DNA from: Halalkalicoccus jeotgali B3
Lineage (GTDB): Archaea; Halobacteriota; Halobacteria; Halobacteriales; Halalkalicoccaceae
NCBI RefSeq assembly: GCF_000196895.1
Contig: NC_014299.1
Location: 248,001-312,000, forward strand
DNA: 64,000 nucleotides
Reading direction: 5' to 3'
The notes under the pieces: model-generated
The model's database searches: none
The model's input: only the letters and a program-made list of their open reading frames with translations
What the model was told of the DNA's origin: nothing
Shown here: in pieces, positions 1 through 64,000 of the stretch
Position numbering within the stretch: position 1 is the stretch's first letter
Layout of the letters: the number at the start of each line of letters is the position of its first letter
Program-made: the position numbers and the translations under genes

Positions 1-91
1 CATCGGCTGCATACGGTGCAGTGACTCGACCCTCACTTAGCATATCGAGTAGCGCCTCATCCGCCGGCCCTAAATCATCATCGCTGAGCAT
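1..91 (-). CDS. HTH regulator, N-terminal fragment (cut by window edge)
   Basis: The first 30 codons of a minus-strand gene are visible, starting from an ATG at 91 and running off the left edge. The peptide begins MLSDDDLGPADEALLDML and continues SEGRVTAPYAAD. This is the usual opening of haloarchaeal winged-helix proteins of the PhiH1-repressor/MarR-like kind, in which 'DxDxAILxLLxEGRxTPxxLA' leads into the recognition helix. The rest of the domain lies outside the window. The gene is divergent from the module at 282-2121, so the 190 bp between them should hold both promoters. Confidence 0.6.
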   Translation of the reverse strand, partial: MLSDDDLGPADEALLDMLSEGRVTAPYAAD

Positions 92-220
92 TCGATCTCA
101 GATAGGATTAATCTACCTGCACCTAAAGAGGCAATGGCTTAGTGTATAATCCTTGTTCTATATCCCATAGACCCTAAGGGTTAAGTAAGCATGATTCGTA
201 GACACAACTGAGCACGGGAT

Positions 221-240
221 GCCTCAGAAATCTCTGAGGC
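221..240. promoter_or_regulatory. Perfect inverted repeat upstream of the Cys-rich module
   Basis: Arms GCCTCAGA and TCTGAGGC are separated by AATC, giving 8-bp arms with a 4-nt loop. The repeat sits 41 bp before the ATG at 282. It is followed by a weaker repeat, GGTG...CACC. It could be an operator or a 5'-leader hairpin for the three-gene module. No T-tract follows, so it is a poor terminator for the divergent gene. Confidence 0.4.
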
Positions 241-281
241 CGGTGGTGATGACACCGACCTCTCGTGCTGGATAACCAGCA

Positions 282-488
282 ATGAGCACTAGCAACTCAA
301 CAGCAGAAAACAGTATCGCCTCCGAACAACCAAACCGAATCACCGGTCCCCACCACGAACCCCCGACAGTCGCCAACGCCACTACCTACTGGCGCTGCGA
401 GGCCTGCAATCGCGAATCCATCCGCGAGCAGGATCTCCACCGCGAGACCTTCCACGCCGCCGAGTGTGAGGTGGCCGAGCGATGCTGA
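282..488 (+). CDS. Small Cys/His protein, first gene of the repeat module
   Basis: A 68-residue protein with a polar, Ser/Asn/Thr-rich N-terminal half. The C-terminal half is WRCEACNRESIREQ, then DLHRETFHAAECEVAERC. One C-x2-C pair is followed by two His and two Cys, which suggests a single zinc site. Its stop codon overlaps the next ATG (ATGCTGA), so translational coupling to the 251-residue protein is likely. No function is recognised. A shorter open frame holds the same position, with a TAATG overlap, in the diverged module at 49546. I infer a zinc-binding accessory protein of the module. Confidence 0.55.
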   Translation: MSTSNSTAENSIASEQPNRITGPHHEPPTVANATTYWRCEACNRESIREQDLHRETFHAAECEVAERC

Positions 489-1237
489 CCGAAATCCCCA
501 CCAACAGTACCCAACTGTTCGCCGGCGCGCGCCTCTCCGACACCAACCCCGAGTGCACCGCCTGCAACCGAGTCCTTAGAGAAGGCGAACAGGTCACGAT
601 CTACGTCGCTCGCGAAGAAGACGCCCCCACGTTCGCCATCGAACGCTGCTACTGTCGTGAGTGCACCCCCGAGGAACTTACCAGCCCGACACTCGGCCTG
701 AGCGAACACCTCCTCCAAACCCGGCTCACCCGAACGCTGGACGTTCGCACCCAAAGCGAGTTCCCGACACTCGGCGAAATCATAACACTCGACACAAGCG
801 CCCCGAGCCAAGGTACTGCCGAAGCCCACAACGAAGACCCTCCGACAGCACTCCTCCGGGACACGCACATCCAGAACCCCGCCAGCGCCGTCTATCACAT
901 CGACGACGGGGAGGGTCAGCCGCTGTGTAACTGCACTAGCGACGCCCAGTACACGCCCGTTCCACTCGCGGAAGCCGAGGCAAGCACAGCCCGCCAATGC
1001 GGGAACTGCCAGATCGCCCGCGAGGGCGAACAGGCAACCCAGCCCTGTCCCCACTGCAACGTTCAGGTTGGGATGAGCGCGTGGCCCCAACACGTCCGGG
1101 CCTGTACGGGTGATCCCACTGACGCCGCCGAGGAGACTGATCCCGACGGCGACCCTGTAATCACCCAGACCCAGCGCGCCACCAGTCCGGCCACACGCAC
1201 GGGCGCTCGCACACAGCTCCACCAAAGCCAGGAGTAA
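482..1237 (+). CDS. Multi-site cysteine-rich protein of the repeat module (copy A)
   Basis: A 251-residue acidic protein with several likely zinc sites: C25-x2-C28 and C56-x-C58-x2-C61 in the N-terminal domain, C149-x-C151 and C173-x2-C176 in the middle, and a terminal C189-x2-C192...H204...C208 finger. A homologue at 49653-50324 keeps the same plan: SPTLGxSEHLL after the first domain, 'tyHIe..eqxPLCNCsxd.eYTxV' in the middle, and a CxxC pair after it. The homologue lacks the last finger. In both loci a coiled-coil/winged-helix gene follows after about 160-180 bp of related DNA. I do not recognise a named family. The conserved pairing suggests the two products act together, probably in DNA binding or in control of the module. 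Confidence 0.7.
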   Translation: MLTEIPTNSTQLFAGARLSDTNPECTACNRVLREGEQVTIYVAREEDAPTFAIERCYCRECTPEELTSPTLGLSEHLLQTRLTRTLDVRTQSEFPTLGEIITLDTSAPSQGTAEAHNEDPPTALLRDTHIQNPASAVYHIDDGEGQPLCNCTSDAQYTPVPLAEAEASTARQCGNCQIAREGEQATQPCPHCNVQVGMSAWPQHVRACTGDPTDAAEETDPDGDPVITQTQRATSPATRTGARTQLHQSQE

Positions 1238-1413
1238 CCCGCGCCAGCAATGGGCGGGCTCTCACACAGCGCCAGCGCTGCACGCCCATCGAGAGCCCTG
1301 CCTGTCCCAGTCCTTGTCTTGAGTGTAGGTACGGCCACGCAGCCACGCGTTCGGATCGTTCGCCAGCCACGAGACGGGTCCGATCGTCTCACTTGCGACA
1401 CACCGCATTTCTA
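1238..1413 (+). promoter_or_regulatory. Conserved spacer between Cys-rich and coiled-coil genes
   Basis: This non-coding spacer recurs, with substitutions, before the coiled-coil gene at 28462, before the truncated copy at 37702 and, more weakly, before 50482. Shared blocks include 'cagcgctgcacgcccatcga', 'cttgagtgtaggtacggcca' and a terminal 'cgatcgtctcac'. An inverted repeat lies at 1371-1390 with arms GAGACG and CGTCTC, 24 bp before the ATG. The right arm CGTCTC is kept in all four copies and the left arm varies. Conservation outside any coding frame suggests a promoter or operator, or simply that the copies arose as one unit. Confidence 0.55.
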
Positions 1414-2121
1414 ATGACTGAACCCACAACGAGTACCGAGAGCACCGCCACCGACCAGCCTGCGACGACCGAGGAACCAACGCTCGAGTCCATCTCCGAA
1501 CAACTCGAAGCGCTCACCAATCGGGTCGAAGAACTCGAGGCCGAACTTAATCGCAAAGACGACCGGATTGAGGAGCTGGAAGCGGAGCTCACCGAGTACA
1601 AGCGTTTTGCCGGCTCGGAATTTGCTGACGTTCGCGGCCGGATCACCGACGTCGAAGACCAGATCCAAGAGTTAGAAACAACGCTCCAGGAGACGCCCAC
1701 GGAGACCACCACCGTTGCCGCCGAGGAGACTGGCTCCCAGACCACGACTACGGAGACACCGTTAGAACGCATCTGTACGCTTCCCGAGCACGTCGCCAAT
1801 CGCGAGCTCACGACCAATCAAAAACGTGCTCGCTTCATCGCACAGGACGTACAGGATTACGCCGAGAAGGCACCTGCTGGGCTCGTGCTCGATAGTCAGA
1901 CGATCGCGAAGGTCATCACTGCCGCCGAAGGGTCGAAGCCTCACACCCAAACTGTGGCCCGTGTCATGAACTTCCTCGAGAAGCTGGGGAAAGACGACGT
2001 TGAGCAAACCAAGCGTCGCGGGAAGAAGCTCGTCGTCATCGATGAGGAGGCGGCCGACCGCTATCACGATCGTTGTGACCGGGATATTGAGCAACCCCCC
2101 GCAGAAGACGTGATGTCCTAA
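1414..2121 (+). CDS. Coiled-coil/winged-helix protein of the repeat module (copy A, intact)
   Basis: With the ATG at 1414 the product has 235 residues; a TTG 21 bp upstream is less likely because the copies at 28462 and 37702 begin at the matching ATG. Residues 1-22 are Ser/Thr-rich. Residues 25-95 are a heptad-patterned coiled coil (EQLEALTNRVEELEAEL). Residues 95-117 are a Thr/Glu linker. Residues 118-225 are a compact basic domain with DSQTIAKVITAAEGSK and TKRRGKKLVV, which reads like a winged-helix DNA-binding fold. The family occurs at eight loci here: two near-identical intact copies, one diverged copy and five relics. Long stretches are nucleotide-identical to 28462-29166, so exchange between them was recent. 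Function unknown; dimerising DNA-binding protein is an inference. Confidence 0.75.
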   Translation: MTEPTTSTESTATDQPATTEEPTLESISEQLEALTNRVEELEAELNRKDDRIEELEAELTEYKRFAGSEFADVRGRITDVEDQIQELETTLQETPTETTTVAAEETGSQTTTTETPLERICTLPEHVANRELTTNQKRARFIAQDVQDYAEKAPAGLVLDSQTIAKVITAAEGSKPHTQTVARVMNFLEKLGKDDVEQTKRRGKKLVVIDEEAADRYHDRCDRDIEQPPAEDVMS

Positions 2122-2286
2122 CAACGGGACAACAACAGGGAGCATAGTTTGAACCAACCACCCCGGGTACGCCCTCCCGTCCTAGTTACAACTCCGAGCA
2201 GCCTCCTCCCGTTATAGTAGTAGTAAAGGGAGGAAAAACGGTTTCGTCGATTCTATCTTCGGAAGTATATCACACCACGGTGTGAT
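2122..2286 (+). repeat. 3'-flank repeat with palindrome (copy 1 of 4)
   Basis: After the stop codon comes a block also found after 9451 and 29166 and alone at 32225-32322. It contains CTAGTTACAACTCCGAGCAG, a CCTCCC...GGGAGG hairpin around repeated TAG trinucleotides, then 'aaaaacggtttcgtcg', and ends in ATCACACCACGGTGTGAT at 2269-2286, which has 8-bp arms and AC in the middle. All copies are in direct orientation. The CCTCCC hairpin followed by an A-rich run may act in transcription termination. The palindrome resembles a protein-binding or recombination site. Confidence 0.7.
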
Positions 2287-2293
2287 CAGAACC

Positions 2294-2343
2294 GACCTTG
2301 TGCAACGATCTCTCTCAGAGGAGTCGTTTTGTTGCACAAGGTC
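2294..2343. repeat. 50-bp inverted-repeat mini-element
   Basis: GACCTTGTGCAAC and GTTGCACAAGGTC face each other across about 24 bp, only 7 bp beyond the palindrome of the previous repeat. Related ends occur at 18756-18798 (CTTGTGCAACA/TGTTGCACAAG), as a single end at about 38994, and, with TTC for TGC, at 9652-9806. This looks like the joined terminal repeats of an insertion sequence that lost its interior, or a very short non-autonomous derivative. Confidence 0.5.
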
Positions 2344-2449
2344 AGAACTGCACTAGCAGCGCCGAGAGATACACAATCGAAAATCAGGTCATCACTATCG
2401 ACCGCAGCGGGTAATTCGGAGCCCGGCACAACAATGGTCCGTCGACGGG

Positions 2450-2585
2450 CCAACCATCAACTAGTCTTGACATTGGGAACGTTGAACGTGAATGACGGAT
2501 TTACGTCTGCCGATATTTCGGCCTGAACGGGAGTTCACGTCAAGTCCGGCGTTCACGCCAGGGTAGTTGAATCCTCACTAGTGTT
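2450..2585 (+). pseudogene. tnpB 3'-end relic
   Basis: The translation includes LGTLNVNDGFTSADIS, which matches the C-terminal tail of IS1341-type TnpB. The tnpB relic at 15541-16650 has SGTLNLSDDSSSAEF at the same place, and the two DNA segments align over roughly 120 bp. Nothing of the RuvC or zinc-ribbon regions remains upstream. This is the last trace of a decayed IS200/IS605-group element. Confidence 0.55.
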
Positions 2586-2688
2586 CCTCTGTATTTTTCA
2601 ACATGGTAGCTCTCAAACGAAGGTATCGAGATAGCTAAGATCGTGCACGGCAAGGGATTGTGTGGACGCCCCTACCCCTCCAGAATCG

Positions 2689-2856
2689 ATGTATCTCGTG
2701 AAAATTCCACAATACAGTGGTGAGCAGCAGACGCTTTATCGGACACGAGATGCTGCCGAAACTGCACAAGCCTGGTTCGAAGAGCATGGCTACGGACCAA
2801 TCCCAATTCATGAAGTCAGTGTGAATGCGGCATTCGATCCTCCAATAGACAAGTAA
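2689..2856 (+). CDS. Small hypothetical protein
   Basis: 55 residues from the ATG at 2689; a GTG at 2662 would add nine residues. The peptide MYLVKIPQYSGEQQTLYRT continues with RDAAETAQAWFEEHGYGPI. It has a strand-helix-strand pattern and haloarchaeal acidity. No cysteines, no membrane segment, no recognised family. No other gene lies close enough to suggest an operon. Confidence 0.4.
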   Translation: MYLVKIPQYSGEQQTLYRTRDAAETAQAWFEEHGYGPIPIHEVSVNAAFDPPIDK

Positions 2857-3222
2857 CCTATCCACCCACTAGCAAACCACGGCGTCTCGTTGTATTCGTC
2901 CTAGCCGCTGGTTCGTACTCTTCGATACGTAGATTCCACCGCCTCGCTGTCGACCGGATTATCGCACGTGTAATAGTCCTTATGAACGAAGAGAAAACAG
3001 TTGTACGGCGTCGTTCGTTTGCTGTACGTGATCTCGAGTACCCAGAAGCAATCCTCTAGTTATACTATCATATGTGGTGTAATAACAGTTCTTATCGGAC
3101 ACTACAGACCCTCTGTGTAAAGATTAGTTAATGATTCAATCAGAAGACACTTATTTATCGCTGGCAGAATGGAGCCCGATGGACAATCGAGAGCACCCCA
3201 CTATCCCAAACAAGATCCAACC
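2857..3222. other. No gene recognised
   Basis: About 365 bp without a convincing open frame on either strand. The last 150 bp are A+T-rich and should carry the promoter of the membrane-protein gene that follows. Confidence 0.4.
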
Positions 3223-3618
3223 ATGATGTGGCAAGATCTTATTTTCATGATCGGCAGTAGTCTCTCGATCGTATTTCTTGCTCCAACACTTCGTGATTCG
3301 GACGCTCAAGTTCCACTCGCAACAAGTGCTCCGTCGATGCTTATTGGCGGAGTCTACGCGTTCACGTTTGCAACACTTGGTATGACGTTTTCCGCTGCCA
3401 GGGCGCTCGCAGCCTGTGTTATGTGGACGCTTATCAGCTTCTTTCGTGCGCCGCGATCCCCCTATAACCAGTCCCGGACAATTGGGAGTAGCAGCGAACG
3501 AGTAGCGTTGTTTCTCATTGATGCCAAATACTGGTGCAAACGGAAACGTCACCAAGACACCGTTCCACCGGAATCGTATGTCTCAGATGACATATCATTC
3601 ACCCTTCACACTGGTTAA
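3223..3618 (+). CDS. Small haloarchaeal membrane protein
   Basis: Starting at the ATG at 3223 the protein is MMWQDLIFMIGSSLSIVFLA followed by PTLRDSDAQVPLATSAPSM. The frame is open back to an ATG at 3169, which would add 18 polar residues. One hydrophobic segment lies at about residues 4-22 and a second, interrupted by small residues, at about 40-70. A basic cytoplasmic-type tail follows. I recall this layout (WQDL..., APTLRD, TFATLGMTFSA) from many haloarchaeal genomes as an uncharacterised short membrane protein. The tail here is longer than I would expect and may be a diverged extension. Monocistronic as far as can be seen. Confidence 0.6.
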   Translation: MMWQDLIFMIGSSLSIVFLAPTLRDSDAQVPLATSAPSMLIGGVYAFTFATLGMTFSAARALAACVMWTLISFFRAPRSPYNQSRTIGSSSERVALFLIDAKYWCKRKRHQDTVPPESYVSDDISFTLHTG

Positions 3619-3857
3619 AAGTCCTATTGTTTTTGAGCAGCAGTGGGCCAACAACTCGTGAACACCATGGCCGGCATCGCTTGACGCCGAAGATACGGCC
3701 TCTGCCTTGAAGCTCGACGATGTCGATAGTCTCTGAAATGTTGGCTAATGAATCAGCGGCCTGCTTCCCGACTATTTCCGTCCAAAAAGGGTGATCTAGA
3801 TACCACCCACTAACGTCAATTAATTAACTTTATCTCCAATCACAGATATACAATCCC

Positions 3858-4085
3858 ATGGTCAACCACGATACTGATCCACACACACCTACCGAGGAAG
3901 CGATCCGGCAATTCGAAACAATTCGTCAGAGTGGAGAGGTCGATATGTTCGATAGGCAGGCCGTCCTCTCCGTTGCTGAACAAGAGGACATGGATGCACT
4001 CGCGGACGCTGCGAGCCGGCAAGACAGTTACGCAGCGATTCTTGACTACTATCGGGCCGGCGGTCGACCAGAAATCTCTGATTAG
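3858..4085 (+). CDS. Small haloarchaeal protein, paralogue of 43165-43335
   Basis: A 75-residue acidic protein. The core MFDRQAVLSVAEQEDMDALA and the C-terminal YRAGGRPE match the 56-residue protein at 43165 (MMDREAVLTLSEQREDMDAL ... YQRYGRPE). All-helical prediction by eye, no cysteines. A TATA-like AATTAACTTTA lies about 30 bp upstream of the ATG. The family has no function known to me. Two copies in one window suggest it is carried and duplicated with accessory DNA. Confidence 0.55.
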   Translation: MVNHDTDPHTPTEEAIRQFETIRQSGEVDMFDRQAVLSVAEQEDMDALADAASRQDSYAAILDYYRAGGRPEISD

Positions 4086-4299
4086 ATGAACGGATACAGT
4101 CTAAATAATGAACTGGAAAAAGACGTGATCAAACAGATGGAATACTAGGACAGGAGGCTTGTGGCTATCGCTGAGAAGCGACTTTCTGAGAACTAACTCA
4201 TACACATACATAATTGCAACTAACTAACAAGACGGATGTAATTATTACGGGTGCTTAATGAGCAGATGATACGAAAAATCTATTTGTAGTTAGCGTAAG

Positions 4300-6906
4300 A
4301 TGTTTCACCTCCACATGGCAGATGATAACTCATCTCAACAGGGGAGAGAAGCAGATCAACTCGGCACATGGCCACTCTCACGCCGTGCATTCGGCGGACT
4401 TACTGCCGGTACGCTCGGAGCGATCCAGCTGGGGGGGTTGGCCGCTGCTGCCACCAAAAACACGCCAGAGAAGCACGACTCAATCTGTTACGAAGTCGAG
4501 GGATTAAAAGAATCCGCGGAGATTCTCGTCGATCAGTGGGGTGTGCCCCACATGTACGCCGAGGATGTCCAAGACGTCGCGTTCGTACAGGGATTCAACG
4601 CTGCGCGCGATCGCCTCTGGCAGATTGATCTTTGGCGCCGGCGTTCGTCAGGCGAACTGTCCGAGGTATTTGGTGAGGAATGGATCGAGCACGATCGTGG
4701 TGCGCACCTCTTCAGCTATCGCGGTGATATCGATGAGGAGTGGGACGCCTACGGGCCCGATGCAGAAACTATCGCCACCGGGTTTGCCAACGGCGTTAAC
4801 GCGTTCATCGATCAAACCGAAGAGAATTCTGATCTGCTGCCAGTCGAGTTCAAGGCACTCGATTACGAACCACGACGCTGGGAACCAGAAGACATCGTTC
4901 GGATGCGTGTCCATGCGATTACGCTCAACGTCTCAAGTGAGGTCCAACGAGCGATCACGCTCCGGGAGTTCGGCGAGGATGTCGAACGGGTCCGCCAGTG
5001 GCTCAACCCCGAAGATTGGGAAATCGAAATCCCGGATGGACTCGATCTCGATCTCATTCCTGAAGATGTTCTCGATGTTTTTGAGGCGGCGACCATGTCC
5101 CATACGAGTGTTTCATTCGACGAGGACGACATTCGGAATCCCGAGGTACTTGACGATCTCTCGGTCCTCACGAACAGTGGCGGTTCGACTGGTACGGATC
5201 CGTCTGGCAAATCGGATCAGATGAACGAGAAAGAGGAGATCCCATCTGCAAGTAACAACTGGGTGGTCGGACCCGAACTCACTGAAACAGGGCGGCCGAT
5301 TCTCGCGAACGACCCGCACCGCGCTCACAACGTTCCCTCACTGCGATATATCGCGCATATCAGCTCCCCTGAATTTGACGTCATTGGAGCGGGCGAGCCG
5401 GGGCTTCCGGGGATTTCGATCGGTCACAACGGGAATACAGCGTTCGGACTCACGATCTTCTATATCGACCAGCAAGATCTGTATGTCTATGAGACGAACC
5501 CAGATGATCCAAACGAGTACCGCTACGAGGACGACTGGGAGTCCATGGACGTGGAAACGGAAACGTTCGAGATCAGAGACGGCGAGGATCAAGAAGTCGA
5601 ACTGAAGTTCACTCAACATGGGCCGGTGATTTACGAGGATCCCGACGAGAATATCGCATTCGCGGTCCGAACTGTCTGGACAGATCCCGGCACGACGGCC
5701 TACTTCGGTGGGATTGGATATATGCGTGCTGAGAATATTGATGAGTTCCAAGACGCAATGGAGGGCGAACTCACACCAGGCATGCAGGGATGGGGCGCGC
5801 CGCCGGAGAATCAAGTTGCTGCCGACACGGATGGAAATATCGGATGGTTCCCAGGCGGGAGAACACCCGTTCGGCCCAACTGGGATGGGTTGCTACCAGT
5901 CCCTGGGGACGGCCGCTATGAGTGGGATGGCTACCAACATCAGTCCAATCTACCACGAGAGGTCAATCCTGATCGAGGTTGGATTGCGACCGCTAACCAC
6001 TTCAATCTCCCTGACGACTATCCGGTAGACGATCCGCCAATCGGCTTTGAGTGGGTAGCGCCATATCGGTACCAGCGAATCGCAGAAGTTCTCAGCGAAT
6101 TTGACGAGGAGAATACGCACTCGCTTGAGGATTCGACTGACCTTCAGACGGATTTCCTCTCAATTCCCATTCGGATCATTACCGAAGCGCTTGCTGAAAC
6201 CGACCCGAATGAAGATCGGTTGGTCGAAGCTCGCGACTGGCTTACAGCGTGGGATGCTGTTCTTGATGCTGATTCGGGCGAGGCAGCCTTGGCAGAAGTC
6301 TGGTTCGAGAAGCACCTCCAAGAAGCAGTGACCATTGAACTCATCGGGAAAGAGGCGTTTGATCACATTGGGACGGGTGATGTCCGCGTCCTTCTTGAGG
6401 CAGTTGAGGAGCCCGAGCAACGCTTCGGCAATGATCCAGTTGCCACTCGTGATGAGCTGTTACTTTCGACACTTGCTGATGCACTTGATGAGGTTGAGGA
6501 GTTACTTGGCGAGAATCGAGATGAGTGGGCATGGGGTGACTTGAAGAAGGCGTTCTTCGAGCATGCAATGTCGTCTGGTGTCGATGAAGAGGCTGCCGAA
6601 TCGCTAAACGTTGGACCAGAGCCAATGGGAGGAAGCGGGTACACCGTATGGAACGCCAACTACAACGATGACTTCCAATTGACCTCTGGCGCATCGTGGC
6701 GGATGGTTATCGATGTTGGCGGATGGGATAATTCACTGGCAATGAGTGTGCCTGGTCAATCTGGTGATCCTGAAAGCCCGTTCTACGACAACCTACTCGA
6801 AATGTTCGTCAACGGTGAGTACTTCCCACTACTCTATACCCGTGAGGCTATTCAAGACGCTTGTACGAAGAAAATCGAACTCGCCCCACAAGCCACGGAT
6901 GATTAA
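4300..6906 (+). CDS. Penicillin acylase family amidohydrolase, Tat-exported
   Basis: 868 residues with an N-terminal Tat signal (LSRRAFGGLTAGTLG at about 26-40). An ATG five codons in may be the true start. The family is made as one chain, then cut autocatalytically so that a Ser becomes the N-terminal nucleophile of the beta subunit. Here that is Ser318 in PSASNNWVVGPE. Beta-subunit marks follow: ANDPHRAHNVPSLRY, GLPGISIGHNGNTAFGLT and a late GGSGYTVWNANY. The alpha part carries DQWGVPHMYAED and GFNAARDRLWQIDLWRR. Family members hydrolyse beta-lactam side chains, acyl-homoserine lactones or other N-acyl amides; the substrate cannot be told from sequence. No operon partner. It is one of several amide-hydrolysing enzymes in the window. 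Confidence 0.9.
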   Translation: MFHLHMADDNSSQQGREADQLGTWPLSRRAFGGLTAGTLGAIQLGGLAAAATKNTPEKHDSICYEVEGLKESAEILVDQWGVPHMYAEDVQDVAFVQGFNAARDRLWQIDLWRRRSSGELSEVFGEEWIEHDRGAHLFSYRGDIDEEWDAYGPDAETIATGFANGVNAFIDQTEENSDLLPVEFKALDYEPRRWEPEDIVRMRVHAITLNVSSEVQRAITLREFGEDVERVRQWLNPEDWEIEIPDGLDLDLIPEDVLDVFEAATMSHTSVSFDEDDIRNPEVLDDLSVLTNSGGSTGTDPSGKSDQMNEKEEIPSASNNWVVGPELTETGRPILANDPHRAHNVPSLRYIAHISSPEFDVIGAGEPGLPGISIGHNGNTAFGLTIFYIDQQDLYVYETNPDDPNEYRYEDDWESMDVETETFEIRDGEDQEVELKFTQHGPVIYEDPDENIAFAVRTVWTDPGTTAYFGGIGYMRAENIDEFQDAMEGELTPGMQGWGAPPENQVAADTDGNIGWFPGGRTPVRPNWDGLLPVPGDGRYEWDGYQHQSNLPREVNPDRGWIATANHFNLPDDYPVDDPPIGFEWVAPYRYQRIAEVLSEFDEENTHSLEDSTDLQTDFLSIPIRIITEALAETDPNEDRLVEARDWLTAWDAVLDADSGEAALAEVWFEKHLQEAVTIELIGKEAFDHIGTGDVRVLLEAVEEPEQRFGNDPVATRDELLLSTLADALDEVEELLGENRDEWAWGDLKKAFFEHAMSSGVDEEAAESLNVGPEPMGGSGYTVWNANYNDDFQLTSGASWRMVIDVGGWDNSLAMSVPGQSGDPESPFYDNLLEMFVNGEYFPLLYTREAIQDACTKKIELAPQATDD

Positions 6907-6997
6907 AAGAGAGTAGCGAAGGGTAGAACATAGATTTTCTTTTCATAATATTAAACTTGAATACAAACACTTTGTCAACTCCGAGTTCGCCAACGAT

Positions 6998-8216
6998 GTG
7001 ACGACCTCGCGGAAAACCACTGCCACGAAAACGCTCGAAGCTACCCTTGCTCCGCCCACTACGGGCAAAGAGCAACGACTTCAGCGAACCGTGGCGACGT
7101 ACCGCCGCGCTCTCTCCGAAGCGTTTGAGAGTGGCGCGGATACGCAATCGGCAGTCAACGATGTCGTTACCGGCTACGATCTCACGTCCTACGCGAAGGA
7201 CGCGCTCAAGAACTACGTCCCGAATCTTCGGCGGACGCACAACGCCCGCGAGATTCAGGATGATCACCCTGTTCGCTTCACGAATCGTGGATGGTCGTTT
7301 GACCACTCCAAGGAGCGCGAACACGAGTTCTGCTGGCGCGTTCCACAAGCCGGTCGTGGGAACGCCTTCTGGATTCCGCTTTGTATCAATCCTAAACAAC
7401 GCGAGTTGTAGGGTGATTTGTTCGCCGGGAACGTGACGGTCGGTGAGTTCCGGCTGCAAGAGCACCGAACGAACTGGGTGCTCCACGTCACTGTCGATTA
7501 CACCGTCGCGGAGCCAGAGCAGTCGGACGACCCGACACCTGTCGGGTTCGACATCGGCGAATCCAAGCTCCTGACGGGCTGTGCCTGTCAGGACGGGACT
7601 CCAACCCAACCGTACCCTCGGAAAGGAAATGCATACGACGCTGAAACGCCTTCAAGAGCGTGACGCCGAACAATGGCGAGTAGACGAGCGTTTCGACCAC
7701 TATCAAAACACGCTCACGGACATCGTGGAGACGGCGTCCAGAGAAGCCGTCGAATACGCCCGCCGGTTCGACTCGCCGGTTATCGTTCTCGAAGATCTCT
7801 CGTATATCCGCGAACATCTCGATTACGGCAAGTGGATGAATCGCCGCTTCCACAATTGGGCGTTCGCACGCCTCACCGACCGAATCGAGGACAAGGCGGT
7901 CGACGCCGGTATCCCAGTTCAATTCGTGAACCCGGCGTACACGTCGAAAATGTGTCACGCTTGCGGTCACATCGGTCGGCGCGGATCGCAAGCCGAGTTC
8001 CGCTGTACGTATAGTGATTGTTGGGTTTCGGAGTACCAAGCGGACATCAACGCGGCGGCGAACATCGCCGGTCGCGTCAACCCGTGGGGAGAGAGCCTGC
8101 CTTGGAAATCGGTAGGCGATGACTCGCCTCAGGATGGGAGCACCCTTGACAGTGCCACAGCCCGCCCCGAGCCGAGTGCGAAACCCGCACAGACGACGCT
8201 CAGAGAGTGGGGCTGA
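6998..8216 (+). pseudogene. tnpB: IS1341-type tnpB, disrupted
   Basis: Starts at a GTG at 6998 and reads as an IS200/IS605-group TnpB. An in-frame TAG interrupts it at 7409-7411, and a small deletion/frameshift near 7590-7625 moves the rest into another frame. The RuvC-like residues can still be placed: Asp in GFDIGE (codon 7550), Glu in VLEDLSYIRE (7791) and Asp in YQADINAAANIAG (8043). A zinc ribbon (CHAC ... C) precedes the last one. No tnpA lies nearby. The gene cannot make a full protein, but its right-end hairpins persist at 8237-8292. Confidence 0.9.
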
Positions 8217-8236
8217 AACCTCTCCAGTAGCAGGCT

Positions 8237-8292
8237 GGATTCCCCATGCTGGGGATTCCACGCCCTTTAGGGCGTGCGAGGATGTCAATCGA
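8237..8292 (+). other. tnpB right-end hairpins (possible omega-RNA scaffold)
   Basis: Two hairpins in tandem: GGATTCCCC/GGGGATTCC around ATGCT at 8237-8259, with one mismatch, and CACGCCC/GGGCGTG around TTTA at 8259-8276. GAGGATGTCAAT follows, where the element normally ends. In this family the 3' end of the tnpB transcript forms the guide RNA and the bases just past the element act as the guide. With tnpB broken, any such RNA would need a TnpB from elsewhere. Confidence 0.6.
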
Positions 8293-8390
8293 CAGTACTA
8301 GGCTGGTCAGAAAGAACTGGCCAGTTGACTTGATAGGATACCATTCAATAGAAGTCTACCATTGGTCGAGATGAGAATTGAACACTGCCC

Positions 8391-8573
8391 TCACGCATCC
8401 GATTCAGGATCGGGATTTGGCGTCCTGAAGCCGTCTCGGTAGCAGGGCCAACAGGAGAGATCATTGAACGTCGGGAGACACTCACAGTCCGCCGGGCGAG
8501 GATCTGCTTGTTGCTCCCACCGCGGTACGCGCTCAAGTGATGTTAGCTCGGACGGCATTTTTTCTGAGCTCAT
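8391..8573 (-). CDS. Small cysteine-containing protein, second gene of pair
   Basis: 60 residues, starting inside the stop of the gene at 8570-8752 (ATGA overlap), so the two are surely co-translated. The core PADCECLPTFNDLSCWPCYRD has Cys-x-Cys and Cys-x2-Cys pairs, which suggests one zinc site. Haloarchaea encode many such CPxCG-like mini-proteins, mostly uncharacterised. The reading continues to NPDPES near the C-terminus. Confidence 0.6.
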   Translation of the reverse strand: MSSEKMPSELTSLERVPRWEQQADPRPADCECLPTFNDLSCWPCYRDGFRTPNPDPESDA

Positions 8574-8752
8574 GAACTCACCCCCAAATAGAGTTGGCGG
8601 CAGGAGCGACAGAGCGGGGATGGTTCGCCAAACGCCTGCACGAGCTGCACGTCTTCACAGCTAAAGCAGTTCGGGGCACGACAGACCCGCTGGTCATGGT
8701 CGTGATCGCGCCTCTGTTCTCTGTACGATGGTGATTTGGCGTTCGTGCTCAT
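8570..8752 (-). CDS. Small zinc-finger protein, first gene of pair
   Basis: 60 residues. The N-terminal half is charged (YREQRRDHDHDQR). The C-terminal half is CRAPNCFSCEDVQLVQAFG then EPSPLCRSCRQLYLG, giving C-x4-C-x2-C and C-x2-C groups that make a treble-clef-like zinc site plausible. Translation couples to the next gene by ATGA. Role unknown; nucleic-acid or protein interaction is a common guess for this class. Confidence 0.65.
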   Translation of the reverse strand: MSTNAKSPSYREQRRDHDHDQRVCRAPNCFSCEDVQLVQAFGEPSPLCRSCRQLYLGVSS

Positions 8753-9199
8753 CTCTGGATAGTGAAACCGTTCGTGACGCCCAGCGATAGCAACTACCGT
8801 CTACCTCTTGTCCCGATGTGCTGGACAAGTTCGTCCGCGCTCGGTAACGTTCACTCTGGATCGCTATTCGTAGACTGGGCTGTTCAGGCGCCCTCTAGGA
8901 CTATTTGGCGTTAGCAGTGAAGGGTATGGAGCGTGTGACAGGCTCCAATTAACTGAAGGTCTCCTATGGTCAAAAACACGCGCCAACCGCGGTGAAAGTG
9001 AACAGTGCGGAGCTCACCAAATGGGTTCTAAGAGGGGCTCCGGGAGTGATGGGGACACTTTCAGAAACATTCTCACTGACCGTTCAACCGTTTCTCTTTA
9101 GACGGTCTGGCACTCGTCGAGGAAATGAGACAGTGCAGTTCATTCGTCGGCAATCTCGTTGGGGTGCGTCCCAATTCAGTCACAGCGAGCGTCAAGCAC
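8753..9199. other. No gene recognised
   Basis: The promoter of the small zinc-protein pair should lie at the left end. The rest shows short open frames with no family resemblance. The right boundary is an abrupt switch into the conserved coiled-coil sequence at about 9200, which looks like a recombination junction. Confidence 0.4.
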
Positions 9200-9451
9200 A
9201 CGCCTGCTGGGCTCGTGCTCGATAGTCAGACGATCGCGAAGGTCATCACCGCCGCTGAAGGCTCGAAGCCCCACACCCAAACTGTGGCCCGCGTTATGGA
9301 TTTCCTTGAGAAGCTCGGGAAAGACGACGTCGAACAGACGAAGCGTCGCGGGAAGAAGCTCGTTGTCGTCGACGAAGAGGCGGCCGAGCGATATCACGAT
9401 CGTTGTGATCGGGATAGTGAGCACGCCCCTACGGAGAGCGTGATGTCCTAA
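9200..9451 (+). pseudogene. Coiled-coil/winged-helix gene, 3' fragment (copy B)
   Basis: Homology starts suddenly at PAGLVLDSQTIAKVITAAEG and runs to the C-terminus SEHAPTESVMS. It matches residues about 153-235 of copy A. The whole coiled coil is missing and is replaced in frame by unrelated sequence from an ATG at 9125. The retained part is the putative DNA-binding domain, so a 108-residue product starting at 9125 cannot be excluded. The 3'-flank repeat follows directly. Confidence 0.75.
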
Positions 9452-9616
9452 CAACGGGACAACAACAAGGAGCAAAGTCGAAGACGACCACCCCGGGTAA
9501 GCCCTCCTCTCCTAGTCACAACTCCGAACACCCTCTTCCCGTTATAGTAGTAGTAGAGGGAGGAGAAACGATTTCTCTGGTTCTGCCTTCGGAACCATAT
9601 CACACCACGGTGTGAT
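9452..9616 (+). repeat. 3'-flank repeat with palindrome (copy 2 of 4)
   Basis: Same order of blocks as 2122-2286: CAACGGGACAACAACAAGGA, 'cctagtcacaactccgaaca', a CCTC...GAGG hairpin around repeated TAG, then the full palindrome ATCACACCACGGTGTGAT at 9599-9616. Sequence identity with copy 1 stops right at the palindrome, which therefore marks the boundary of the repeated unit. Confidence 0.7.
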
Positions 9617-9651
9617 TGGGTTGGTTATCTCAATCAGACTCTTCATACAGT

Positions 9652-9806
9652 ACCTTGTTCAACACTATCTGAGCTTTTCATTAAGAATGAGATCGCCACC
9701 ATTTCGAAACAGATCGAAACGTCGGCGTGAATTGTCGGTCCGTTGTGCGTGTCTCATTGGTGGCTGTAAAGCTCAAATTCTTTGCCCATTCCGTATGTTG
9801 AACAAG
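9652..9806. mobile_element. 155-bp element with 13-bp terminal inverted repeats
   Basis: ACCTTGTTCAACA at 9652-9664 and its exact complement TGTTGAACAAGGT at 9794-9806 enclose 129 bp with no convincing coding sequence. Size and ends fit a MITE or an internally deleted insertion sequence. The ends differ by a base or so from the ACCTTGTGCAAC ends at 2294 and 18756, so one transposase group may have produced all of them. No flanking target duplication was made out. Confidence 0.5.
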
Positions 9807-10125
9807 GTTTTGGAGCAGGCGCTACAATCCGAGAATCACTACAGTACTCCTCGAAAGGCCGTCAAGCGAACTTCCCGACAAGCTACTGGCGAACGACAAC
9901 GGCCGGTTGGTTCGTGACCGTGTCTCTGACGATGAATCGACGGGTAGCCCACTTCTCAGAAGTAAGCAGGCGGATACGCGTAGTTGGCTTTCATCTCTTT
10001 ATTTACCATCTTCCGTAAACATATACGATAAATATCGCGATGAAAAGCGTCTAAAGTCATTTCGACGGAGTCCCAGAAATCGACGGGATTAATCCGAGAG
10101 GTGCCGACTTTGGCAACTGTCTATC

Positions 10126-10869
10126 ATGCCCAACGGTGATACAGCTCTTGTGACCGGTGGCTCGGGTGCGATCGGGCGTGCGGTTGCTCCGACGCTCGCC
10201 CGGGTGGGGTTCGATGTCACTGTCGCATACCATCGAGACGAAGCGGGAGCGAAAGCGGCTGCCGAAGCGGTCCGAGAGCACGGTCAGCGAGCGACGATCG
10301 TCCAGGCCGATATCCGCGATACCGAAGAGGCGGCTGCACTCGTCGAACAAGCAGCCACCTTAGGGCCGGTCGCCGTCGTGGTCAACGGCGCGGGGGCCGT
10401 CAATCCCGGGCCGGTTGAGGAGGCACCCGATAGCATCGGGAACGTGCTCGCAGTTAACGTGGAGGGCGCGATCAACGTCACGACACCGGCGATCAAATTG
10501 CTTCGAGAGAACGATGGAAGCGTGGTCAACATCAGCAGTGTCGCGGCGGTCCACGGTACCGTCGATACGACCTACGCGACCGCGAAAGCGGGCCTGCTAG
10601 GATTTACGAGATCGCTCGCGCGGGAAGTCGGCCCAGATGGCGTCCGCGTCAACGCCGTCGCACCCGGACCGGTAGACACCCCGATGAACGACACGATCAC
10701 CGATTCGCTCGAGGACCGTCGGTTTCGTGGCCACCACACCGTTGATACGCTCCTCGATCGGTATGAGGCGACGCCGGAGGAGGTCGCATCCGCAGTGCGG
10801 TTTCTCGCGACCCACGAGTTCATCACCGGCGAAATATTGCATGTCGACGGCGGGATGTCGCTCAGTTGA
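10126..10869 (+). CDS. SDR-family oxidoreductase (FabG-like)
   Basis: 247 residues, the usual length for a classical short-chain dehydrogenase/reductase. Visible marks: cofactor loop TGGSGAIG (10-17), NGAG in place of NNAG (87-90), catalytic Ser in NISSVAA (137/138), Tyr150 and Lys154 in YATAK, VNAVAPGPVDTPM, and the C-terminal ITGEILHVDGG. It probably reduces a carbonyl or oxidises an alcohol with NAD(P). It converges on the LuxC-like gene with a 46-bp gap. A role downstream of that acyl reductase (aldehyde to alcohol) is attractive but inferred. Confidence 0.9.
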   Translation: MPNGDTALVTGGSGAIGRAVAPTLARVGFDVTVAYHRDEAGAKAAAEAVREHGQRATIVQADIRDTEEAAALVEQAATLGPVAVVVNGAGAVNPGPVEEAPDSIGNVLAVNVEGAINVTTPAIKLLRENDGSVVNISSVAAVHGTVDTTYATAKAGLLGFTRSLAREVGPDGVRVNAVAPGPVDTPMNDTITDSLEDRRFRGHHTVDTLLDRYEATPEEVASAVRFLATHEFITGEILHVDGGMSLS

Positions 10870-10915
10870 GCACGGGCCGCCACCAATCGAACCCTACGGG
10901 CGGCTCGGGACTCGA

Positions 10916-12301
10916 TCAGCTCGGATCGTAGGTTGTCGTCCGATAGAGGAACGAGGTGAGATATGTCTCGTGTGTTTCCCGGAGATCGACGGACGCGGGG
11001 TACCGCCCGCCGTACACGTTCGCGATCGCTGGCGAGCGGACCAGCGTTCGTTCGAGGTCGTCGCTCCCGACCACGACCGCAAGGTAGGCGCCATCGGGGG
11101 GCACGACGGCGTCGGACTCGCGGTCGGTAACGCCGGCGAATTGGAATGGGAGTTCGGGGACCAGCGTATCCGTTCGAAAGACAGTCGGACGCAACCGGGC
11201 GATACCGTCTCGTTCGACGAGGTGCTGCTCGCAGTACGCAGCGGTGACGTCCTGTCCCGGAATACGCCTTATAGCGTTAGTTACCTGTTCAGCCGTATCC
11301 GGGGCGAATCCCGGAACGGTGGCCTGCTCGTCGATTAATGATCCGTATGTCGGTCCGCTCAGTTCCGTGACCCGACGGGCGAGCCGCTTGGCCAGCACGT
11401 CGCCGTTACACTCGCCCGTCGCGACGATCCGAGTGAGACAGTAGCATGCCCGTCCGGCCGAACGGAGCACGCCACGGGCGAGGGAATCTAGCTCTTGCTC
11501 CGTCGGCTCACGGGCGAGGACGGCGATGCTCTGTCCCGGCCCGTACGTCTCGACGCTCGGCTCAGTCCGAAACGACCCTACCGCGTCTTCGGTGCCGAAC
11601 GCTATCGCGTGGTCGGTCTCGCGACACACGGTCTTACCGATCGACCGATCGCCTGGGAGCACGTGGACCGCCGATTCGGGGACGCCGGCACCCCGGAGAG
11701 CGCGGGCCAGTCGAATCGCCGTCAGGGGATCACGGTCAGATGGTCGGAGGACGATCGGTATCTTCATCGCAAGCGCGAGAGCCGGCCAAGCGTACACTGC
11801 GGGATCGTTCGATGGCATCATCCCACCGAGGACCCGCACACGAGGTGTGAACGCCAACCCGACGTCGCTTTCCCGGGTGTAGGCCGGGTCGTCGTACACA
11901 TCGAGGGCGCCAGTGGGCGACTGGGCACGCAGCGACTCGGCGGCGTGTCTGAGACCGAACGCAAGCCAGTGAGCGCTCGTCCGTACCCAGCCCGCTGGCA
12001 GCCCCGTCGCCTTGACGACGCTTCGCTGGTATCGGTCGAACGGGACACAAGAGGTAGTGGAACTTGCCGCCGGCGCGCCCTCGTCGACGAACAGCTGTCC
12101 GGCGGTCGCGATCCGATCAAGCAGGGTCCCTACCGGTAGCGCCTGCAACGCGTCGAAGCCGTCCTCGCGTGCCGTCAAGACGGCGTCGTGGACGGTGACG
12201 TGGGGCGTTCGCGCCACCTCGTAGAGCGGTTCCCCACCGATCGCCTCGAAAAGCATGGTGCGAGCCGTTTCGGTCTCGCCACTGGAGACGACGGGGAGCA
12301 T
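10916..12301 (-). CDS. LuxC-like acyl reductase (aldehyde-dehydrogenase fold)
   Basis: 461 residues, close to the about 480 of LuxC-type acyl-CoA/acyl-protein reductases. Residues 155-200 carry the cofactor-binding run (LGGMMPSNDPAVYAWPALAL, then PIVLRPSDRDPLTA). The likely catalytic Cys is in SAGRACYCLTRI (Cys286 or Cys288). Family knowledge: LuxC reduces an activated acyl group to the aldehyde with NADPH, after activation by an acyl-adenylating partner. That partner type lies immediately upstream in the same operon. The pair therefore reads as a two-component carboxylic acid reductase. It is unlikely to concern bioluminescence, as no luxAB is present. The acid is unknown. Confidence 0.7.
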   Translation of the reverse strand: MLPVVSSGETETARTMLFEAIGGEPLYEVARTPHVTVHDAVLTAREDGFDALQALPVGTLLDRIATAGQLFVDEGAPAASSTTSCVPFDRYQRSVVKATGLPAGWVRTSAHWLAFGLRHAAESLRAQSPTGALDVYDDPAYTRESDVGLAFTPRVRVLGGMMPSNDPAVYAWPALALAMKIPIVLRPSDRDPLTAIRLARALRGAGVPESAVHVLPGDRSIGKTVCRETDHAIAFGTEDAVGSFRTEPSVETYGPGQSIAVLAREPTEQELDSLARGVLRSAGRACYCLTRIVATGECNGDVLAKRLARRVTELSGPTYGSLIDEQATVPGFAPDTAEQVTNAIRRIPGQDVTAAYCEQHLVERDGIARLRPTVFRTDTLVPELPFQFAGVTDRESDAVVPPDGAYLAVVVGSDDLERTLVRSPAIANVYGGRYPASVDLRETHETYLTSFLYRTTTYDPS

Positions 12302-12443
12302 CAGTGCCCGTTCACCGATCTGCGGATCCGGAATTGGGGCTGAGGGGATTTTACTGCGGCCGCGGCCGTGGTCGCGGGCGGAGCGAGACGTTTTCCCGCG
12401 GGATCAAGCCCGTATCGGTGACCAGTCGCCGGCAACGGCACCA

Positions 12444-13538
12444 TCAGTACACCCCCTCTACCGCGTTCTGTTCGGCGTCTTCTCCCGTTGCGGGCGTCCG
12501 TACCCAGTCCCAGGGGAATGGATCCGTTCCGCGGATTCGCGTGGCGACGTCACGCTCCTCGAATAGGGGGAGGAAAAATTCCTTGTTGAGCACCGTCAGT
12601 CGAACAGTCCCTCGCTCGCCGTAGTCAACGAGGCCGCCGTCATCGTCGACGATTTCGGGAACAAACTGCGGGTAACACGGGACGTAGTCCAGATGGTATC
12701 CGCGGTCCTCAGGGGCACTGATCGTGGGCGGTACCTCCGGTGCCACACCCATGAGAGTGTTACCGTACTCGCCGACGAGCGTCTGATCGGCGTACCACTT
12801 CTCCCGAAAGACGCGGTACGTGTCCCTATCGAGGGACGTTCCGCCGTGGATGATTCCGTCGATCCCCGAATTAGCTACCAGATCCCGGACCGCGGGTCGC
12901 TCGAGCAGGCGGGCCGTAGTAAACATAACGTCGATCGACTGGGAACCGAGGACGCGCTCGGCCTGTTCGAGCAGGTGATCGACGTACTCGTCGAACTCCT
13001 CGCGGGACGGACGCTCGGAGAGGCGTTTCGCCCAGCGTGGATCCATTGTGACGTGGAAGGGGAGACTACCCCATTCATGCGCGAGATGCTGGACGAAGGT
13101 CCCGGCATTGTTCGCACCGCCCGGCGGTGCGACCCCGAGGACGTTGCCCGTCGGGAACTCCCAGTGATCAAGGACCCGTGCCATCCAGCGCGCCTGCTGG
13201 CGCCAGTAATCCCGCATGAGAACCCGTTTCGGGGCGCCGGTCGTTCCGCCGGTCTCGTAAACGCGCCGCTCCCCATTGAGCGAGCGTGGTACGAACTGCT
13301 CGACGGGCAGCGTCCGGAGAACGTCCTCGTCGAACGGCTCGAAGATATCGGTGAGGTCGTCGAACCCGGTGACGCGGGCGCGAACGTCGATCCCTTGCGC
13401 CTCCTGCCAATCGAGCCAAAACGGCGTCCCGGTGTCGGGGTCAAAGTGTGTTTCGATCACCCGTCGCGTCCACTTATTGAGGGTCGTATCTACCGGTCCG
13501 TACGGGTTCATCCACGAGGTGGTTCCGGTCATAGTCAT
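12444..13538 (-). CDS. LuxE/PaaK-like acyl-adenylating enzyme
   Basis: 364 residues. The ATP-binding loop is clear: RRVYETGGTTGAPKRVLM at about 91-108, as in phenylacetate-CoA ligase and LuxE acyl-protein synthetase. Downstream blocks FTTARLLERP, IIHGGTSLDRDT, VGEYGNTLMG and the late GTVRLTVLN also follow PaaK/LuxE order. The length matches LuxE (about 370) better than PaaK (about 430). It presumably activates a carboxylic acid as acyl-AMP and passes it to the LuxC-like partner, 142 bp downstream. Its ATG overlaps the end of the symporter gene, so transport and activation are co-expressed. Confidence 0.75.
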   Translation of the reverse strand: MTMTGTTSWMNPYGPVDTTLNKWTRRVIETHFDPDTGTPFWLDWQEAQGIDVRARVTGFDDLTDIFEPFDEDVLRTLPVEQFVPRSLNGERRVYETGGTTGAPKRVLMRDYWRQQARWMARVLDHWEFPTGNVLGVAPPGGANNAGTFVQHLAHEWGSLPFHVTMDPRWAKRLSERPSREEFDEYVDHLLEQAERVLGSQSIDVMFTTARLLERPAVRDLVANSGIDGIIHGGTSLDRDTYRVFREKWYADQTLVGEYGNTLMGVAPEVPPTISAPEDRGYHLDYVPCYPQFVPEIVDDDGGLVDYGERGTVRLTVLNKEFFLPLFEERDVATRIRGTDPFPWDWVRTPATGEDAEQNAVEGVY

Positions 13539-14974
13539 GATTCGAGGAGGGCGGTGAACTCTGTCGGCTCCGGTTCTGGGGAGAGAAGCGATCCGAGAAC
13601 GAGACCGCTACATGCAAGCACGAGTGCTGGGAGGAACGGCATGAATATAAACGAGGGTGCAGAGCCGAATGTAGCCGCGAGGAAATACCCCTGGCCGAGC
13701 ACGACTGACGCGATCGCGCCGGTTGCAGTCACTCTCGACCAGTACAGCGGGGCGATGTACGCCGGTAGGAGGAGAGCGTTCCCCTGAATGAAGTATATCG
13801 CGAGGTCGATGATCGTTCCTTGCTGGGGCAGGGCAAGTGCGAGCCCCCCAATTAGCAAGCCGACGGCCGTAAGACGGCCGACCCAGGTCTCACGACGATC
13901 GCTCGCGGCCGGGGCGAGATGGGCCCGGTACAGATCATGAGATACCAATGAAGAGAGCGTCAGTACGAGGCTATCGGCGGTACTCATCATTGCAGCTAGC
14001 GCCCCACCCATGATGATACCGAAGATCCACACCGGGGTGTACTCCGCGAGCAACGCCGGGAGGATCGTATCGGGAGAGTCCAGTCCAGGCATCGTCACGA
14101 CACCCCACACCCCCAGCAGGACCGGGACTAGTGCGGCCACGATGACCATCACTGGCCACCAGATCAACAGCGATCGGAATGCCCGTTCGCCGTCGGCCGC
14201 CAGAAATCGCTGAAACATCTGTGGGTACGCGATGATCGCCATCGTATTCATCAGCAGAAACGAAACCCAGACGCCGGGCGTGAAGAATCCGAGATCGCCG
14301 CTGGGTTCGAGGTGGTTCGAGGTTTCGGCGAGCATCGCGGTCGTCCCCGCGGGCTCCAGCGTCGGAAACAAATAGAGGAAGGCGGCGACGAGCAGGACGA
14401 CCATCGCAATACCTTGAAGGACGTCTGACCAGGCGACGCTTCTGAGCCCACCCAGACCCAAATAAATAGTCGTGACAAGCGTTAGGAGGATAGCTCCCTG
14501 GGTGAACGTGATTGCTCCCTCTGTGATTGTTTCGAACAGGAGCCCTCCTCCCATCGCCTGAATGGAGAGATACGGAATCGCCCAGACAAACTGCACTCCC
14601 AAGATCAGGAGCTTCACTGTCGTGCTGTCGTACGCGTCCCCGACATATTCGGTCGGGGTGAGATACCCTCGTTGGCGGCCGATGCGCCAGACTTTCAACC
14701 CGACGAGTGCAAGCGGAATCCCGGCAAGTGCCTCAACACCTAACAGAGCGAACCACGCCATCCCGTGCTGATAGCCCCAGCCGGCACTCCCGAGGAAAAT
14801 GAAGGCGCTCATGAGTGTTGCGAACATCGTGAGAGGAAACACCACGACCCCCAACGTGTTGCCCGCGAGGAAGTACTCCGTGGGCGTCGATCCGGTGCGG
14901 ACGTAGCCAGCCCAGCCGATCGTTAGCGTCACGAGGAGATAGACGGCGATGATGCCGATGACGACGGTATTCAC
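13535..14974 (-). CDS. Sodium:solute symporter (SSS family)
   Basis: 479 residues with about 13 hydrophobic helices. The N-terminus is IGIIAVYLLVTLTIGWAGY. Typical SSS marks are the Gly-rich AGNTLGVVVFPLTMFAT, GYLTPTEYVGDAY, a GLGGLRSVAWSDVLQG segment and MMSTADSLVL in helix 8, which carries the Ser/Asp-type Na+ site. This is the panF/actP/putP superfamily, importing carboxylates or amino acids with Na+, which suits a salt-loving host. The gene overlaps its neighbours by 4 bp on both sides, between the 78-residue membrane protein and the LuxE-like ligase. The likely cargo is the acid acted on by the downstream enzymes. Confidence 0.88.
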   Translation of the reverse strand: MNTVVIGIIAVYLLVTLTIGWAGYVRTGSTPTEYFLAGNTLGVVVFPLTMFATLMSAFIFLGSAGWGYQHGMAWFALLGVEALAGIPLALVGLKVWRIGRQRGYLTPTEYVGDAYDSTTVKLLILGVQFVWAIPYLSIQAMGGGLLFETITEGAITFTQGAILLTLVTTIYLGLGGLRSVAWSDVLQGIAMVVLLVAAFLYLFPTLEPAGTTAMLAETSNHLEPSGDLGFFTPGVWVSFLLMNTMAIIAYPQMFQRFLAADGERAFRSLLIWWPVMVIVAALVPVLLGVWGVVTMPGLDSPDTILPALLAEYTPVWIFGIIMGGALAAMMSTADSLVLTLSSLVSHDLYRAHLAPAASDRRETWVGRLTAVGLLIGGLALALPQQGTIIDLAIYFIQGNALLLPAYIAPLYWSRVTATGAIASVVLGQGYFLAATFGSAPSFIFMPFLPALVLACSGLVLGSLLSPEPEPTEFTALLES

Positions 14975-15207
14975 CGTTTCTCATCCTCTACTGGTCGCCT
15001 GAGAGGCCATTCGTAGCGGACACCGGCTATCGCCGCAATGAAGGCTGCGGTAATCATGAATAGTAGTGTTGCAGCGGCCCAGAGCGGGAGCCCCCAAACG
15101 ATTGGTTCGACCGGAAGCCACACGGCTAGACTCATCAAGACGAACAGGATTCCAAACAACCACCACAGTCCGGTCTCGGAATCAACCGATATCATTTCCG
15201 CAGTCAT
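14971..15207 (-). CDS. Small two-helix membrane protein upstream of the symporter
   Basis: 78 residues with two hydrophobic stretches (about 14-34 and 40-62: LWWLFGILFVLMSLAVWL, LLFMITAAFIAAIAGV). Small DUF3311/YhdT-type proteins are commonly encoded just before SSS symporters and are thought to be accessory subunits. Size, position and a 4-bp overlap fit that pattern. First gene of the operon. Confidence 0.7.
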   Translation of the reverse strand: MTAEMISVDSETGLWWLFGILFVLMSLAVWLPVEPIVWGLPLWAAATLLFMITAAFIAAIAGVRYEWPLRRPVEDEKR

Positions 15208-15540
15208 AATCGGATAGTATTATCTGGTTATAGCGGGTTTGATTAATCTATCGAATCGGCTGTCCAGCTCTGGTATCCCCATCGGTAGGGCTGATCGTCC
15301 TGATGATGTTTTTCCTCACACCGTAGGTGACGATGGAAAACCGTACAGTCGGTGACTTCGGAGCTGCTGCGTTCACGTCTCTGCTAGGCTAACTTTCCCC
15401 CTCGGAATCCGCGTTGCAACTGGTGAGATACCCAACCTACGTGCTTTATGGGTTGAGGGAAAGATTCCGTTTTATGGCGCAACTTACCGATACCAACCGG
15501 CATCGTAGCGGTCGCAGTCCCTAGGGCGTCGATTCGGCCC
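15208..15540. other. Operon promoter region and element remains
   Basis: The left part (15208-15260) is A+T-rich and should hold the minus-strand promoter of the symporter/ligase/reductase operon. The right part runs into tnpB remains: an ATG at 15474 opens a frame that soon stops and is not the frame of the conserved TnpB body. No other gene seen. Confidence 0.4.
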
Positions 15541-16650
<1,110 letters not shown>

Positions 16651-16809
16651 GGCGGGGCAGTTGACTGCCTTCTTCGTCCACTACTAGAATACACAACGGC
16701 CGAATCAAGCATTGGATGAGCGTACACCTGCCAGGGAAGTAAGAAACCGATAACTAGACGCTGCCTATAACAGATGTGGCTTATCTATTGTCGTGTACTA
16801 GGGTGAGGC

Positions 16810-17577
16810 ATGCACGCGAAGGACAGCAAGACGATCAAGTCTCTTGAACGGTCGTTCTCCATACTAGAATATATTGTAACGAACGGTGCCAAGGGAGTAA
16901 ACGAACTCGCAGAGGAACTCGATTATTCACCGAGTACAGTTCACGCCCATCTAACGACCCTCCACCAACTCGGGTATCTCATTATGGTTGACGGGAAATA
17001 TGATCTCTCGAATCGATTTCTATATTTTGCGAGACATGGACAGAAGAGAGTAGAGGGCCTTGATCGTATCAAGACAAACGTTAGGCGATTAGCTGAGGAG
17101 ACGAATGAGCGTGTCCAGTTCATGGTCGAGGAACAGGGGCGTGGAATCTACATCGATAAAGCGGAAGGCGTCCATGGAGCGCCGAACAATACGTCCCTTG
17201 GAAAACCTCGATACCTCCATATATGCGCTTCAGGGAAAGCGATATTAGCCCATCTTCCAGAAGAGCGTCGAACCGAGATTATTGATCACTGGGGCCTCCC
17301 ACAGCAGACGGAGAATACCATTACAGACGAAAAAACACTCGCATCAGAATTGGAAACGATACGAGAAGATGGGATTGCAACGAATAACGGTGAAACCGTA
17401 GCCGGATTAATAGCTGTCGGTGCACCAATTCTATCGGTCGATGATCAAGTAATCGGGGCTATTAGTATCTCTGGGCCAGCTCATAGAATCGCGACTGATG
17501 GTGAGGTAAACGAGGAATATCGTGACAAATTACTGGGGGCGATCGAAGATATTGCACTCAATCTCAAATATACGTGA
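16810..17577 (+). CDS. IclR-family transcriptional regulator
   Basis: 255 residues, the standard IclR length. The N-terminal winged helix is at 8-70 (SLERSFSILEYIVTNGAKG, then ELAEELDYSPSTVHAHLTTL). The effector-binding GAF-like domain is at 80-250, with RYLHICASGKAILAHLPEE and VGAPILSVDDQVIGAISISG as signature blocks. IclR proteins sense small organic acids and usually regulate neighbouring catabolic genes. The symporter/ligase/reductase operon is the natural target here, with the tnpB relic inserted between. A TATA-like GCTTATCTATT precedes the start. Confidence 0.9.
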   Translation: MHAKDSKTIKSLERSFSILEYIVTNGAKGVNELAEELDYSPSTVHAHLTTLHQLGYLIMVDGKYDLSNRFLYFARHGQKRVEGLDRIKTNVRRLAEETNERVQFMVEEQGRGIYIDKAEGVHGAPNNTSLGKPRYLHICASGKAILAHLPEERRTEIIDHWGLPQQTENTITDEKTLASELETIREDGIATNNGETVAGLIAVGAPILSVDDQVIGAISISGPAHRIATDGEVNEEYRDKLLGAIEDIALNLKYT

Positions 17578-17817
17578 TCTCTATTCGCTAGTGTAATTCG
17601 GTGATAGAGAACAGCAGTAATTGGTGGCAAATCGGCGGCTCTCTAGTTACCACGAGTGCAACGGCATATTTGCTGCAATAACTGTGCCGAAGGTGTATTC
17701 GGTATTAGTGAATGCGGTAGTGAATTTGCTGGCAGTATTCGCTATTGCTACACTTATTTCAATAGTTCATACAATACATACCATTATTACCCATAGATTC
17801 GTATATTCACTCGTCAA

Positions 17818-18531
17818 ATGTCCAAGATTGCTGCGGAGACAATCCAAGAAGAAGCGAGCGTTCTCGCCTTCGATCTGTGGGATACGCTGCTCGATCGTGA
17901 ATCGACACTAATCCCTGCATTAGATGGATTGCTGACTGATCATGACTGCGATTATGATCCAGAAATCTTACTGCGACGCTATCTGGCGATGCACTTCCGA
18001 GACTCGATGATTGACTCACTGATTCCCGGGCCTCATACTCCGTTCAAGGAGATTAGCCGTCGAGCGCTCAGTTACCGGTTAGAGCAACTCGGTCTCGATG
18101 TCCCTGACGAGGAAATCCGCCGAGTCATCCGACAGTGGAAGACCCTACAACCCTATCCGGACGTAGACTCAGCTCTGGACCGCTTAGGTGACGAGTACAA
18201 ATTGGTCGGGCTTTCGAATGGTGATCCGGATATGCTCAATGCGGTACGTCCAAACTTCGAGACAGAGCTCGACGGCGTTGTATCGGTCGCTGATGCTGGC
18301 GCGTACAAACCACACCGAGCGTCGTATGATCTGTGCTGTGACGAATTCGATGTCGCACCTCACGAGGTAGTATTTGTAACTTCTCATACATTCGACCTCG
18401 TTGGTGCAAAAGCGGTCGGAATGCGCGGGGCATTCCTTAACAGGCATGAGAACCCGTATGGCGGCTGGATACACCGTCCGGATCTTATCGTTGCTGATAC
18501 CGGAGAACTGGCTGATGTGCTAACTTCTTAG
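17818..18531 (+). CDS. HAD hydrolase, (S)-2-haloacid dehalogenase type
   Basis: 237 residues. HAD motif I is AFDLWDTLLD with nucleophile Asp19. Motif II is GLSNGDPD (Ser133, Asn134). Lys164 lies in AGAYKPHRASYD. Motif III is VTSHTFDLVGAKAVGMRGAF with Asp193. The SNG plus 'fDlvGAkavGmr' arrangement is that of type II haloacid dehalogenases, which turn 2-haloacids into 2-hydroxyacids. Trp follows the nucleophile by two residues where Tyr is usual (FDLYGTL). Phosphatase activity on a small metabolite is the alternative. No operon partner; it follows the IclR gene after 240 bp. Confidence 0.85.
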   Translation: MSKIAAETIQEEASVLAFDLWDTLLDRESTLIPALDGLLTDHDCDYDPEILLRRYLAMHFRDSMIDSLIPGPHTPFKEISRRALSYRLEQLGLDVPDEEIRRVIRQWKTLQPYPDVDSALDRLGDEYKLVGLSNGDPDMLNAVRPNFETELDGVVSVADAGAYKPHRASYDLCCDEFDVAPHEVVFVTSHTFDLVGAKAVGMRGAFLNRHENPYGGWIHRPDLIVADTGELADVLTS

Positions 18532-19029
18532 GAGGAGCCGGGACTGCTTCATCTTTACCGAAGTAACTGTCTGAAGGCACTGATCGAGGTTAGCACCGCT
18601 TCAACTCCAGACAATAGATGACTCTACCGAGTGCCGACACTGTGTTTAAAGCGCGTAGTCCGGCCTACACTGGAGTGAACCATTCTTTGTAGTCATCAGT
18701 CCGACCTGCAATGATGTCGAAGAACCGAGACTGGGTGTGATTAGTCAGACAACACCTTGTGCAACATCAACCCCTTCTCGACAAATGTGTTGCACAAGCC
18801 TCGGTTTCTGAAACACTCTCGGCATACGATATACCCGCCTGATCATCGGTTCCACAATCACGAATCGGGCTCAAAGCGATTCGGGGCTCTGTGGAGATCC
18901 TCTACAGATGAACTGGGAGGACCTCCCAGCGCTCCATACAGAGGATTCAGATATCACCTTATAAAACAAATACTATATTTAGAGAGATGATTCGCCTATC
19001 ATAATCGTGTTCATATTAGTTCTGGATAT
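18532..19029. repeat. Insertion-element relics without a gene
   Basis: At 18736-18750 GTGTGATTAGTCAGACA repeats the sequence just past the palindrome at 29315-29332. It is followed at 18756-18798 by facing CTTGTGCAACA and TGTTGCACAAG ends around 21 bp. Then 'cggtttctgaaacactctcg' and 'cgcctgatcatcggt' match 38999-39060, and 'atcctctacagatgaact' at about 18896-18914 matches about 44742-44760. These are decayed ends of related insertion sequences. Nothing codes. Confidence 0.5.
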
Positions 19030-21012
19030 TCAGTCATCATCTGCACTCGTCGACTCTGATCCACAAGCATCGGGTTCTGGTGGAACGTGGACCGACGGAT
19101 TCTCATCAAAGAACCCTTCGGGAGCGATCTCGAAGCTGGCAATCTCAACCGGTAGGACAGGCCAATCTTCGGGCCGTGTGCGGTGATTGACCCCTAGTGT
19201 GTACCAGGCGACGAGATCCTCTTGTTCGATATTGCGATCCGCCTTCGTCCATTCTCGGAGACCGTGAGGATTGTCGTTTTGATTCGGGTAGTCCCCATCC
19301 GCGAACATCTCATCTTCATTGTAGGGAGTTACCCAGAAATTGTTCTCGAGAAAGCCAGCGCGTCTTTGGGCGGGTGATCCTGACTGCATTGGTGAGGCGA
19401 CGTTGGTGGCCGGATGGAGTGTGTATCCGGTATTATAGCCATACGAGTTCGTCTCATTTGGATTGACGATCTTCCAATATCGATCCCGCAATGGATCGAT
19501 ATCCATCCGTGCTTCCTGCTCGGTTTCCAGCAACGTTTCGTCAGCATACCAGCCTTGGCCTCCCGTATTGTCCGATTCTTCGTGGGTCCAAGCAATATCG
19601 TCGACGGGCTCATTATGGATTTCGAACGCTGAATTCGTTTCACCGTCGACGTCGAAATCAAGCCGGAAATTGAAGTGATGTTGGTGGATCGAAGTCTTGA
19701 CTTGCGGGGCAACCACCTCATAGAATCCATCTGTGTCATCCGCCGTCGTTCCTTGGGGCACGACTCCATTCGAGTCGATTCCAGTGAGGCGCATTTCGGC
19801 CTCTATACGTCCATCTTGATAGAAGTACCAGTAGAACGCATAGTCGTAGTTATAGACAGTAGCGATTTGTGAGACAACAAGTCGCCGCCGCCGGCGCACT
19901 TCTGTCTGGTCTTCTTGACGCCACTCCGTATGCTTCCACAGCAACCCATCATCTTCTTCGTGCATGCAGATCGCGTTGGGAATCTCTAAGACATTCCCGT
20001 CCCGATCATTCGTAACTGCATCGAAGTAATACATCTCACCTAGACAATCACAGCCTTCGGTGAGCGAGTTCACCATTCGGCCGACATTGAACTCACTGAT
20101 GTCAAAGGCGTTTTTCCAGTTGTGATTGGGATCAACATCGCCATACGGAACCGCCATGGCCGATGTAGACGCACGATGGAGGATTTTTCGCGTATCCCCG
20201 TCGTCATCGAACCTGATGTTGTGCAGGACAAGCCCTTCACGATCAGTCCAGCCGACACGGAATTTCCATCCTTGCCACTCGACTTCTCGGCCGTCAACTT
20301 CCCAGCTTGTTCCCTCCGGTTGAATCACATCGAGGTGCTCCCGATCGTCTCGCGTGTCGATTAGGTCTGGTTTGTAGTTTGCGTCCTCGGGCGGCAGCGG
20401 GCTGTCCTCGTCGACCACACCATTGTCGACGACTTCGACGACTTCCATTTCATCAAGGTCAACGAAGGCGTGGACTCCTTCAATAGGTCGTGCGTACGCG
20501 TTATCCTCTTTACTTTCCGCGATCCAGGAGAGGCCACGTGCAAGGCGTCGGCCCTCGAGACCGTCAGGAACGAATTCACTGCTGTTGATCGGCCACGGAT
20601 CAACGATTGCAAGATCGAAGTTTTCAACGCCACGTTTTTTCGCCGCCTCTTGCCACTCTTCGCTTTGTCTAACCGCCTCTTCAGCTTCGAAGATGTCTTC
20701 GCCAGGAATATGCGGCTGAGCATCTGGGAGACGTTCCCAAGACGTTACCTCACTGTCAGGGAGTGAAACGGTTGCTTCATACGTTGTCTTTTCCTGAAAA
20801 TCCCGAAGTGCGACTAAAACGTCTCTATCAACTGAACCACCATCCCAGGCTTCAACTTCTTCTTTCGAAGGCTCGACCGGTTGATAGCTATAGAATCCGA
20901 AGGTACTACCGATCTTTTGGCTTTCTTGGAGAATTTCGGTCGTGGAGTTGATCTCTGCTTCGGTCAGTGGGTCAAGTGGATGCTCGACCGTGGGAGTTTC
21001 TACTTGTGCCAT
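19030..21012 (-). CDS. Copper amine oxidase (primary-amine oxidase)
   Basis: 660 residues, the usual length for bacterial/archaeal cytosolic forms and without a signal peptide. The quinone cofactor precursor is Tyr389 in TVYNYDYAFYW (motif T-x-x-N-Y-D-Y). The catalytic base is Asp304 in NAFDISEFNVGRM. Copper ligands are His443 and His445 in SIHQHHFNFR and His610 in LGVNHRTRPEDWPVLP. It oxidises primary amines to aldehyde, ammonia and hydrogen peroxide. It is divergent from the dimethylformamidase genes, with a 21-bp perfect palindrome ending 3 bp before its ATG. Dimethylamine is secondary and not a classical substrate, so any shared pathway is an inference. Confidence 0.92.
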   Translation of the reverse strand: MAQVETPTVEHPLDPLTEAEINSTTEILQESQKIGSTFGFYSYQPVEPSKEEVEAWDGGSVDRDVLVALRDFQEKTTYEATVSLPDSEVTSWERLPDAQPHIPGEDIFEAEEAVRQSEEWQEAAKKRGVENFDLAIVDPWPINSSEFVPDGLEGRRLARGLSWIAESKEDNAYARPIEGVHAFVDLDEMEVVEVVDNGVVDEDSPLPPEDANYKPDLIDTRDDREHLDVIQPEGTSWEVDGREVEWQGWKFRVGWTDREGLVLHNIRFDDDGDTRKILHRASTSAMAVPYGDVDPNHNWKNAFDISEFNVGRMVNSLTEGCDCLGEMYYFDAVTNDRDGNVLEIPNAICMHEEDDGLLWKHTEWRQEDQTEVRRRRRLVVSQIATVYNYDYAFYWYFYQDGRIEAEMRLTGIDSNGVVPQGTTADDTDGFYEVVAPQVKTSIHQHHFNFRLDFDVDGETNSAFEIHNEPVDDIAWTHEESDNTGGQGWYADETLLETEQEARMDIDPLRDRYWKIVNPNETNSYGYNTGYTLHPATNVASPMQSGSPAQRRAGFLENNFWVTPYNEDEMFADGDYPNQNDNPHGLREWTKADRNIEQEDLVAWYTLGVNHRTRPEDWPVLPVEIASFEIAPEGFFDENPSVHVPPEPDACGSESTSADDD

Positions 21013-21014
21013 AA

Positions 21015-21035
21015 GACATCGTGTAACACGATGTC
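21015..21035. promoter_or_regulatory. 21-bp perfect palindrome, probable operator
   Basis: Arms GACATCGTG and CACGATGTC flank TAA. The palindrome lies 3 to 23 bp upstream of the amine-oxidase start codon, in the 264-bp divergent region shared with the dimethylformamidase genes. Nine-bp perfect arms at a start codon are what a dimeric repressor site would look like; a 5'-leader hairpin is the alternative. No second copy was noticed in the window. Confidence 0.6.
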
Positions 21036-21276
21036 ATGGAAGATTGTTAAATTTTTGCCGTGATAGGAGAGCAGAATGAGCGTCGGGTTCCCCGGTAAGC
21101 GAGTCCCCGTTGTTCTTCTTCGCCCGTGTTGCAAATGTGCTTGAGCGTTCAGTGCTTGATGGTTTAGCTCTGGTATGTCACTATTTATCGTCTTAGAAAT
21201 GTTCTTATTAAAGATTTCAAGAGTCACCCAAACAATTATACATGTGGGTCTTCACCATGGATGGTAGTATCAAGCA

Positions 21277-21819
21277 ATGTCAGAGCTTGAAGGAGTATCA
21301 GACAGAGCCAAGTATTATGAGACAGTTGGGCAGACATTAGCGGATCGAGCTGGGATCGATCCAGACCGATACGGAGCCACATATGAGGATATCGGTCGTC
21401 AGCTTATGACCATGAGCGGTGGGCCGCTGTCCGCCCCCGCTGAGCAGGCGTACAGCGAACTTGACGAAGGGATTGCCAAGCGGGAGATCCTCCCACGGAT
21501 TAACACAGAACTGATCAAAGAGCACAAAGAACACCCAATTGGTCGACATAGTGATGATTTAGAGCGGGTTCTAAATTATTTCAGACGACAGCCTATGGAA
21601 GGCAAATATGTTATTCTCGAAACCGAGAAATTTGAAGAATTTTACATCGGCGAACTACCCGGGGTGCGGGGAGAACCGCCGGAAAAGTTAGATAATCCAC
21701 TTGCCGGGATTGACGAGGCCAAGGATCTCCCCTATCCGTTGAAGTCGGTAGAACAGGCCGAACATGCCGTTTTCCTGAGGCGCATCAAAGACTTGCAGAA
21801 TAAATTCGACGATTCATAA
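21277..21819 (+). CDS. dmfA1: N,N-dimethylformamidase small subunit
   Basis: 180 residues. The second half follows the bacterial DmfA1 pattern as I recall it: EILPRINTELIKEHKEHPIG, LERVLNYFRRQPMEGKYVI and the C-terminal AEHAVFLRRIKDLQNKF. The bacterial subunit is about 130 residues, so this one has roughly 50 extra N-terminal residues. It lies 18 bp before the large-subunit gene, the same order as dmfA1-dmfA2. Family knowledge: the small subunit packs on the large one and is needed for activity; the enzyme splits DMF and related formamides into dimethylamine and formate. Confidence 0.8.
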   Translation: MSELEGVSDRAKYYETVGQTLADRAGIDPDRYGATYEDIGRQLMTMSGGPLSAPAEQAYSELDEGIAKREILPRINTELIKEHKEHPIGRHSDDLERVLNYFRRQPMEGKYVILETEKFEEFYIGELPGVRGEPPEKLDNPLAGIDEAKDLPYPLKSVEQAEHAVFLRRIKDLQNKFDDS

Positions 21820-21837
21820 CATAACACAGATAACACA

Positions 21838-24150
21838 ATGGCCATCAATGAATTCCCAACAAAAGAACTGACTGGATATACTGACCAGTGGAGTTTTCAA
21901 CCAGGTGATACCGTGCCGTTCATGGTTAACTGTGACGGTCCAGATGAGTACGAGGCCGAGATTGTTCAAGTTATTTGTGGGGACCTGAACCCGGATGGTC
22001 CCGGAGTGAAAGAAGAGGTAATTAACGCCTCAGTGAATGATACGTACGAGGGGCGACCACAGGAAATTCATGCCGGATCATATGCAAAGGTCTCAGACAG
22101 CCATCATCTCAGTGTTAGCGGTGGATTGACTGTACAGGCGATGGTTCAGCCTACCCTTCCAGATGCAGGGGAGCAGGCGTTGCTCACTAAGTTCGCAGAC
22201 AACACAGGATATGGTCTCTATATTAGTCAAAGTGGTGACCTCTGTCTACGACTCGCCGGATCTAACGGTGAGATCGTTGAAGTGAACTCTGGACTCGTTT
22301 TTGAAGGCGGTAAACGGCAAGGAGCGACGTGGTACTTTGTTGGAGCTACTTTTGACCCCGATGATGGAACCGTCACCCTCTATCAGGAACCTCACCCAGA
22401 GAACCAGCGGAAGATCCTCCATCCTATTGATGAGTACGAAGCGATGGTTGAGGAGTCGGTCGACATCAACGGAATTGCGACGAATGATAGCCCTCTCGTC
22501 ATTGGGGGAGAACCGATGGAAACGGGCAACGGTGTGGTTGCGAAAAGCTGTTACAATGGCAAACTAGAACGACCCCAGGTGTTTAGTGAGGCACTTGACC
22601 TAGCTGACATGCGCTCAGCTATTGCTGACGAACCGCCGACTGACGTGGCGAGTTCATTGGTGGGTGCTTGGGATTTTTCTGAAGGCATCACTTCAGACGG
22701 CATTCCGGAGTACACAACGGTCGTAGACATCTCGCCCCACGAAAATCACGGTAAATTGGTGAACACACCTGCTCGAGGGATGATTGGTTACAACTGGAGC
22801 GAAGATGAGTACAACTTCACAAACGCGCCGGAGGAGTATGGCGCGATCCACTTCCATCATGATGACCTAACGGATGCGGATTGGGAGGTGGATTTTGAGT
22901 ATACACTTCCCGAAGGAATGGACAGCGCGGTGTACGCGGCCCGATTAACTACTGAGAACGACGAGACCTACATCCCCTTTTTCGTCCGTCCAGAGAAACC
23001 TGAGGATACAGCGGACATCGCTTTTCTTGCCCCCACTGCGAGCTACCTTGCTTACTCAAATGACCATCTGACGACGGACGGGGTAATCACCGAACCACTC
23101 TCAGGTCAGGTGTCGGTTATGCGGCAAGAGGACCTCTATCTAAGCGAGCACCGCGAGTACGGTCTTTCGTGCTATGACAGTCACGCAGACGGTAGCGGCG
23201 TTTTCTATTCATCACGGAAGCGTCCTATCCTGAATATGGTGCCAAAGTATAAGCACTGGCTGTCATCAGTGCCCAGCACACTATGGCAATTCAACGCAGA
23301 CCTCCATATTGTTGATTGGTTGGAGGAGAAAGGATATGATTTCGATGTGATCACTGATGAGGATCTCTACGAGGAAGGTGCTGACTTGCTTGAACCGTAC
23401 AACGTAGTTCTCACAGGGAGCCATCCAGAGTACTACTCCTCAGAGATGTGGGACGGTGTATTATCCTACCAGCAGCAGGGTGGTCGGTTTATGTATATGG
23501 GTGCCAACGGCTTCTACTGGTCTATCGCATTCCACCCTGAAGACTCCCAGACCATTGAGGTCCGGCGGGGAATCACTGGATCGGGCGCCTGGTTTAACAA
23601 CCCGGGCGAGCTGCGACACAGTTTCACTGGAGAAATGGGTGGGATCTGGCGCGACCGCAATAAACCACCTCAGAAACTCGCTGGTGTCGGATGGATTGCC
23701 GAGGGGTTCGACAAATCCTCATATTACCGACGTAAACCAGACAGCTACGAATCCGAAACTGAGTTTATCTTTGAGGGGATTGAGAGCGAGGTCCTTGGCG
23801 ACTTCGGCCTTATTGGTCACGGTGCCGCGGGCCTTGAACTCGATATCTACAACGAAGACTTAGGAACGCCCGAACACACATACCTCCTCGCCTCTTCGGA
23901 GGATCACACGCCGAACTACCTCCGCGTTGTTGAGGAAATATTCTTTGACCTTCCCTCTTATGAAGGAGGGCAGGATCCCGAAGCACGTGGCGACATCGTT
24001 TACTATAAATTACCCAACGATGGCGCGGTCTTCTCAACTAGTTCCATCGGTTTCCACGGAAGCCTCTCTCACGATAGCTACGAGAACAATATTTCGAAAA
24101 TGATCGAAAACGTCTTGGATGCGTTCAAAGAGGACGGGACGCTCCCATAG
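21838..24150 (+). CDS. dmfA2: N,N-dimethylformamidase large subunit
   Basis: 770 residues, near the about 760 of bacterial DmfA2. An N-terminal beta-rich region is followed by a LamG/concanavalin-like domain (about 80-265: LTVQAMVQPTLPDAGEQALL, TKFADNTGYGLYIS). The C-terminal catalytic part (about 460-765) has NADLHIVDWLEEKGYDFDV, LTGSHPEYYSSEMWDG, GGRFMYMGANGFYW and GEMGGIWRD. The bacterial enzyme holds a mononuclear iron between two Tyr and one Glu. The Tyr in HPEYYS, the Tyr in ANGFYW and the Glu in EMGGIWR are candidates. No formate or dimethylamine dehydrogenase lies next to it. Confidence 0.85.
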   Translation: MAINEFPTKELTGYTDQWSFQPGDTVPFMVNCDGPDEYEAEIVQVICGDLNPDGPGVKEEVINASVNDTYEGRPQEIHAGSYAKVSDSHHLSVSGGLTVQAMVQPTLPDAGEQALLTKFADNTGYGLYISQSGDLCLRLAGSNGEIVEVNSGLVFEGGKRQGATWYFVGATFDPDDGTVTLYQEPHPENQRKILHPIDEYEAMVEESVDINGIATNDSPLVIGGEPMETGNGVVAKSCYNGKLERPQVFSEALDLADMRSAIADEPPTDVASSLVGAWDFSEGITSDGIPEYTTVVDISPHENHGKLVNTPARGMIGYNWSEDEYNFTNAPEEYGAIHFHHDDLTDADWEVDFEYTLPEGMDSAVYAARLTTENDETYIPFFVRPEKPEDTADIAFLAPTASYLAYSNDHLTTDGVITEPLSGQVSVMRQEDLYLSEHREYGLSCYDSHADGSGVFYSSRKRPILNMVPKYKHWLSSVPSTLWQFNADLHIVDWLEEKGYDFDVITDEDLYEEGADLLEPYNVVLTGSHPEYYSSEMWDGVLSYQQQGGRFMYMGANGFYWSIAFHPEDSQTIEVRRGITGSGAWFNNPGELRHSFTGEMGGIWRDRNKPPQKLAGVGWIAEGFDKSSYYRRKPDSYESETEFIFEGIESEVLGDFGLIGHGAAGLELDIYNEDLGTPEHTYLLASSEDHTPNYLRVVEEIFFDLPSYEGGQDPEARGDIVYYKLPNDGAVFSTSSIGFHGSLSHDSYENNISKMIENVLDAFKEDGTLP

Positions 24151-24192
24151 CTTATAACCGGCATTGTCGCTCGAAACCACCGTACTAATCTC

Positions 24193-24807
24193 ATGCTTCC
24201 TATTGTCTGGATGAGCAATATTGGACTTCTGAGTGAGTGGCTACGATGGCCATGGATAGTGGTGTACGCAGTCGTTACGGTCGTTCATCTATCGCACGCG
24301 ATTGATACTGATTGCCGGCAGGTGTGGCATTCCAATCACGTTGTAATGGCTGTCGGGATGGGATACATGTTTCTCCCTACACGCCTGAAGGCGGTATCTG
24401 ATGAGGTGTGGCAGATAACGTTCATTATAATCGCAGCAACCATCGTTGTGTGGGTACTGCATTTGTGGGCCACTCAGCGGACGATTGACTTCCTCTGGAT
24501 GATCTCACTATTCGATGTAGTAGCAATGATCTATATGTTCGCGTTTCCAGAGGCAGCGATTGCGCCACTCACTTATCTCCTCGTCATTTATTTCATCTTA
24601 GAAACAATAGTATGGATGGGCGGAGTGTTTGATCATACTAGACAATGGGGTAGATTGCTACCGGTACTAATCCATTCTCGCTTGTACTCTCGACTCATCT
24701 TTCATGAGCCGCTGGTTGGTAGTAGTTCAGGCAGAGAGCGTATGACACTCAGTGCGATGGCAGCCGGGATGGCGTATATGTTCATTATCATGCAGAGTGG
24801 CATGTAA
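24193..24807 (+). CDS. DUF5134-like membrane protein
   Basis: 204 residues with six or so hydrophobic helices. 'HSNHVVMAVGMGYMFLPT' is the tell-tale segment: His in a Met-rich helix, as in DUF5134 proteins, where 'HxxMxxGMxxM' suggests metal handling. A second Met-rich helix ends the protein (MAAGMAYMFIIMQSGM). It follows the dimethylformamidase large-subunit gene by 42 bp on the same strand and may be co-transcribed. A role in copper or iron supply to the neighbouring enzymes is a guess. Confidence 0.6.
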   Translation: MLPIVWMSNIGLLSEWLRWPWIVVYAVVTVVHLSHAIDTDCRQVWHSNHVVMAVGMGYMFLPTRLKAVSDEVWQITFIIIAATIVVWVLHLWATQRTIDFLWMISLFDVVAMIYMFAFPEAAIAPLTYLLVIYFILETIVWMGGVFDHTRQWGRLLPVLIHSRLYSRLIFHEPLVGSSSGRERMTLSAMAAGMAYMFIIMQSGM

Positions 24808-24923
24808 TATGGTCTCAGATACTTAGATAGGAATCTGTCCATCACGATCTCTCCGGTAGTGTCGTCGGTACGGATGTCGCCAGAGAGGATCCCAATCTGC
24901 CGTTTATTATCATCGCTATCCTC

Positions 24924-25458
24924 ATGCAACTCGAGGCCGAACTCAACCGCAAGGATAAGCGCGTCGAGGAACTGGAAGCACAGCTCACCGAGTACAAGCG
25001 CTTTGCCGGCTCGGAGTTCGCGGACGTTCGCGGGCGAATCACCGACGTCGAAGATCGGGCCGACGAACTCGAAACGACGCTCCAGGAGACGCCTACGGAG
25101 ACCACCACCGTCGACGTCGAGGAGACCGACTCCCAGACCACGACCACGGAGACACCATTAGAACGCATCTGTACGCTCCCAGAGCACGTCGCCGACCGGG
25201 AGCTCACGACCAACCAGCAACGAGCACGCTTCATCGCACAGGACGTTCGCGATTACGCCGAGAAAGCGCCTGCGGGGCTCGTGCTCGATAGCCAGACGAT
25301 CGCGAAGGTCATCACTGCCGCCGAAGGATCGAAGCCTCACACCAGACTGTGGCCCGCGTCATGGATTTCCTTGAGAAACTGGGGAAAAACGACGTCGAGC
25401 AGACGAAACGACGCGGGAAGAAGCTCGTAGTCGTTGACGAAGAGGCAGCCGACCGATA
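24924..25458 (+). pseudogene. Coiled-coil/winged-helix gene, broken (copy C)
   Basis: Homology begins inside the coiled coil (LEAELNRKDKRVEELEAQL) at about 24927, after unrelated DNA. It continues to a 1-base loss in the codons for SKPHTQTV near 25343, after which the rest is read in another frame. It ends at a stop at 25456-25458 right after EEAADR, without the normal C-terminus or 3'-flank repeat. The upstream Cys-rich gene is also missing. It lies directly before the HTH/PIN pair, whose insertion may have truncated it. Confidence 0.8.
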
Positions 25459-25572
25459 ATGCATCCCGGTGTACAAGGCCTCTGTAGTATTGCATCGTCT
25501 GCTTCCGCTACGGCGGCCAGACCGTATTCCCTGCAACAAGAGTTATTACTCAATACACGAATCATGAGTTGT

Positions 25573-26157
25573 ATGTCACAGGCTATCGGCTCCTCGGAAC
25601 GAGCGGTCAATGGGCTCCTCTCAGTGGCTCATGTACTCGAAGAGCCACGCCTTGCCCGCCTCTATACGTATATCCTTCGCGAGGGCGAGGTGACGGTCGA
25701 TACAATCACCGCTGACCTAGAGACACCACGCACGACAGCATACGCTGATACAGGCACTCTGGTTGAACTAGGACTGCTCACGCGTGATGAATCCAAGAAA
25801 ACCCACACCTACACGGCAACGCCAATTAAACTGACTACGAATCTTGACGGGGATACGTATACGATCACTCCTACACTTATCGAAGCTGTTGGTCAGACAT
25901 CGAACGACCAAGACCTCGCGTTTGTCGTTGAGAGATACGGCCTTGGCAAACTCGCTGCTGCGGTAACGTACGCCGTTCCATATGTAGACGGTGAAATGAC
26001 CGAACGGGTTGCTGCTCGTGAGCTCGATCTCCAACCGGCGGTTGGAATCGCCGTCTTGCATGCACTCCAAGAGGTCATTCAGGAGATGCACACGCACGAC
26101 CCATATTTCGACCAGATTCGAAATGCCCGGACTGAAGCAGTTAATCACGATTCCTAG
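25573..26157 (+). CDS. Haloarchaeal HTH protein, partner of a PIN-domain gene
   Basis: 194 residues from MSQAIGSSERAVNGLLSVAH; an ATG three codons earlier is equally possible. The N-terminal winged helix (about 15-75) includes LYTYILREGEVTVDTITADL and TPRTTAYADTGTLVELGLL, TrmB/ArsR-like in outline. The C-terminal half is helical and ends DPYFDQIRNARTE. The gene is 14 bp before the PIN-like gene. I recall this pairing from many haloarchaeal genomes, often several times per genome. Antitoxin-like autoregulator is the working inference. Confidence 0.7.
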   Translation: MSQAIGSSERAVNGLLSVAHVLEEPRLARLYTYILREGEVTVDTITADLETPRTTAYADTGTLVELGLLTRDESKKTHTYTATPIKLTTNLDGDTYTITPTLIEAVGQTSNDQDLAFVVERYGLGKLAAAVTYAVPYVDGEMTERVAARELDLQPAVGIAVLHALQEVIQEMHTHDPYFDQIRNARTEAVNHDS

Positions 26158-26171
26158 ATGAGCCTGCCTCT

Positions 26172-26690
26172 ATGACTCCTCGTTCCGATAGTACCGCCTG
26201 GGTTGCTGATTCAGGGTTGTTCATCGCGTGTGGCCGCCAAGAGAATACCAAATACACTGCTCTCGAACGGTTTGCAACGCAAAATCACATTACGCTCATC
26301 ATCCCACAACACGTCTATGAGGAGCTCACCGGTGCACCAGCACAAAGCACACCGGGACAGATCCCGATCGACAGTGCAATTACGAGTGGCTGGGTGACCG
26401 TTGCTGAGGAACTCGACTATACAAACAGCACGATAGCGACGGTGATGGATAGGACACGGAGCTATATCGCCAATTCGTCCAATCGGCCTGAAGACCAGAT
26501 CGAGCGGGCAGATACCGCACTTGCAGGCATCGCAGTCCAACTCCTTCTCCAGGGATCGGCACCATCAGTATGTCTTGTAACGACGGACACCGATGCTGGT
26601 CAGGGGATCGTTACGGCCGTTGAAGCAGCAGGATTCACTGATCAGATCACGTTCAAAGACGGTTTTGAGCTGATTGAATCGATTACGTGA
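26172..26690 (+). CDS. PIN-like domain protein
   Basis: 172 residues. Acidic residues sit where a PIN nuclease needs them: Asp in WVADSGLFIACGRQ, Glu in HVYEELTG, Asp in RADTALAGIAVQLL and Asp in CLVTTDTDAGQGI. The domain fills the whole protein. PIN proteins of this size are mostly RNases of VapC-type toxin systems. Here the partner is a large winged-helix protein rather than a VapB. Start ATG after a 14-bp gap, so co-transcribed. Confidence 0.75.
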   Translation: MTPRSDSTAWVADSGLFIACGRQENTKYTALERFATQNHITLIIPQHVYEELTGAPAQSTPGQIPIDSAITSGWVTVAEELDYTNSTIATVMDRTRSYIANSSNRPEDQIERADTALAGIAVQLLLQGSAPSVCLVTTDTDAGQGIVTAVEAAGFTDQITFKDGFELIESIT

Positions 26691-26943
26691 GCGTATCGGC
26701 ATGGGGGCTAAGAGATATGTGGTACTGTAGCCGACTTCAAGGGAGAGACCTAGCGTTGTCCTTGCTTGCTGTGTGATCTGACGACGACTCAAGACGCTCT
26801 TAGAGCGTTCAACGCGAGAGAAGCCGGTAATTCGGCGTCTCACTCTCCTCTTCTAGCGGTCTATTACTAGCGAATCCGTTTCAGTTTCGTCGTGTTTCGT
26901 ATGGAATTCCACGGGAAACGACTGGTTCACCCGTCACAACACT

Positions 26944-27384
26944 GTGACTGCTGAGCGAGAGTCTCGAGTCAGCACAAGGAAACAGAGTGTCTTGTCCTCT
27001 CCCGGACGAGGAGGGGTCTATCTCGATACCCTCGTCACCCAGTTGCACAAGTTGAGGCATCAGACGACGAGACGGACGCGGACTCAGTCGAGACGTATTG
27101 AGGGTGTCATAGAAAAGGTCACATACGAGCTGCTACACGTGCTCGCTGTTGGCTCCTTGGGCTACTATATCTTGGTGCAGATTTACATCACGACACTGCT
27201 CGACTGGAGAGTGTCGGGTATCACGTACGGGAAATTCCAGACGCAGCTGGAGACCACGCTGATCACACTCGTCCCACTCATGGTGCTCACGCCGCTCGGT
27301 ATCACCACACTCATCCGTCAGTTCTTGGATTTTAGAGACATGAGAAAGAGAGCTATCGGGCGAATTCGACCAACTTCTCGTTGA
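26944..27384 (+). CDS. Hypothetical two-helix membrane protein
   Basis: 146 residues from a GTG at 26944. A basic N-terminal region (about 1-55) is followed by LLHVLAVGSLGYYILVQIYI and LITLVPLMVLTPLGITTLI as membrane segments, with a short basic tail. Its 3' end overlaps the convergent hydrolase gene by 32 bp, which lowers confidence a little. No family recognised. Confidence 0.45.
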   Translation: MTAERESRVSTRKQSVLSSPGRGGVYLDTLVTQLHKLRHQTTRRTRTQSRRIEGVIEKVTYELLHVLAVGSLGYYILVQIYITTLLDWRVSGITYGKFQTQLETTLITLVPLMVLTPLGITTLIRQFLDFRDMRKRAIGRIRPTSR

Positions 27385-28156
27385 GTTTCTCCCGTTCCTC
27401 ATAGAAGAGTGCATGTTCGCTTTCCTCAAAGCGAACGAGCTCTGCATTCTCAATCCCCTCATGGAGTTTTTCTGCCGTCAACTCGAATGGGCAGGCCTGA
27501 TCGTGGACACTATGACAGATGAGTGTCGGAACAGAGATGGCTTCTAAGTCAGAGCGAAGATCCATCTCACCGACCGCTTCGATCGAGTCAGCCATGGCTT
27601 GCGGCGACGATTCCATGCTCATGGTCTGAAGCCAACCTTTCAGTTCTGGACTCGGTTCGGAATGAAACATCGAACTGGCGAAGTCACTGCTTACCTTCGC
27701 CCGGTCCTCATAGCATCCTTTCGCAAGGTCCATAAACGCGTCTTCATCGACGCCTTCCGGGAAGTCGGATTTCTTGGCTAGAACGGGGCTCGCAGCACCA
27801 ATCATCACTACTTTTCCCACATGGTCGCCGTTGTGCCGGCCCATATATCGTGTGACAACTCCCCCACCCATCGAAAAGCCCGCGAGTACTACATCCTCAA
27901 GATCGAGTTCATCGAGAACGTTCTTGAGATCGTCAGCGAACATGTCGAAGTCGTATTCACTCCACGGCTTGCTCGACTGTCCATACCCACGGAGATCGAT
28001 GCCAATACACTGGATACCCTCTCTCGGCAATTGGATGTACTGGTATTCAAACATCCTGTGACTGAGCGGCCAGCCGTGGACGAACACGATAGGAGTACCC
28101 GATCCCCATTTCTGAACGAACAGTTCTACACCGTCTTCCACTTCTATTCGGGTCAT
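27353..28156 (-). CDS. Alpha/beta hydrolase (chloroperoxidase/esterase type)
   Basis: 267 residues from MTRIEVEDGVELFVQKWG; an in-frame ATG eight codons upstream is less likely. The fold is complete: oxyanion-region FVHGWPLSHRMFEY, GIDLRGYGQSSKP, nucleophile elbow AGFSMGGGV, Asp in CHSVHDQACPFE and His in FEESEHALFYEE. The layout is that of cofactor-free haloperoxidases and carboxyl esterases. Cytosolic, no signal. Nothing nearby identifies the substrate. Convergent with the membrane-protein gene before it. Confidence 0.88.
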   Translation of the reverse strand: MTRIEVEDGVELFVQKWGSGTPIVFVHGWPLSHRMFEYQYIQLPREGIQCIGIDLRGYGQSSKPWSEYDFDMFADDLKNVLDELDLEDVVLAGFSMGGGVVTRYMGRHNGDHVGKVVMIGAASPVLAKKSDFPEGVDEDAFMDLAKGCYEDRAKVSSDFASSMFHSEPSPELKGWLQTMSMESSPQAMADSIEAVGEMDLRSDLEAISVPTLICHSVHDQACPFELTAEKLHEGIENAELVRFEESEHALFYEEREKLNEKLVEFAR

Positions 28157-28289
28157 ATTGACCAAAGGCCGGTACAACAAACAGATGTATAGTCATTTTG
28201 GCTATAAATGTGGCTATTTGAACTATTCGTATGAAAGTAGTTTGCAAAATGTGATTTTCACCTCTATCTATGTAAGAACGTCATGATTA

Positions 28290-28461
28290 GAGGTACGAGA
28301 GCGTACTCGGACACAGCTCCACCAGCGCTAGCCGTTCGCCTATCGAGAGCCCCGCCTGTACCACCCCCTATCTCGAGTGTAGATACGCCACTGAGCCACG
28401 CGTTCGGATCGCTCGCCAGCCACGGGACGGGCCCGATCGTCTCACCATCATCCTGTTTCCA
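28290..28461 (+). repeat. Relic of Cys-rich gene end and conserved spacer (before copy D)
   Basis: 'cacagctccaccagcgc' corresponds to the codons for the last residues of the 482-1237 protein. The rest ('atcgagagccccgcctgta', 'ctcgagtgtagatacgcca', 'acgcgttcggatcgctcgcc', 'cgatcgtctcacc') corresponds to the 1238-1413 spacer. The Cys-rich gene itself is gone. The spacer still sits directly before an intact coiled-coil gene, as it would if it held the promoter. Confidence 0.6.
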
Positions 28462-29166
28462 ATGAGCGACACTACAACGACCAAGAGCACCGCCACTGAC
28501 CAGCCTACGACGACCGACGAGCCAACGCTTAAGTCGGTCTGGGAACAGCTCGAAACACTCACCGACCGTGTCGAGGAGCTTGAAGCCGAAATCGAGTGCA
28601 AGGACGATCGAATCGACGAGCTTGAAGCACAGCTCACCGAGTACAAGCGCTTTGCCGGTTCGGAGTTCGCGGACGTTCGCGGGCGGATCACCGACGTCGA
28701 AGACCAGACCGACGAGCTCGAAACCACGCTTCAGGAGACGCCCACGGAGACCACCACCGTTGCCGCCGAGGAGACTGGCTCCCAGACCACGACTACGGAG
28801 ACACCGTTAGAACGCATCTGTACGCTTCCCGAGCACGTCACTGATCGCGAACTCACGACCAACCAGCAACGCGCTCGCTTTATCGCACAGGACGTACAGA
28901 ATTACGCCGAGAAGGCACCTGCTGGGCTCGTGCTCGATAGTCAGACGATCGCGAAGGTCATCACTGCCGCCGAAGGGTCGAAGCCTCACACCCAAACTGT
29001 GGCCCGTGTCATGAACTTCCTCGAGAAGCTGGGGAAAGACGACGTTGAGCAAACCAAGCGTCGCGGGAAGAAACTCGTCGTCATCGAGAAGGAGGCGGCC
29101 GACCGCTATCACGATCGTTGTGACCGGGATATTGAGCAACCCCCCGCAGAAGACGTGATATCCTAA
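28462..29166 (+). CDS. Coiled-coil/winged-helix protein of the repeat module (copy D, intact)
   Basis: 234 residues, colinear with copy A. Ser/Thr-rich start (MSDTTTTKSTATDQP), coiled coil (EQLETLTDRVEELEAEIE), Thr/Glu linker, then winged-helix-like domain with DSQTIAKVITAAEGSK and TKRRGKKLVV. Stretches equivalent to 1696-1790 and 1870-2028 are the same base for base as copy A, while the coiled coil differs at many codons. This mosaic pattern points to gene conversion. It stands alone without its Cys-rich partner and is followed by the palindrome repeat. Function unknown. Confidence 0.75.
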   Translation: MSDTTTTKSTATDQPTTTDEPTLKSVWEQLETLTDRVEELEAEIECKDDRIDELEAQLTEYKRFAGSEFADVRGRITDVEDQTDELETTLQETPTETTTVAAEETGSQTTTTETPLERICTLPEHVTDRELTTNQQRARFIAQDVQNYAEKAPAGLVLDSQTIAKVITAAEGSKPHTQTVARVMNFLEKLGKDDVEQTKRRGKKLVVIEKEAADRYHDRCDRDIEQPPAEDVIS

Positions 29167-29332
29167 CAACGAGATAACAACAAGACGCATAGCTGACGAC
29201 AACTACTCCGGGGAAGCCGTCTCGTCCTAGTTACAACTCCGAGCAGCCTCTTCCCAGTATAGTAGTAGAGAAGGTGGTAAAAACGGTTTCGTCGGTTCTA
29301 CTTTCGTGAGCATATCATACCACGGTGTGATT
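29167..29332 (+). repeat. 3'-flank repeat with palindrome (copy 3 of 4)
   Basis: Same blocks as the copies after 2121 and 9451, ending in ATCATACCACGGTGTGAT at 29315-29332, with one change in the left arm (T for C). Past the palindrome TAGTCAGACA matches 18741-18750, so two loci share sequence on that side as well. This copy is the left neighbour of the lone molybdenum-hydroxylase gene. Confidence 0.7.
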
Positions 29333-29432
29333 AGTCAGACACCATCTATCCTCCAATGAGTAATGAGTAAAGAGTTCGTAGCAACTACCGAGGTACCTTT
29401 TTGCCAGAATAGATCAACAGATATGATGGCAG

Positions 29433-31811
29433 ATGACATTCGAGACAATTGACGCGAGAAATATACCGCCAAGCGAACTCATCGGCTCGGCGATCCAACG
29501 TCGGGAGGACCCCCACCTCCTGACGGGGGAGTCAGAGTACACCGACGATATCCAGTATGATGGAGAGGTTCACCTCGGACTTCTGGGAAGTCGGTACGGT
29601 CATGCTCGCATTGAAAGCATTACTACAACCGACGCAGCGATGATGGATGGCGTGCTCGGTGTGTATACCTGGAAGGACATACAGAAATCTGACGCACCAG
29701 GCTATATGCGAGTTGATAACCCTACAGAAGGATCGGCTGAGTCGGATACTGACACCGGGGCGGTCGCACCAGAGCACCCACTATTAGCCGACACTAAAGT
29801 CACCTATCAGGGACAGCCCGTCGCCGCCGTCGTCGCAGAAGATCGATATACGGTCCGCGATGCACTCGAGAGTATCGCCGTCGACTACGAGCGGTTGGAC
29901 GCTATCATCGATCCCCGGGATGCGCTATCCGAAGATGTCCCCCAGATACACGAGACGAACGGTGAAAACCTCGCCTTCGAGTGGGAGACAGGTGATGAGG
30001 ACGCCGCGGAAGCCACACTCGCTACAGCCGACAACGTCGTAACCGTGGATTTCGAGATCAACCGCGTGATTCCAACGGCGATGGAGCCCCGAACCGCCGT
30101 CGCACAATATCATTCTTCGGATGACGAACTCGCTGTCGAGCTGTCGACACAGAACCCACACCAAGTTCGAGCGGACCTATCGGCAACACTCGGTACCCCC
30201 GAGAAGCAAATCAGGGTTCGGCCACCCGACGTTGGCGGTGGGTTTGGCGCGAAGCTGTTTCCCTATACCGGCCACCTCCTCGCGGGTTGGTGTGCGAGGC
30301 GACTCGAACGCCCGGTGAAGTGGGTCGCGCCCCGTACCGAGGACTTTCAGTCGATGATTCACTCACGTCACCACATCGTTCACGCACAGGCTGCCGTCGA
30401 CGACGACGGAACGATCCGTGGATTTCAGGCGGATACGACAGTTCCAGTGGGTGGATTTCTCGTTCCGAACGGGTCAGGTGTTCCGACGAATCTAGGAGTG
30501 ATGGCGAACGGTCAGTACGACATCCCTGCGGCATACGTCCAAACGAGAGGAGCATTTACAAATACCGCTCCGCTTTCGGCGTATCGGGGAGCCGGCCGTC
30601 CAGAGGCAACGTACTTCATCGAACGGCTTGTGGAGACGGTTGCCCGAAAAATCGACGTGGACCCTGCCGACCTCCGTCGAAAGAATTTCATCCCTCCGGA
30701 GGCCTTTCCCTTCGAGACAGGACTCGGACGGACGTACGATTCGGGGGAGTACGACGAAACGCTGACCACGGCACTTGGAACGGTCGACTACGAGACGTTT
30801 CGCGAGCGCCAGCAACGAGACCGTGAGGAGGGTCGATACCGGGGCATTGGTCTATCGTGTTACGTCGAGGCGTGTGGCGCCGCGCCCGGATTGCACGAGT
30901 CGGGTGCCGTTCACGTCGAGCCGTCGGGACGTGTCGTCGTCAAAACGGGGACCGCTGAAATCGGGACCGGTCATCGAACCGGATACACACAGATCGTTGC
31001 CGACGAATTGGGAGTTCTCTTCAATGACGTCGAGATTATCGAAGGAGACACCGCAGAAATCGCAGAGGGGAACGGAACCGCTGGTAGCAGGGCTATGCCC
31101 GTCGGTGGTAGTGCTCTCAAGCAGAGCGCCGAGGAAATCGTCGAGAAGGGACGTGAGATCGTAGCGAATCAACTGGAGGCATCAAAAGCAGACATCGAGT
31201 TTGCGGATGGCGAGTTCTTCATTAGTGGCATTCCAACTCGGACACTGACCATCCAAGAAGTCGCGGAGATCGCTCATGACGAGTCCGGCACTCTCCCGGA
31301 CGGAATGGACCCTGGACTCGCCGCAACGACCGATTTCGACCCACCGAACTACACGTTTCCGTTCGGGACCCACGTCGCAGTCGTGGAAGTCGATCCGGAC
31401 TCGGGGGAGATCGATCTCGAACGATACGTGGCAGTCGACGACGTCGGCACGCAGATCAATCCGAAGATTATCGAAGGACAAATCCATGGTGGGGTGGCTC
31501 AGGGGATCGGGCAGGCACTCTACGAGGAAGCCATCTACGACGACAACGGCAATCTTCTGACTGGCTCAATGCAAGACTACGCGATACCCAAGGCCGAACA
31601 CCTTCCAGATATCGAGTGGTACTCAACAGTAACACCCAGTCCGTACAATCCACTTGGAGTGAAAGGGGTCGGGGAGGCCGGTGCCATCGCGGCACCACCG
31701 GCAATCGTTAATGCCGTTATCGACGCGATTGAGCCGTTCGACGTCGATACGATCGATATGCCGCTCACACCCGAAACGATCTGGACGGCGATCCAGAGAG
31801 AGTGCGAGTAG
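29433..31811 (+). CDS. Molybdenum hydroxylase large subunit (xanthine/CO dehydrogenase family)
   Basis: 792 residues, usual for the family. The N-terminal domain has IGSAIQRREDPHLLTGESEY. Cofactor-domain marks are PDVGGGFGAKLFPYTGHLLA, the active-site loop SAYRGAGRPEATYFIER (form II type, not the AYRCSFR of true CO dehydrogenase), GTAEIGTGHRTGYTQI, and near the end LGVKGVGEAGAIAAPPAI, whose Glu is the expected general base. The enzyme normally works with an FAD subunit and a 2Fe-2S subunit, and neither is present here. It is bounded by two direct copies of the palindrome repeat. It may use subunits encoded elsewhere or be stranded. Substrate unknown; probably an aldehyde or N-heterocycle. Confidence 0.88.
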   Translation: MTFETIDARNIPPSELIGSAIQRREDPHLLTGESEYTDDIQYDGEVHLGLLGSRYGHARIESITTTDAAMMDGVLGVYTWKDIQKSDAPGYMRVDNPTEGSAESDTDTGAVAPEHPLLADTKVTYQGQPVAAVVAEDRYTVRDALESIAVDYERLDAIIDPRDALSEDVPQIHETNGENLAFEWETGDEDAAEATLATADNVVTVDFEINRVIPTAMEPRTAVAQYHSSDDELAVELSTQNPHQVRADLSATLGTPEKQIRVRPPDVGGGFGAKLFPYTGHLLAGWCARRLERPVKWVAPRTEDFQSMIHSRHHIVHAQAAVDDDGTIRGFQADTTVPVGGFLVPNGSGVPTNLGVMANGQYDIPAAYVQTRGAFTNTAPLSAYRGAGRPEATYFIERLVETVARKIDVDPADLRRKNFIPPEAFPFETGLGRTYDSGEYDETLTTALGTVDYETFRERQQRDREEGRYRGIGLSCYVEACGAAPGLHESGAVHVEPSGRVVVKTGTAEIGTGHRTGYTQIVADELGVLFNDVEIIEGDTAEIAEGNGTAGSRAMPVGGSALKQSAEEIVEKGREIVANQLEASKADIEFADGEFFISGIPTRTLTIQEVAEIAHDESGTLPDGMDPGLAATTDFDPPNYTFPFGTHVAVVEVDPDSGEIDLERYVAVDDVGTQINPKIIEGQIHGGVAQGIGQALYEEAIYDDNGNLLTGSMQDYAIPKAEHLPDIEWYSTVTPSPYNPLGVKGVGEAGAIAAPPAIVNAVIDAIEPFDVDTIDMPLTPETIWTAIQRECE

Positions 31812-32224
31812 GATCCACCACTGTTTCCCTACTGACCTACCCGCTCGGTGAGTGCGTCAGTCGTAGCCTCAGGGTGATCGGAACACGCGTCGAGATCATC
31901 GCCCAACCGTGGTTCCCCGTCCCTTCGATCAGGAGTAGTCCGGACTGTACTTCAATTGCGGTTTCGCCGTCCCGAACGAGGGGGTCTGCAATGTCCGCGT
32001 GGAGGTACGCCGTCCACTCACGAGCGGTTCCATCAATTGAGAAGGCCCGTAATCACCTCCGCCGCACCGTTCGTGACGAGGACTCGCTTTTCGTCTTCTA
32101 CACCCGCTTGCTTCGCGTCGTTCTCGTGGAGTCGAAGCCGATGGTCGATTCGATCCTTTACGGCGAACCCGCCGGCGCGGTTACCGACTATAAGAACGAG
32201 TTCGTCCGACGCGGTGTTAGGTAA
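31812..32224 (-). pseudogene. Unidentified decayed coding sequence
   Basis: The minus strand reads more like a haloarchaeal protein than the plus strand: ELVLIVGNRAGGFAVKDRID, then LRLHENDAKQAGVEDEKRVL, and after stops and frame changes WTAYLHADIADPLVRDGETA and IEVQSGLLLIEGTGNHG. No single frame spans it. The first part faintly resembles a molybdopterin-dinucleotide-binding domain. I cannot name it. Decay next to a repeat copy fits the picture of reshuffled DNA. Confidence 0.3.
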
Positions 32225-32322
32225 GCTTGTATCCCAAGCAGCCTCTTTCCGATGTAGTAGTGTCGGTAGTAGAAACGATTCGTCGGTTCTCCCTTTGGAA
32301 GGATCTCACACCACGGTGTGAT
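32225..32322 (+). repeat. Solo 3'-flank repeat with palindrome (copy 4 of 4)
   Basis: 'caagcagcctctttccgatg' and 'gtagaaacgattcgtcggttct' precede CTCACACCACGGTGTGAT at 32305-32322. There is no coiled-coil gene before it. With the copy ending at 29332 it brackets a 2.97-kb segment holding the molybdenum-hydroxylase gene and the decayed frame, in direct orientation. Confidence 0.65.
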
Positions 32323-32489
32323 CAGTTGGGTCTTCCCTTGTGAGATAATATCATCCCAATCCTCAATTTCTCAGCTTCTATTCAGTTACTCTTCGTTTAT
32401 TTGGATATCTTTCGTGGAGAGAGAATTGGTTTTTGACATTCTGACAGCTGTACAGAGTGTTTATCAGGCCTCGGAAGCTATCCGTTATC

Positions 32490-32741
32490 ATGGGTATAGT
32501 TAGCACAATGAAGGGGCTCGTAACTCACCATCCCCAGCGACGGCCGAGGCATGGTACATACCACTGCCAAGCCTGCGCGCGATTTTTCAAAGCGCAGCAG
32601 AAGCTCTGTCCATTATGCGCAGGGAGGTTTACACGCGCGGAGACGAATCAGTGTCGTTACTGTGGTGTAACAGGAGTAGATCAGCGGACACAACCATGTC
32701 CCTCCTGTCGGTCGACGGATACGGACTTAGTCGAGAGATGA
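32490..32741 (+). CDS. Small double zinc-ribbon protein
   Basis: 83 residues with four C-x2-C pairs: YHCQACARF, KLCPLCAGR, NQCRYCGVTG and QPCPSCRST. This makes two rubredoxin/zinc-ribbon knuckle pairs. The N-terminal 20 residues are basic (HHPQRRPRHGTYH). ATG at 32490. It stands alone between the palindrome repeat and the amidase gene. Role unknown. Confidence 0.6.
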   Translation: MGIVSTMKGLVTHHPQRRPRHGTYHCQACARFFKAQQKLCPLCAGRFTRAETNQCRYCGVTGVDQRTQPCPSCRSTDTDLVER

Positions 32742-33112
32742 GTGACGATTGCACTCAAACTGTATTAGAAGCGGATGTACGAAGGAAGCTTAGTTAGCTA
32801 GTCCACATCGGATGGGAGTTCCGACGCAAAAACAGGACATTTCGACCGCAATGAAGGTGCAAAGTACCAGAGTAGGTCGGAATAATTCACCGACTCCGAT
32901 TCGTTTCAGTGTTACTTTCCATACTTCTGATATCTACTTATTGGGTGAACACCAAGAAACGTCTTTTGGCAACTAATATAGGATCTTGCGCGGCGGTATT
33001 CAGGTCAATCATACATATCTAAATCCTACATAAGATCTTTGTGAAGAGACAACATACCAAATTCTGTTGTGAGATCAATTAATCGGATTACGGATAAAAT
33101 TGAGGTAATCAG
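32742..33112. other. No gene recognised
   Basis: About 370 bp, increasingly A+T-rich towards the amidase start. Repeated ATAC/ATCT runs and TATA-like AACTAATATAGG suggest the amidase promoter lies in the last 150 bp. No conserved repeat copy was seen. Confidence 0.4.
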
Positions 33113-34717
33113 ATGAATGACGAACCGACATCGGAAAGACGAACTGTTCTAAAAGGTCTTGGTGCTGTAGGTTTCGGCACGTTCACTGCAGGTACTGCAG
33201 GAGCGCGAACCGCTACAGATGATACCAATCATTTCGAAGTTATTGAAACGACCGTTGCCGAGTTTCACTCAGCGGTCGAATCTGGATCAATTAACGCCGA
33301 GGGGATTACTAAACGGTATCTAGCGCGAATCAAAGCGTATGATGATGAACTCAATTCGTTAATTACGATAAATACCAACGCCGTCAACCGCGCGCAACAC
33401 TTAGATAGAGAATACGAAGATTCTGGGACAGTTGGCCCTCTGCATGGCGTTCCTGTCGTTCTCAAAGATAACCACGATACACGTGACATGCCGACGACGG
33501 CGGGGTCAGTTGCCTTGGCCGACTCCCTTCCTCCAGAAGACGCGTTTGTGGTTCAACAACTGCGCGAAGCAGGCGCAATCATCCTCGCCAAAGCGAACCT
33601 CCAAGAATTCGCCTACGGCGTCGATACAGTCAGTTCGCTCGGTGGAGAGACGAGTAATGCATACGACCTCAACCGACGGCCGTCGGGATCAAGTGGCGGT
33701 ACTGCAGCTGCTATCGCCGCAAATCTCGGATTACTCGGAACAGGGTCGGACACCTGTTCGTCGAATCGATCTCCTCCAGCATTCAACAATTTGGTCGGGA
33801 TTCGGCCCACGATCGGACTACTGAGTCGGTCAGGAATTATCCCATTAAGTGAGACCCAGGATACAGTCGGACCGATGACGCGGACGGTTGCTGACGCGGC
33901 AGCGATGTTAGAGGTGCTCGCCGGCTATGATCCTGAAGATCCAGTGACGGCAAGAGGAGCTACTGCAATCCCAGATGAGGGATACACGGACTGCCTAAAC
34001 GATGACGGTCTCCAAGGGGCACGAATTGGTGTCATCAGAGACTACTTCGATTTACAGGATGGCGAACTCGAGCTTGAGGAAGAAAACGAGGCTGTAGTAT
34101 CGGTGCTAGAGAAGGCAATCGGCGATATAGAAGCCGAGGGTGCAACTATCGTGGACTCGGTCGATGTGATCGATCAGGAGTTCTTAAGTGGGGCTCGAGT
34201 CACTGACCTCGAATTCAAACGCGATCTCAACGCGTATTTAGAGAGCCTCGGAAACGACGCTCCCGTCGATTCAATGGAAGAGATACTTGAATCGGGACAG
34301 ATACACCCGGAGGTAGCCGCGCGGATAGAAGAAGCAGGGATTCCCGATGTAGATGTCGAATCACTAGGAGAGAACCCCGACTACCTTGAGCGTCTAGTGA
34401 GGCGGACCGAAATCAGAGATATTGTACTTCAGACAATGGTTGAGCAGGATCTCGATGCGCTTCTCTATCCTCCATCGACGGTACCGCCAGTTTCAATTGA
34501 GGAAAACCAACCATTTAGCGAGATGAACTGTGAGCTGAGTGCGCATTCTGGCCTTCCTGCAATTGTTGTCCCCGCTGGATTCACTGGCGATGGACTTCCA
34601 GTAGGGGTAGAGTTGCTGGGACGCGAGTTCGCGGAACCAAGGTTGATTGAACTAGCGTACGCGTATGAACAGGCGGTCCAACATCGCTGTCCTCCCAACA
34701 AGTTCGGGCCACTTTAG
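33113..34717 (+). CDS. Amidase-signature hydrolase, Tat-exported
   Basis: 534 residues. The Tat signal is SERRTVLKGLGAVGFGTF at 7-24. The amidase Ser-cisSer-Lys triad can be placed: Lys118 in HGVPVVLKDNHDT, cis-Ser194 in PSGSSGGTAAA and nucleophile Ser217 in GSDTCSSNRSPP. The usual DTGGS is replaced by DTCSS, a variant I associate with secreted plant/fungal-type amidases. SGIIPLSETQDTVGPMTRTV and the late SGLPAIVVPAGF follow the family. It hydrolyses an amide outside the cell, substrate unknown. Monocistronic, facing the serine hydrolase gene at 34988. Confidence 0.9.
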   Translation: MNDEPTSERRTVLKGLGAVGFGTFTAGTAGARTATDDTNHFEVIETTVAEFHSAVESGSINAEGITKRYLARIKAYDDELNSLITINTNAVNRAQHLDREYEDSGTVGPLHGVPVVLKDNHDTRDMPTTAGSVALADSLPPEDAFVVQQLREAGAIILAKANLQEFAYGVDTVSSLGGETSNAYDLNRRPSGSSGGTAAAIAANLGLLGTGSDTCSSNRSPPAFNNLVGIRPTIGLLSRSGIIPLSETQDTVGPMTRTVADAAAMLEVLAGYDPEDPVTARGATAIPDEGYTDCLNDDGLQGARIGVIRDYFDLQDGELELEEENEAVVSVLEKAIGDIEAEGATIVDSVDVIDQEFLSGARVTDLEFKRDLNAYLESLGNDAPVDSMEEILESGQIHPEVAARIEEAGIPDVDVESLGENPDYLERLVRRTEIRDIVLQTMVEQDLDALLYPPSTVPPVSIEENQPFSEMNCELSAHSGLPAIVVPAGFTGDGLPVGVELLGREFAEPRLIELAYAYEQAVQHRCPPNKFGPL

Positions 34718-34987
34718 ACAGTGCTTGGCAGGGCTCATGCCGGGGGACACTATTGTTTTCGACCGGCCCGGAGGGCGGTCTGAGTCATATGGCAATGGCG
34801 GGAATTTCTTTCTTGATCGCTTTCGCGAGCGATGAACCACCCGCGTTCTTGATTCGTAGTAAGCTCACGATCGATGATTTCTTTCGGTAAGGCCCGGATC
34901 CGCTCAAAACTAACCAAAAACAAGAACTATAAGAAGTAAAGAAGGATTCAACAAAACACAGAGATATCAGCGCAGGCTGATGCGATA

Positions 34988-36682
34988 TTAGCTATTGACA
35001 GCGTCAATGATTGTCGAATTGACGTAATTCCAGTCGGCTACGTCAGTATGACCATTTCGTGCGATGACCAGATCCTCCGACGGGATGACGTGGATTCTCT
35101 GATCCGATACACCCGATGCCCAGTAAGCATCTGCAGGCACATCCTCCTGGCTCTCTTGATTCGTATTCAACCACCAAAGGCCCCCATAGCCATCCTCGGC
35201 AGCTGATGGTTGTATGACTTCGTCGGTCCACCATGGTGGCAGCACCTGTTCGCCGGCGAACTGACCATCCTGAAGATGAAGGAGCCCAAATCTAGCGAAG
35301 TCTCGCGTAGTTGCCCAATCATGTCCCTGCATCAGGAAGTTTCCGTACGGATCCGGATCAACCACCAGGCTCCGTGCACCAATCTTGTCGAACAGTTTGT
35401 TTCGAGGGTAGCAGAGATGTTCTTTCGACCCCTGCTCTAGACCGATGGCTCCACGAACCACATCGTTCGCAGATAGGATTGGGTTAGAGTTCCGGTACTG
35501 AAATACCGTCCCTGGTGCATGTCTTAAGTGGTTATCTCTTGACCATTCGGCAGCATCGACCGCTCCGTAATAGACATAGATATGATCATCAGCAGGGCCC
35601 CAGGCGGGAGTTTCATCTTCTTCCTCCGCTGACCGGTTGAATTCCAATCCGCTAGTCATATCGAGTAGGTCTCTGACCCGGATGTCGCTTCGTGGATCAG
35701 GATATTCATCGTTGTAATAGTTGTTACCAACATGTGGGGGACCCCACGGGTCCTCCGATGTCGGGGGGTCTTTCGTCAGCCCTCGTGGACCTGGAGAGCG
35801 ATCATCAGTATGCCATAGATCTACTGGTGCTGGATCATCCACGTTAATGTGGCCATCTTTAACCGCTGTTCCGACTACAGTAGACGCGATACTCTTCCCC
35901 ATTGACCAACCAATGTGTCTGGTGTCTTGATCGAATCCCTCAGCATATCGCTCTCCAACAATTTTGCCGTCATAGATGACTACGACACCTCTGGTGAGTT
36001 GGGGATCCTCATAGCTCTCATTATCGAACAGTGCATCAAACGCATGCTCTAGGGTTCCGTAATCTACGTCCGGATGATCTTCTTCAATTGCATCTATGTC
36101 TCCCATCGGCCACTCCATCTCATCGGCTGGAGGCAGGTCTGTAGAAACGTCAACTGGATCGAAGAATACATCATCCTCCCCCCGCGGCAAAATGCTCACA
36201 CCAAGACCTCCTCCGTGATGCACGGCTGTCCGTGGTGTCACACCATCGGCTGAGAGTGTAACCCGTTCAGCGTCGTAATCTATGTCGATATCAATATCTT
36301 CCCATCGATGGAGATGATTTAGGTGCCAATTGGCATTGAACTCGAACCCTGTCAAATCATTTCTGATATATTCATCGGGATCCCGACCGACAACGAATAC
36401 TCCGTTAGCTAATTGCTTCGCATGCCACTGGAGACCATATTCGTATCGTCGCCGTTGCCATTCGCTTTCGAACTCCGGACCGGGTATTAGCATACCATCA
36501 TCGATGGGCCAGTCATCGTAGTACGACTGTGCTGAGCCAGTACCCGGTTCTGAGCCGGTTGATCCACCGACTGTCGACGGTGCAAGAGCCATCAATCCAG
36601 TAGCACTTCCAAGCTTGAGCGCCATTCGACGACTGATATTCAATCCACGTTGCACCCCTTTATGCCTGTCATTACCTGGCAT
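34988..36682 (-). CDS. Serine hydrolase, class C beta-lactamase fold (NylB/EstB-like), Tat-exported
   Basis: 564 residues with a Tat signal (NISRRMALKLGSATGLMAL at 15-33). The catalytic Ser260-x-x-Lys263 is in IGWSMGKSIAST. The Tyr-x-Asn element is in GTVFQYRNSNPIL, and DLLDMTSGLEFNRS is a usual block. A roughly 200-residue N-terminal extension precedes the lactamase domain. The C-terminal H/K-x-G motif is not obvious; ASGVSDQRIHVIP stands there, as in 6-aminohexanoate-dimer hydrolases. It probably cleaves an amide or ester outside the cell. Resistance to beta-lactams would make no sense in an archaeon lacking peptidoglycan. Confidence 0.85.
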   Translation of the reverse strand: MPGNDRHKGVQRGLNISRRMALKLGSATGLMALAPSTVGGSTGSEPGTGSAQSYYDDWPIDDGMLIPGPEFESEWQRRRYEYGLQWHAKQLANGVFVVGRDPDEYIRNDLTGFEFNANWHLNHLHRWEDIDIDIDYDAERVTLSADGVTPRTAVHHGGGLGVSILPRGEDDVFFDPVDVSTDLPPADEMEWPMGDIDAIEEDHPDVDYGTLEHAFDALFDNESYEDPQLTRGVVVIYDGKIVGERYAEGFDQDTRHIGWSMGKSIASTVVGTAVKDGHINVDDPAPVDLWHTDDRSPGPRGLTKDPPTSEDPWGPPHVGNNYYNDEYPDPRSDIRVRDLLDMTSGLEFNRSAEEEDETPAWGPADDHIYVYYGAVDAAEWSRDNHLRHAPGTVFQYRNSNPILSANDVVRGAIGLEQGSKEHLCYPRNKLFDKIGARSLVVDPDPYGNFLMQGHDWATTRDFARFGLLHLQDGQFAGEQVLPPWWTDEVIQPSAAEDGYGGLWWLNTNQESQEDVPADAYWASGVSDQRIHVIPSEDLVIARNGHTDVADWNYVNSTIIDAVNS

Positions 36683-36780
36683 ATCACTCTAATATTGTCA
36701 ACTGTATGTAAAAGCGTTTATAATGTTAGTTTATATAAATTTATCATTATAAGATAGTAGGTGGAGCTGATGGTGCAACC

Positions 36781-37035
36781 ATGGATAATCTGAATGTCCG
36801 TATCTCTGCCGACTGTGAAGACGTCCCGGAAGATTTTGCGACCAATCGCTTAAATTGGATTTCTCGCTACTTATCTCGTCTGAGAAGACTATTTCCAGTC
36901 CGATGAGATCGAGGTGACTATCGAACAAGGATACGAGATGAATCGATCCTCACTGCCTCGACTCCGAGCATCACAATCAGCAGACGGTATCGATATCGAA
37001 GTCGGTGGACGCGTACTACCGGTCTTGAGTGGACA
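36781..37035 (+). pseudogene. Possible ribosome-hibernation-factor-like gene, frameshifted
   Basis: The ATG at 36781 opens MDNLNVRISADCEDVPEDF, then NRLNWISRYLSRLR. The pattern resumes in another frame as DYFQSDEIEVTIEQGYE and continues to GRVLPVLSGQLY. The order beta-strand, helix ending LxRLxxYF, then IEVTIE recalls HPF/RaiA N-terminal domains. One indel near 36885 would join the two halves. The assignment rests on pattern only. It lies before the histone-fold gene. Confidence 0.3.
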
Positions 37036-37137
37036 GCTCTACTAACTCCATACGTCCTCCAGAGCGGTGCTACTGATGCTCTCTTCATACTTTCTCAAGC
37101 AGAAAGCATACAGTAGCACCTCCTCTAAAGGCAGCTG

Positions 37138-37305
37138 ATGGCAGATCTCATCATTCAGTCGGCGGTCAAGAACACGCTCACTGACCACAACGTGTCGGCG
37201 GATTTCTACGACGCACTCGACAAGGAAGTCGAGGAGTTACTCGAGGATGCAGCCCAGCGAGCAGCTGACAACGATCGGAAGACGGTTCAGGCTCGCGACC
37301 TCTAA
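37138..37305 (+). CDS. DUF1931-type histone-fold protein
   Basis: 55 residues: MADLIIQSAVKNTLTDHNVS, then ADFYDALDKEVEELLEDAAQ, then RAADNDRKTVQARDL. The C-terminal DRKTVQxRDL and a long middle helix are histone-fold marks, and haloarchaea carry short DUF1931 proteins of just this length. Probably a dimeric DNA-binding protein. An ATG with GCTGATG context follows a 100-bp A+T-rich spacer. It is too short for a double histone fold. Confidence 0.75.
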   Translation: MADLIIQSAVKNTLTDHNVSADFYDALDKEVEELLEDAAQRAADNDRKTVQARDL

Positions 37306-37477
37306 GACCGACGGTTTTCTAGTGAAGGAGTGGAGGTGGACTCTCAATGTAGCTGCGGTTCGTAGAGTTCCTTCTGAAGATTGGCTCAAGCAACATATCG
37401 GAATCAAGTACCACCCGTAATTGTCCGTCACACGACGGCGATCCGGCGATCATCGATACTTAACGGGCCACGAGCTT

Positions 37478-37869
37478 GGCCACATGAACGAGTGCTCGTA
37501 CACAACTCCACCAGCGTCAGGAATAACGCCCTCCAGCAATAGGCGGGCTTTCGCACAGCGACAGCGCTGCACGCCCACTGAGAGCCCTCGCTGTAGTACC
37601 CCTTGTCCTGAGTGTAGTCGCCCAACATAGCCACGCTGTCGAAACGCTTGCCAGCCATGGGATGGGCCCGATCGTCTCACTCGTGACACACCGCATTTCC
37701 GATGACTAAAACCACAACGAGTACCAACAGTACCGCTAACCGACCAGCCTGCAACGACAAAGAAGCCACCCTCGAATCCATCTACAAACAACTCGAAACG
37801 CTCATCGACTGCGTCGAGAAACTCGAAGCCGAAGTAGTAGCTGACTGTCGGAGCGGTTTGAGCGTATAA
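37478..37869 (+). pseudogene. Cys-rich gene end, spacer and 5' part of coiled-coil gene (copy F)
   Basis: 37478-37701 matches the last codons of the Cys-rich gene plus the conserved spacer (ccgcatttccgatgac stands before the start). From the ATG at 37702 the coiled-coil gene reads MTKTTTSTNSTANRPACNDK, then SIYKQLETLIDCVEKLEAE, and departs from the family after EAE; a stop follows at 37867. It retains only 55 codons. The start is more diverged than copies A and D, so this is an older fragment. Confidence 0.75.
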
Positions 37870-37875
37870 ATATGA

Positions 37876-38316
37876 TTATTGAACGACTGTCACTGGTATC
37901 GATGAATTATGTGCTACTGTCTTCGCCACAGTCCCTATAGCAAGCTGCTTTGGATCAGACTTTCCATGAATACCAATAATAATGTGATCAATAGCCTGTT
38001 CTTCAGCACAAGCCATGATAGTGGCTGCTGGATCTCCACCGAGAGATTCTGTTGAGATATCTACGCCCTGTTCCGCTGCAGTGACCTCGGCATTACGTAA
38101 TAGAGCGTCTGTAGTATCGACTCGATCTCGTTGATGGGGGATTTCACCACCATCGGAGAGTGAACGATCAGTCACTGCTTCGCCGGGATCAGCAGCAGTG
38201 GTGTCATCGACGTGCAAAACAGTGATTTGGGACGTAGGATGGATATCACACGCGAACTGAAGTGCGTGCTGCGCAGGTGTCGAATCGTCTAGCGGGATGA
38301 GAATATGAGTCGCCAT
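37876..38316 (-). CDS. Universal stress protein (UspA family)
   Basis: 146 residues from MATHILIPLDDSTPAQHALQ. The frame is open 23 codons further up, but the N-terminus of the domain is normally at this Met. The nucleotide-binding signature G-x2-G-x9-G is represented by IGIHGKSDPKQLAIGTVAK, and the terminal strand is SIPVTVVQ. ITVLHVDD is the second strand. An acidic insert, AADPGEAVTDRSLSDGG, is unusual in length. Haloarchaea encode many Usp copies; their roles are mostly unknown. Separated by 6 bp from the truncated coiled-coil copy. Confidence 0.85.
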   Translation of the reverse strand: MATHILIPLDDSTPAQHALQFACDIHPTSQITVLHVDDTTAADPGEAVTDRSLSDGGEIPHQRDRVDTTDALLRNAEVTAAEQGVDISTESLGGDPAATIMACAEEQAIDHIIIGIHGKSDPKQLAIGTVAKTVAHNSSIPVTVVQ

Positions 38317-38454
38317 ATATCTCATCAACAGTGCCTCTACTATAATAGTGTTTTTAATAAAACAAACAGGACATAGATAATTCACAGAATACCTACTTGA
38401 TTTGGCTACAATTCCAACATGGATAGCAGATTATTAGCGTATAAGTACGGTTTG

Positions 38455-38820
38455 TCATCCATGATGTGATTTTCTGTGACCACATTCCGTGCATACGTAA
38501 TGAGAGATTCGCCACCCACCACCCGTTGTATATTGAGCTTGGTAGGAGTTTTTCGATTGACACTGTGAACAAACTCTTGGAGGGGTACTGGTTGCAGGCT
38601 CATTCCACGTTGAAGATGGAGTATCTTGCTCAGTCGTGGCTAAGAGATAGAACACTACCCAGCCGACCCAACCGAGTACGCCGAGTGATCCAAATAGAAG
38701 AACAATGTTAGGGACACTATTGTATTCAATAAGCACCCATATGAGCCCAATCCAGGCAGCAGAGACCAGCAGTATGCCCTCAAAAGAGTGTGACGAAATT
38801 GGACCGATCTTCACTTCCAT
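38455..38820 (-). CDS. Membrane protein with C-terminal zinc ribbon
   Basis: 121 residues. Two membrane segments (about 14-34 and 38-60: ILLVSAAWIGLIWVLIEY, VLLFGSLGVLGWVGWVVFYL) are followed by a Thr/Pro linker and a zinc ribbon: RVCSQCQSKN ... HYVCTECGHRK. The ribbon is probably cytoplasmic. Proteins of this build are common in haloarchaea without a known role. No neighbour in the same operon. Confidence 0.6.
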   Translation of the reverse strand: MEVKIGPISSHSFEGILLVSAAWIGLIWVLIEYNSVPNIVLLFGSLGVLGWVGWVVFYLLATTEQDTPSSTWNEPATSTPPRVCSQCQSKNSYQAQYTTGGGWRISHYVCTECGHRKSHHG

Positions 38821-39345
38821 TTGTTTGAGACCACTACACTAGGAACAGCCTTAATTGATAGCAGTGTCCGTGATTGGCCAGCGGCTGAAAGAAAGACTGA
38901 TAATACACCGAAACGGCGAGGAAGGAATCGTATTAGTGGGTGAAGTATTTATTGAGGAAGAATATCTTTATTGTTTCCATTATAGAGAGATGTATTGCAC
39001 AAGTTCCAGTTTCTGAAATCCCTTCCCTACAGACGATATCCCTGCCTAATCATCGGTCCTCAGAGCCATGAGAGTCAATCCAATATCTACAAAATACATT
39101 TCGAAATAAAAAGCTGTTCTCAAGCGGGCTATACGGCTGAGCAGAACACGATAGTTACTGTCAGCAGATTTCCAGAGTTTGGATGAATTTTGGACTGGGT
39201 TCGGAAAACGCTCTTCTATTGATTGGTGGTGGAATCACACGGTGTGGGCCCCTGGATTCAGACACTACCTGTGGCACACACGACATGCACGATAACAGCC
39301 GAATCGTGTGAATAATCAACAACAGAGACAGGACAGAACCAGACT
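38821..39345. other. Intergenic region with an insertion-element end
   Basis: About 525 bp. At 38994-39060 TTGCACAAG followed by 'ccagtttctgaaat' and 'cctaatcatcggtcc' matches the relic at 18790-18855. Only one terminal repeat is seen. Near 39234 AATCACACGGTGTGG resembles half of the palindrome repeat, without the surrounding blocks. The final 100 bp should hold the promoter of the CHRD gene. Confidence 0.45.
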
Positions 39346-40155
39346 ATGACGGAACAATCAGAGACAAACGATGACGCAAAACAGATGCCGGACTTCTCAC
39401 TCAATCGGAATCCCGAGAGAGAACCCGAACAGGCGCCTACCGCCGAATCCGAGAGCGGACAATCCCGCCGCGGATTTCTCGCTGCATCCGCAGCAGTTGG
39501 ACTCGGCGCCGCAGGCATGACCGGGTCGGCTAGTGCCCACGACGGTGGCGATGATGAGAGCAGTAAGTACCATGATGACGACGACAACAACAACAAAATG
39601 AACGAGATCGAAGTCGACGCAGGCGCTGGATTCACCGTACAGGATATCGTTGATAACCCAGACGGGTTTTTCGTGGACGTCCACACCGAAGAGTTCGTTC
39701 CCGGTGCGATCCGGGGGCAAATACACGGCGAACCAGGAGATACGCAGTTCCTCGTGCAGGCCGACGGTGACCAAGTCGTTGACGGTGACTCTGGCGAGGT
39801 TGGTATCGGTGATCCAGAGGGAAGTGGTCTCTATGAGCTAGAGCTGCAGCCCGAGGAGAACATCATCTGCTTCGACATCGCCGTCGATGTGACGCCACCA
39901 TACCAGAGCCCTGCGAACACAGCAACCCACATTCACGAGGCGCCGGAAGGAGAGGCTGGACCGCCACGTGTCGTATTCCCGGATCCGACGCCGAATGATC
40001 CGGAGGTACAGCAGGTCCGAGAGAGCGTTGGCTGCCTGCCTGGTGAGTTCGCGACCATGACAGGTGTGATGATTCCTGTCGAGGACAATCCGCGAGTTGA
40101 CGCCGATAACGTCGAAAAGAAAGAAGTGTACATGCCAAAAGACAAGGATTGTTAA
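39346..40155 (+). CDS. CHRD-domain protein, Tat-exported
   Basis: 269 residues. The N-terminal SGQSRRGFLAASAAVGLGAA is a Tat signal, followed by an Asp/Asn-rich stretch. CHRD-type sequence appears twice in part: NPDGFFVDVHTEEFVPGAIR then GQIHGE, and later TATHIHEAPEGEAGPPRVVF. CHRD domains occur in exported proteins of unclear role. Two Cys late in the chain could form a disulfide. Its leader (QMPDFSLNRNP) resembles that of the next gene (RMPDYPLNRSW), so the two may descend from one duplicated leader. Confidence 0.75.
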   Translation: MTEQSETNDDAKQMPDFSLNRNPEREPEQAPTAESESGQSRRGFLAASAAVGLGAAGMTGSASAHDGGDDESSKYHDDDDNNNKMNEIEVDAGAGFTVQDIVDNPDGFFVDVHTEEFVPGAIRGQIHGEPGDTQFLVQADGDQVVDGDSGEVGIGDPEGSGLYELELQPEENIICFDIAVDVTPPYQSPANTATHIHEAPEGEAGPPRVVFPDPTPNDPEVQQVRESVGCLPGEFATMTGVMIPVEDNPRVDADNVEKKEVYMPKDKDC

Positions 40156-40394
40156 CGAAGACGACTGGTGTCTTCCCACGATCCCTTCAGCCGGCCCCAA
40201 ACGGAGAAACTACCGAAGGGGTCCCGCCCTGGGAATCACTCCGCTGACAATCATCACCCTCTCTACTTCCGGTCTTTGACCAACGGGGAGGAGGCGTGGC
40301 AACAGAATAATAAAAAACGACGAAATGGGGCTGTGAGCCCGATACACTGCACAGTTGATGAACAACTCGACGTAACCGAAGCTCGGAGAACACA

Positions 40395-41300
40395 ATGACT
40401 GACCACGACGACGCGAACGATAGGACGAACCGACAAACCGGCCGAATGCCCGATTACCCACTAAACAGGAGCTGGTCGGCTGGTCTGCACGTGAGCAATG
40501 AAGCAACTAAAGAGGAGACTGACGCTGCTCGTCACAGCTCTTCTCGGCGTGGGTTCTTAGCTGGAACCGCGGCTGTGGGACTCGGCGCCGCCGGACTTGC
40601 CTCACCGGCCGGGGCCGACAACCACGACGATAGCGAGAAGGACACTGGAGACTCCGAAATCGAGGACGGTGCACGCATTGTTCACCTCTCGCCCGATGCT
40701 CCCATTGTGGACGTCTACGTCGACGGAGAGCTGTGGTTTGAGGATGTCGAGCCATTCGTGACCCAGACACCATACCTTGAGTACGTGCCTGGAACATACA
40801 CGGTCCAGTTCACCCCTGCCGGCGAGGGGCCCGAGGCGGCGGTCCTCGAATCCGAGGTCACCTTCGAGGAAGGACGCTATACGGTTGCCGCCGTTGGCGA
40901 AGCCTGTGCGGGAAGCGACGAACCACTACGGATCGTTTCCTTCGAAGACGATACGACACCAACGTCGTCGGGACACGCCCGTCTCCGGGGTATTCATGCA
41001 TCAGTCGACGCTCCACGTGTCGATGTCACCGTTCGAAACGGCGAAGAGACCGTCTTTGAGAACCTCGGGTTCGGAGAGGGGGATTACGGCGAAGTGGCGG
41101 CTGACGAAACGGTTCTTGAGATACGCGAGAGCGCGACTGGTGAAATCGTTGAGCGCTTTGAGATCGGGTTCGAAGCGGGGGCAGTCTATACGGTGTTCGC
41201 CCTCGGATACGTTGATCCAACTACTGCACCCGAAAGCGCGGTCGAAAACGCCTCGTTTGCACTTGGGATTACTGAGGACGCGATACCGGGTGAACGGTAA
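40395..41300 (+). CDS. DUF4397 protein, Tat-exported
   Basis: 301 residues. The Tat signal is SSRRGFLAGTAAVGLGAAGL. Two DUF4397 units of about 100 residues follow: ARIVHLSPDAPIVDVYVDGE to the first TVAAVGEA, then ARLRGIHASVDAPRVDVTVR to YTVFALGYVD. Haloarchaea export many such beta-rich proteins; adhesive or envelope roles are guessed. It lies 240 bp after the CHRD gene on the same strand, with a similar leader. The HTH/membrane pair follows. Confidence 0.82.
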   Translation: MTDHDDANDRTNRQTGRMPDYPLNRSWSAGLHVSNEATKEETDAARHSSSRRGFLAGTAAVGLGAAGLASPAGADNHDDSEKDTGDSEIEDGARIVHLSPDAPIVDVYVDGELWFEDVEPFVTQTPYLEYVPGTYTVQFTPAGEGPEAAVLESEVTFEEGRYTVAAVGEACAGSDEPLRIVSFEDDTTPTSSGHARLRGIHASVDAPRVDVTVRNGEETVFENLGFGEGDYGEVAADETVLEIRESATGEIVERFEIGFEAGAVYTVFALGYVDPTTAPESAVENASFALGITEDAIPGER

Positions 41301-41348
41301 GCCGATGACACATGTTGTCTAGATTCCGAGTAGTTGAATGGTTCTTCT

Positions 41349-41681
41349 ATGAGCGATCAGAATGAACCGCTATCATTACAGTGGCAAGTGGAAATAAAGA
41401 GAATAATGGAGGCCGTTCTCTGGTACGTGCTCACCGGAACTCGCGGGGGGCCGAACCGGGTGCGCCTCCTGCAGGCGATTAATGAACGGCCACGCAATGC
41501 CAACCAGTTTGCCGAGGCTCTCGACCTCGATTACACGACGATTCGCCATCACCTCGAGGTCCTGATAGACAATGGGATGGTTCGGAAGAGTGGCGGCGAC
41601 TACGGCGCGGTGTATCTGACAACCGAGCAGGTCGACCACCATTGGGAGACTGTCGAAACGATCAGCGAACAGGTGGAATGA
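41349..41681 (+). CDS. ArsR-like winged-helix regulator
   Basis: 110 residues from MSDQNEPLSLQWQVEIKR; a TTG five codons upstream is the alternative. The winged helix covers about 30-95: GPNRVRLLQAINERPRNANQ, FAEALDLDYTTIRHHLEVL, DNGMVRKSGGDYGAVYLT. 'NaNqfAeaLdlDYtTirhHL' is a haloarchaeal version of the family. The next gene encodes a membrane protein 56 bp downstream. Such pairs recur in haloarchaea, and a parallel pair is at 56971-57623 here. It probably controls its own operon. Confidence 0.78.
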   Translation: MSDQNEPLSLQWQVEIKRIMEAVLWYVLTGTRGGPNRVRLLQAINERPRNANQFAEALDLDYTTIRHHLEVLIDNGMVRKSGGDYGAVYLTTEQVDHHWETVETISEQVE

Positions 41682-41737
41682 GTATGGACGAATTTGGGAA
41701 AGTGTATATCCGAACACAGCAGAAAGAGGGCGTGTAG

Positions 41738-42139
41738 ATGGGTCCCTGGACAGCAGCCGTCGCTCCGATCATCGGCTTCCCTCCGCTCTCTCTCTCCCTC
41801 GTAGCGACGGCGTTGGCGCCGCTGCAGGCCGACCCCGGTATCTGGCCAACGGTCGCTCGAGTCTCGGTTACACTGAACGCTCTCCTATTGCTTGCGCTCG
41901 GCGCTCTGTGGGCGCGTAACTATTGGCAGTTCCGTTCAAAACACACGCTTGGGCTGTTCGTTTTCTCACTGCTGCTGCTTGCGGAGAACGTACTGGCACT
42001 CTACTATTACATGGCTGATCCGACACTCGCAACGTGGTTTGCGACCGCTGTACCAGCGATCGCATGGCGTGCGATGATGCTGCTTCACGTCCTCGAAACG
42101 GTCGCGTTGGTCTTTCTCACGTGGGTCTCGTGGGACTGA
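41738..42139 (+). CDS. Membrane protein paired with the winged-helix regulator
   Basis: 133 residues with four hydrophobic segments, including VSVTLNALLLLALGALWARN, HTLGLFVFSLLLLAENVLAL and MMLLHVLETVALVFLTWVS. His and Glu inside the last two helices could bind metal or haem, but this is speculative. Co-directional with and 56 bp from the regulator gene. Reminiscent of DUF7521-like proteins. Confidence 0.65.
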   Translation: MGPWTAAVAPIIGFPPLSLSLVATALAPLQADPGIWPTVARVSVTLNALLLLALGALWARNYWQFRSKHTLGLFVFSLLLLAENVLALYYYMADPTLATWFATAVPAIAWRAMMLLHVLETVALVFLTWVSWD

Positions 42140-42240
42140 CCAATTAATTCGTCTCTTAGGCGGCCTTCACTTCCCATTTGAGAAGAGGTAGATTAGTGTT
42201 CCCAATTCAGACGAGTGGATAGTCGTTGAGTAGAGTCCGC

Positions 42241-42429
42241 TTAGATCCTGTCTGACTTTGTGAGGACCACGTAGATCAGGTAGAAGACACCGAGTTTCGA
42301 GGCGACTGCAGCGGCTAATGGGAGGAGACCACCGGAGAGGAGGAACGCGGCAATCGAAGCTACCGACACGACGATAGCGAACACCAATAGCGATCCCGTC
42401 AGATACAGTCCTCGTGACTCTACTACCAT
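42241..42429 (-). CDS. Small two-helix membrane protein
   Basis: 62 residues from MVVESRGLYLTGSLLVFAIV. The frame extends 29 codons further, but that part has several Cys and no hydrophobic pattern. Two membrane segments: GSLLVFAIVVSVASIAAFLL and LLPLAAAVASKLGVFYLIYV. No family recognised; single-gene unit. Confidence 0.45.
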   Translation of the reverse strand: MVVESRGLYLTGSLLVFAIVVSVASIAAFLLSGGLLPLAAAVASKLGVFYLIYVVLTKSDRI

Positions 42430-42587
42430 GGGAGAACATAATGGGTGATAACAGATAACAACGTTTCGATTGAACAGAATAGCTGCTCTACACTCAGATT
42501 TGAGAACAACAAACAAGTCTTGGTACTATGCACTGAAGTTGACTATGACTTTAATGACAAAGTACTACTGACAGGGTAGCCGATGCG

Positions 42588-42728
42588 AAAGGCCCTCGTT
42601 CCTGGGTTGGTTGGGCCGAGAACTCAGTGGCGAACGCTGAGAGACGCAAACCCGCCCAACCGCAACGTAGTGGGTGTACTACGCTGCGAGAGATAGTCAC
42701 ACGCCCAACTACTCGGCCTTTCGGCCAT
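42588..42728 (+). ncRNA. Candidate structured non-coding RNA
   Basis: Several complementary pairs nest in 140 bp. GGCCGAG (about 42614) pairs with CTCGGCC (about 42712) and closes the domain. Inside are CTCAG-tggcgaacg-CTGAG, CGTAGT-gggtgt-ACTACG framed by CGCA/TGCG, and GGTTGGGC that can pair with GCCCAAC at two places. A GGCC-TTTC-GGCC hairpin follows. No open frame runs through. I could not match it to SRP RNA, RNase P, a known riboswitch or a tRNA. A structured transposon end is the main alternative. Confidence 0.4.
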
Positions 42729-43164
42729 TGAGTGAATTAATTGTCTATACCAGATGATCCACACTGATATTAATGAATTTTAGATTTGCAGGTTGAGCAG
42801 AAGAGAGATTATATCCGCAATCACTATCGATAAGTCACCGTGGCACTAAGCCACAATCGCACACCTCGAAAACAGACGGCCCGTGAGGGGTGTGCACACT
42901 CAGCGGGGCAGTCCCGCGAGTTCCCACGATTCCACTGAATCGGGTGGGCGGCCTGACACCCCGGACCGCTCCACCCGCTCGTTGCGCACTCTTGGTACTC
43001 TCGCCGTCGTGCTCAGCACCGGCAAAACAGTCCGAATCGGCCGCTTGCGCTCACTCCTGCACCCACCTATTTCACGATTACTTCCTCGGGGAGAGTTGAT
43101 TTAGTCTCTTCCCAATATTATCAAAGAAGTAACGCTATCATCAATACGAGACCATACAAAACTC
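42729..43164. other. No gene recognised (G+C-rich stretch)
   Basis: 42840-43100 is richer in G+C than its surroundings and has open frames on both strands, none resembling a known protein. The minus strand (SDCFAGAEHDGESTKSAQRA) looks slightly more natural. 43110-43164 is A+T-rich and should be the promoter of the short gene at 43165. Confidence 0.35.
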
Positions 43165-43335
43165 ATGGCAAACCGAGATACCGACACCGGCGCCACGAAT
43201 ATGATGGACCGCGAGGCCGTTCTCACGCTCTCGGAGCAGCGTGAGGACATGGACGCGCTCGCAGAGGCTGCCGGCCGATGCGAAAGCTATCTAACTATCC
43301 TTGGGAACTACCAGCGCTACGGGCGACCCGAATAG
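43165..43335 (+). CDS. Small haloarchaeal protein, paralogue of 3858-4085
   Basis: 56 residues: MANRDTDTGATNMMDREAV, then LTLSEQREDMDALAEAAGR, then CESYLTILGNYQRYGRPE. It matches the 75-residue protein at 3858 from the MxDRxAVL block to the terminal GRPE, with a shorter N-terminus. Helical, with one Cys. Monocistronic. Two related short genes far apart on the same molecule support both being real. Confidence 0.55.
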   Translation: MANRDTDTGATNMMDREAVLTLSEQREDMDALAEAAGRCESYLTILGNYQRYGRPE

Positions 43336-43559
43336 GCTCAGGCGGCCACCTGCGGCTCTCAGCGACCGATTGCCTTTCGCGGTAGGGGCTTGACAGTGGG
43401 TCGCACCCCCGAACCAATGATCCCATCGCTGGGCAACCTATGGGCATGCGCACAGATACAATATAATAATTACTATATAAAATTTGGACTGAAATTGGTC
43501 CGACTTCGGAAAGTGTTTATTCAGTACTTCGGTGTTGGTATAGTCGCGTTCCCACGACT

Positions 43560-44303
43560 ATGTCCGACGACAACTCACAGCAGCCAACCGGAATCGACCG
43601 CCTCACAACAACCGTCAACGACCAGCTCACCTCACGTCGGAGGTTTATGACTACTTCGGCTGTCGCTGGAGCGGGTGCACTTGGCATTTCGATGCCAGCA
43701 AGTGCTCACGAACACGGTGAGGGTAATGGTGATAATGGCGACGAGGATTCGATGGAAATGATGGATGAGGAAGACGAGCTTGATGACATTGGAATCCTGA
43801 ATTTCGCGCGAACGCTCGAATTCCTCGAAGCCCGATTCTATCGAGAAGGCCTCGATACGATCGGTGAGCAGGGACTCCGCTGCTCGGACCCATTGCAGGC
43901 TGTTGGTGGCGATGTTCAAGATCGTGCGTTCGACGACCTCCGTGTGATCCAGGAGCACGAAGAAACCCACGCTGAGGTTCTCGGAGAGACGATCGAGGAT
44001 CTTGGTGGGGAGCCAATCGAGGAGCCTGAGTTCGACTTCGGCACCGCAACAGAAGATCCCATGGAATTCCTCCAAACAGCCGCCTTGCTCGAAGCAACGG
44101 GGACTGGCGCATACGCTGGTGCTGCACCGATGATCGAGAATGCAGACCTGATCCCGCCGGCCCTCAGCATCCACTCGGTCGAAGCACGCCACACATCGTT
44201 CCTGAACGTGCTCAACGGAGAGATCGGCTTCCCGAACGCGTTCGATGAGGCACTCACTGTCGATGAAGTTCTTGAGCGTGCCGGACCGTTCATTGTCGAG
44301 TAA
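43560..44303 (+). CDS. Ferritin-like domain protein, Tat-exported
   Basis: 247 residues. The Tat signal is TSRRRFMTTSAVAGAGALGI. The ferritin-like four-helix region (about 75-245) has NFARTLEFLEARFYREGL, QEHEETHAEVLGETI, FLQTAALLEATGTGAYAGAA and SVEARHTSFLNVL. Glu and His positions in the first two helices (E...E..F, EHEETH) fit a di-metal site, and HSVEARH in the last helix completes it. It belongs to the Ferritin_2-type exported proteins, whose role is unknown. It has the same export style as the CHRD and DUF4397 proteins 3 kb upstream, which suggests a shared envelope function. Confidence 0.82.
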   Translation: MSDDNSQQPTGIDRLTTTVNDQLTSRRRFMTTSAVAGAGALGISMPASAHEHGEGNGDNGDEDSMEMMDEEDELDDIGILNFARTLEFLEARFYREGLDTIGEQGLRCSDPLQAVGGDVQDRAFDDLRVIQEHEETHAEVLGETIEDLGGEPIEEPEFDFGTATEDPMEFLQTAALLEATGTGAYAGAAPMIENADLIPPALSIHSVEARHTSFLNVLNGEIGFPNAFDEALTVDEVLERAGPFIVE

Positions 44304-44551
44304 GCGGTTAGGGCCAGTCATCAAGAGTGCGATCGACGCTAGACTGCCTTTTTGTAGCGAAATCATACGACCTGTGGTACAATCTTATAGTGCGCAGTTA
44401 GTGATCACTGACGGCTCCAAGTGAGATACTGACTGAATTCGAGAGATCGGGCTGTCCGGTTATTCTCAGGAATCAAATCGCAGCTATCGTTCGTGATCCT
44501 GTAAGTGAGAATGTACCATGGGACAAATAGACAAAGCATATGAGACTCGAC
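44304..44551. other. No gene recognised
   Basis: The 497-bp gap between the ferritin-like gene and the GNAT gene has no coding sequence I can support. This left half shows nothing beyond A+T-rich DNA. The right half contains the possible small RNA. At about 44742-44760 lies ATCCTCCACAGATGAACTT, shared with the element relic near 18900. Confidence 0.4.
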
Positions 44552-44584
44552 TCAAATATAAATACTGTAGACGGTGCCTGAGGC

Positions 44585-44666
44585 GTTTACCAGCAACTGA
44601 ATGATGGCTACCGGCCTACAATTGGATGAGTCTTGAGACGATGTGAGCACCCGTCTCAATTTTTTA
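44585..44666 (+). ncRNA. Candidate small RNA with terminator-like end
   Basis: AAATATAAATACTGT at about 44552-44566 looks like a TATA box. A strong hairpin with arms TTGAGACG (44633-44640) and CGTCTCAA (44652-44659) runs straight into seven T residues. This predicts a transcript of roughly 80 nt with no open frame. The gene before ends 330 bp upstream and on the other side genes are convergent, so the hairpin has no obvious mRNA to end. Confidence 0.3.
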
Positions 44667-44800
44667 ACTCATCTAGTGTGGAAGTGAAGATACACCGAAC
44701 TAAGTGACTTAGAGAACGGAAGCTGCCGAACTCTGCTGAAATCCTCCACAGATGAACTTGTCGGGTACCCAGTGCTATAGATAGGCGACCCATCTAGCGA

Positions 44801-45250
44801 TTATGGTTCTATCTGAAGGGACTGCATCCCCATTTGCTCGTCAAGACGGAACCCGTTGTTTTCGTAAAACGCTCGTGCAGGACTCTCCTGCATCGTCAGT
44901 AGATAGACTCGTTCGACACTCTCCTTTTGCAACGTTTCGATGAGATGCGCTATGAGTGTCGTGCCGATACCGTGTCGTTGCTGGGACGGACAGACGCACA
45001 TCTCTTTCAAATAAAAGTGCTCCCCCGTGTACCATTGCTCGAGATTCCCCATTACCAATCCAACAAGTTCCCCTCTGACAGAGGCGCCGTATCCTCGATA
45101 ACCCGGCGTTTCAATGATTTGCGAGAGTCGTCTACGAGCTGTTTCGTCGGTCCAGTCATCCTCCCACGGCGGTTCGTTAAACACGGCACGATACAACTGG
45201 ACTCCCTCGTCCAAATTGTCACGCGGGAAGGACTCGACGGAGACGGTCAT
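44801..45250 (-). CDS. GNAT-family N-acetyltransferase
   Basis: 149 residues. The acetyl-CoA loop is QQRHGIGTTLIAHLIETLQK (R-x2-G-x-G/A type). The preceding strand is KEMCVCPSQQ. The C-terminal ARAFYENNGFRLDEQMG is the typical 'fYek.GF' end of the fold. VFNEPPWEDDWTDETARRRL at the start is usual for a haloarchaeal subgroup. Acceptor unknown. Single gene. Confidence 0.85.
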   Translation of the reverse strand: MTVSVESFPRDNLDEGVQLYRAVFNEPPWEDDWTDETARRRLSQIIETPGYRGYGASVRGELVGLVMGNLEQWYTGEHFYLKEMCVCPSQQRHGIGTTLIAHLIETLQKESVERVYLLTMQESPARAFYENNGFRLDEQMGMQSLQIEP

Positions 45251-45402
45251 TACAGATCGTTCGAGCCTGGGCTAGATAATCATTCCCTGGGAAGGTGCCC
45301 AATAGACCTCTTTGCGGCACGACACGATTGTCTCACTATTCACTGTCCCCGATTAGGAGGATTTCAACAAAGCCAATTGTTGGTACTGAATATGAAAGAG
45401 AG

Positions 45403-45591
45403 TCAGGCCTGTGCTCGCTCGACCGTCTCCTCGAGATGCTCTTCGCAGACATACTCCGAGAGGACGTCAGTGGTCAGCACGTAGTAGTCGGCTTCGTGAT
45501 CACAATCATCGGTCGCACATGACCGTGGCGTATTCCGCTCGTCGAGTCCGAGGACGAGATCGACACCCGACCGATCAAGGCGGTTTGTCAT
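45403..45591 (-). CDS. Small zinc-finger-like protein
   Basis: 62 residues: DERNTPRSCATDDCDHEADY, then YVLTTDVLSEYVCEEHLEE. Cys-x4-Cys and a later Cys-x2-His give one likely zinc site, like the 'C.....C...Y.....yvCeeH' mini-proteins found across haloarchaea. No operon partner. Confidence 0.6.
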   Translation of the reverse strand: MTNRLDRSGVDLVLGLDERNTPRSCATDDCDHEADYYVLTTDVLSEYVCEEHLEETVERAQA

Positions 45592-45842
45592 AGCTACTGC
45601 TCTCTCAATGGACCATATAGTTCTTCTAGACCTCTGAGAGATATCTGTTCTGCCGTGGCTGTCTGAACCCAGCAGCTATAGACAAATCAAGTCGAGTAAC
45701 CGTGCTCCACTTAGCTGAGCGATTCGATCGCGGTCGTAACATTCGTCATGGGATACAGCGTTGAGCTCGGCCTCTGCTTCTAGCTCAATAAGGAGTGTCT
45801 CACAATCAACCGAAGCAACGGCTGAACATCGAAATTGTCCGC

Positions 45843-46583
45843 TCACTGATCGACACGAGTTGTCTGGCGGTACGCTTCACGGTCCTCGTGAAAGCAATCT
45901 CCGACAACGATAGCATCAGCACCCGAACTGAGAACGGCATTCGCTTTCTGCGCCGAATCAATTCCACCACCGTACAGCAAATACGTCTCACTGAGCACCG
46001 TCGCTACGGCGTTGACAGCAGCTGTGCCTCCGAACTGGCCCGAGTACTCGACATAGAAGAGCGGAAAATCGTAGAACACTTCGGTGGCAAGAGCAGCTCC
46101 CCGGATCTCGTTTAGTGAGAGGGGTGCTGTAACCCCTGCAGTGGACGCGGCGTGCGAATCAACATTCTGAATCACGTATCCGACAGCACAGATCGTCTCA
46201 GCGACGCTTGCCAGAGATTCACTTTGACCCAGTAGCCCCTCAAAGTCCGAGCTAAGCTGCGTGAACATCTGCAGATGTTTGCCGACAAAATGAGCGTGGT
46301 CACCGTTGTAGATCGCAGGGACGAATAGCTGATCGATAGCTGCAATTGTCTCGACTGAGACTTGCTGTGACGAATACGGCTCCTGCAACACCGGTATTTC
46401 AGGAATTGAATCAGACACCTCTCGAATCGTTGTAAGCGTGTTTTCTTCCGTCACATTGTCTGACCCTCCAACAATGATTAGATCAGTGTACTCAAGCACG
46501 CCAAGATCAGTTGGGAGGGGTTTAGCCGGATCGATTTTAGTGATATGAGTAATTGCCGGCCACTCAATCGTCATGCCGAACAC
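45843..46583 (-). CDS. Geranylgeranylglyceryl-phosphate synthase homologue (divergent)
   Basis: 246 residues, right for the PcrB/GGGPS family. Key blocks are present: HITKIDPAKP (14-22), IIVGGSDNVTEE (37-46), GYVIQNVDSHAA (135-146), FYVEYSGQFGG (176-186), LLYGGGIDSAQKANA (202-216) and GADAIVVGDCFHED (221-234). The true enzyme joins geranylgeranyl diphosphate to sn-glycerol-1-phosphate, the first committed step of archaeal lipids. The housekeeping gene is expected on the chromosome, so this is probably an accessory paralogue. It lies 41 bp downstream of a FilR1-type regulator and near a P450 gene, which suggests a specialised prenyl-ether product (inference). Confidence 0.8.
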   Translation of the reverse strand: MFGMTIEWPAITHITKIDPAKPLPTDLGVLEYTDLIIVGGSDNVTEENTLTTIREVSDSIPEIPVLQEPYSSQQVSVETIAAIDQLFVPAIYNGDHAHFVGKHLQMFTQLSSDFEGLLGQSESLASVAETICAVGYVIQNVDSHAASTAGVTAPLSLNEIRGAALATEVFYDFPLFYVEYSGQFGGTAAVNAVATVLSETYLLYGGGIDSAQKANAVLSSGADAIVVGDCFHEDREAYRQTTRVDQ

Positions 46584-46624
46584 TTCAGTCTCAAGGGCGA
46601 AATGCGCTTGTATTGGAGAGGAAG

Positions 46625-47782
46625 CTATTCGGAGGGATCAGTAGTCCGAACTGCCTGCTGGCGACATGCCTGGTAGATCTCTGTTCCCCACTCGATCAGA
46701 TCTTCGTGGGTACTGACAATAATCGCCGTATGCCGACCTTCACCTACCTCATTGTACGTCCCGATAGCAATCTTTTGCTCATCATACAGTCCAATACCGA
46801 GCGTCAATCGCTCATCCAACCGAAGCAGATCGTAGTGCTCGTATGACGAGGTATCCAATAGGTACTGCATATCTTCGTTCTGAGCGATTTTCTCATAGAC
46901 GGAAGCGTCAATGATGCCTTCTCCATGCATTCCCAGCGAGAGCAGCCGGTAGTACATCTTGAATAGCGTTGGAGAATAGACCGATGTCAACGATCGATAG
47001 TTTGAGATTCGAGGATCACAGAGCTTGAGAGCCGCTTCGCTGACTAACCCCGGTGAACCAGGAGTTGAAACTACGAGATCGGCCTCCTGCAGAGCGTACG
47101 TTGGAAAGTCAGACCAACGCGGAGAAAGACGTTGGAGGAAGGGTGCTTTCTCTATTGCTTGTTCGGCTACTACCTCGAGATGTTCGTAGGCATGGAGAGT
47201 ATCTTTACCTGAAGAAGTTAGCTGATAAGAATGGCCATCAGCGTCGCACCAGCCGTACCCAGCAAACGAGTGCAGTGCCCGCCAGACTGTTGTATGAGAG
47301 GGAGATTCTGGAGTATCAGATATTACCTCTCCAGGAGTCACAGGATGTACAGAAAGCGTCCGTAGTAATTCTATACGGCGCTGTGAACGGGTTATATCTG
47401 CCAGTTGCGTTTGGTTGGCTTCGTCAAGAAACCTCTCCAGTGACTGGAGGATGGACTGCCCACTCACCGTCAACCGGTATTCATTAGTATCCGACATCTG
47501 GTTGAGAAGGCCTAACGACAGACAATCCGAAAGGTGCGAAGAGGCGGTTCGTCGTGCAACATCTGCTTGCCTCGCGATTGCAGATGCTCCAGCTGATGAG
47601 TCACACTCTTGTAGTGCCTGTAATACCGCAAGGCGACTGGAATCACTGAGCCCGTTGATGAACTCGCGAACGATGATGCGTTTATCAGTAAGTGGATTCC
47701 GTGCTATACGCTCTCTGTCTGAATCGGCCACTTCCGTGTATCCCCCCACCATTTCTCTATAACTGCGTTCGACTCTGGACAC
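46625..47782 (-). CDS. FilR1-type two-domain transcriptional regulator
   Basis: 385 residues; an internal Met at residue 11 may be the start. Two winged helices come first: about 40-110 (LSDSSRLAVLQALQECDSSA, ADVARRTASSHLSDCLSLGL) and about 130-200 (RRIELLRTLSVHPVTPGEVI, SHTTVWRALHSFAGYGW). The C-terminal part (about 250-375) follows the FilR1/DUF1724 middle-domain pattern: ISNYRSLTSVYSPTLFKMYY ... RLTLGIGLYDEQKIAIGTYN. It is divergent from the P450 gene (118-bp gap) and upstream of the GGGPS homologue, so it probably controls both. Confidence 0.78.
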   Translation of the reverse strand: MSRVERSYREMVGGYTEVADSDRERIARNPLTDKRIIVREFINGLSDSSRLAVLQALQECDSSAGASAIARQADVARRTASSHLSDCLSLGLLNQMSDTNEYRLTVSGQSILQSLERFLDEANQTQLADITRSQRRIELLRTLSVHPVTPGEVISDTPESPSHTTVWRALHSFAGYGWCDADGHSYQLTSSGKDTLHAYEHLEVVAEQAIEKAPFLQRLSPRWSDFPTYALQEADLVVSTPGSPGLVSEAALKLCDPRISNYRSLTSVYSPTLFKMYYRLLSLGMHGEGIIDASVYEKIAQNEDMQYLLDTSSYEHYDLLRLDERLTLGIGLYDEQKIAIGTYNEVGEGRHTAIIVSTHEDLIEWGTEIYQACRQQAVRTTDPSE

Positions 47783-47899
47783 CGACGGCAGAATAAGAAT
47801 TGCTATCTGGCGATAATATCACGTATAATAGTCTCTGGGGCAGTTATTGAGGGGTACTGATGAATAGCGTTTACATGTGAGCATATATGATCCTGTAAT

Positions 47900-49225
47900 A
47901 TGGCCTCTCCGCTTCCGCCAACACCTACTGGTCATCCTGTAGTCGGTCACGCACTCCGATTTGCTCGTGGCCCGTTTGAGTTCGTCGACGATGCAACGAC
48001 GGAGTGTGGCGACGCCTATCGAATGGAGCTTCCTGGTTCAAACGACATCTATGCACTCTGCCATCCAGAGTACTTCGAGCACGTTCTCGTGGCAGAGGTC
48101 GATTCGTTCACCAAAACCGAGGACTACCAGCAAGCATTCGGAAACGGGTTGCTGTCCACTGATGACTCACAGTGGCGCACACAACGGAACACCCTCCAAC
48201 CGCTATTCTATCGGGACCACATCATGGATTTTGCCGATCAGATGAGCATGTGTACGCAGCGCCGCCTTGAGACGTGGCATGAAGGACAAACGCATGATAT
48301 CGAATCCGAAATGAAGAATCTGACCTTTGAGATCCTCTTCTCGACTCTATTCGGCCGTGAAGTACAACCCGGCGAAGATGCTGAGCTTCGCGAGGCTGCT
48401 GACGGGATTAACGACTGGTTCGTACCTTCATCTTGGATGCTCCCCAACTGGATCCCAACGCCTGCTCGTCGCCGTTTCAAGCAGTCCAAATCCCGGCTTC
48501 GTGAGGAAGTTCGAGCCATCTTTGCAGACAATCGCGAACAATCACTCACAGAGAGCAAGGATATCCTCTCGCAGCTTCGTCGTGTCCACAATACGGATGC
48601 AGGTCTCTCGAAGAAAGAAATCGAGGATCAGCTCGTCACAATGGTCTTTGCGGGATACGAAACCACTGCGGTAGCTCTCGCATTTGCATGGTACTCCCTC
48701 TCTGATGATCCCGAAATTCGACGGGAGTTCCATCAGGAACTCGATATGGTGCTTGATGGACGGACACCGACGTTCAATGATCTCCCAGAGTTAGAGGTCA
48801 CAGAGCGGATCGTTAAAGAAACACTCCGGTTGTTCCCGCCTGTCCATACGATTCCCCGCCGGACGAAACGGCCCGTCGAATTTGATGGATTCCACGTACC
48901 AGAAGGCGAAGAAGTCCATCTAGCTGTACTTCATGCACATCGTGATCCGACTATCTATGCGAATCCCACAGAATTTCAGCCCGACCGGTGGAAGGACGAC
49001 TTAGAGGACGAAATACACGACTTCGGATATATCCCGTTCGGAGGAGGACGTCGAACGTGTATCGGCCGAGAGTTTGCGCTGTTGGAAGCGAAAATCGTAC
49101 TAGCGACGATTGGACAGCACTTCCAGCTTACCGCTGACCATACAACAGACATTGAACTAGAGCCCCAGATCACTACTCAGTCAAAGAATGGAATTCCAAT
49201 GACAGTCCAGCCACGAGAGGAATGA
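47900..49225 (+). CDS. Cytochrome P450
   Basis: 441 residues, soluble, no membrane anchor. Haem-ligand loop FGGGRRTCIGREFAL with Cys387. I-helix oxygen site AGYETTAVAL (251-260). K-helix ExxR is KETLRLFP (Glu307, Arg310). Meander FQPDRW is present. The N-terminus PLPPTPTGHPVVGHALRFAR is P450-like. It needs a ferredoxin/reductase supplied from elsewhere. It is divergent from the FilR1 regulator and next to a GGGPS homologue, so an isoprenoid substrate is an inference worth testing. Confidence 0.93.
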   Translation: MASPLPPTPTGHPVVGHALRFARGPFEFVDDATTECGDAYRMELPGSNDIYALCHPEYFEHVLVAEVDSFTKTEDYQQAFGNGLLSTDDSQWRTQRNTLQPLFYRDHIMDFADQMSMCTQRRLETWHEGQTHDIESEMKNLTFEILFSTLFGREVQPGEDAELREAADGINDWFVPSSWMLPNWIPTPARRRFKQSKSRLREEVRAIFADNREQSLTESKDILSQLRRVHNTDAGLSKKEIEDQLVTMVFAGYETTAVALAFAWYSLSDDPEIRREFHQELDMVLDGRTPTFNDLPELEVTERIVKETLRLFPPVHTIPRRTKRPVEFDGFHVPEGEEVHLAVLHAHRDPTIYANPTEFQPDRWKDDLEDEIHDFGYIPFGGGRRTCIGREFALLEAKIVLATIGQHFQLTADHTTDIELEPQITTQSKNGIPMTVQPREE

Positions 49226-49545
49226 TATCCATCTACGAACGAATGAGGGGGATGTAACAGTTAATTTGTCATGCTTTGATTGCGTGGCTATTGCAGGGTG
49301 TTTCACGGTGTGAACGTCCATGCAATTATATCTCTTCCAGCGGTTGCTCCATCTACAGAGAAATCACAACCAGAGAAGGTCAAAAATCAATCTTGACCAC
49401 ATGGGAATTCGCTGTCTAACTCCGTTCGGAAGCAGTGTCCGACCATCACCGTAGGACCGTGAATATCGGACGACTGCTTCTGTAGTGACGGAGGACGTCA
49501 GTGTATCGAATAGTGTGCGACCGAACGGATCACAATCCACTACAC
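49226..49545. other. No gene recognised
   Basis: 320 bp between the P450 gene and the second Cys-rich module. 'gtttcacggtgtgaacgtcc' near 49300 resembles the right half of the palindrome repeat but lacks its flanking blocks. No coding sequence supported. Confidence 0.4.
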
Positions 49546-49653
49546 ATGACGCCAATCACACCACGAAGCCCTGAGAATAAATGCTTTCTCACGGTACCAG
49601 CTGACCATCTAGCACAGCCTGCAGACCACCTGATCAAGGAGGAGACGATCTAA
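49546..49653 (+). CDS. Possible 35-residue leader protein of the diverged module
   Basis: ATG at 49546 opens MTPITPRSPENKCFLTVPAD, then HLAQPADHLIKEETI. Its stop overlaps the next ATG as TAATG, matching the overlap between 282-488 and 482-1237 in the first module. It lacks the CxxC pair, with a single Cys and two His. It may be a decayed form of that protein or a chance frame; the coupling is the main argument for it. Confidence 0.3.
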   Translation: MTPITPRSPENKCFLTVPADHLAQPADHLIKEETI

Positions 49654-50324
49654 TGCGAGTCGAGATCGACACCAGCCTCACCCAACTGTTCGCTGACACT
49701 CACCTCCCAACCGGGTCGACATGCACTCATTGCGATCACCCGTTTGACGCCGACGATCGCTGTATTCTGCTTGCAATCTGTCCAGAGGACGCATCAGCTT
49801 ACACACTCACAGGGCCCTCCTGTCCCGATTGTGCCTATCAGACCATCTCCTCACCGACACTCGGATACAGTGAGCACCTCCTTACAGCACATCTTACGAC
49901 AACAGCACACTCAAACGACGGGGCTCTCATCCTTTCGGACGTCCACACGATCCAAACAAGCCCGCCAAGCGAAGGATCAGCCATCACTGACGGGCCAGTA
50001 GCACTCGTTCCGACCGCTGACCTACCAGAACTCACAAACACTACCTACCATATCGAATGCGACGACGAGCAGCGGACACCACTGTGCAACTGTTCGCTCG
50101 ACACAGAATACACGCGCGTTGCGTTCGCCGATCTCGAAACACCGAGCGCACACTGCTGTCAGACCTGCCGCAGCGTCTCTCAGAACAAAGATTGCTCGCT
50201 AAGAGAGAACCTCCACTACACCCAGGCTGAGACTGCTGGGTCACCTCCCAACCCAGCAATCGGCGAGCTCCAGCGAGCCAGACGCCCAGCACCAGGAACG
50301 AGCGCTCACGCCCACCAAGAGTAG
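49653..50324 (+). CDS. Cysteine-rich protein of the repeat module (copy G)
   Basis: 223 residues, a diverged homologue of 482-1237. Shared plan: TSLTQLFADTHLPTGSTC start, C24-x2-C27, C57-x2-C60, SSPTLGYSEHLLTAHL, TYHIECDDEQRTPLCNCSL, EYTRVAFADLE and a CQTC pair. It ends ARRPAPGTSAHAHQE where the other ends GARTQLHQSQE. The terminal C2HC-type finger of copy A is missing. Followed after 157 bp by a coiled-coil gene, as in the first module. Low base identity but the same order implies an old divergence. Function unknown. Confidence 0.7.
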   Translation: MRVEIDTSLTQLFADTHLPTGSTCTHCDHPFDADDRCILLAICPEDASAYTLTGPSCPDCAYQTISSPTLGYSEHLLTAHLTTTAHSNDGALILSDVHTIQTSPPSEGSAITDGPVALVPTADLPELTNTTYHIECDDEQRTPLCNCSLDTEYTRVAFADLETPSAHCCQTCRSVSQNKDCSLRENLHYTQAETAGSPPNPAIGELQRARRPAPGTSAHAHQE

Positions 50325-50481
50325 TCCATACGAGAATGAGTGGACACTCCCACAGCGACAGCGCTCACTACAAACTGAGAGGCTTGCTGCTCGTTAGCGA
50401 GTCCTCACCAACGAGCTACGCGTCTGTACCGTTCTCTAGCCACGAGACAGGCCTGACCGTCTCACTCTCACTCTCTTTCCA
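50325..50481 (+). promoter_or_regulatory. Spacer of the diverged module
   Basis: Corresponds to 1238-1413 in position and partly in sequence: 'cacagcgacagcgct', 'ctgagaggc', 'agccacgagacaggcc' and a final 'ccgtctcac' before 'ctttccaatgaccgac'. The retained CGTCTC close to the start supports a regulatory role for that half-site. Confidence 0.45.
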
Positions 50482-51333
50482 ATGACCGACACTACTACGA
50501 CCAAGAGTATCGCTACCAATCGACCGACGGCCGACAATTCTACACTCGAAGCCGTTTGTGATCGTCTTGAGCAGCTCACCGACCGTGTCGATGAGCTTGA
50601 AACCGAACTCACACGGAAGGAAGATCGGATCGACGATCTCGAAAACACGGTCGCCGAGCAGGACACTATTCTAAATGCCGTCAGAAAGAAAACGGGCAAC
50701 ACTCGTGAGATGGTGCGAGAACTCCAGGAACGTGAGCTCGAGAAAAACGCGCACCTACGCTGGGAGAACGTCTATCCGCACAAGAACGATTTCGAGATCA
50801 CCGCTGATAATTTCGAAAGATTCACCAAAGACGATGGCACCACGTACGCCCGCATTCCCGGTGGTGAGGATCCTCTCAACCGCGGCGGCGAACCAGCACT
50901 CACGCCAGGCGATCTGCTCCCTATTCAGCAGCTCGCACGGATGGATGATGATATGCTTCACTCGGCCGCTTCATCGAAGCCCATGCGACTTGCAGCAGAG
51001 GTCTGGCAGGATCACGAACAAACCCAGAGTAGGCTCTGGAACAAGGGTTGCAACGGGGTGCGCGAATACATCGATGCCGGTGAACTCGCCCAGTGGCTTC
51101 GCCACAACGAGCCGGGCGTGAGCAAGGAGTACAGCCAGAAGCTTGCCAGTCGAACGATCGATGCACTCACCGATCTCACGAAAGGCAGGCTCTACGTTAA
51201 ACAGAAGAATCGTCGGAAGGACGGGCTCTCATACAAGGAACGGCGCGTCGTCCTTCCTGAAGAGTCCGAGATTCCTGGTGAGACCACACTCGAGACGGAC
51301 TCTCCGGAGACAGCTGACGTCGGTGGCGAGTGA
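50482..51333 (+). CDS. Coiled-coil protein of the repeat module (copy G, different C-terminal domain)
   Basis: 283 residues. The N-terminal 60 residues match the family (MTDTTTTKSIATNRPTADN, then LEQLTDRVDELETELTRKED). After DDLENTVAEQDTILNAVRKK the sequence is unrelated to copies A and D: a 200-residue domain with NAHLRWENVYPHKNDFEITA, EVWQDHEQTQSRLWNKGCNG, AQWLRHNEPGVSKEYSQKLA and TIDALTDLTKGRLYVKQKNR. The last part again looks like a basic winged helix (KLASRTIDAL..., Arg/Lys-rich wing). So the module keeps its N-terminal coiled coil and swaps the DNA-binding domain. Function unknown. Confidence 0.7.
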   Translation: MTDTTTTKSIATNRPTADNSTLEAVCDRLEQLTDRVDELETELTRKEDRIDDLENTVAEQDTILNAVRKKTGNTREMVRELQERELEKNAHLRWENVYPHKNDFEITADNFERFTKDDGTTYARIPGGEDPLNRGGEPALTPGDLLPIQQLARMDDDMLHSAASSKPMRLAAEVWQDHEQTQSRLWNKGCNGVREYIDAGELAQWLRHNEPGVSKEYSQKLASRTIDALTDLTKGRLYVKQKNRRKDGLSYKERRVVLPEESEIPGETTLETDSPETADVGGE

Positions 51334-51678
51334 TGTCCCCGGGCCCTAATCCCCGTGAGAACGGGTTAACGCTCTAACAAGAACTTATCCAGTCCCCACG
51401 CAAGCGGTTGTTTGGACGGTACGATTACTAGCGGGTACGTCCCGTGAACGGCTGGTGACGGCTCTAGCCAAGGACCCCCTTGAGAGGTTCCACTCTCGAC
51501 AACGGCTGTCCATGGAGACTCGGCCTGTCTATACCCGTCATTTCTACCAGTATCGAGTAGCGGAATCCTCTGTTCAACGATGGCGTCAGTATACTTCTGT
51601 TGCCGCTGCTATCTGTTTCGAGTAAACCAATCCCTAGTAGACAACCGTTCCAATGAGAACTGAACTACGGGAGTCTTA
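51334..51678. other. Intergenic region with a short hairpin
   Basis: Just after the coiled-coil gene, CCCGT-gaga-ACGGG (51352-51365) forms a small hairpin that could help end transcription. The palindrome repeat found after copies A, B and D is absent. The rest shows no gene and should contain the promoter of the aspartoacylase-like gene. Confidence 0.4.
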
Positions 51679-52536
51679 TTGAAGCTCACACTGAAGTCTC
51701 TACTGGTGAGATACCGATCCCTCCTTCCAGTCGGGGCTACCACCCTGACTGGCGCACTGTTTGCCGGTGTGGCGGCACTTCGATCATGCCAACACTCCCC
51801 GAAGCGTTCACTCAAACGCGCCATGGACGCGCTCAATCAGGATCGAATCGTCAAGACCCTCATGAAAGGAACCAACCGCGAGACGGAGGTCTACGAAGTC
51901 AACGGCCCCAAGGAGGGTCCGACAGCGGTGATTATTGGCGGGATGCACGGCAATGAGGTCAACGGTTATCGGGTTGCGGCCAACGCCACGAATTGGGAGC
52001 TCGACGCGGGTCGATTACTTGTGATCCCGCTGGCCAATATCGTCGCTATCGAACGAAACAGCCGCCAAGGACCGGATGGCGACCTCAACCGATTATTTCC
52101 CAGCGGACAGAAACCTGAAAGCGCTCTCGCTCGTGCGATCTGGGGCGTCGTCGAGGACACCGATCCAGACGTCGTGATCGATCTCCATCGTTCTCGCGGG
52201 CTATTCAATACCCATCATCGGTGGATTGGGCAAGTACTTCTCCTGACGGAAGCACATGGAGACAGAGCAATCGATACCGCAGAATATGTCGTCGATTATA
52301 TGAACGAAAATTACGTGCCTCGGACGATGCGATTTCATCGGTTTACAATGGCGGACATTCACGATACCGACCGGGACACTGGGATGCTTATTCAGAAGGT
52401 CCAGCGCGATATAGGCGCTCCAGGCTTTCTCATTGAGTCGACGGAGTTCCTGCTCGATCTTGAGACGCAACTTCGGTGGACCACGACGATAACCGAACAA
52501 CTGCTCGACCAGAATGGGATCCAGCGAACTGCATGA
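51679..52536 (+). CDS. Succinylglutamate desuccinylase/aspartoacylase family protein
   Basis: 285 residues from a TTG at 51679; the true start is uncertain. The zinc-binding His90 and Glu93 are in IIGGMHGNEVNGYR. DLNRLFPSG is the substrate-binding Asn-Arg block. The third zinc ligand His171 is in VVIDLHRSRGLFN. The Glu in GAPGFLIESTEFLLDL could be the general base. An N-terminal hydrophobic stretch (LLPVGATTLTGALFAGVAAL) suggests a membrane anchor or signal, unusual for the family. It should hydrolyse an N-acyl amino acid or a related amide or ester. Its stop overlaps the start of the next gene (ATGA). Confidence 0.8.
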   Translation: MKLTLKSLLVRYRSLLPVGATTLTGALFAGVAALRSCQHSPKRSLKRAMDALNQDRIVKTLMKGTNRETEVYEVNGPKEGPTAVIIGGMHGNEVNGYRVAANATNWELDAGRLLVIPLANIVAIERNSRQGPDGDLNRLFPSGQKPESALARAIWGVVEDTDPDVVIDLHRSRGLFNTHHRWIGQVLLLTEAHGDRAIDTAEYVVDYMNENYVPRTMRFHRFTMADIHDTDRDTGMLIQKVQRDIGAPGFLIESTEFLLDLETQLRWTTTITEQLLDQNGIQRTA

Positions 52537-52835
52537 TGGGTGAACGCGTTACTCTCAGAAAGCTCGTCATCGCGCCTGTTGTTTGGGTAAGTTTCGCGCT
52601 GTTGGTCTTTCCGCTTGCTCTGAGCGATATTGACTCGCGATTATTTTCCCCGCTTGCAGTCCCGGGATACGTCCTGTTTGTCTGCATGACGGTCATCGGA
52701 GATATCCTCCCCAAAGTTCGAAATTTTGGCTTCCGACTCTACTGGGTGCCCTTTATTGTCGTCTGTTATGGGGTCTCACTTACTCTTGGAGCTGGCTACT
52801 ATGCGCTTTGTCGACGATACACTATACAACGATAA
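52533..52835 (+). CDS. Small membrane protein coupled to the aspartoacylase-like gene
   Basis: 100 residues from MMGERVTLRKLVIAPVVWVS. Three hydrophobic segments: VIAPVVWVSFALLVFPLAL, LAVPGYVLFVCMTVIGDIL and YWVPFIVVCYGVSLTLGAGY. The ATG overlaps the stop of the upstream gene, so it is co-translated. It may anchor or accompany the hydrolase. No family recognised. Confidence 0.55.
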   Translation: MMGERVTLRKLVIAPVVWVSFALLVFPLALSDIDSRLFSPLAVPGYVLFVCMTVIGDILPKVRNFGFRLYWVPFIVVCYGVSLTLGAGYYALCRRYTIQR

Positions 52836-52889
52836 TACGAGGATTTTTGAGATATCTGTGGTGTCGGAAAGTAGTGAAGACGGATCACA

Positions 52890-53036
52890 TCTACGAACAC
52901 CGACATCGAAGACCCAACCCAGGGTCTGGACGCACCATCCGAGGAGAGACCCGATGAGGGCGCCGATCCCGACGACGCGGTCTCCCAGACTACCGGTACA
53001 CCGTTGGAACACAACTGTAGGCTCCCTAAGCTGTGA
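52890..53036 (+). pseudogene. Middle fragment of the coiled-coil gene (copy H)
   Basis: In one frame: TDIEDPTQGLDAPSEERPDE, then DAVSQTTGTPLEHNCRLPKL and a stop at 53034. This lines up with ITDVEDQIQELETT ... GSQTTTTETPLERICTLPEH of copy A. Only the end of the coiled coil and the Thr-rich linker remain. It is the most eroded copy and supports a long history of the family in this replicon. Confidence 0.55.
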
Positions 53037-53073
53037 TCGTTATCGGTGAACGGACATCGATCTCAAGCCAGTG

Positions 53074-53406
53074 TCACTCAACGTATTCTCGCAACAGAGC
53101 AACAGCCTGATCGACGATCTCTTCGGTGAGCCTTCCTTGCCAATCGGTGATCCACTCCGTCTTCACTGAATTTACCGACCACGGCATTATCGAACTCGAT
53201 TTAGGGGCACCTCCTTCTTGCCAGTGCTCATCCAGGAGTACGATTCGTTCGTCATGCCACGTTCGCGTCGTCAGTGAAAGAGTGATATACTGTTCACCGT
53301 GAAACGGTGTCTCTGCTCGATTGATGAGCAGAAACGGGCGGCCAGTTGTGCTCTCATCTTTGAACGGGTCCGCTGCGAGCACAACGTCTCCGCGTTGCAT
53401 ACTCAT
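53074..53406 (-). CDS. PemK/MazF-type toxin
   Basis: 110 residues. The start MSMQRGDVVLAADPFKDEST is the first strand and loop of the PemK/MazF fold. GRPFLLINRAETPFHGEQYI and LSLTTRTWHDERIVL follow. The usual 'kpRPavVi' is changed to GRPFLLIN. Family members are ribosome-dependent or free mRNA interferases neutralised by a partner. The start overlaps the stop of the upstream HTH gene (ATGA), as expected of a toxin-antitoxin operon with the antitoxin first. Confidence 0.75.
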   Translation of the reverse strand: MSMQRGDVVLAADPFKDESTTGRPFLLINRAETPFHGEQYITLSLTTRTWHDERIVLLDEHWQEGGAPKSSSIMPWSVNSVKTEWITDWQGRLTEEIVDQAVALLREYVE

Positions 53407-53786
53407 CCGGATGGGTCTTCAGCAGCGTGTTCACGCCATTCGTCGAGATCCTCTGCACCGAACCGCTCATCCAGATCCGTTATCGTCCGATGGAATCGAA
53501 ACGCATCGTGGACTCGTTGCTCATCACCGATCGCCCAGTAGTCACCCTTGTGCTGGACTAGCTCCCGATCCTGTAGCCGACGGAGAACAGTCCCGATCGA
53601 ACTCTTCTTGATACTGGCCCCTTCTGCAATCTCGGAGGGTGTGAAGGCCTTGTCGTTGTTCCGATAGAGGAATCGAACGACCTTTTCAGCGTTCGTAACC
53701 TCGGTCAGCTCCTCACTGCTGCCGTCAGTGAACGTTTCAATATCGATTGGCATGTCTGTCAGTAGTGTCTCTAGTGTCATAAGCAC
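53403..53786 (-). CDS. Winged-helix antitoxin-like partner
   Basis: 127 residues; a second Met two codons in is an equal start. Residues 30-90 form a winged helix: NAEKVVRFLYRNNDKAFTPS, EIAEGASIKKSSIGTVLRRL, RELVQHKGDYWAIG. An acidic tail with EDLDEWREHAAEDPSG could wrap the toxin. It is upstream of and overlapping the PemK/MazF-type gene. An HTH of this kind, rather than AbrB or RHH, as partner of a MazF-like toxin seems to be a haloarchaeal arrangement. Confidence 0.68.
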   Translation of the reverse strand: MLMTLETLLTDMPIDIETFTDGSSEELTEVTNAEKVVRFLYRNNDKAFTPSEIAEGASIKKSSIGTVLRRLQDRELVQHKGDYWAIGDEQRVHDAFRFHRTITDLDERFGAEDLDEWREHAAEDPSG

Positions 53787-53929
53787 TTGCTCGTCATTGG
53801 GTCATCGATATCACTACTACAGTATCGCAGTATAGACTTTGGAAATATGATATTTCTTAGTAGGTACTAGTAATTCTATTTGATTCTACCGAACTACCCA
53901 ACGTACTTTTTGTGGCATTTCCGAACCTA

Positions 53930-54181
53930 TCAAGATGTCTCCTGGGTAGCCTGTATCCAATCTTTGATGAGTTCGTTTACGTTGTAGAAGATAATCCCTA
54001 CTGTAAGCAGGGTTGTTGTGAGAGAGACAATAAATCCTGGAGCGCCGCCGATAGTAGTGCCAACTAGACCACCGACAATTCCAACGATCATCAGCTCAAC
54101 CCATGTTATCAAGATCCGCGAGCTGAGACGGGGCGTTGATGCGTTGCTACTCTTGTCGATCGCCTTGTTGTTGTCATTCAT
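53930..54181 (-). CDS. Small membrane protein downstream of cydB
   Basis: 83 residues with two hydrophobic segments (ITWVELMIVGIVGGLVGTTI and GFIVSLTTTLLTVGIIFYNV). Its ATG overlaps the cydB stop as TAATG, so it is surely part of the cydAB operon. It is larger than the about 37-residue CydX. It may be an accessory subunit of the oxidase. Confidence 0.6.
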   Translation of the reverse strand: MNDNNKAIDKSSNASTPRLSSRILITWVELMIVGIVGGLVGTTIGGAPGFIVSLTTTLLTVGIIFYNVNELIKDWIQATQETS

Positions 54182-55182
54182 TAGTATGACTCATCTGCCT
54201 CTATTGGACCACTGAACACCGAGTAAAGGACGCCAAAGTAGAGGAAGATCAACGGCAACAAGAGCGCAGCCCCAATTGACATAATATTCAGCGGTAGCGG
54301 TGAAACAATAGCTGTCCCAACAGTGAGTCCCTCAACACGATCAATAGCCGGATACATCAATCCGGCAATGATACTAACTAATGTAAAAACGAGCCCTGCA
54401 CCAGCAATAAATGCCACATAGTAGCGATCAGAGCGTGTTGCTACCGCATAGATTCCAGTAAGAACGAGATTTACGACGACAAGGCCTACAACTAAGAGCG
54501 ATAGCAAAGCCGAGCGTAATTCAGGGGCAGTAAGATACACGGCACTCAGCGTCAGTACGACTAGAATGAGATAGAGTGCAAGTGCTCGATAGCCATCCGT
54601 TTTGAACTCGTCACGCAACTCGTTACGCGTCTTTAATCGAAGGAATGCGACGCCATCAACGACAGTCAGTGTGACGACCGTCAGCCCCACGATAATTCCT
54701 GGTAGCGTCATAAGGGTTGTTGCACCGAGCAACCAGTTCGCTAGGAATATCCCAAGTAAAAACGGTGCTGCGAAACTTCCGACGATGAACGCTCGTCCCC
54801 ACCACCGCTGCCAGGGTTCGTCTTCACGCTGTTCGTACATCTCAGGTGCAAGACCACGGAGAATGAGTGCCCCGAGAATAGCAAACATCAGCAAGTAGTG
54901 GCGACTGAACAGATTCGCATACACAGCTGGGAAGGCTGCGAACAATGCGCCGCCGAACACAACCAACCACACTTCGTTACCGTCCCAGAACGGCGTGATA
55001 GCTGCGAGCAACTGCTCACGCTCGTGCTTGTCGTCTCGAGTTGCAAATAGGATCCCGACACCGAAGTCGAACCCATCGAGAAAGAGAAACATCCCGAGGA
55101 TGAAAAATACGAGTCCAAACCAGATATCGGCCAGTGGGAGCCCAAACAGCGTGTCGCTTGCGAGGGTGCCAACGTCAGTCAT
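54181..55182 (-). CDS. cydB: Cytochrome bd oxidase subunit II
   Basis: 333 residues with eight or nine membrane helices. Family blocks: IWFGLVFFILGMFLFLDGFD, FGVGILFATRDDKHER, FWDGNEVWLVVFGGALFAAF and MLFAILGALILRGLAPEMYE. Subunit II stabilises the haem-bearing subunit I. It overlaps cydA by 8 bp. The bd oxidase reduces oxygen to water with quinol, has high oxygen affinity, and would serve under low oxygen in brines. Confidence 0.92.
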   Translation of the reverse strand: MTDVGTLASDTLFGLPLADIWFGLVFFILGMFLFLDGFDFGVGILFATRDDKHEREQLLAAITPFWDGNEVWLVVFGGALFAAFPAVYANLFSRHYLLMFAILGALILRGLAPEMYEQREDEPWQRWWGRAFIVGSFAAPFLLGIFLANWLLGATTLMTLPGIIVGLTVVTLTVVDGVAFLRLKTRNELRDEFKTDGYRALALYLILVVLTLSAVYLTAPELRSALLSLLVVGLVVVNLVLTGIYAVATRSDRYYVAFIAGAGLVFTLVSIIAGLMYPAIDRVEGLTVGTAIVSPLPLNIMSIGAALLLPLIFLYFGVLYSVFSGPIEADESY

Positions 55183-56608
55183 CCGTACTCACCTCGGTTT
55201 GTGGCGGTGACGAACTCTCCGCCGTCGTGAGTTCGTCTCCGTCCGGCGGACCGGCACGGATGATACGCACAACAACGTATGTATACAGCGTTAGCAAGCC
55301 GAGATACACGATCGCGAATCCGACGAGAGTTGCCGTCGCCTCGGCACCTGTAAGCCCGGGTGAGACACTATCACTTGTCTTCATTACACCTTGGATAACC
55401 CATGGTTGGCGGCCGACCTCCGTGACGATCCATCCAAGCTCGACAGCTAGGAGTCCTAACGGCGCAGAGAGCATGAGCGCCTTGTGGAGGAGATCATCCT
55501 CGTACAGCTCACTGCGCCACCAACGGTAGACGCCCCAGAACGCAAGCAAAATGAACCAGAACCCAAGAGCAACCATGATTCGGAATGACCAGAAGACGAT
55601 GGCGACAGGTGGCTGTGGGCCTTCGAACTCATTGAGGCCTTGAATCGTTGCTTGTGGATCGCCACCACTGGCAAGCCATGAGGCACCACCTGGAATTCCA
55701 AGTCCGAAGATCTCCTTCGCTCGCGGGTCTAAGAGATCTTGAATACTCGTTGGAAAAGCAACGATATATTCAGGGACGTATGAATCCGTCTCCCAGATCG
55801 CCTCCATTGCAGCGAACTTCTGTGGTTGGGTTTCAACGACGTGGCGGGCATAGAGATCGCCATGAATCGCTTGGAGCGGTGCCGTGATGACCAAGACGAC
55901 GAGAGCGATTTTCAGCGTCGCTTCCCAGAACTCGATATTGTCAATCGGATACCCCCAGATGTGATGTCTGAAGACGTAGTAGGCGCCAATACCAGCCATA
56001 AGAAGGGCTACTGATTCAACGGCCGCGTTCTGCATATGAACGAACATCCAGGGGAATCGGGGATTCAGGTAGGCTGCTATCGGATCGACGAGATGGACAA
56101 TCGGCTGGCCATCCTCCATCACGACTTCGAATCCACGTGGGGTCTGCATCCACGAGTTCGCGATGAGGATCCAAACTGCCGAGAGCCACGTCCCGAGACC
56201 AACAGCAATACTCGATAAGAAATACAATCGGTCAGAAACCCGCTCTCGACCGAAGACGAAGATACCGAGGAAGGTTGCTTCCAGCATGAACGCCATCATT
56301 CCTTCGAGTGCAAGTGGTCCCCCGAATAGCTCACCGGCAGTTTTCGAGAAGGCAGCAAAGTTCGTCCCGAATTCGAACTCAAGGACGAGCCCGGTCACGG
56401 TTCCAGTAGCAAAGCTCACGGCGAAAATTCGCGTCCAGAATCGACGGAGCTGCTCGTAGATTACCTTGTCCGAACGAATATCTTTCCACGTGAAGTAGAT
56501 GAGAAACGGCGCAAGTCCCATACTCACTACCGGAAAAATGATGTGAACGATAACTGTAAGAGCGAACTGGATCCGACTCGCCAATACCGGATCAAGCATT
56601 GGTATCAC
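55175..56608 (-). CDS. cydA: Cytochrome bd oxidase subunit I
   Basis: 477 residues with about nine membrane helices. The haem b595 ligand region is SRIQFALTVIVHIIFPVVS with His near residue 19. FGTNFAAFSKTAGELFGGPL and ALEGMMAFMLEATFLGIFVF are invariant-type blocks. The quinol-site end is IVTEVGRQPWVIQGVMKTSD (GRQPW). The Q-loop is short, as in archaeal and Gram-positive forms. First gene of cydA-cydB-small membrane protein. Minus strand, with 360 bp of regulatory DNA upstream. Confidence 0.93.
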   Translation of the reverse strand: MIPMLDPVLASRIQFALTVIVHIIFPVVSMGLAPFLIYFTWKDIRSDKVIYEQLRRFWTRIFAVSFATGTVTGLVLEFEFGTNFAAFSKTAGELFGGPLALEGMMAFMLEATFLGIFVFGRERVSDRLYFLSSIAVGLGTWLSAVWILIANSWMQTPRGFEVVMEDGQPIVHLVDPIAAYLNPRFPWMFVHMQNAAVESVALLMAGIGAYYVFRHHIWGYPIDNIEFWEATLKIALVVLVITAPLQAIHGDLYARHVVETQPQKFAAMEAIWETDSYVPEYIVAFPTSIQDLLDPRAKEIFGLGIPGGASWLASGGDPQATIQGLNEFEGPQPPVAIVFWSFRIMVALGFWFILLAFWGVYRWWRSELYEDDLLHKALMLSAPLGLLAVELGWIVTEVGRQPWVIQGVMKTSDSVSPGLTGAEATATLVGFAIVYLGLLTLYTYVVVRIIRAGPPDGDELTTAESSSPPQTEVSTDD

Positions 56609-56970
56609 CGTCTTGATGGTATGCCAATGAAGGCTCTACTATGCACAACGGAATGTTAGTGAGACCCCAGACTCTCAAAGGAGAGGGATCCATGGCTGCT
56701 CCCGATTGAGGAAGTGGGAGAATGTATCGTTGCGCCATCAGCGATATTTTGGATACCAGCGTAGATCAATCACCGGCGGATTCCTAATCAATTGGAATCC
56801 GCGTAAGAGCCCTATAGATACAGGCCTATTAGGCAGTCAGAAACGAAAAAGGAGGGAGGTTTTTGCGTATTTAGAGAACGGGAAAAGGGATATGATCAAT
56901 ACCCAGCTATATATCTCCGATCTCGGAACTAGCGATATATACATGTGAGAATTACATGTTATTAATTGGA
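56609..56970. promoter_or_regulatory. cydA upstream region with a 9-bp-arm inverted repeat
   Basis: GCGGATTCC (56776-56784) and GGAATCCGC (56794-56802) face each other across nine A+T-rich bases, 168 bp upstream of the cydA start. A similar hairpin is at 58870-58892. It could be an oxygen- or redox-responsive operator. It could also be a relic of a tnpB right end, whose hairpin at 8237 has the same GGATTCC core. Confidence 0.4.
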
Positions 56971-57252
56971 CTATGTGCGTTCGAGGTACAGGGAATACAT
57001 AATGATCGCGAACCCGATCGCGACGAGAACACTGTTAATCAAGACACCCATCTCTAACGAAACCGATAGAAGTTGGTCAGCTACTCCAGCAAGTAGTGAA
57101 CCAAGTGTAATAACACCAAATCCGATACCGAGTGCCCGCAGTGAGGGCGCACCAGTCCGACGGTACGCTTTATATGCGATATAGGTGATGCCAGACCCCA
57201 ATAGTAAAATTACTGTCTTCATGACGACGACTGCGGTGCCGATCCATATCAT
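56971..57252 (-). CDS. DUF7521-like membrane protein
   Basis: 93 residues with three helices: VVVMKTVILLLGSGITYIAY, ALGIGFGVITLGSLLAGVAD and GVLINSVLVAIGFAIIMYSL. KAYRRTGAPSLRALGIGFG between the first two is the block I remember from haloarchaeal DUF7521 proteins. Coupled by an ATGA overlap to the regulator upstream. Confidence 0.7.
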   Translation of the reverse strand: MIWIGTAVVVMKTVILLLGSGITYIAYKAYRRTGAPSLRALGIGFGVITLGSLLAGVADQLLSVSLEMGVLINSVLVAIGFAIIMYSLYLERT

Positions 57253-57623
57253 AATTCATCACCCATCTGAGACCAAATATCCGCGAGTCGTTCATCGGCC
57301 TTTCGGGAAGGACGGTCCACGGTTACTGAGAAATCATCACTCTCTATCGAAATCATCACGTTATCAAAGTCTCGTTCGTATCGTGTGGTTCGTCCCCCTT
57401 GCGGATTAATCGTATCTCGCTCACGGACGAGCGATGCATCACTCAAAAGTTCTAATTTTCGATATAAGGTTGACTGGGCGATATCACATCTGGTACTGAG
57501 TTCAGTTGCGGTCATAGGTTGTGCTGTTTCACGAAGGACCGTTCGGCAATCAGCGTCGTCCAACGCATCAAGAATCGCTTGCAGAGATGGTGAATCCGCT
57601 GATGACGCTGAACTACGTCCCAT
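57249..57623 (-). CDS. Winged-helix regulator paired with the DUF7521-like gene
   Basis: 124 residues. Winged helix at about 13-75: LQAILDALDDADCRTVLRET, MTATELSTRCDIAQSTLYRK, LELLSDASLVRERD. It ends SDDFSVTVDRPSRKADERLA, a standard tail of this haloarchaeal ArsR-like group. First gene of a two-gene operon with the membrane protein. It probably autoregulates. Confidence 0.8.
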   Translation of the reverse strand: MGRSSASSADSPSLQAILDALDDADCRTVLRETAQPMTATELSTRCDIAQSTLYRKLELLSDASLVRERDTINPQGGRTTRYERDFDNVMISIESDDFSVTVDRPSRKADERLADIWSQMGDEL

Positions 57624-57820
57624 TGATTATTCCCAGATATTCTGTCGCATATACTGCTTGGTTTGGCGCATACCAGAAAGTACAGAGAGTGGCTTCCATT
57701 CTATTTCACAGCGCGTAGACAGCCCGTCGTTTGAGAGCATTTCGGTCGATTTCTTTCCACTCATCTTCGTCGTTCTCAGAAGAAGGCGGTACATTTCGTG
57801 CTTACCTCTATTGAGCGTCA

Positions 57821-58795
57821 TCACGCATTGTGCCCTTCTGCACCATACACCTCGAGCAACTCTTGATAGCGGATTCGGATCGTCATTCTACTTACGTGAG
57901 TTACAGCTCGTACAGTCTCTTGTGTGACTTGCTCGTTTGTTAATCGAGTAGCTGCATAAATAGCACCAGCGGCAAGCCCAGCAGGACTCCGACCGCTATG
58001 AACCCCCTGCGCTTTTGCCGTTGTGAGCAGGTCCCGAGCCCGACGTGTTGCTTCATCACTCACATTGAGTTCGGAGGCAAACTGTGGAACGTATTGAAGT
58101 GGATCCACTGGTTCCATTCGTAGGCCAAGCTCACGGGACAAATATCGATAGGCACGCTGTATACGGAGTCGCTTAACTCGACTTACAGTCTCGAGCTCTG
58201 CCAATGTCCGTGGTGTCGAATGTTGTCGGGCCGCTGTATACAACGATGCTGTAGCCATCCCTTCAATGGATCGTCCGGGAAGCAAGTCGTCTTCAACAGC
58301 TCGTCGATAGAGCACACCAGCAGTTTCACGAATGGGATCAGGCAAACCAAGAGCGGAGGCCATCCGACGAATCTCGCCGAATGCCTGCTTGAGATTTCGT
58401 TCGTGTGCATCCTTCGTTCGAAACCGTTCGTCCCACTGGCGAAGGCGTTGTAATTGTGCTCGTTTTTGCTCTGATATCGCGTGCCCATATGCATCCCTAT
58501 CTCGCCAACCAATCATTGTACTCAACCCCTTATCATGCATCAATTGTGTTGTTGGGGCACCAATCCGACTTTTTTCATCACGCTCCTTGCTATCGTATGC
58601 ACGCCAGTCCGGACCATGATCGACCACATCAGTATCGAGAACCAAGCCACAGTCCTCGCAGATGGTTTCACCATGCTCATCGTCCTGAATGACAAGTCCA
58701 TCACATTCTGGACACACTGAGGCCGACTGAGATAGTGAATTCGAGGATGCCTCCTTGCCATGGTCATCGATGATTGTAGGGACAGTGTTAGTCAT
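57821..58795 (-). CDS. tfb: Transcription initiation factor TFB (accessory copy)
   Basis: 324 residues from MTNTVPTIIDDHGKEASSN; the frame is open another 45 codons but without TFB character. The zinc ribbon is VCPECDGLVIQ ... TICEDCGLVL. The B-finger/linker region has GPDWRAYDSKERDEKSRIGA. Two cyclin repeats follow (about 130-220 and 225-320), each with a G-x-AAxxYxAxR-type block: IEGMATASLYTAARQHSTPR and PAGLAAGAIYAATRLTNEQV. Haloarchaea carry several TFBs with different promoter choice. A copy in an accessory region may direct a subset of genes. Confidence 0.93.
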   Translation of the reverse strand: MTNTVPTIIDDHGKEASSNSLSQSASVCPECDGLVIQDDEHGETICEDCGLVLDTDVVDHGPDWRAYDSKERDEKSRIGAPTTQLMHDKGLSTMIGWRDRDAYGHAISEQKRAQLQRLRQWDERFRTKDAHERNLKQAFGEIRRMASALGLPDPIRETAGVLYRRAVEDDLLPGRSIEGMATASLYTAARQHSTPRTLAELETVSRVKRLRIQRAYRYLSRELGLRMEPVDPLQYVPQFASELNVSDEATRRARDLLTTAKAQGVHSGRSPAGLAAGAIYAATRLTNEQVTQETVRAVTHVSRMTIRIRYQELLEVYGAEGHNA

Positions 58796-58869
58796 GATTT
58801 CTGGAGTTCGACGCTGGTTGTGCCGTCTTCGATCTAATACTGTGAGAGAGATACTCAAGAAAACAGGGC

Positions 58870-58892
58870 GGATTCCCAAACGCTGGGAATCC
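58870..58892. promoter_or_regulatory. Perfect hairpin upstream of tfb
   Basis: GGATTCCC and GGGAATCC around AAACGCT (8-bp arms, 7-nt loop), 75 bp before the tfb start. The left context GGGCGGATTCC resembles GGCGGATTCC in the cydA upstream region. The alternatives are an operator or a tnpB right-end relic. Confidence 0.4.
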
Positions 58893-59084
58893 GTCGATTT
58901 GAGGAGCGACGATACTGATTCCCTACTCACGTCTCAGTATGATACAACAGAACTATATCAATAAATTATAGTAAGCTTGCTAATGGCGCATGGGTCGACT
59001 AGCCAACACCTCTCTCTCACTCAATACGGTGTTCGAGCTATTAGCCAAAAGCGGCGCCGTCTTGCGCTGTATTCGCTGCTTGAC

Positions 59085-59250
59085 TTCTTCGACGTTCCCA
59101 TCGGGTTCGGAGCGGCTCGAATAGGCATGTGTGACGAGCAGTCTTGCGCCACCTCGGCGGTCTTGGAGACTGGCTATCGATATCTCAATGCTGCATAAAA
59201 GTATGACACCAGGAGGCGGTTGGCAACGATCCGCTAAACGAGATGATCGA
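59085..59250 (+). pseudogene. Aldo/keto reductase N-terminal fragment
   Basis: LDFFDVPIGFGAARIGMCDE and SAVLETGYRYLNAA resemble the opening of aldo/keto reductases, where 'vP.iGfGtw.......v..Al..GYRhiDtA' carries the catalytic Asp. Here Asn stands for that Asp, a stop follows at 59196, and nothing of the rest of the barrel is seen. Confidence 0.4.
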
Positions 59251-60123
59251 TCGCTGATTCCGTTTTGAGTGCAATCTCAAAACTGCCGGTGAGCGTCCGC
59301 TACGCGATTACCTGACGCTTTCTATCGCCCGAGCTACGTAGACGTGCCTGACCGCACCGACGGTAAATGCAAGTACACCGAAAATCATCGGGGTGTCCCC
59401 GAATGTTCGGACCCAGAGCAAGGCCTACACCCGCGGACGTTCATAGAACTCGAGATTCCGGACGACAGCGTATCCTTCCGAGTAGGATCGCCATCCGTCG
59501 GTTTTCGACTGATTCTCGGTCGTGGTAACCGACGCTATCTCCAGAATCAAGTCACGGAGCAGTATCTCTTCCACGACGACAACGACCAGTGGTTCAAACT
59601 CCAGCCATCGGCGAAGGACTCGGAAGGTACGTTCATTCGCTGGGTGTGTCTTCCGGATGACAGACCAAAACGACTGGCGCGGTCGGCACTTCGTCGACGG
59701 ACGGTGATCGGGTACGACTACGTCCGACAGTCAAAGCACCAGATCCAGTCGGGTTGACGGTGACAGCGATGTTCGTCGCGGAATGCTGGCCTGAGACGAC
59801 CTACGAGTGTGGATCATGCGAGCCCGATTCGACACCCCACGAAATCATGCACTGCATTGCTGGGATGCACATCCCTGAGTGCCAAATCCGGAGCAGGTAC
59901 GCCGCCGATGTCAGACTGATTGAATTATTGAACTGCTAGGTGTCAAACACCTCGGTAGTGACGGCGGGTACTCCCAAGCATTCCAGACAGCGCGAGAGTG
60001 AGTTCAACAAGCGGTTCTCGAACGGGATAGGCGACCCAAGTGAGGCTCAGCGGCGACCGGGATATGTCGTTGTGGCTGTGTTCGTGCTATCGGGTATTGA
60101 CACCGTTCGGGGTGGGAATTTTG
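59251..60123. other. No gene identified; one long unassigned frame
   Basis: A 137-codon plus-strand frame at 59344-59757 (EIPDDSVSFRVGSPSVGFRL, QYLFHDDNDQWFKLQPSAKD) has a GTG start and acidic composition but no recognisable family. It may be a real orphan gene or a remnant. Frames after 59757 look random. The stretch between the aldo/keto-reductase relic and the transporter reads as decayed DNA. Confidence 0.3.
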
Positions 60124-61362
60124 CTACAATCGCGCTGGTTCAGGTGCTCGCCAGGCGACCACTATCCCGCAGAGAGCGAGGATGCCAGCGAGTACAAACG
60201 CCGTGTCGAATCCAGCCACATCAACAATAACGCCGCCTGCAATCGGCGCAAGGAACGCGCCCGCCAACCCAATACTCGTTTGGAACGCGACCGCTGTCGC
60301 CGCGACCCGCGGATCGACGACTTCCCGGACGTATGTAAAGGATAAGCCCAGCGTTAGCTGGACCGCAAATCCAGTGAGGAGCAGGAGAGCAACAAGTAGT
60401 GGGAGTGACCGAAATCGAGTAAAGACTAACACCAGCGGAGCAGCAACCCCAAAGGATCCTAAGACAATGGGTTGGCGCCGACCGCCGAAGACACGATCAG
60501 AGATGAGCCCGCTACTGATTCGGGAGACGACACCGATCGCCGGGAACAAAGCTACCAGGAGGCCACTTATTGCAAGTGAGAATCCCAGTTCTACCGTGAG
60601 ATACGACGACCCCCAGCTATTCACGAACAGGTATAGCGCATACCCCAGAAACCCGAGCAGCCCAATGGACCAGACACTCCGATTGCGGAGGACCGCACCG
60701 AATTCCTGAATCGAAGGCGCTTCTCCTCGGCTCGTTCCAAACCCGCGACTTGCTGGCCAGAACACGACTAAGCCAACAAACGTGAGCCCAGTAAATGCGA
60801 GAAAGATTGCGGGCCATCCAAATCGCTCCGCAATCAGCGGGCCGGTCCCTTGGCCAAGCGCAAACCCGATCGGACCACTTGCGGTGAAGATACCGACAGC
60901 TGTCGCTCGATTTTCACTGTTCGCAGCCCGACTCACGATATCGATGCCAGCGTTCCAGACGACAACATACGCGACCCCACCGAGTGCTCGCGATGCAATC
61001 ACAGATCGATAGTCACCATGATGCCCAGCGACCCAGCCCCACGTTCCGGCAACGAACAGTGTGAGAACGGCGAATAGCATCGCGGTTCTTGAATCCGTTC
61101 GGTCGAGAATTGCTCCAGCCGGAAGGCTTGCAATCACTGCAGTGCCAAACATAATCCCGACGAGAAACCCCGCGATTGTCGGGCCGATATGCAGCGAGTC
61201 ACGAATGACGGGGGTGACACTCGCGGGGACGATTTCATAGGCAGCTAGCCCTGTCGAAATGAGACTCGCGCCAGCGACGATTCCCCACGTCGACTGGCTC
61301 TTCTGTCGTGGTTCATCAACGGAGGGTTCGTCTGAGTTGGTGTTGTTAGTTCGGATAGTCAT
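60124..61362 (-). CDS. MFS transporter
   Basis: 412 residues, twelve helices. The loop 2-3 motif is LPAGAILDRTDSRTAMLFAV. Helix 4-5 has GGVAYVVVWNAGIDIVSRAA. The second half has GVVSRISSGLISDRVFGGRR. The layout suits a drug- or organic-anion-type proton-coupled transporter (GIFTASGPIGFALGQGTGPL). Substrate unknown. A polar N-terminal tail of about 25 residues precedes the first helix. Single gene. Confidence 0.88.
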   Translation of the reverse strand: MTIRTNNTNSDEPSVDEPRQKSQSTWGIVAGASLISTGLAAYEIVPASVTPVIRDSLHIGPTIAGFLVGIMFGTAVIASLPAGAILDRTDSRTAMLFAVLTLFVAGTWGWVAGHHGDYRSVIASRALGGVAYVVVWNAGIDIVSRAANSENRATAVGIFTASGPIGFALGQGTGPLIAERFGWPAIFLAFTGLTFVGLVVFWPASRGFGTSRGEAPSIQEFGAVLRNRSVWSIGLLGFLGYALYLFVNSWGSSYLTVELGFSLAISGLLVALFPAIGVVSRISSGLISDRVFGGRRQPIVLGSFGVAAPLVLVFTRFRSLPLLVALLLLTGFAVQLTLGLSFTYVREVVDPRVAATAVAFQTSIGLAGAFLAPIAGGVIVDVAGFDTAFVLAGILALCGIVVAWRAPEPARL

Positions 61363-61611
61363 TAATCGATGGAATGGTCAGTAGGTATTACGCGGAAATC
61401 GGGAAGGCCTTTCAACCGCAATTTTTCCTGAGATTGACATAACTACGTTACGTATCACACATATTGTGTTCGAGGGTTACATAGCAAACGTCTTTGTCCT
61501 TCGTAGGTTAGATAGTTAACTAGCGATGAGCATAAATCTCAATTTAGCACAACAGAGGTGGGCCCGAATCGACATCCAGCTGTATTCCCGCAGGCACTCG
61601 AATATCGAATA

Positions 61612-64000
61612 ATGCCGCGTTCTCCAGCCATCCTCGATTCATCGACTGTCTTGCTCGTTGGAACAAGTGAGTGGGTCACACAGTTCGCTACAGTGGTCAA
61701 TACACAGACTGATGCAACTGTACAGAGGGTTCAGACCAAAGCGGAAGCGCTTGAAGTTTTCCAGAGGGAGACCATAGACTGCCTCATCAGCGAGTACGCA
61801 CCAGAGGAGACAACTGGCCTCGACTTGCTCAGAGAGATCCGGACCGAAACCACCGCGCTCCCTGTGATAGTTGGCACAGCTTCTGGAAGTGAAGCCGTCG
61901 CCAGTGAGGCCATCGGAGCCGGAGTTACTGATTACGTTGCACTAACGGAGTCGACTGATCAGTTGGTGGCTGATCTGCTGGATCGAACTGAACGAGCAGT
62001 CCGGTCCGCACAGCGATCAGCCACACAGCGAGACCGAGCCAGACAGTTCGATGCAATCTTCAACGATTCACAAACGGCGACGTGGGTACTCGATCCGGAT
62101 GGTGCCCTTACTCGAGTAAACCAGACAGCACGGGAAATGATAGACGAGGATGTCGAAGCCATCGTTGGCAAGCCATTCTGGACACTCCCGTGGTGGTCAC
62201 AGACCGATGCGACAGAAGCGGAGGTCCACCAGATTGTAGAGAACGCACTCGACGGTACGTTCGGGAATGTAGTTATCTCACAGCCATCGCATATCGACAA
62301 CCCGTGCGTGATCGATCTCTCTGTGCGCCCCGTCAAGAACGAACGGGGCGATCTCGTCTCAATCGTCGTGGAAGGCGTCGATATCACCGAACGCGTTGAT
62401 CTCGAACGGAATCTCCGCCAATCCGAGGAACTCCACCGCGTGACGCTCAACAATATGACCGATACGGTCCTCATCACGAACGAAACCGGGGAATACACCT
62501 ACGTCTGCCCCAACGTCCACTTCATCTTCGGGTATACGGCCGCGGAGATTCGTGAACAAGGACCCATCCATGAGCTCCTCGGCGAGGACCTATTCGACCG
62601 AGACGAACTCGCTGAAGAGGGAGTCCTCAAGAACATCGAGACGACGGCGACCGACAAAGCTGGCCGTGAACACACGCTGTTGGTTAACGTTCGCGAGGTC
62701 TCGATTCAGGATGGGACCATTCTCTTTAGTTGTCGAGACATTACAAAGCGCAAGCAACGGGAGGAAGCACTGGCAACCCTCCACGAAACCGCCCGGGATT
62801 TCCTGTACACCGAAACGCACCAGGAAATCGCACAGCACGTTGTTGATGACACGCCCGGTGTGCTCAATCTCGATGCGAGTGCCGTCTATCTCTTTGATGC
62901 TGATGCGAACGAACTCCGTCCTGCAGCACACTCCGCGAGGTTGAAAGAACTGAACGGACCGCTTCCGACCGTGCGTGCTAATGAGGAAACCCTCCCGAGT
63001 TACAGTTTCGTCGAGGACGAGTCACTGTTCTTTGACGATGTCCACAGCGCAAGCCGGCTCAAAAACAGGGCGACAGACCTCCGGAGTGCGATCTATATCC
63101 CACTCGGCAACCATGGCGTGTTCATCGCTGGCTCAAACGAAGTGGGAGTCTTCGATGACGTGACCCGAGAACTGGCCGACCTACTCGCCGCAACCGCTGA
63201 GGCAGCTCTCGACCGCATCACACGGGAATCACGACTCCGGGAACAAGACCGAACACTCCGAGCACAAAACGAGCAATTGACCGCTCTGAATCGCATCAAT
63301 GAGACAATTCGAGAGATCGATCAGGCCCTCGTCCAAGCTGAAACACGCGAGGAAATCGACCATACCGTCTGTAAGCTGTTGACCGCCAACGACTGGTTTA
63401 GATTCGCCTGGATCGGGACGATCGATCCAATGTCCGACACCGTCGACCCTCGAGCCTGGGCAGGAACCGACCAGGGGTATCTGGATAGTCAATCATTCTC
63501 CGTCGCAGCCTCAGGGACAGATCCCGCCGGGCAAACCGCGGCGACTGGCGACGCGACAATGATCTCAAACGTTGCTGCTGGCCTTCGCGACGAAGTATGG
63601 CGAAAGGACGCTCTCGCTCGCGACTATCTCTCCGTGTTGAGTATTCCGCTCGTATACAACGAGCTCACGCACGGCGTATTGACGGTCTATGCACCGACAC
63701 AAGATGCGTTTGACGATACTGCGAAGGCTGTCTTGGCCGAACTCGGTGAAACCATCGCGTCGGCACTCAGTGCGATTGAACGGAAGAACGCTTTGCTCAC
63801 GACATCAATAACTCGCGTCGAGTTCTCCATCGACGACTCGGCGTTCATCCTTTCACGACTTGCAAAGGATGCGGCGTGTACTCTTTCGTACCAAGGTGGT
63901 GTTCAGCAATCGACTGAGGGGAGTTATGTGTTCGTTACGGTCGAAGACGCGTCTCTGGAGGATGTTGCTGAAGCGGCCTCACAGCTGGTCGCACTCGACG
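61612..64000 (+). CDS. Bat-type PAS/GAF sensory regulator (C-terminus beyond window)
   Basis: 796 codons are visible from the ATG at 61612. Domain order: receiver-like domain 1-120 (STVLLVGTSEWVTQF, DCLISEYAPEETTGLDLLRE), PAS 145-265 (FDAIFNDSQTATWVLDPDG), PAS 268-385 (TLNNMTDTVLITNETGEYTY), GAF 388-530, a short coiled coil, GAF 565-720, then the start of the bacterio-opsin-activator domain (RVEFSIDDSAFILSRLAKDA, CTLSYQGGVQ). An HTH_10 output domain is expected just past the edge. The receiver has Glu61 (SEY) where the phosphoacceptor Asp is normal, so it is probably not phosphorylated. Such proteins respond to redox or light. Confidence 0.88.
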   Translation, partial: MPRSPAILDSSTVLLVGTSEWVTQFATVVNTQTDATVQRVQTKAEALEVFQRETIDCLISEYAPEETTGLDLLREIRTETTALPVIVGTASGSEAVASEAIGAGVTDYVALTESTDQLVADLLDRTERAVRSAQRSATQRDRARQFDAIFNDSQTATWVLDPDGALTRVNQTAREMIDEDVEAIVGKPFWTLPWWSQTDATEAEVHQIVENALDGTFGNVVISQPSHIDNPCVIDLSVRPVKNERGDLVSIVVEGVDITERVDLERNLRQSEELHRVTLNNMTDTVLITNETGEYTYVCPNVHFIFGYTAAEIREQGPIHELLGEDLFDRDELAEEGVLKNIETTATDKAGREHTLLVNVREVSIQDGTILFSCRDITKRKQREEALATLHETARDFLYTETHQEIAQHVVDDTPGVLNLDASAVYLFDADANELRPAAHSARLKELNGPLPTVRANEETLPSYSFVEDESLFFDDVHSASRLKNRATDLRSAIYIPLGNHGVFIAGSNEVGVFDDVTRELADLLAATAEAALDRITRESRLREQDRTLRAQNEQLTALNRINETIREIDQALVQAETREEIDHTVCKLLTANDWFRFAWIGTIDPMSDTVDPRAWAGTDQGYLDSQSFSVAASGTDPAGQTAATGDATMISNVAAGLRDEVWRKDALARDYLSVLSIPLVYNELTHGVLTVYAPTQDAFDDTAKAVLAELGETIASALSAIERKNALLTTSITRVEFSIDDSAFILSRLAKDAACTLSYQGGVQQSTEGSYVFVTVEDASLEDVAEAASQLVALD

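Follow-up and report, generated by a model that had tools for sequence, protein, structure and literature searches.

A dimethylformamidase-type gene pair divergent from a copper amine oxidase gene in the haloarchaeon Halalkalicoccus jeotgali

Gene layout at the locus

The window analyzed here is a stretch of 64,000 nucleotides from Halalkalicoccus jeotgali B3 (NC_014299.1, positions 248,001-312,000, forward strand). It contains a gene for a copper amine oxidase (CuAO) and, pointing away from it, two genes, dmfS and dmfL (together dmfSL), which resemble those of the small and large subunits of N,N-dimethylformamidase (DMFase). The features of the locus, in window positions, are:

19030-21012, minus strand: CuAO, 660 amino acids (NF008559, 1.6e-262; PF01179, 1.1e-151), active-site residues aligned to Arthrobacter globiformis phenylethylamine oxidase (AGAO)
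21013-21276, no strand: divergent intergenic region between CuAO and dmfS, large parts of which are conserved in the congener G194 despite a dmfS-dmfL deletion
21277-21819, plus strand: dmfS, small subunit, 180 amino acids with a long N-terminal extension (6lvb_B, 2.2e-8; predicted fold; same genomes as dmfL)
21838-24150, plus strand: dmfL, large catalytic subunit, 770 amino acids (PF20254, 3.8e-90; 6lvb_A, 9.5e-161, full length)
24193-24807, plus strand: gene for a DUF5134 membrane protein, 3' of dmfL (PF17197, 2.8e-8; the G194 protein is 92% identical)

Both subunit genes are intact and are separated by 18 bp, the small one first, as the sequence-only reading had described; the divergent copper amine oxidase that it named is confirmed by the profile matches. 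The intergenic region presumably carries the promoters of both transcripts. The DUF5134 gene probably does not belong to the enzyme system, because G194 retains it but lacks dmfL. It was considered as a transporter for dmfSL and rejected, since it persists in G194 without the pair and was not found next to dmfL in the genome G334. Two other amide hydrolases, a penicillin amidase (4300-6906) and an amidase (33113-34717), are encoded in the window region.

The subunits and their residues

The large subunit is homologous to DmfA2 over its whole length. The match to the solved DMFase large subunit covers residues 11-768, the C-terminal domain is PF20254 (DMFA2_C), and a Laminin_G_3 match (Pfam) lies upstream of it. 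In the Paracoccus enzyme (ParDMFase) the iron ligands are Y399, Y440 and E521, H519 is essential, N547 and E657 are functional, and F693 from the neighboring subunit constricts the pocket (PMC7686228). In a MAFFT alignment of 26 homologues, all seven positions are identical in dmfL (plus strand throughout):

23041-23055: SYLAY motif, S402-Y406, where Y406 is the first iron ligand (Y399; alignment, PMC7686228)
23173-23175: Y446, second iron ligand (Y440; column marked by the Y440A chain 6lvd)
23422-23430: H529-P-E531, the essential histidine (H519) and third iron ligand (E521; column marked by the E521A chain 6lve)
23506-23508: N557, proposed oxyanion residue (N547)
23836-23838: E667, proposed catalytic base (E657)
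23944-23946: F703, gate residue constricting the pocket from the neighboring subunit (F693)

The sequence-only reading had staked itself on the iron ligands, and Y406, Y446 and E531 are all kept, together with the essential His, Asn and Glu. The ligands and the histidine are nearly invariant among the 26 sequences, including the N-acetyl-(R)-beta-phenylalanine acylase 8huy. As far as an alignment can show, the conserved residues mark dmfL as a predicted iron amidohydrolase of this superfamily; they do not prove specificity for dimethylformamide (DMF), because the iron ligands are also present in that acylase. The gate position, the F693 column, discriminates better. The window shares its Phe there with G334, a Thermoleophilia MAG, pAMI2, pAMI5, DM1 and Rhodococcus. 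Elsewhere a different residue occupies the position, for example Ser in the acylase, and Ala or Ser in the two archaeal members that are more distant. For dmfL itself, an AF2 model calculated from six sequences has a mean pLDDT of 49.5, with values below 50 in the active-site regions, and is too poor for site geometry. With this low-confidence model, Foldseek ranks 6lve, 6lvb and 6lvd first, with a TM of only ~0.47.

The small subunit has no match in Pfam or NCBIfam. Besides the sequence match to 6lvb_B, a PDB search with its AF2 model (mean pLDDT 74) gives only 6lvv_B, 6lvb_B and 6lvd_B at E <0.001, all of which are DMFase small subunits. A separate DmfA1-homologous subunit is thus encoded directly upstream of the large one. 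The extension noticed earlier is real: ~67 residues precede the conserved part of dmfS compared to ~23-30 in the Paracoccus and Rhodococcus small subunits, and the model places extra helices at residues 8-25 and 36-46.

The pair has two subunits, the gene order and the large-subunit domains in common with the DMFase of Paracoccus sp. strain DMF (6lvb), as well as identical iron ligands, His, Asn, Glu and gate Phe. The latter enzyme has a near-identical homologue in Methylobacterium sp. DM1 and a further relative in DmfA1/DmfA2 of P. aminophilus pAMI2. Unlike these enzymes, to which it is ~39-40% identical, dmfL is strongly acidic and falls in a separate clade; the dmfS N-terminus is longer, and there is no adjoining LuxR-type regulator. 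The acylase 8huy belongs to the same superfamily and has equal iron-ligand residues, but is 34% identical to dmfL and clusters with a Bordetella homologue near which no small-subunit gene was detected. The nearest bacterial relative found is the pair of the Thermoleophilia MAG L013 (~50% in the large subunit). Its gene order is the same and the gate Phe is kept, but its small subunit is short (121 amino acids), it is not acid-shifted, and there is no CuAO match within 9 kb.

The CuAO has the TPQ precursor Tyr in an N-Y-D/E motif, the catalytic Asp base and the three copper His, which align with Y382, D298, H431, H433 and H592 of AGAO (39% identity). The AGAO gate residue Tyr296 is, however, Ala in the CuAOs of the window, G334 and Rhodococcus, and substrate preference may differ.

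Distribution and history of the locus

Among 391 genomes of the haloarchaeal class, full-length dmfL occurs in four: the window's genome, G334 (82%), G129 (53%) and G312 (44%). DmfS is found in exactly the same four; the pairing of the subunits is obligate. The complete haloarchaeal pair is therefore rare. A weak partial match in G344 lies in a different, 511-residue protein. A literature search found no paper describing an archaeal DMFase or a haloarchaeal CuAO, and automatic annotation may well already name an archaeal member of the family.

In bacteria the family is wider than the few species to which the sequence-only reading assigned it. Homologues are present on 91 plasmid records, 64 of which cover at least 80% of the query, and the family therefore extends beyond a few DMF degraders; plasmids dominate the bacterial sample, to which a contig scan added only 5 loci. 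The plasmid homologues stand in varied gene contexts. Bacterial homologues adjoin AmiS/UreI-type or branched-chain-type ABC transporters, and some small-subunit-bearing relatives stand with polyamine-type transporters and alanine racemase. Because the contexts of these relatives are so different, the substrates within the family are probably diverse.

In the maximum-likelihood tree of DmfA2 homologues, which had been proposed as a check, the large subunits of the four archaea group together as a single clade (100/99) within the small-subunit-bearing group (98/96). They are apart from the acylase, which pairs with Bordetella (100/99). The characterized DMFases (6lvb, DM1, pAMI2) cluster with Mycobacterium and Rhodococcus in a different clade, and the archaeal one lies beside but outside it. 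For this reason dmfSL is filed as DMFase-type rather than as a proven DMFase.

The archaeal proteins are acid-shifted, with a composition typical of haloarchaeal proteins: the window dmfL has a pI of 4.26 and an acidic excess of 11.7%, compared to 5.10 and 4.6% for ParDMFase. Synonymous sites between the window and G334 are saturated, whereas dN is 0.12. Between the two dmfL genes, most differences are at third codon positions (108, 65 and 441 at positions 1, 2 and 3), a pattern expected under purifying selection. A recent transfer from bacteria is unlikely, because the genes have their own clade, an acid-shifted composition and saturated synonymous differences. The suggestion of acquisition by transfer thus fits the distribution, but not as a recent event. 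Entry into the haloarchaea, possibly from bacteria, would be explained most simply by one old transfer.

The window sits on a 363-kb contig with a sampled GC of 0.50-0.54, compared to 0.56-0.63 in two samples of the 2.8-Mb contig. The congener G194 has both the DUF5134 gene and an intact CuAO (protein 99% identical), but a 2.7-kb deletion scar replaces dmfS-dmfL. The scar consists of the degraded first ~26 codons of dmfS followed, within ~50 bp, by the last few dmfL codons. Since it retains the start of one gene and the end of the other, dmfSL was most likely already here in the common ancestor of the two species and was later lost from G194 by deletion. No dmf remnants were found beside the CuAO in G029, G364, G134, G289 or at the second G334 locus; the scar is confined to G194. 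In G334 a CuAO lies ~1 kb upstream of the pair, in tandem orientation, and this stretch is flanked on either side by repeated transposase-like sequences.

CuAO of the window type is present in 45 of the 391 genomes, most of which lack DMFase. The window copy groups with G194 in the CuAO tree (100/100), and the copy next to dmfSL in G334 joins the chromosomal CuAOs of its congeners G134 and G289 (100/99). One co-inherited module of CuAO and DMFase is thus not clearly supported. One old pairing and two separate ones look alike because synonymous sites are saturated. A 3-4 Mb genome has 1-3 CuAOs, and by a rough estimate chance is unlikely to have put one within ~1 kb of the pair in two loci out of four, but a single old pairing would turn these two cases into one.

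Proposed function and its alternatives

The intact genes, the conserved residues and the pairing of the subunits are observed; the iron, activity, substrate and pathway of dmfSL we infer, and the mechanism is taken from the Paracoccus DMFase. The pair is probably a two-subunit mononuclear Fe(III) amidohydrolase of the DMFase type, most likely cleaving small N-substituted formamides. The large subunit would bind iron through Y406, Y446 and E531 and use it as a Lewis acid, E667 would activate water, N557 would hold the oxyanion, and H529 would be required for catalysis. The small subunit may stabilize the complex and line the entrance, while F703 of the partner subunit may narrow the pocket. A small formamide, similar to N-methylformamide or DMF, would yield formate and an amine; the CuAO might then oxidize the amine if it is primary, a step suggested by gene order only. 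ParDMFase prefers N-methylformamide by kcat/Km, and larger acyl groups gave no product (PMC7686228).

The formamide reading draws on the full-length 6lvb_A match, the seven identical positions, the DMFase-type small subunit in the same four genomes, the low dN compared to saturated synonymous change and the transporters beside bacterial homologues. Against it stand the separate archaeal clade, the Ala/Ser gate of the other two archaeal members, the very different contexts of small-subunit-bearing relatives and a dmfL model too poor for the site. In an alternative reading, the same kind of iron amidohydrolase would act on a larger N-acyl amine or amino-acid derivative, 'DMFase' being then only a family label. 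The iron ligands common to 8huy, the diverse contexts within the family, the other amide hydrolases of the window region and the adjoining AGAO-type oxidase, which suggests aromatic or larger amines, agree with such a substrate. We nevertheless consider it rather unlikely, because the small subunit and the gate Phe are common to DMFases and not to the acylase, from which dmfL is also apart in the tree. An enzyme recently acquired or decaying, and without function in its host, would be patchy in occurrence, as this one is (4 of 391 genomes), and the lower-GC contig and the loss of the pair in G194 point the same way. Intact reading frames, the complete set of catalytic residues, the low dN and the haloarchaeal acid composition make this very improbable.

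A dedicated two-step pathway, in which the formamide gives formate and a primary amine and the CuAO converts the amine to aldehyde, ammonia and H2O2, would be an addition to the formamide reading rather than an exclusive rival. The CuAO adjoins dmfSL in the window and G334, a primary-amine oxidase lies ~5 kb from a DMFase-like pair on a Rhodococcus plasmid, and all three CuAOs have Ala at the gate. However, no CuAO is near the pair in G129 and G312, the CuAO type occurs mostly without DMFase, and it is independent of DMFase, since G194 deleted dmfSL but kept it. Furthermore, CuAOs act on primary amines, and the dimethylamine released from DMF would be no substrate. The pathway is therefore possible but doubtful. 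The tie to amine oxidation that the sequence-only reading had drawn is plausible but weak, because many haloarchaea have this CuAO type and no DMFase.

The pair bears on the natural substrates of the family. DMF was introduced in 1893 (PMC7686228). It is usually regarded as man-made. The existence of a divergent, old, salt-adapted archaeal branch of the hydrolase implies that the DMFase family must have natural substrates. An undescribed haloarchaeal pathway for natural formamides, with the DMFase-type enzyme releasing formate and a primary amine that the adjacent CuAO oxidizes for carbon and nitrogen, seems unlikely; if true, it would show that DMFases have a class of natural substrates older than industry. 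DmfSL is a divergent archaeal addition to a known enzyme family and brings no new mechanism. Since the Paracoccus enzyme works best at ~2-2.5 M NaCl (PMC7686228), its haloarchaeal relative is a reasonable enzyme to consider for removing amides from brines and in the search for the natural substrate.

Small-subunit homology in bacterial permeases

Three bacterial loci carry the small-subunit homology as the tail of a transport protein.

L023:6308-7963, permease with a DMFase small-subunit-like C-terminus, Agrobacterium pAt
L025:4275-5930, the same, Aminobacter MDW-2
L030:4943-6601, the same, Ensifer M8
L025:8426-10747, second DMFase-like large subunit, in tandem, Aminobacter MDW-2

The permeases are of the branched-chain ABC transporter type and are 551-552 residues long. 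The BPD_transp_2 domain stops near residue 395, and the C-terminal ~95 residues constitute the small-subunit homology; this C-terminal part is 40% identical to residues 68-173 of the window's dmfS (E 4e-22). The large-subunit gene is positioned directly downstream in all three loci, and the same arrangement is apparent in about 20 more rhizobial plasmid records. Such a fusion would tether the amidohydrolase to its own importer. In the second large subunit of Aminobacter, E521 (iron ligand) and E657 (base), both in Paracoccus numbering, are replaced by Ala. Judged from these substitutions, it is likely to be an inactive partner, or else to have a different activity.

Deletion scar and further copper amine oxidases

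L057:10281-10450, dmfS-dmfL deletion scar, congener G194
G000:C3:237162-239135 (L033, L034), second, distinct copper amine oxidase, same contig as the window
L059:8246-12481, two different copper amine oxidase genes, adjoining and divergent, haloarchaeal genome G364

In the G194 scar, no more than ~50 bp separate a degraded dmfS 5' end from the dmfL 3' end that follows it, and the flanking copper amine oxidase and DUF5134 genes are both intact. The second oxidase of the window's contig, ~9-11 kb before the window start, is 47% identical to the window's enzyme. The divergent pair in G364 has the same layout as the oxidase and dmfS in the window.

Catabolic neighborhood and possible mobile elements

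Window 4300-6906, penicillin-amidase-like protein
Window 10916-12301, aldehyde-dehydrogenase-like protein
Window 15844-16650, TnpB-like ORF
Window 24924-25430 and 28462-29166, and L057:6829-7533 (G194), similar, repeated coiled-coil-like protein genes
Window 29433-31811, molybdopterin hydroxylase large subunit
Window 33113-34717, amidase
L007:4593-5277, 10159-10854 and 19863-20000, repeats with transposase-like ORFs, haloarchaeal genome G334

The penicillin-amidase-like, aldehyde-dehydrogenase-like, hydroxylase and amidase genes are further catabolic genes close to the pair, and together the region could form a catabolic island for amides, amines and aldehydes. Copies of the coiled-coil-like protein gene flank this part of the window and recur beside the copper amine oxidase in G194; their product contains the stretch LEELEAELTEYKRFAGSEFADVRGRITDVE or a near version of it. 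In G334, CuAO-dmfS-dmfL lies on a contig of 104 kb and has the repeats with transposase-like ORFs on either side, so that this stretch could be mobile. The TnpB-like ORF contains Cas12f1-like TNB and OrfB_IS605 domains and is perhaps truncated, because its 268 residues are short for TnpB.
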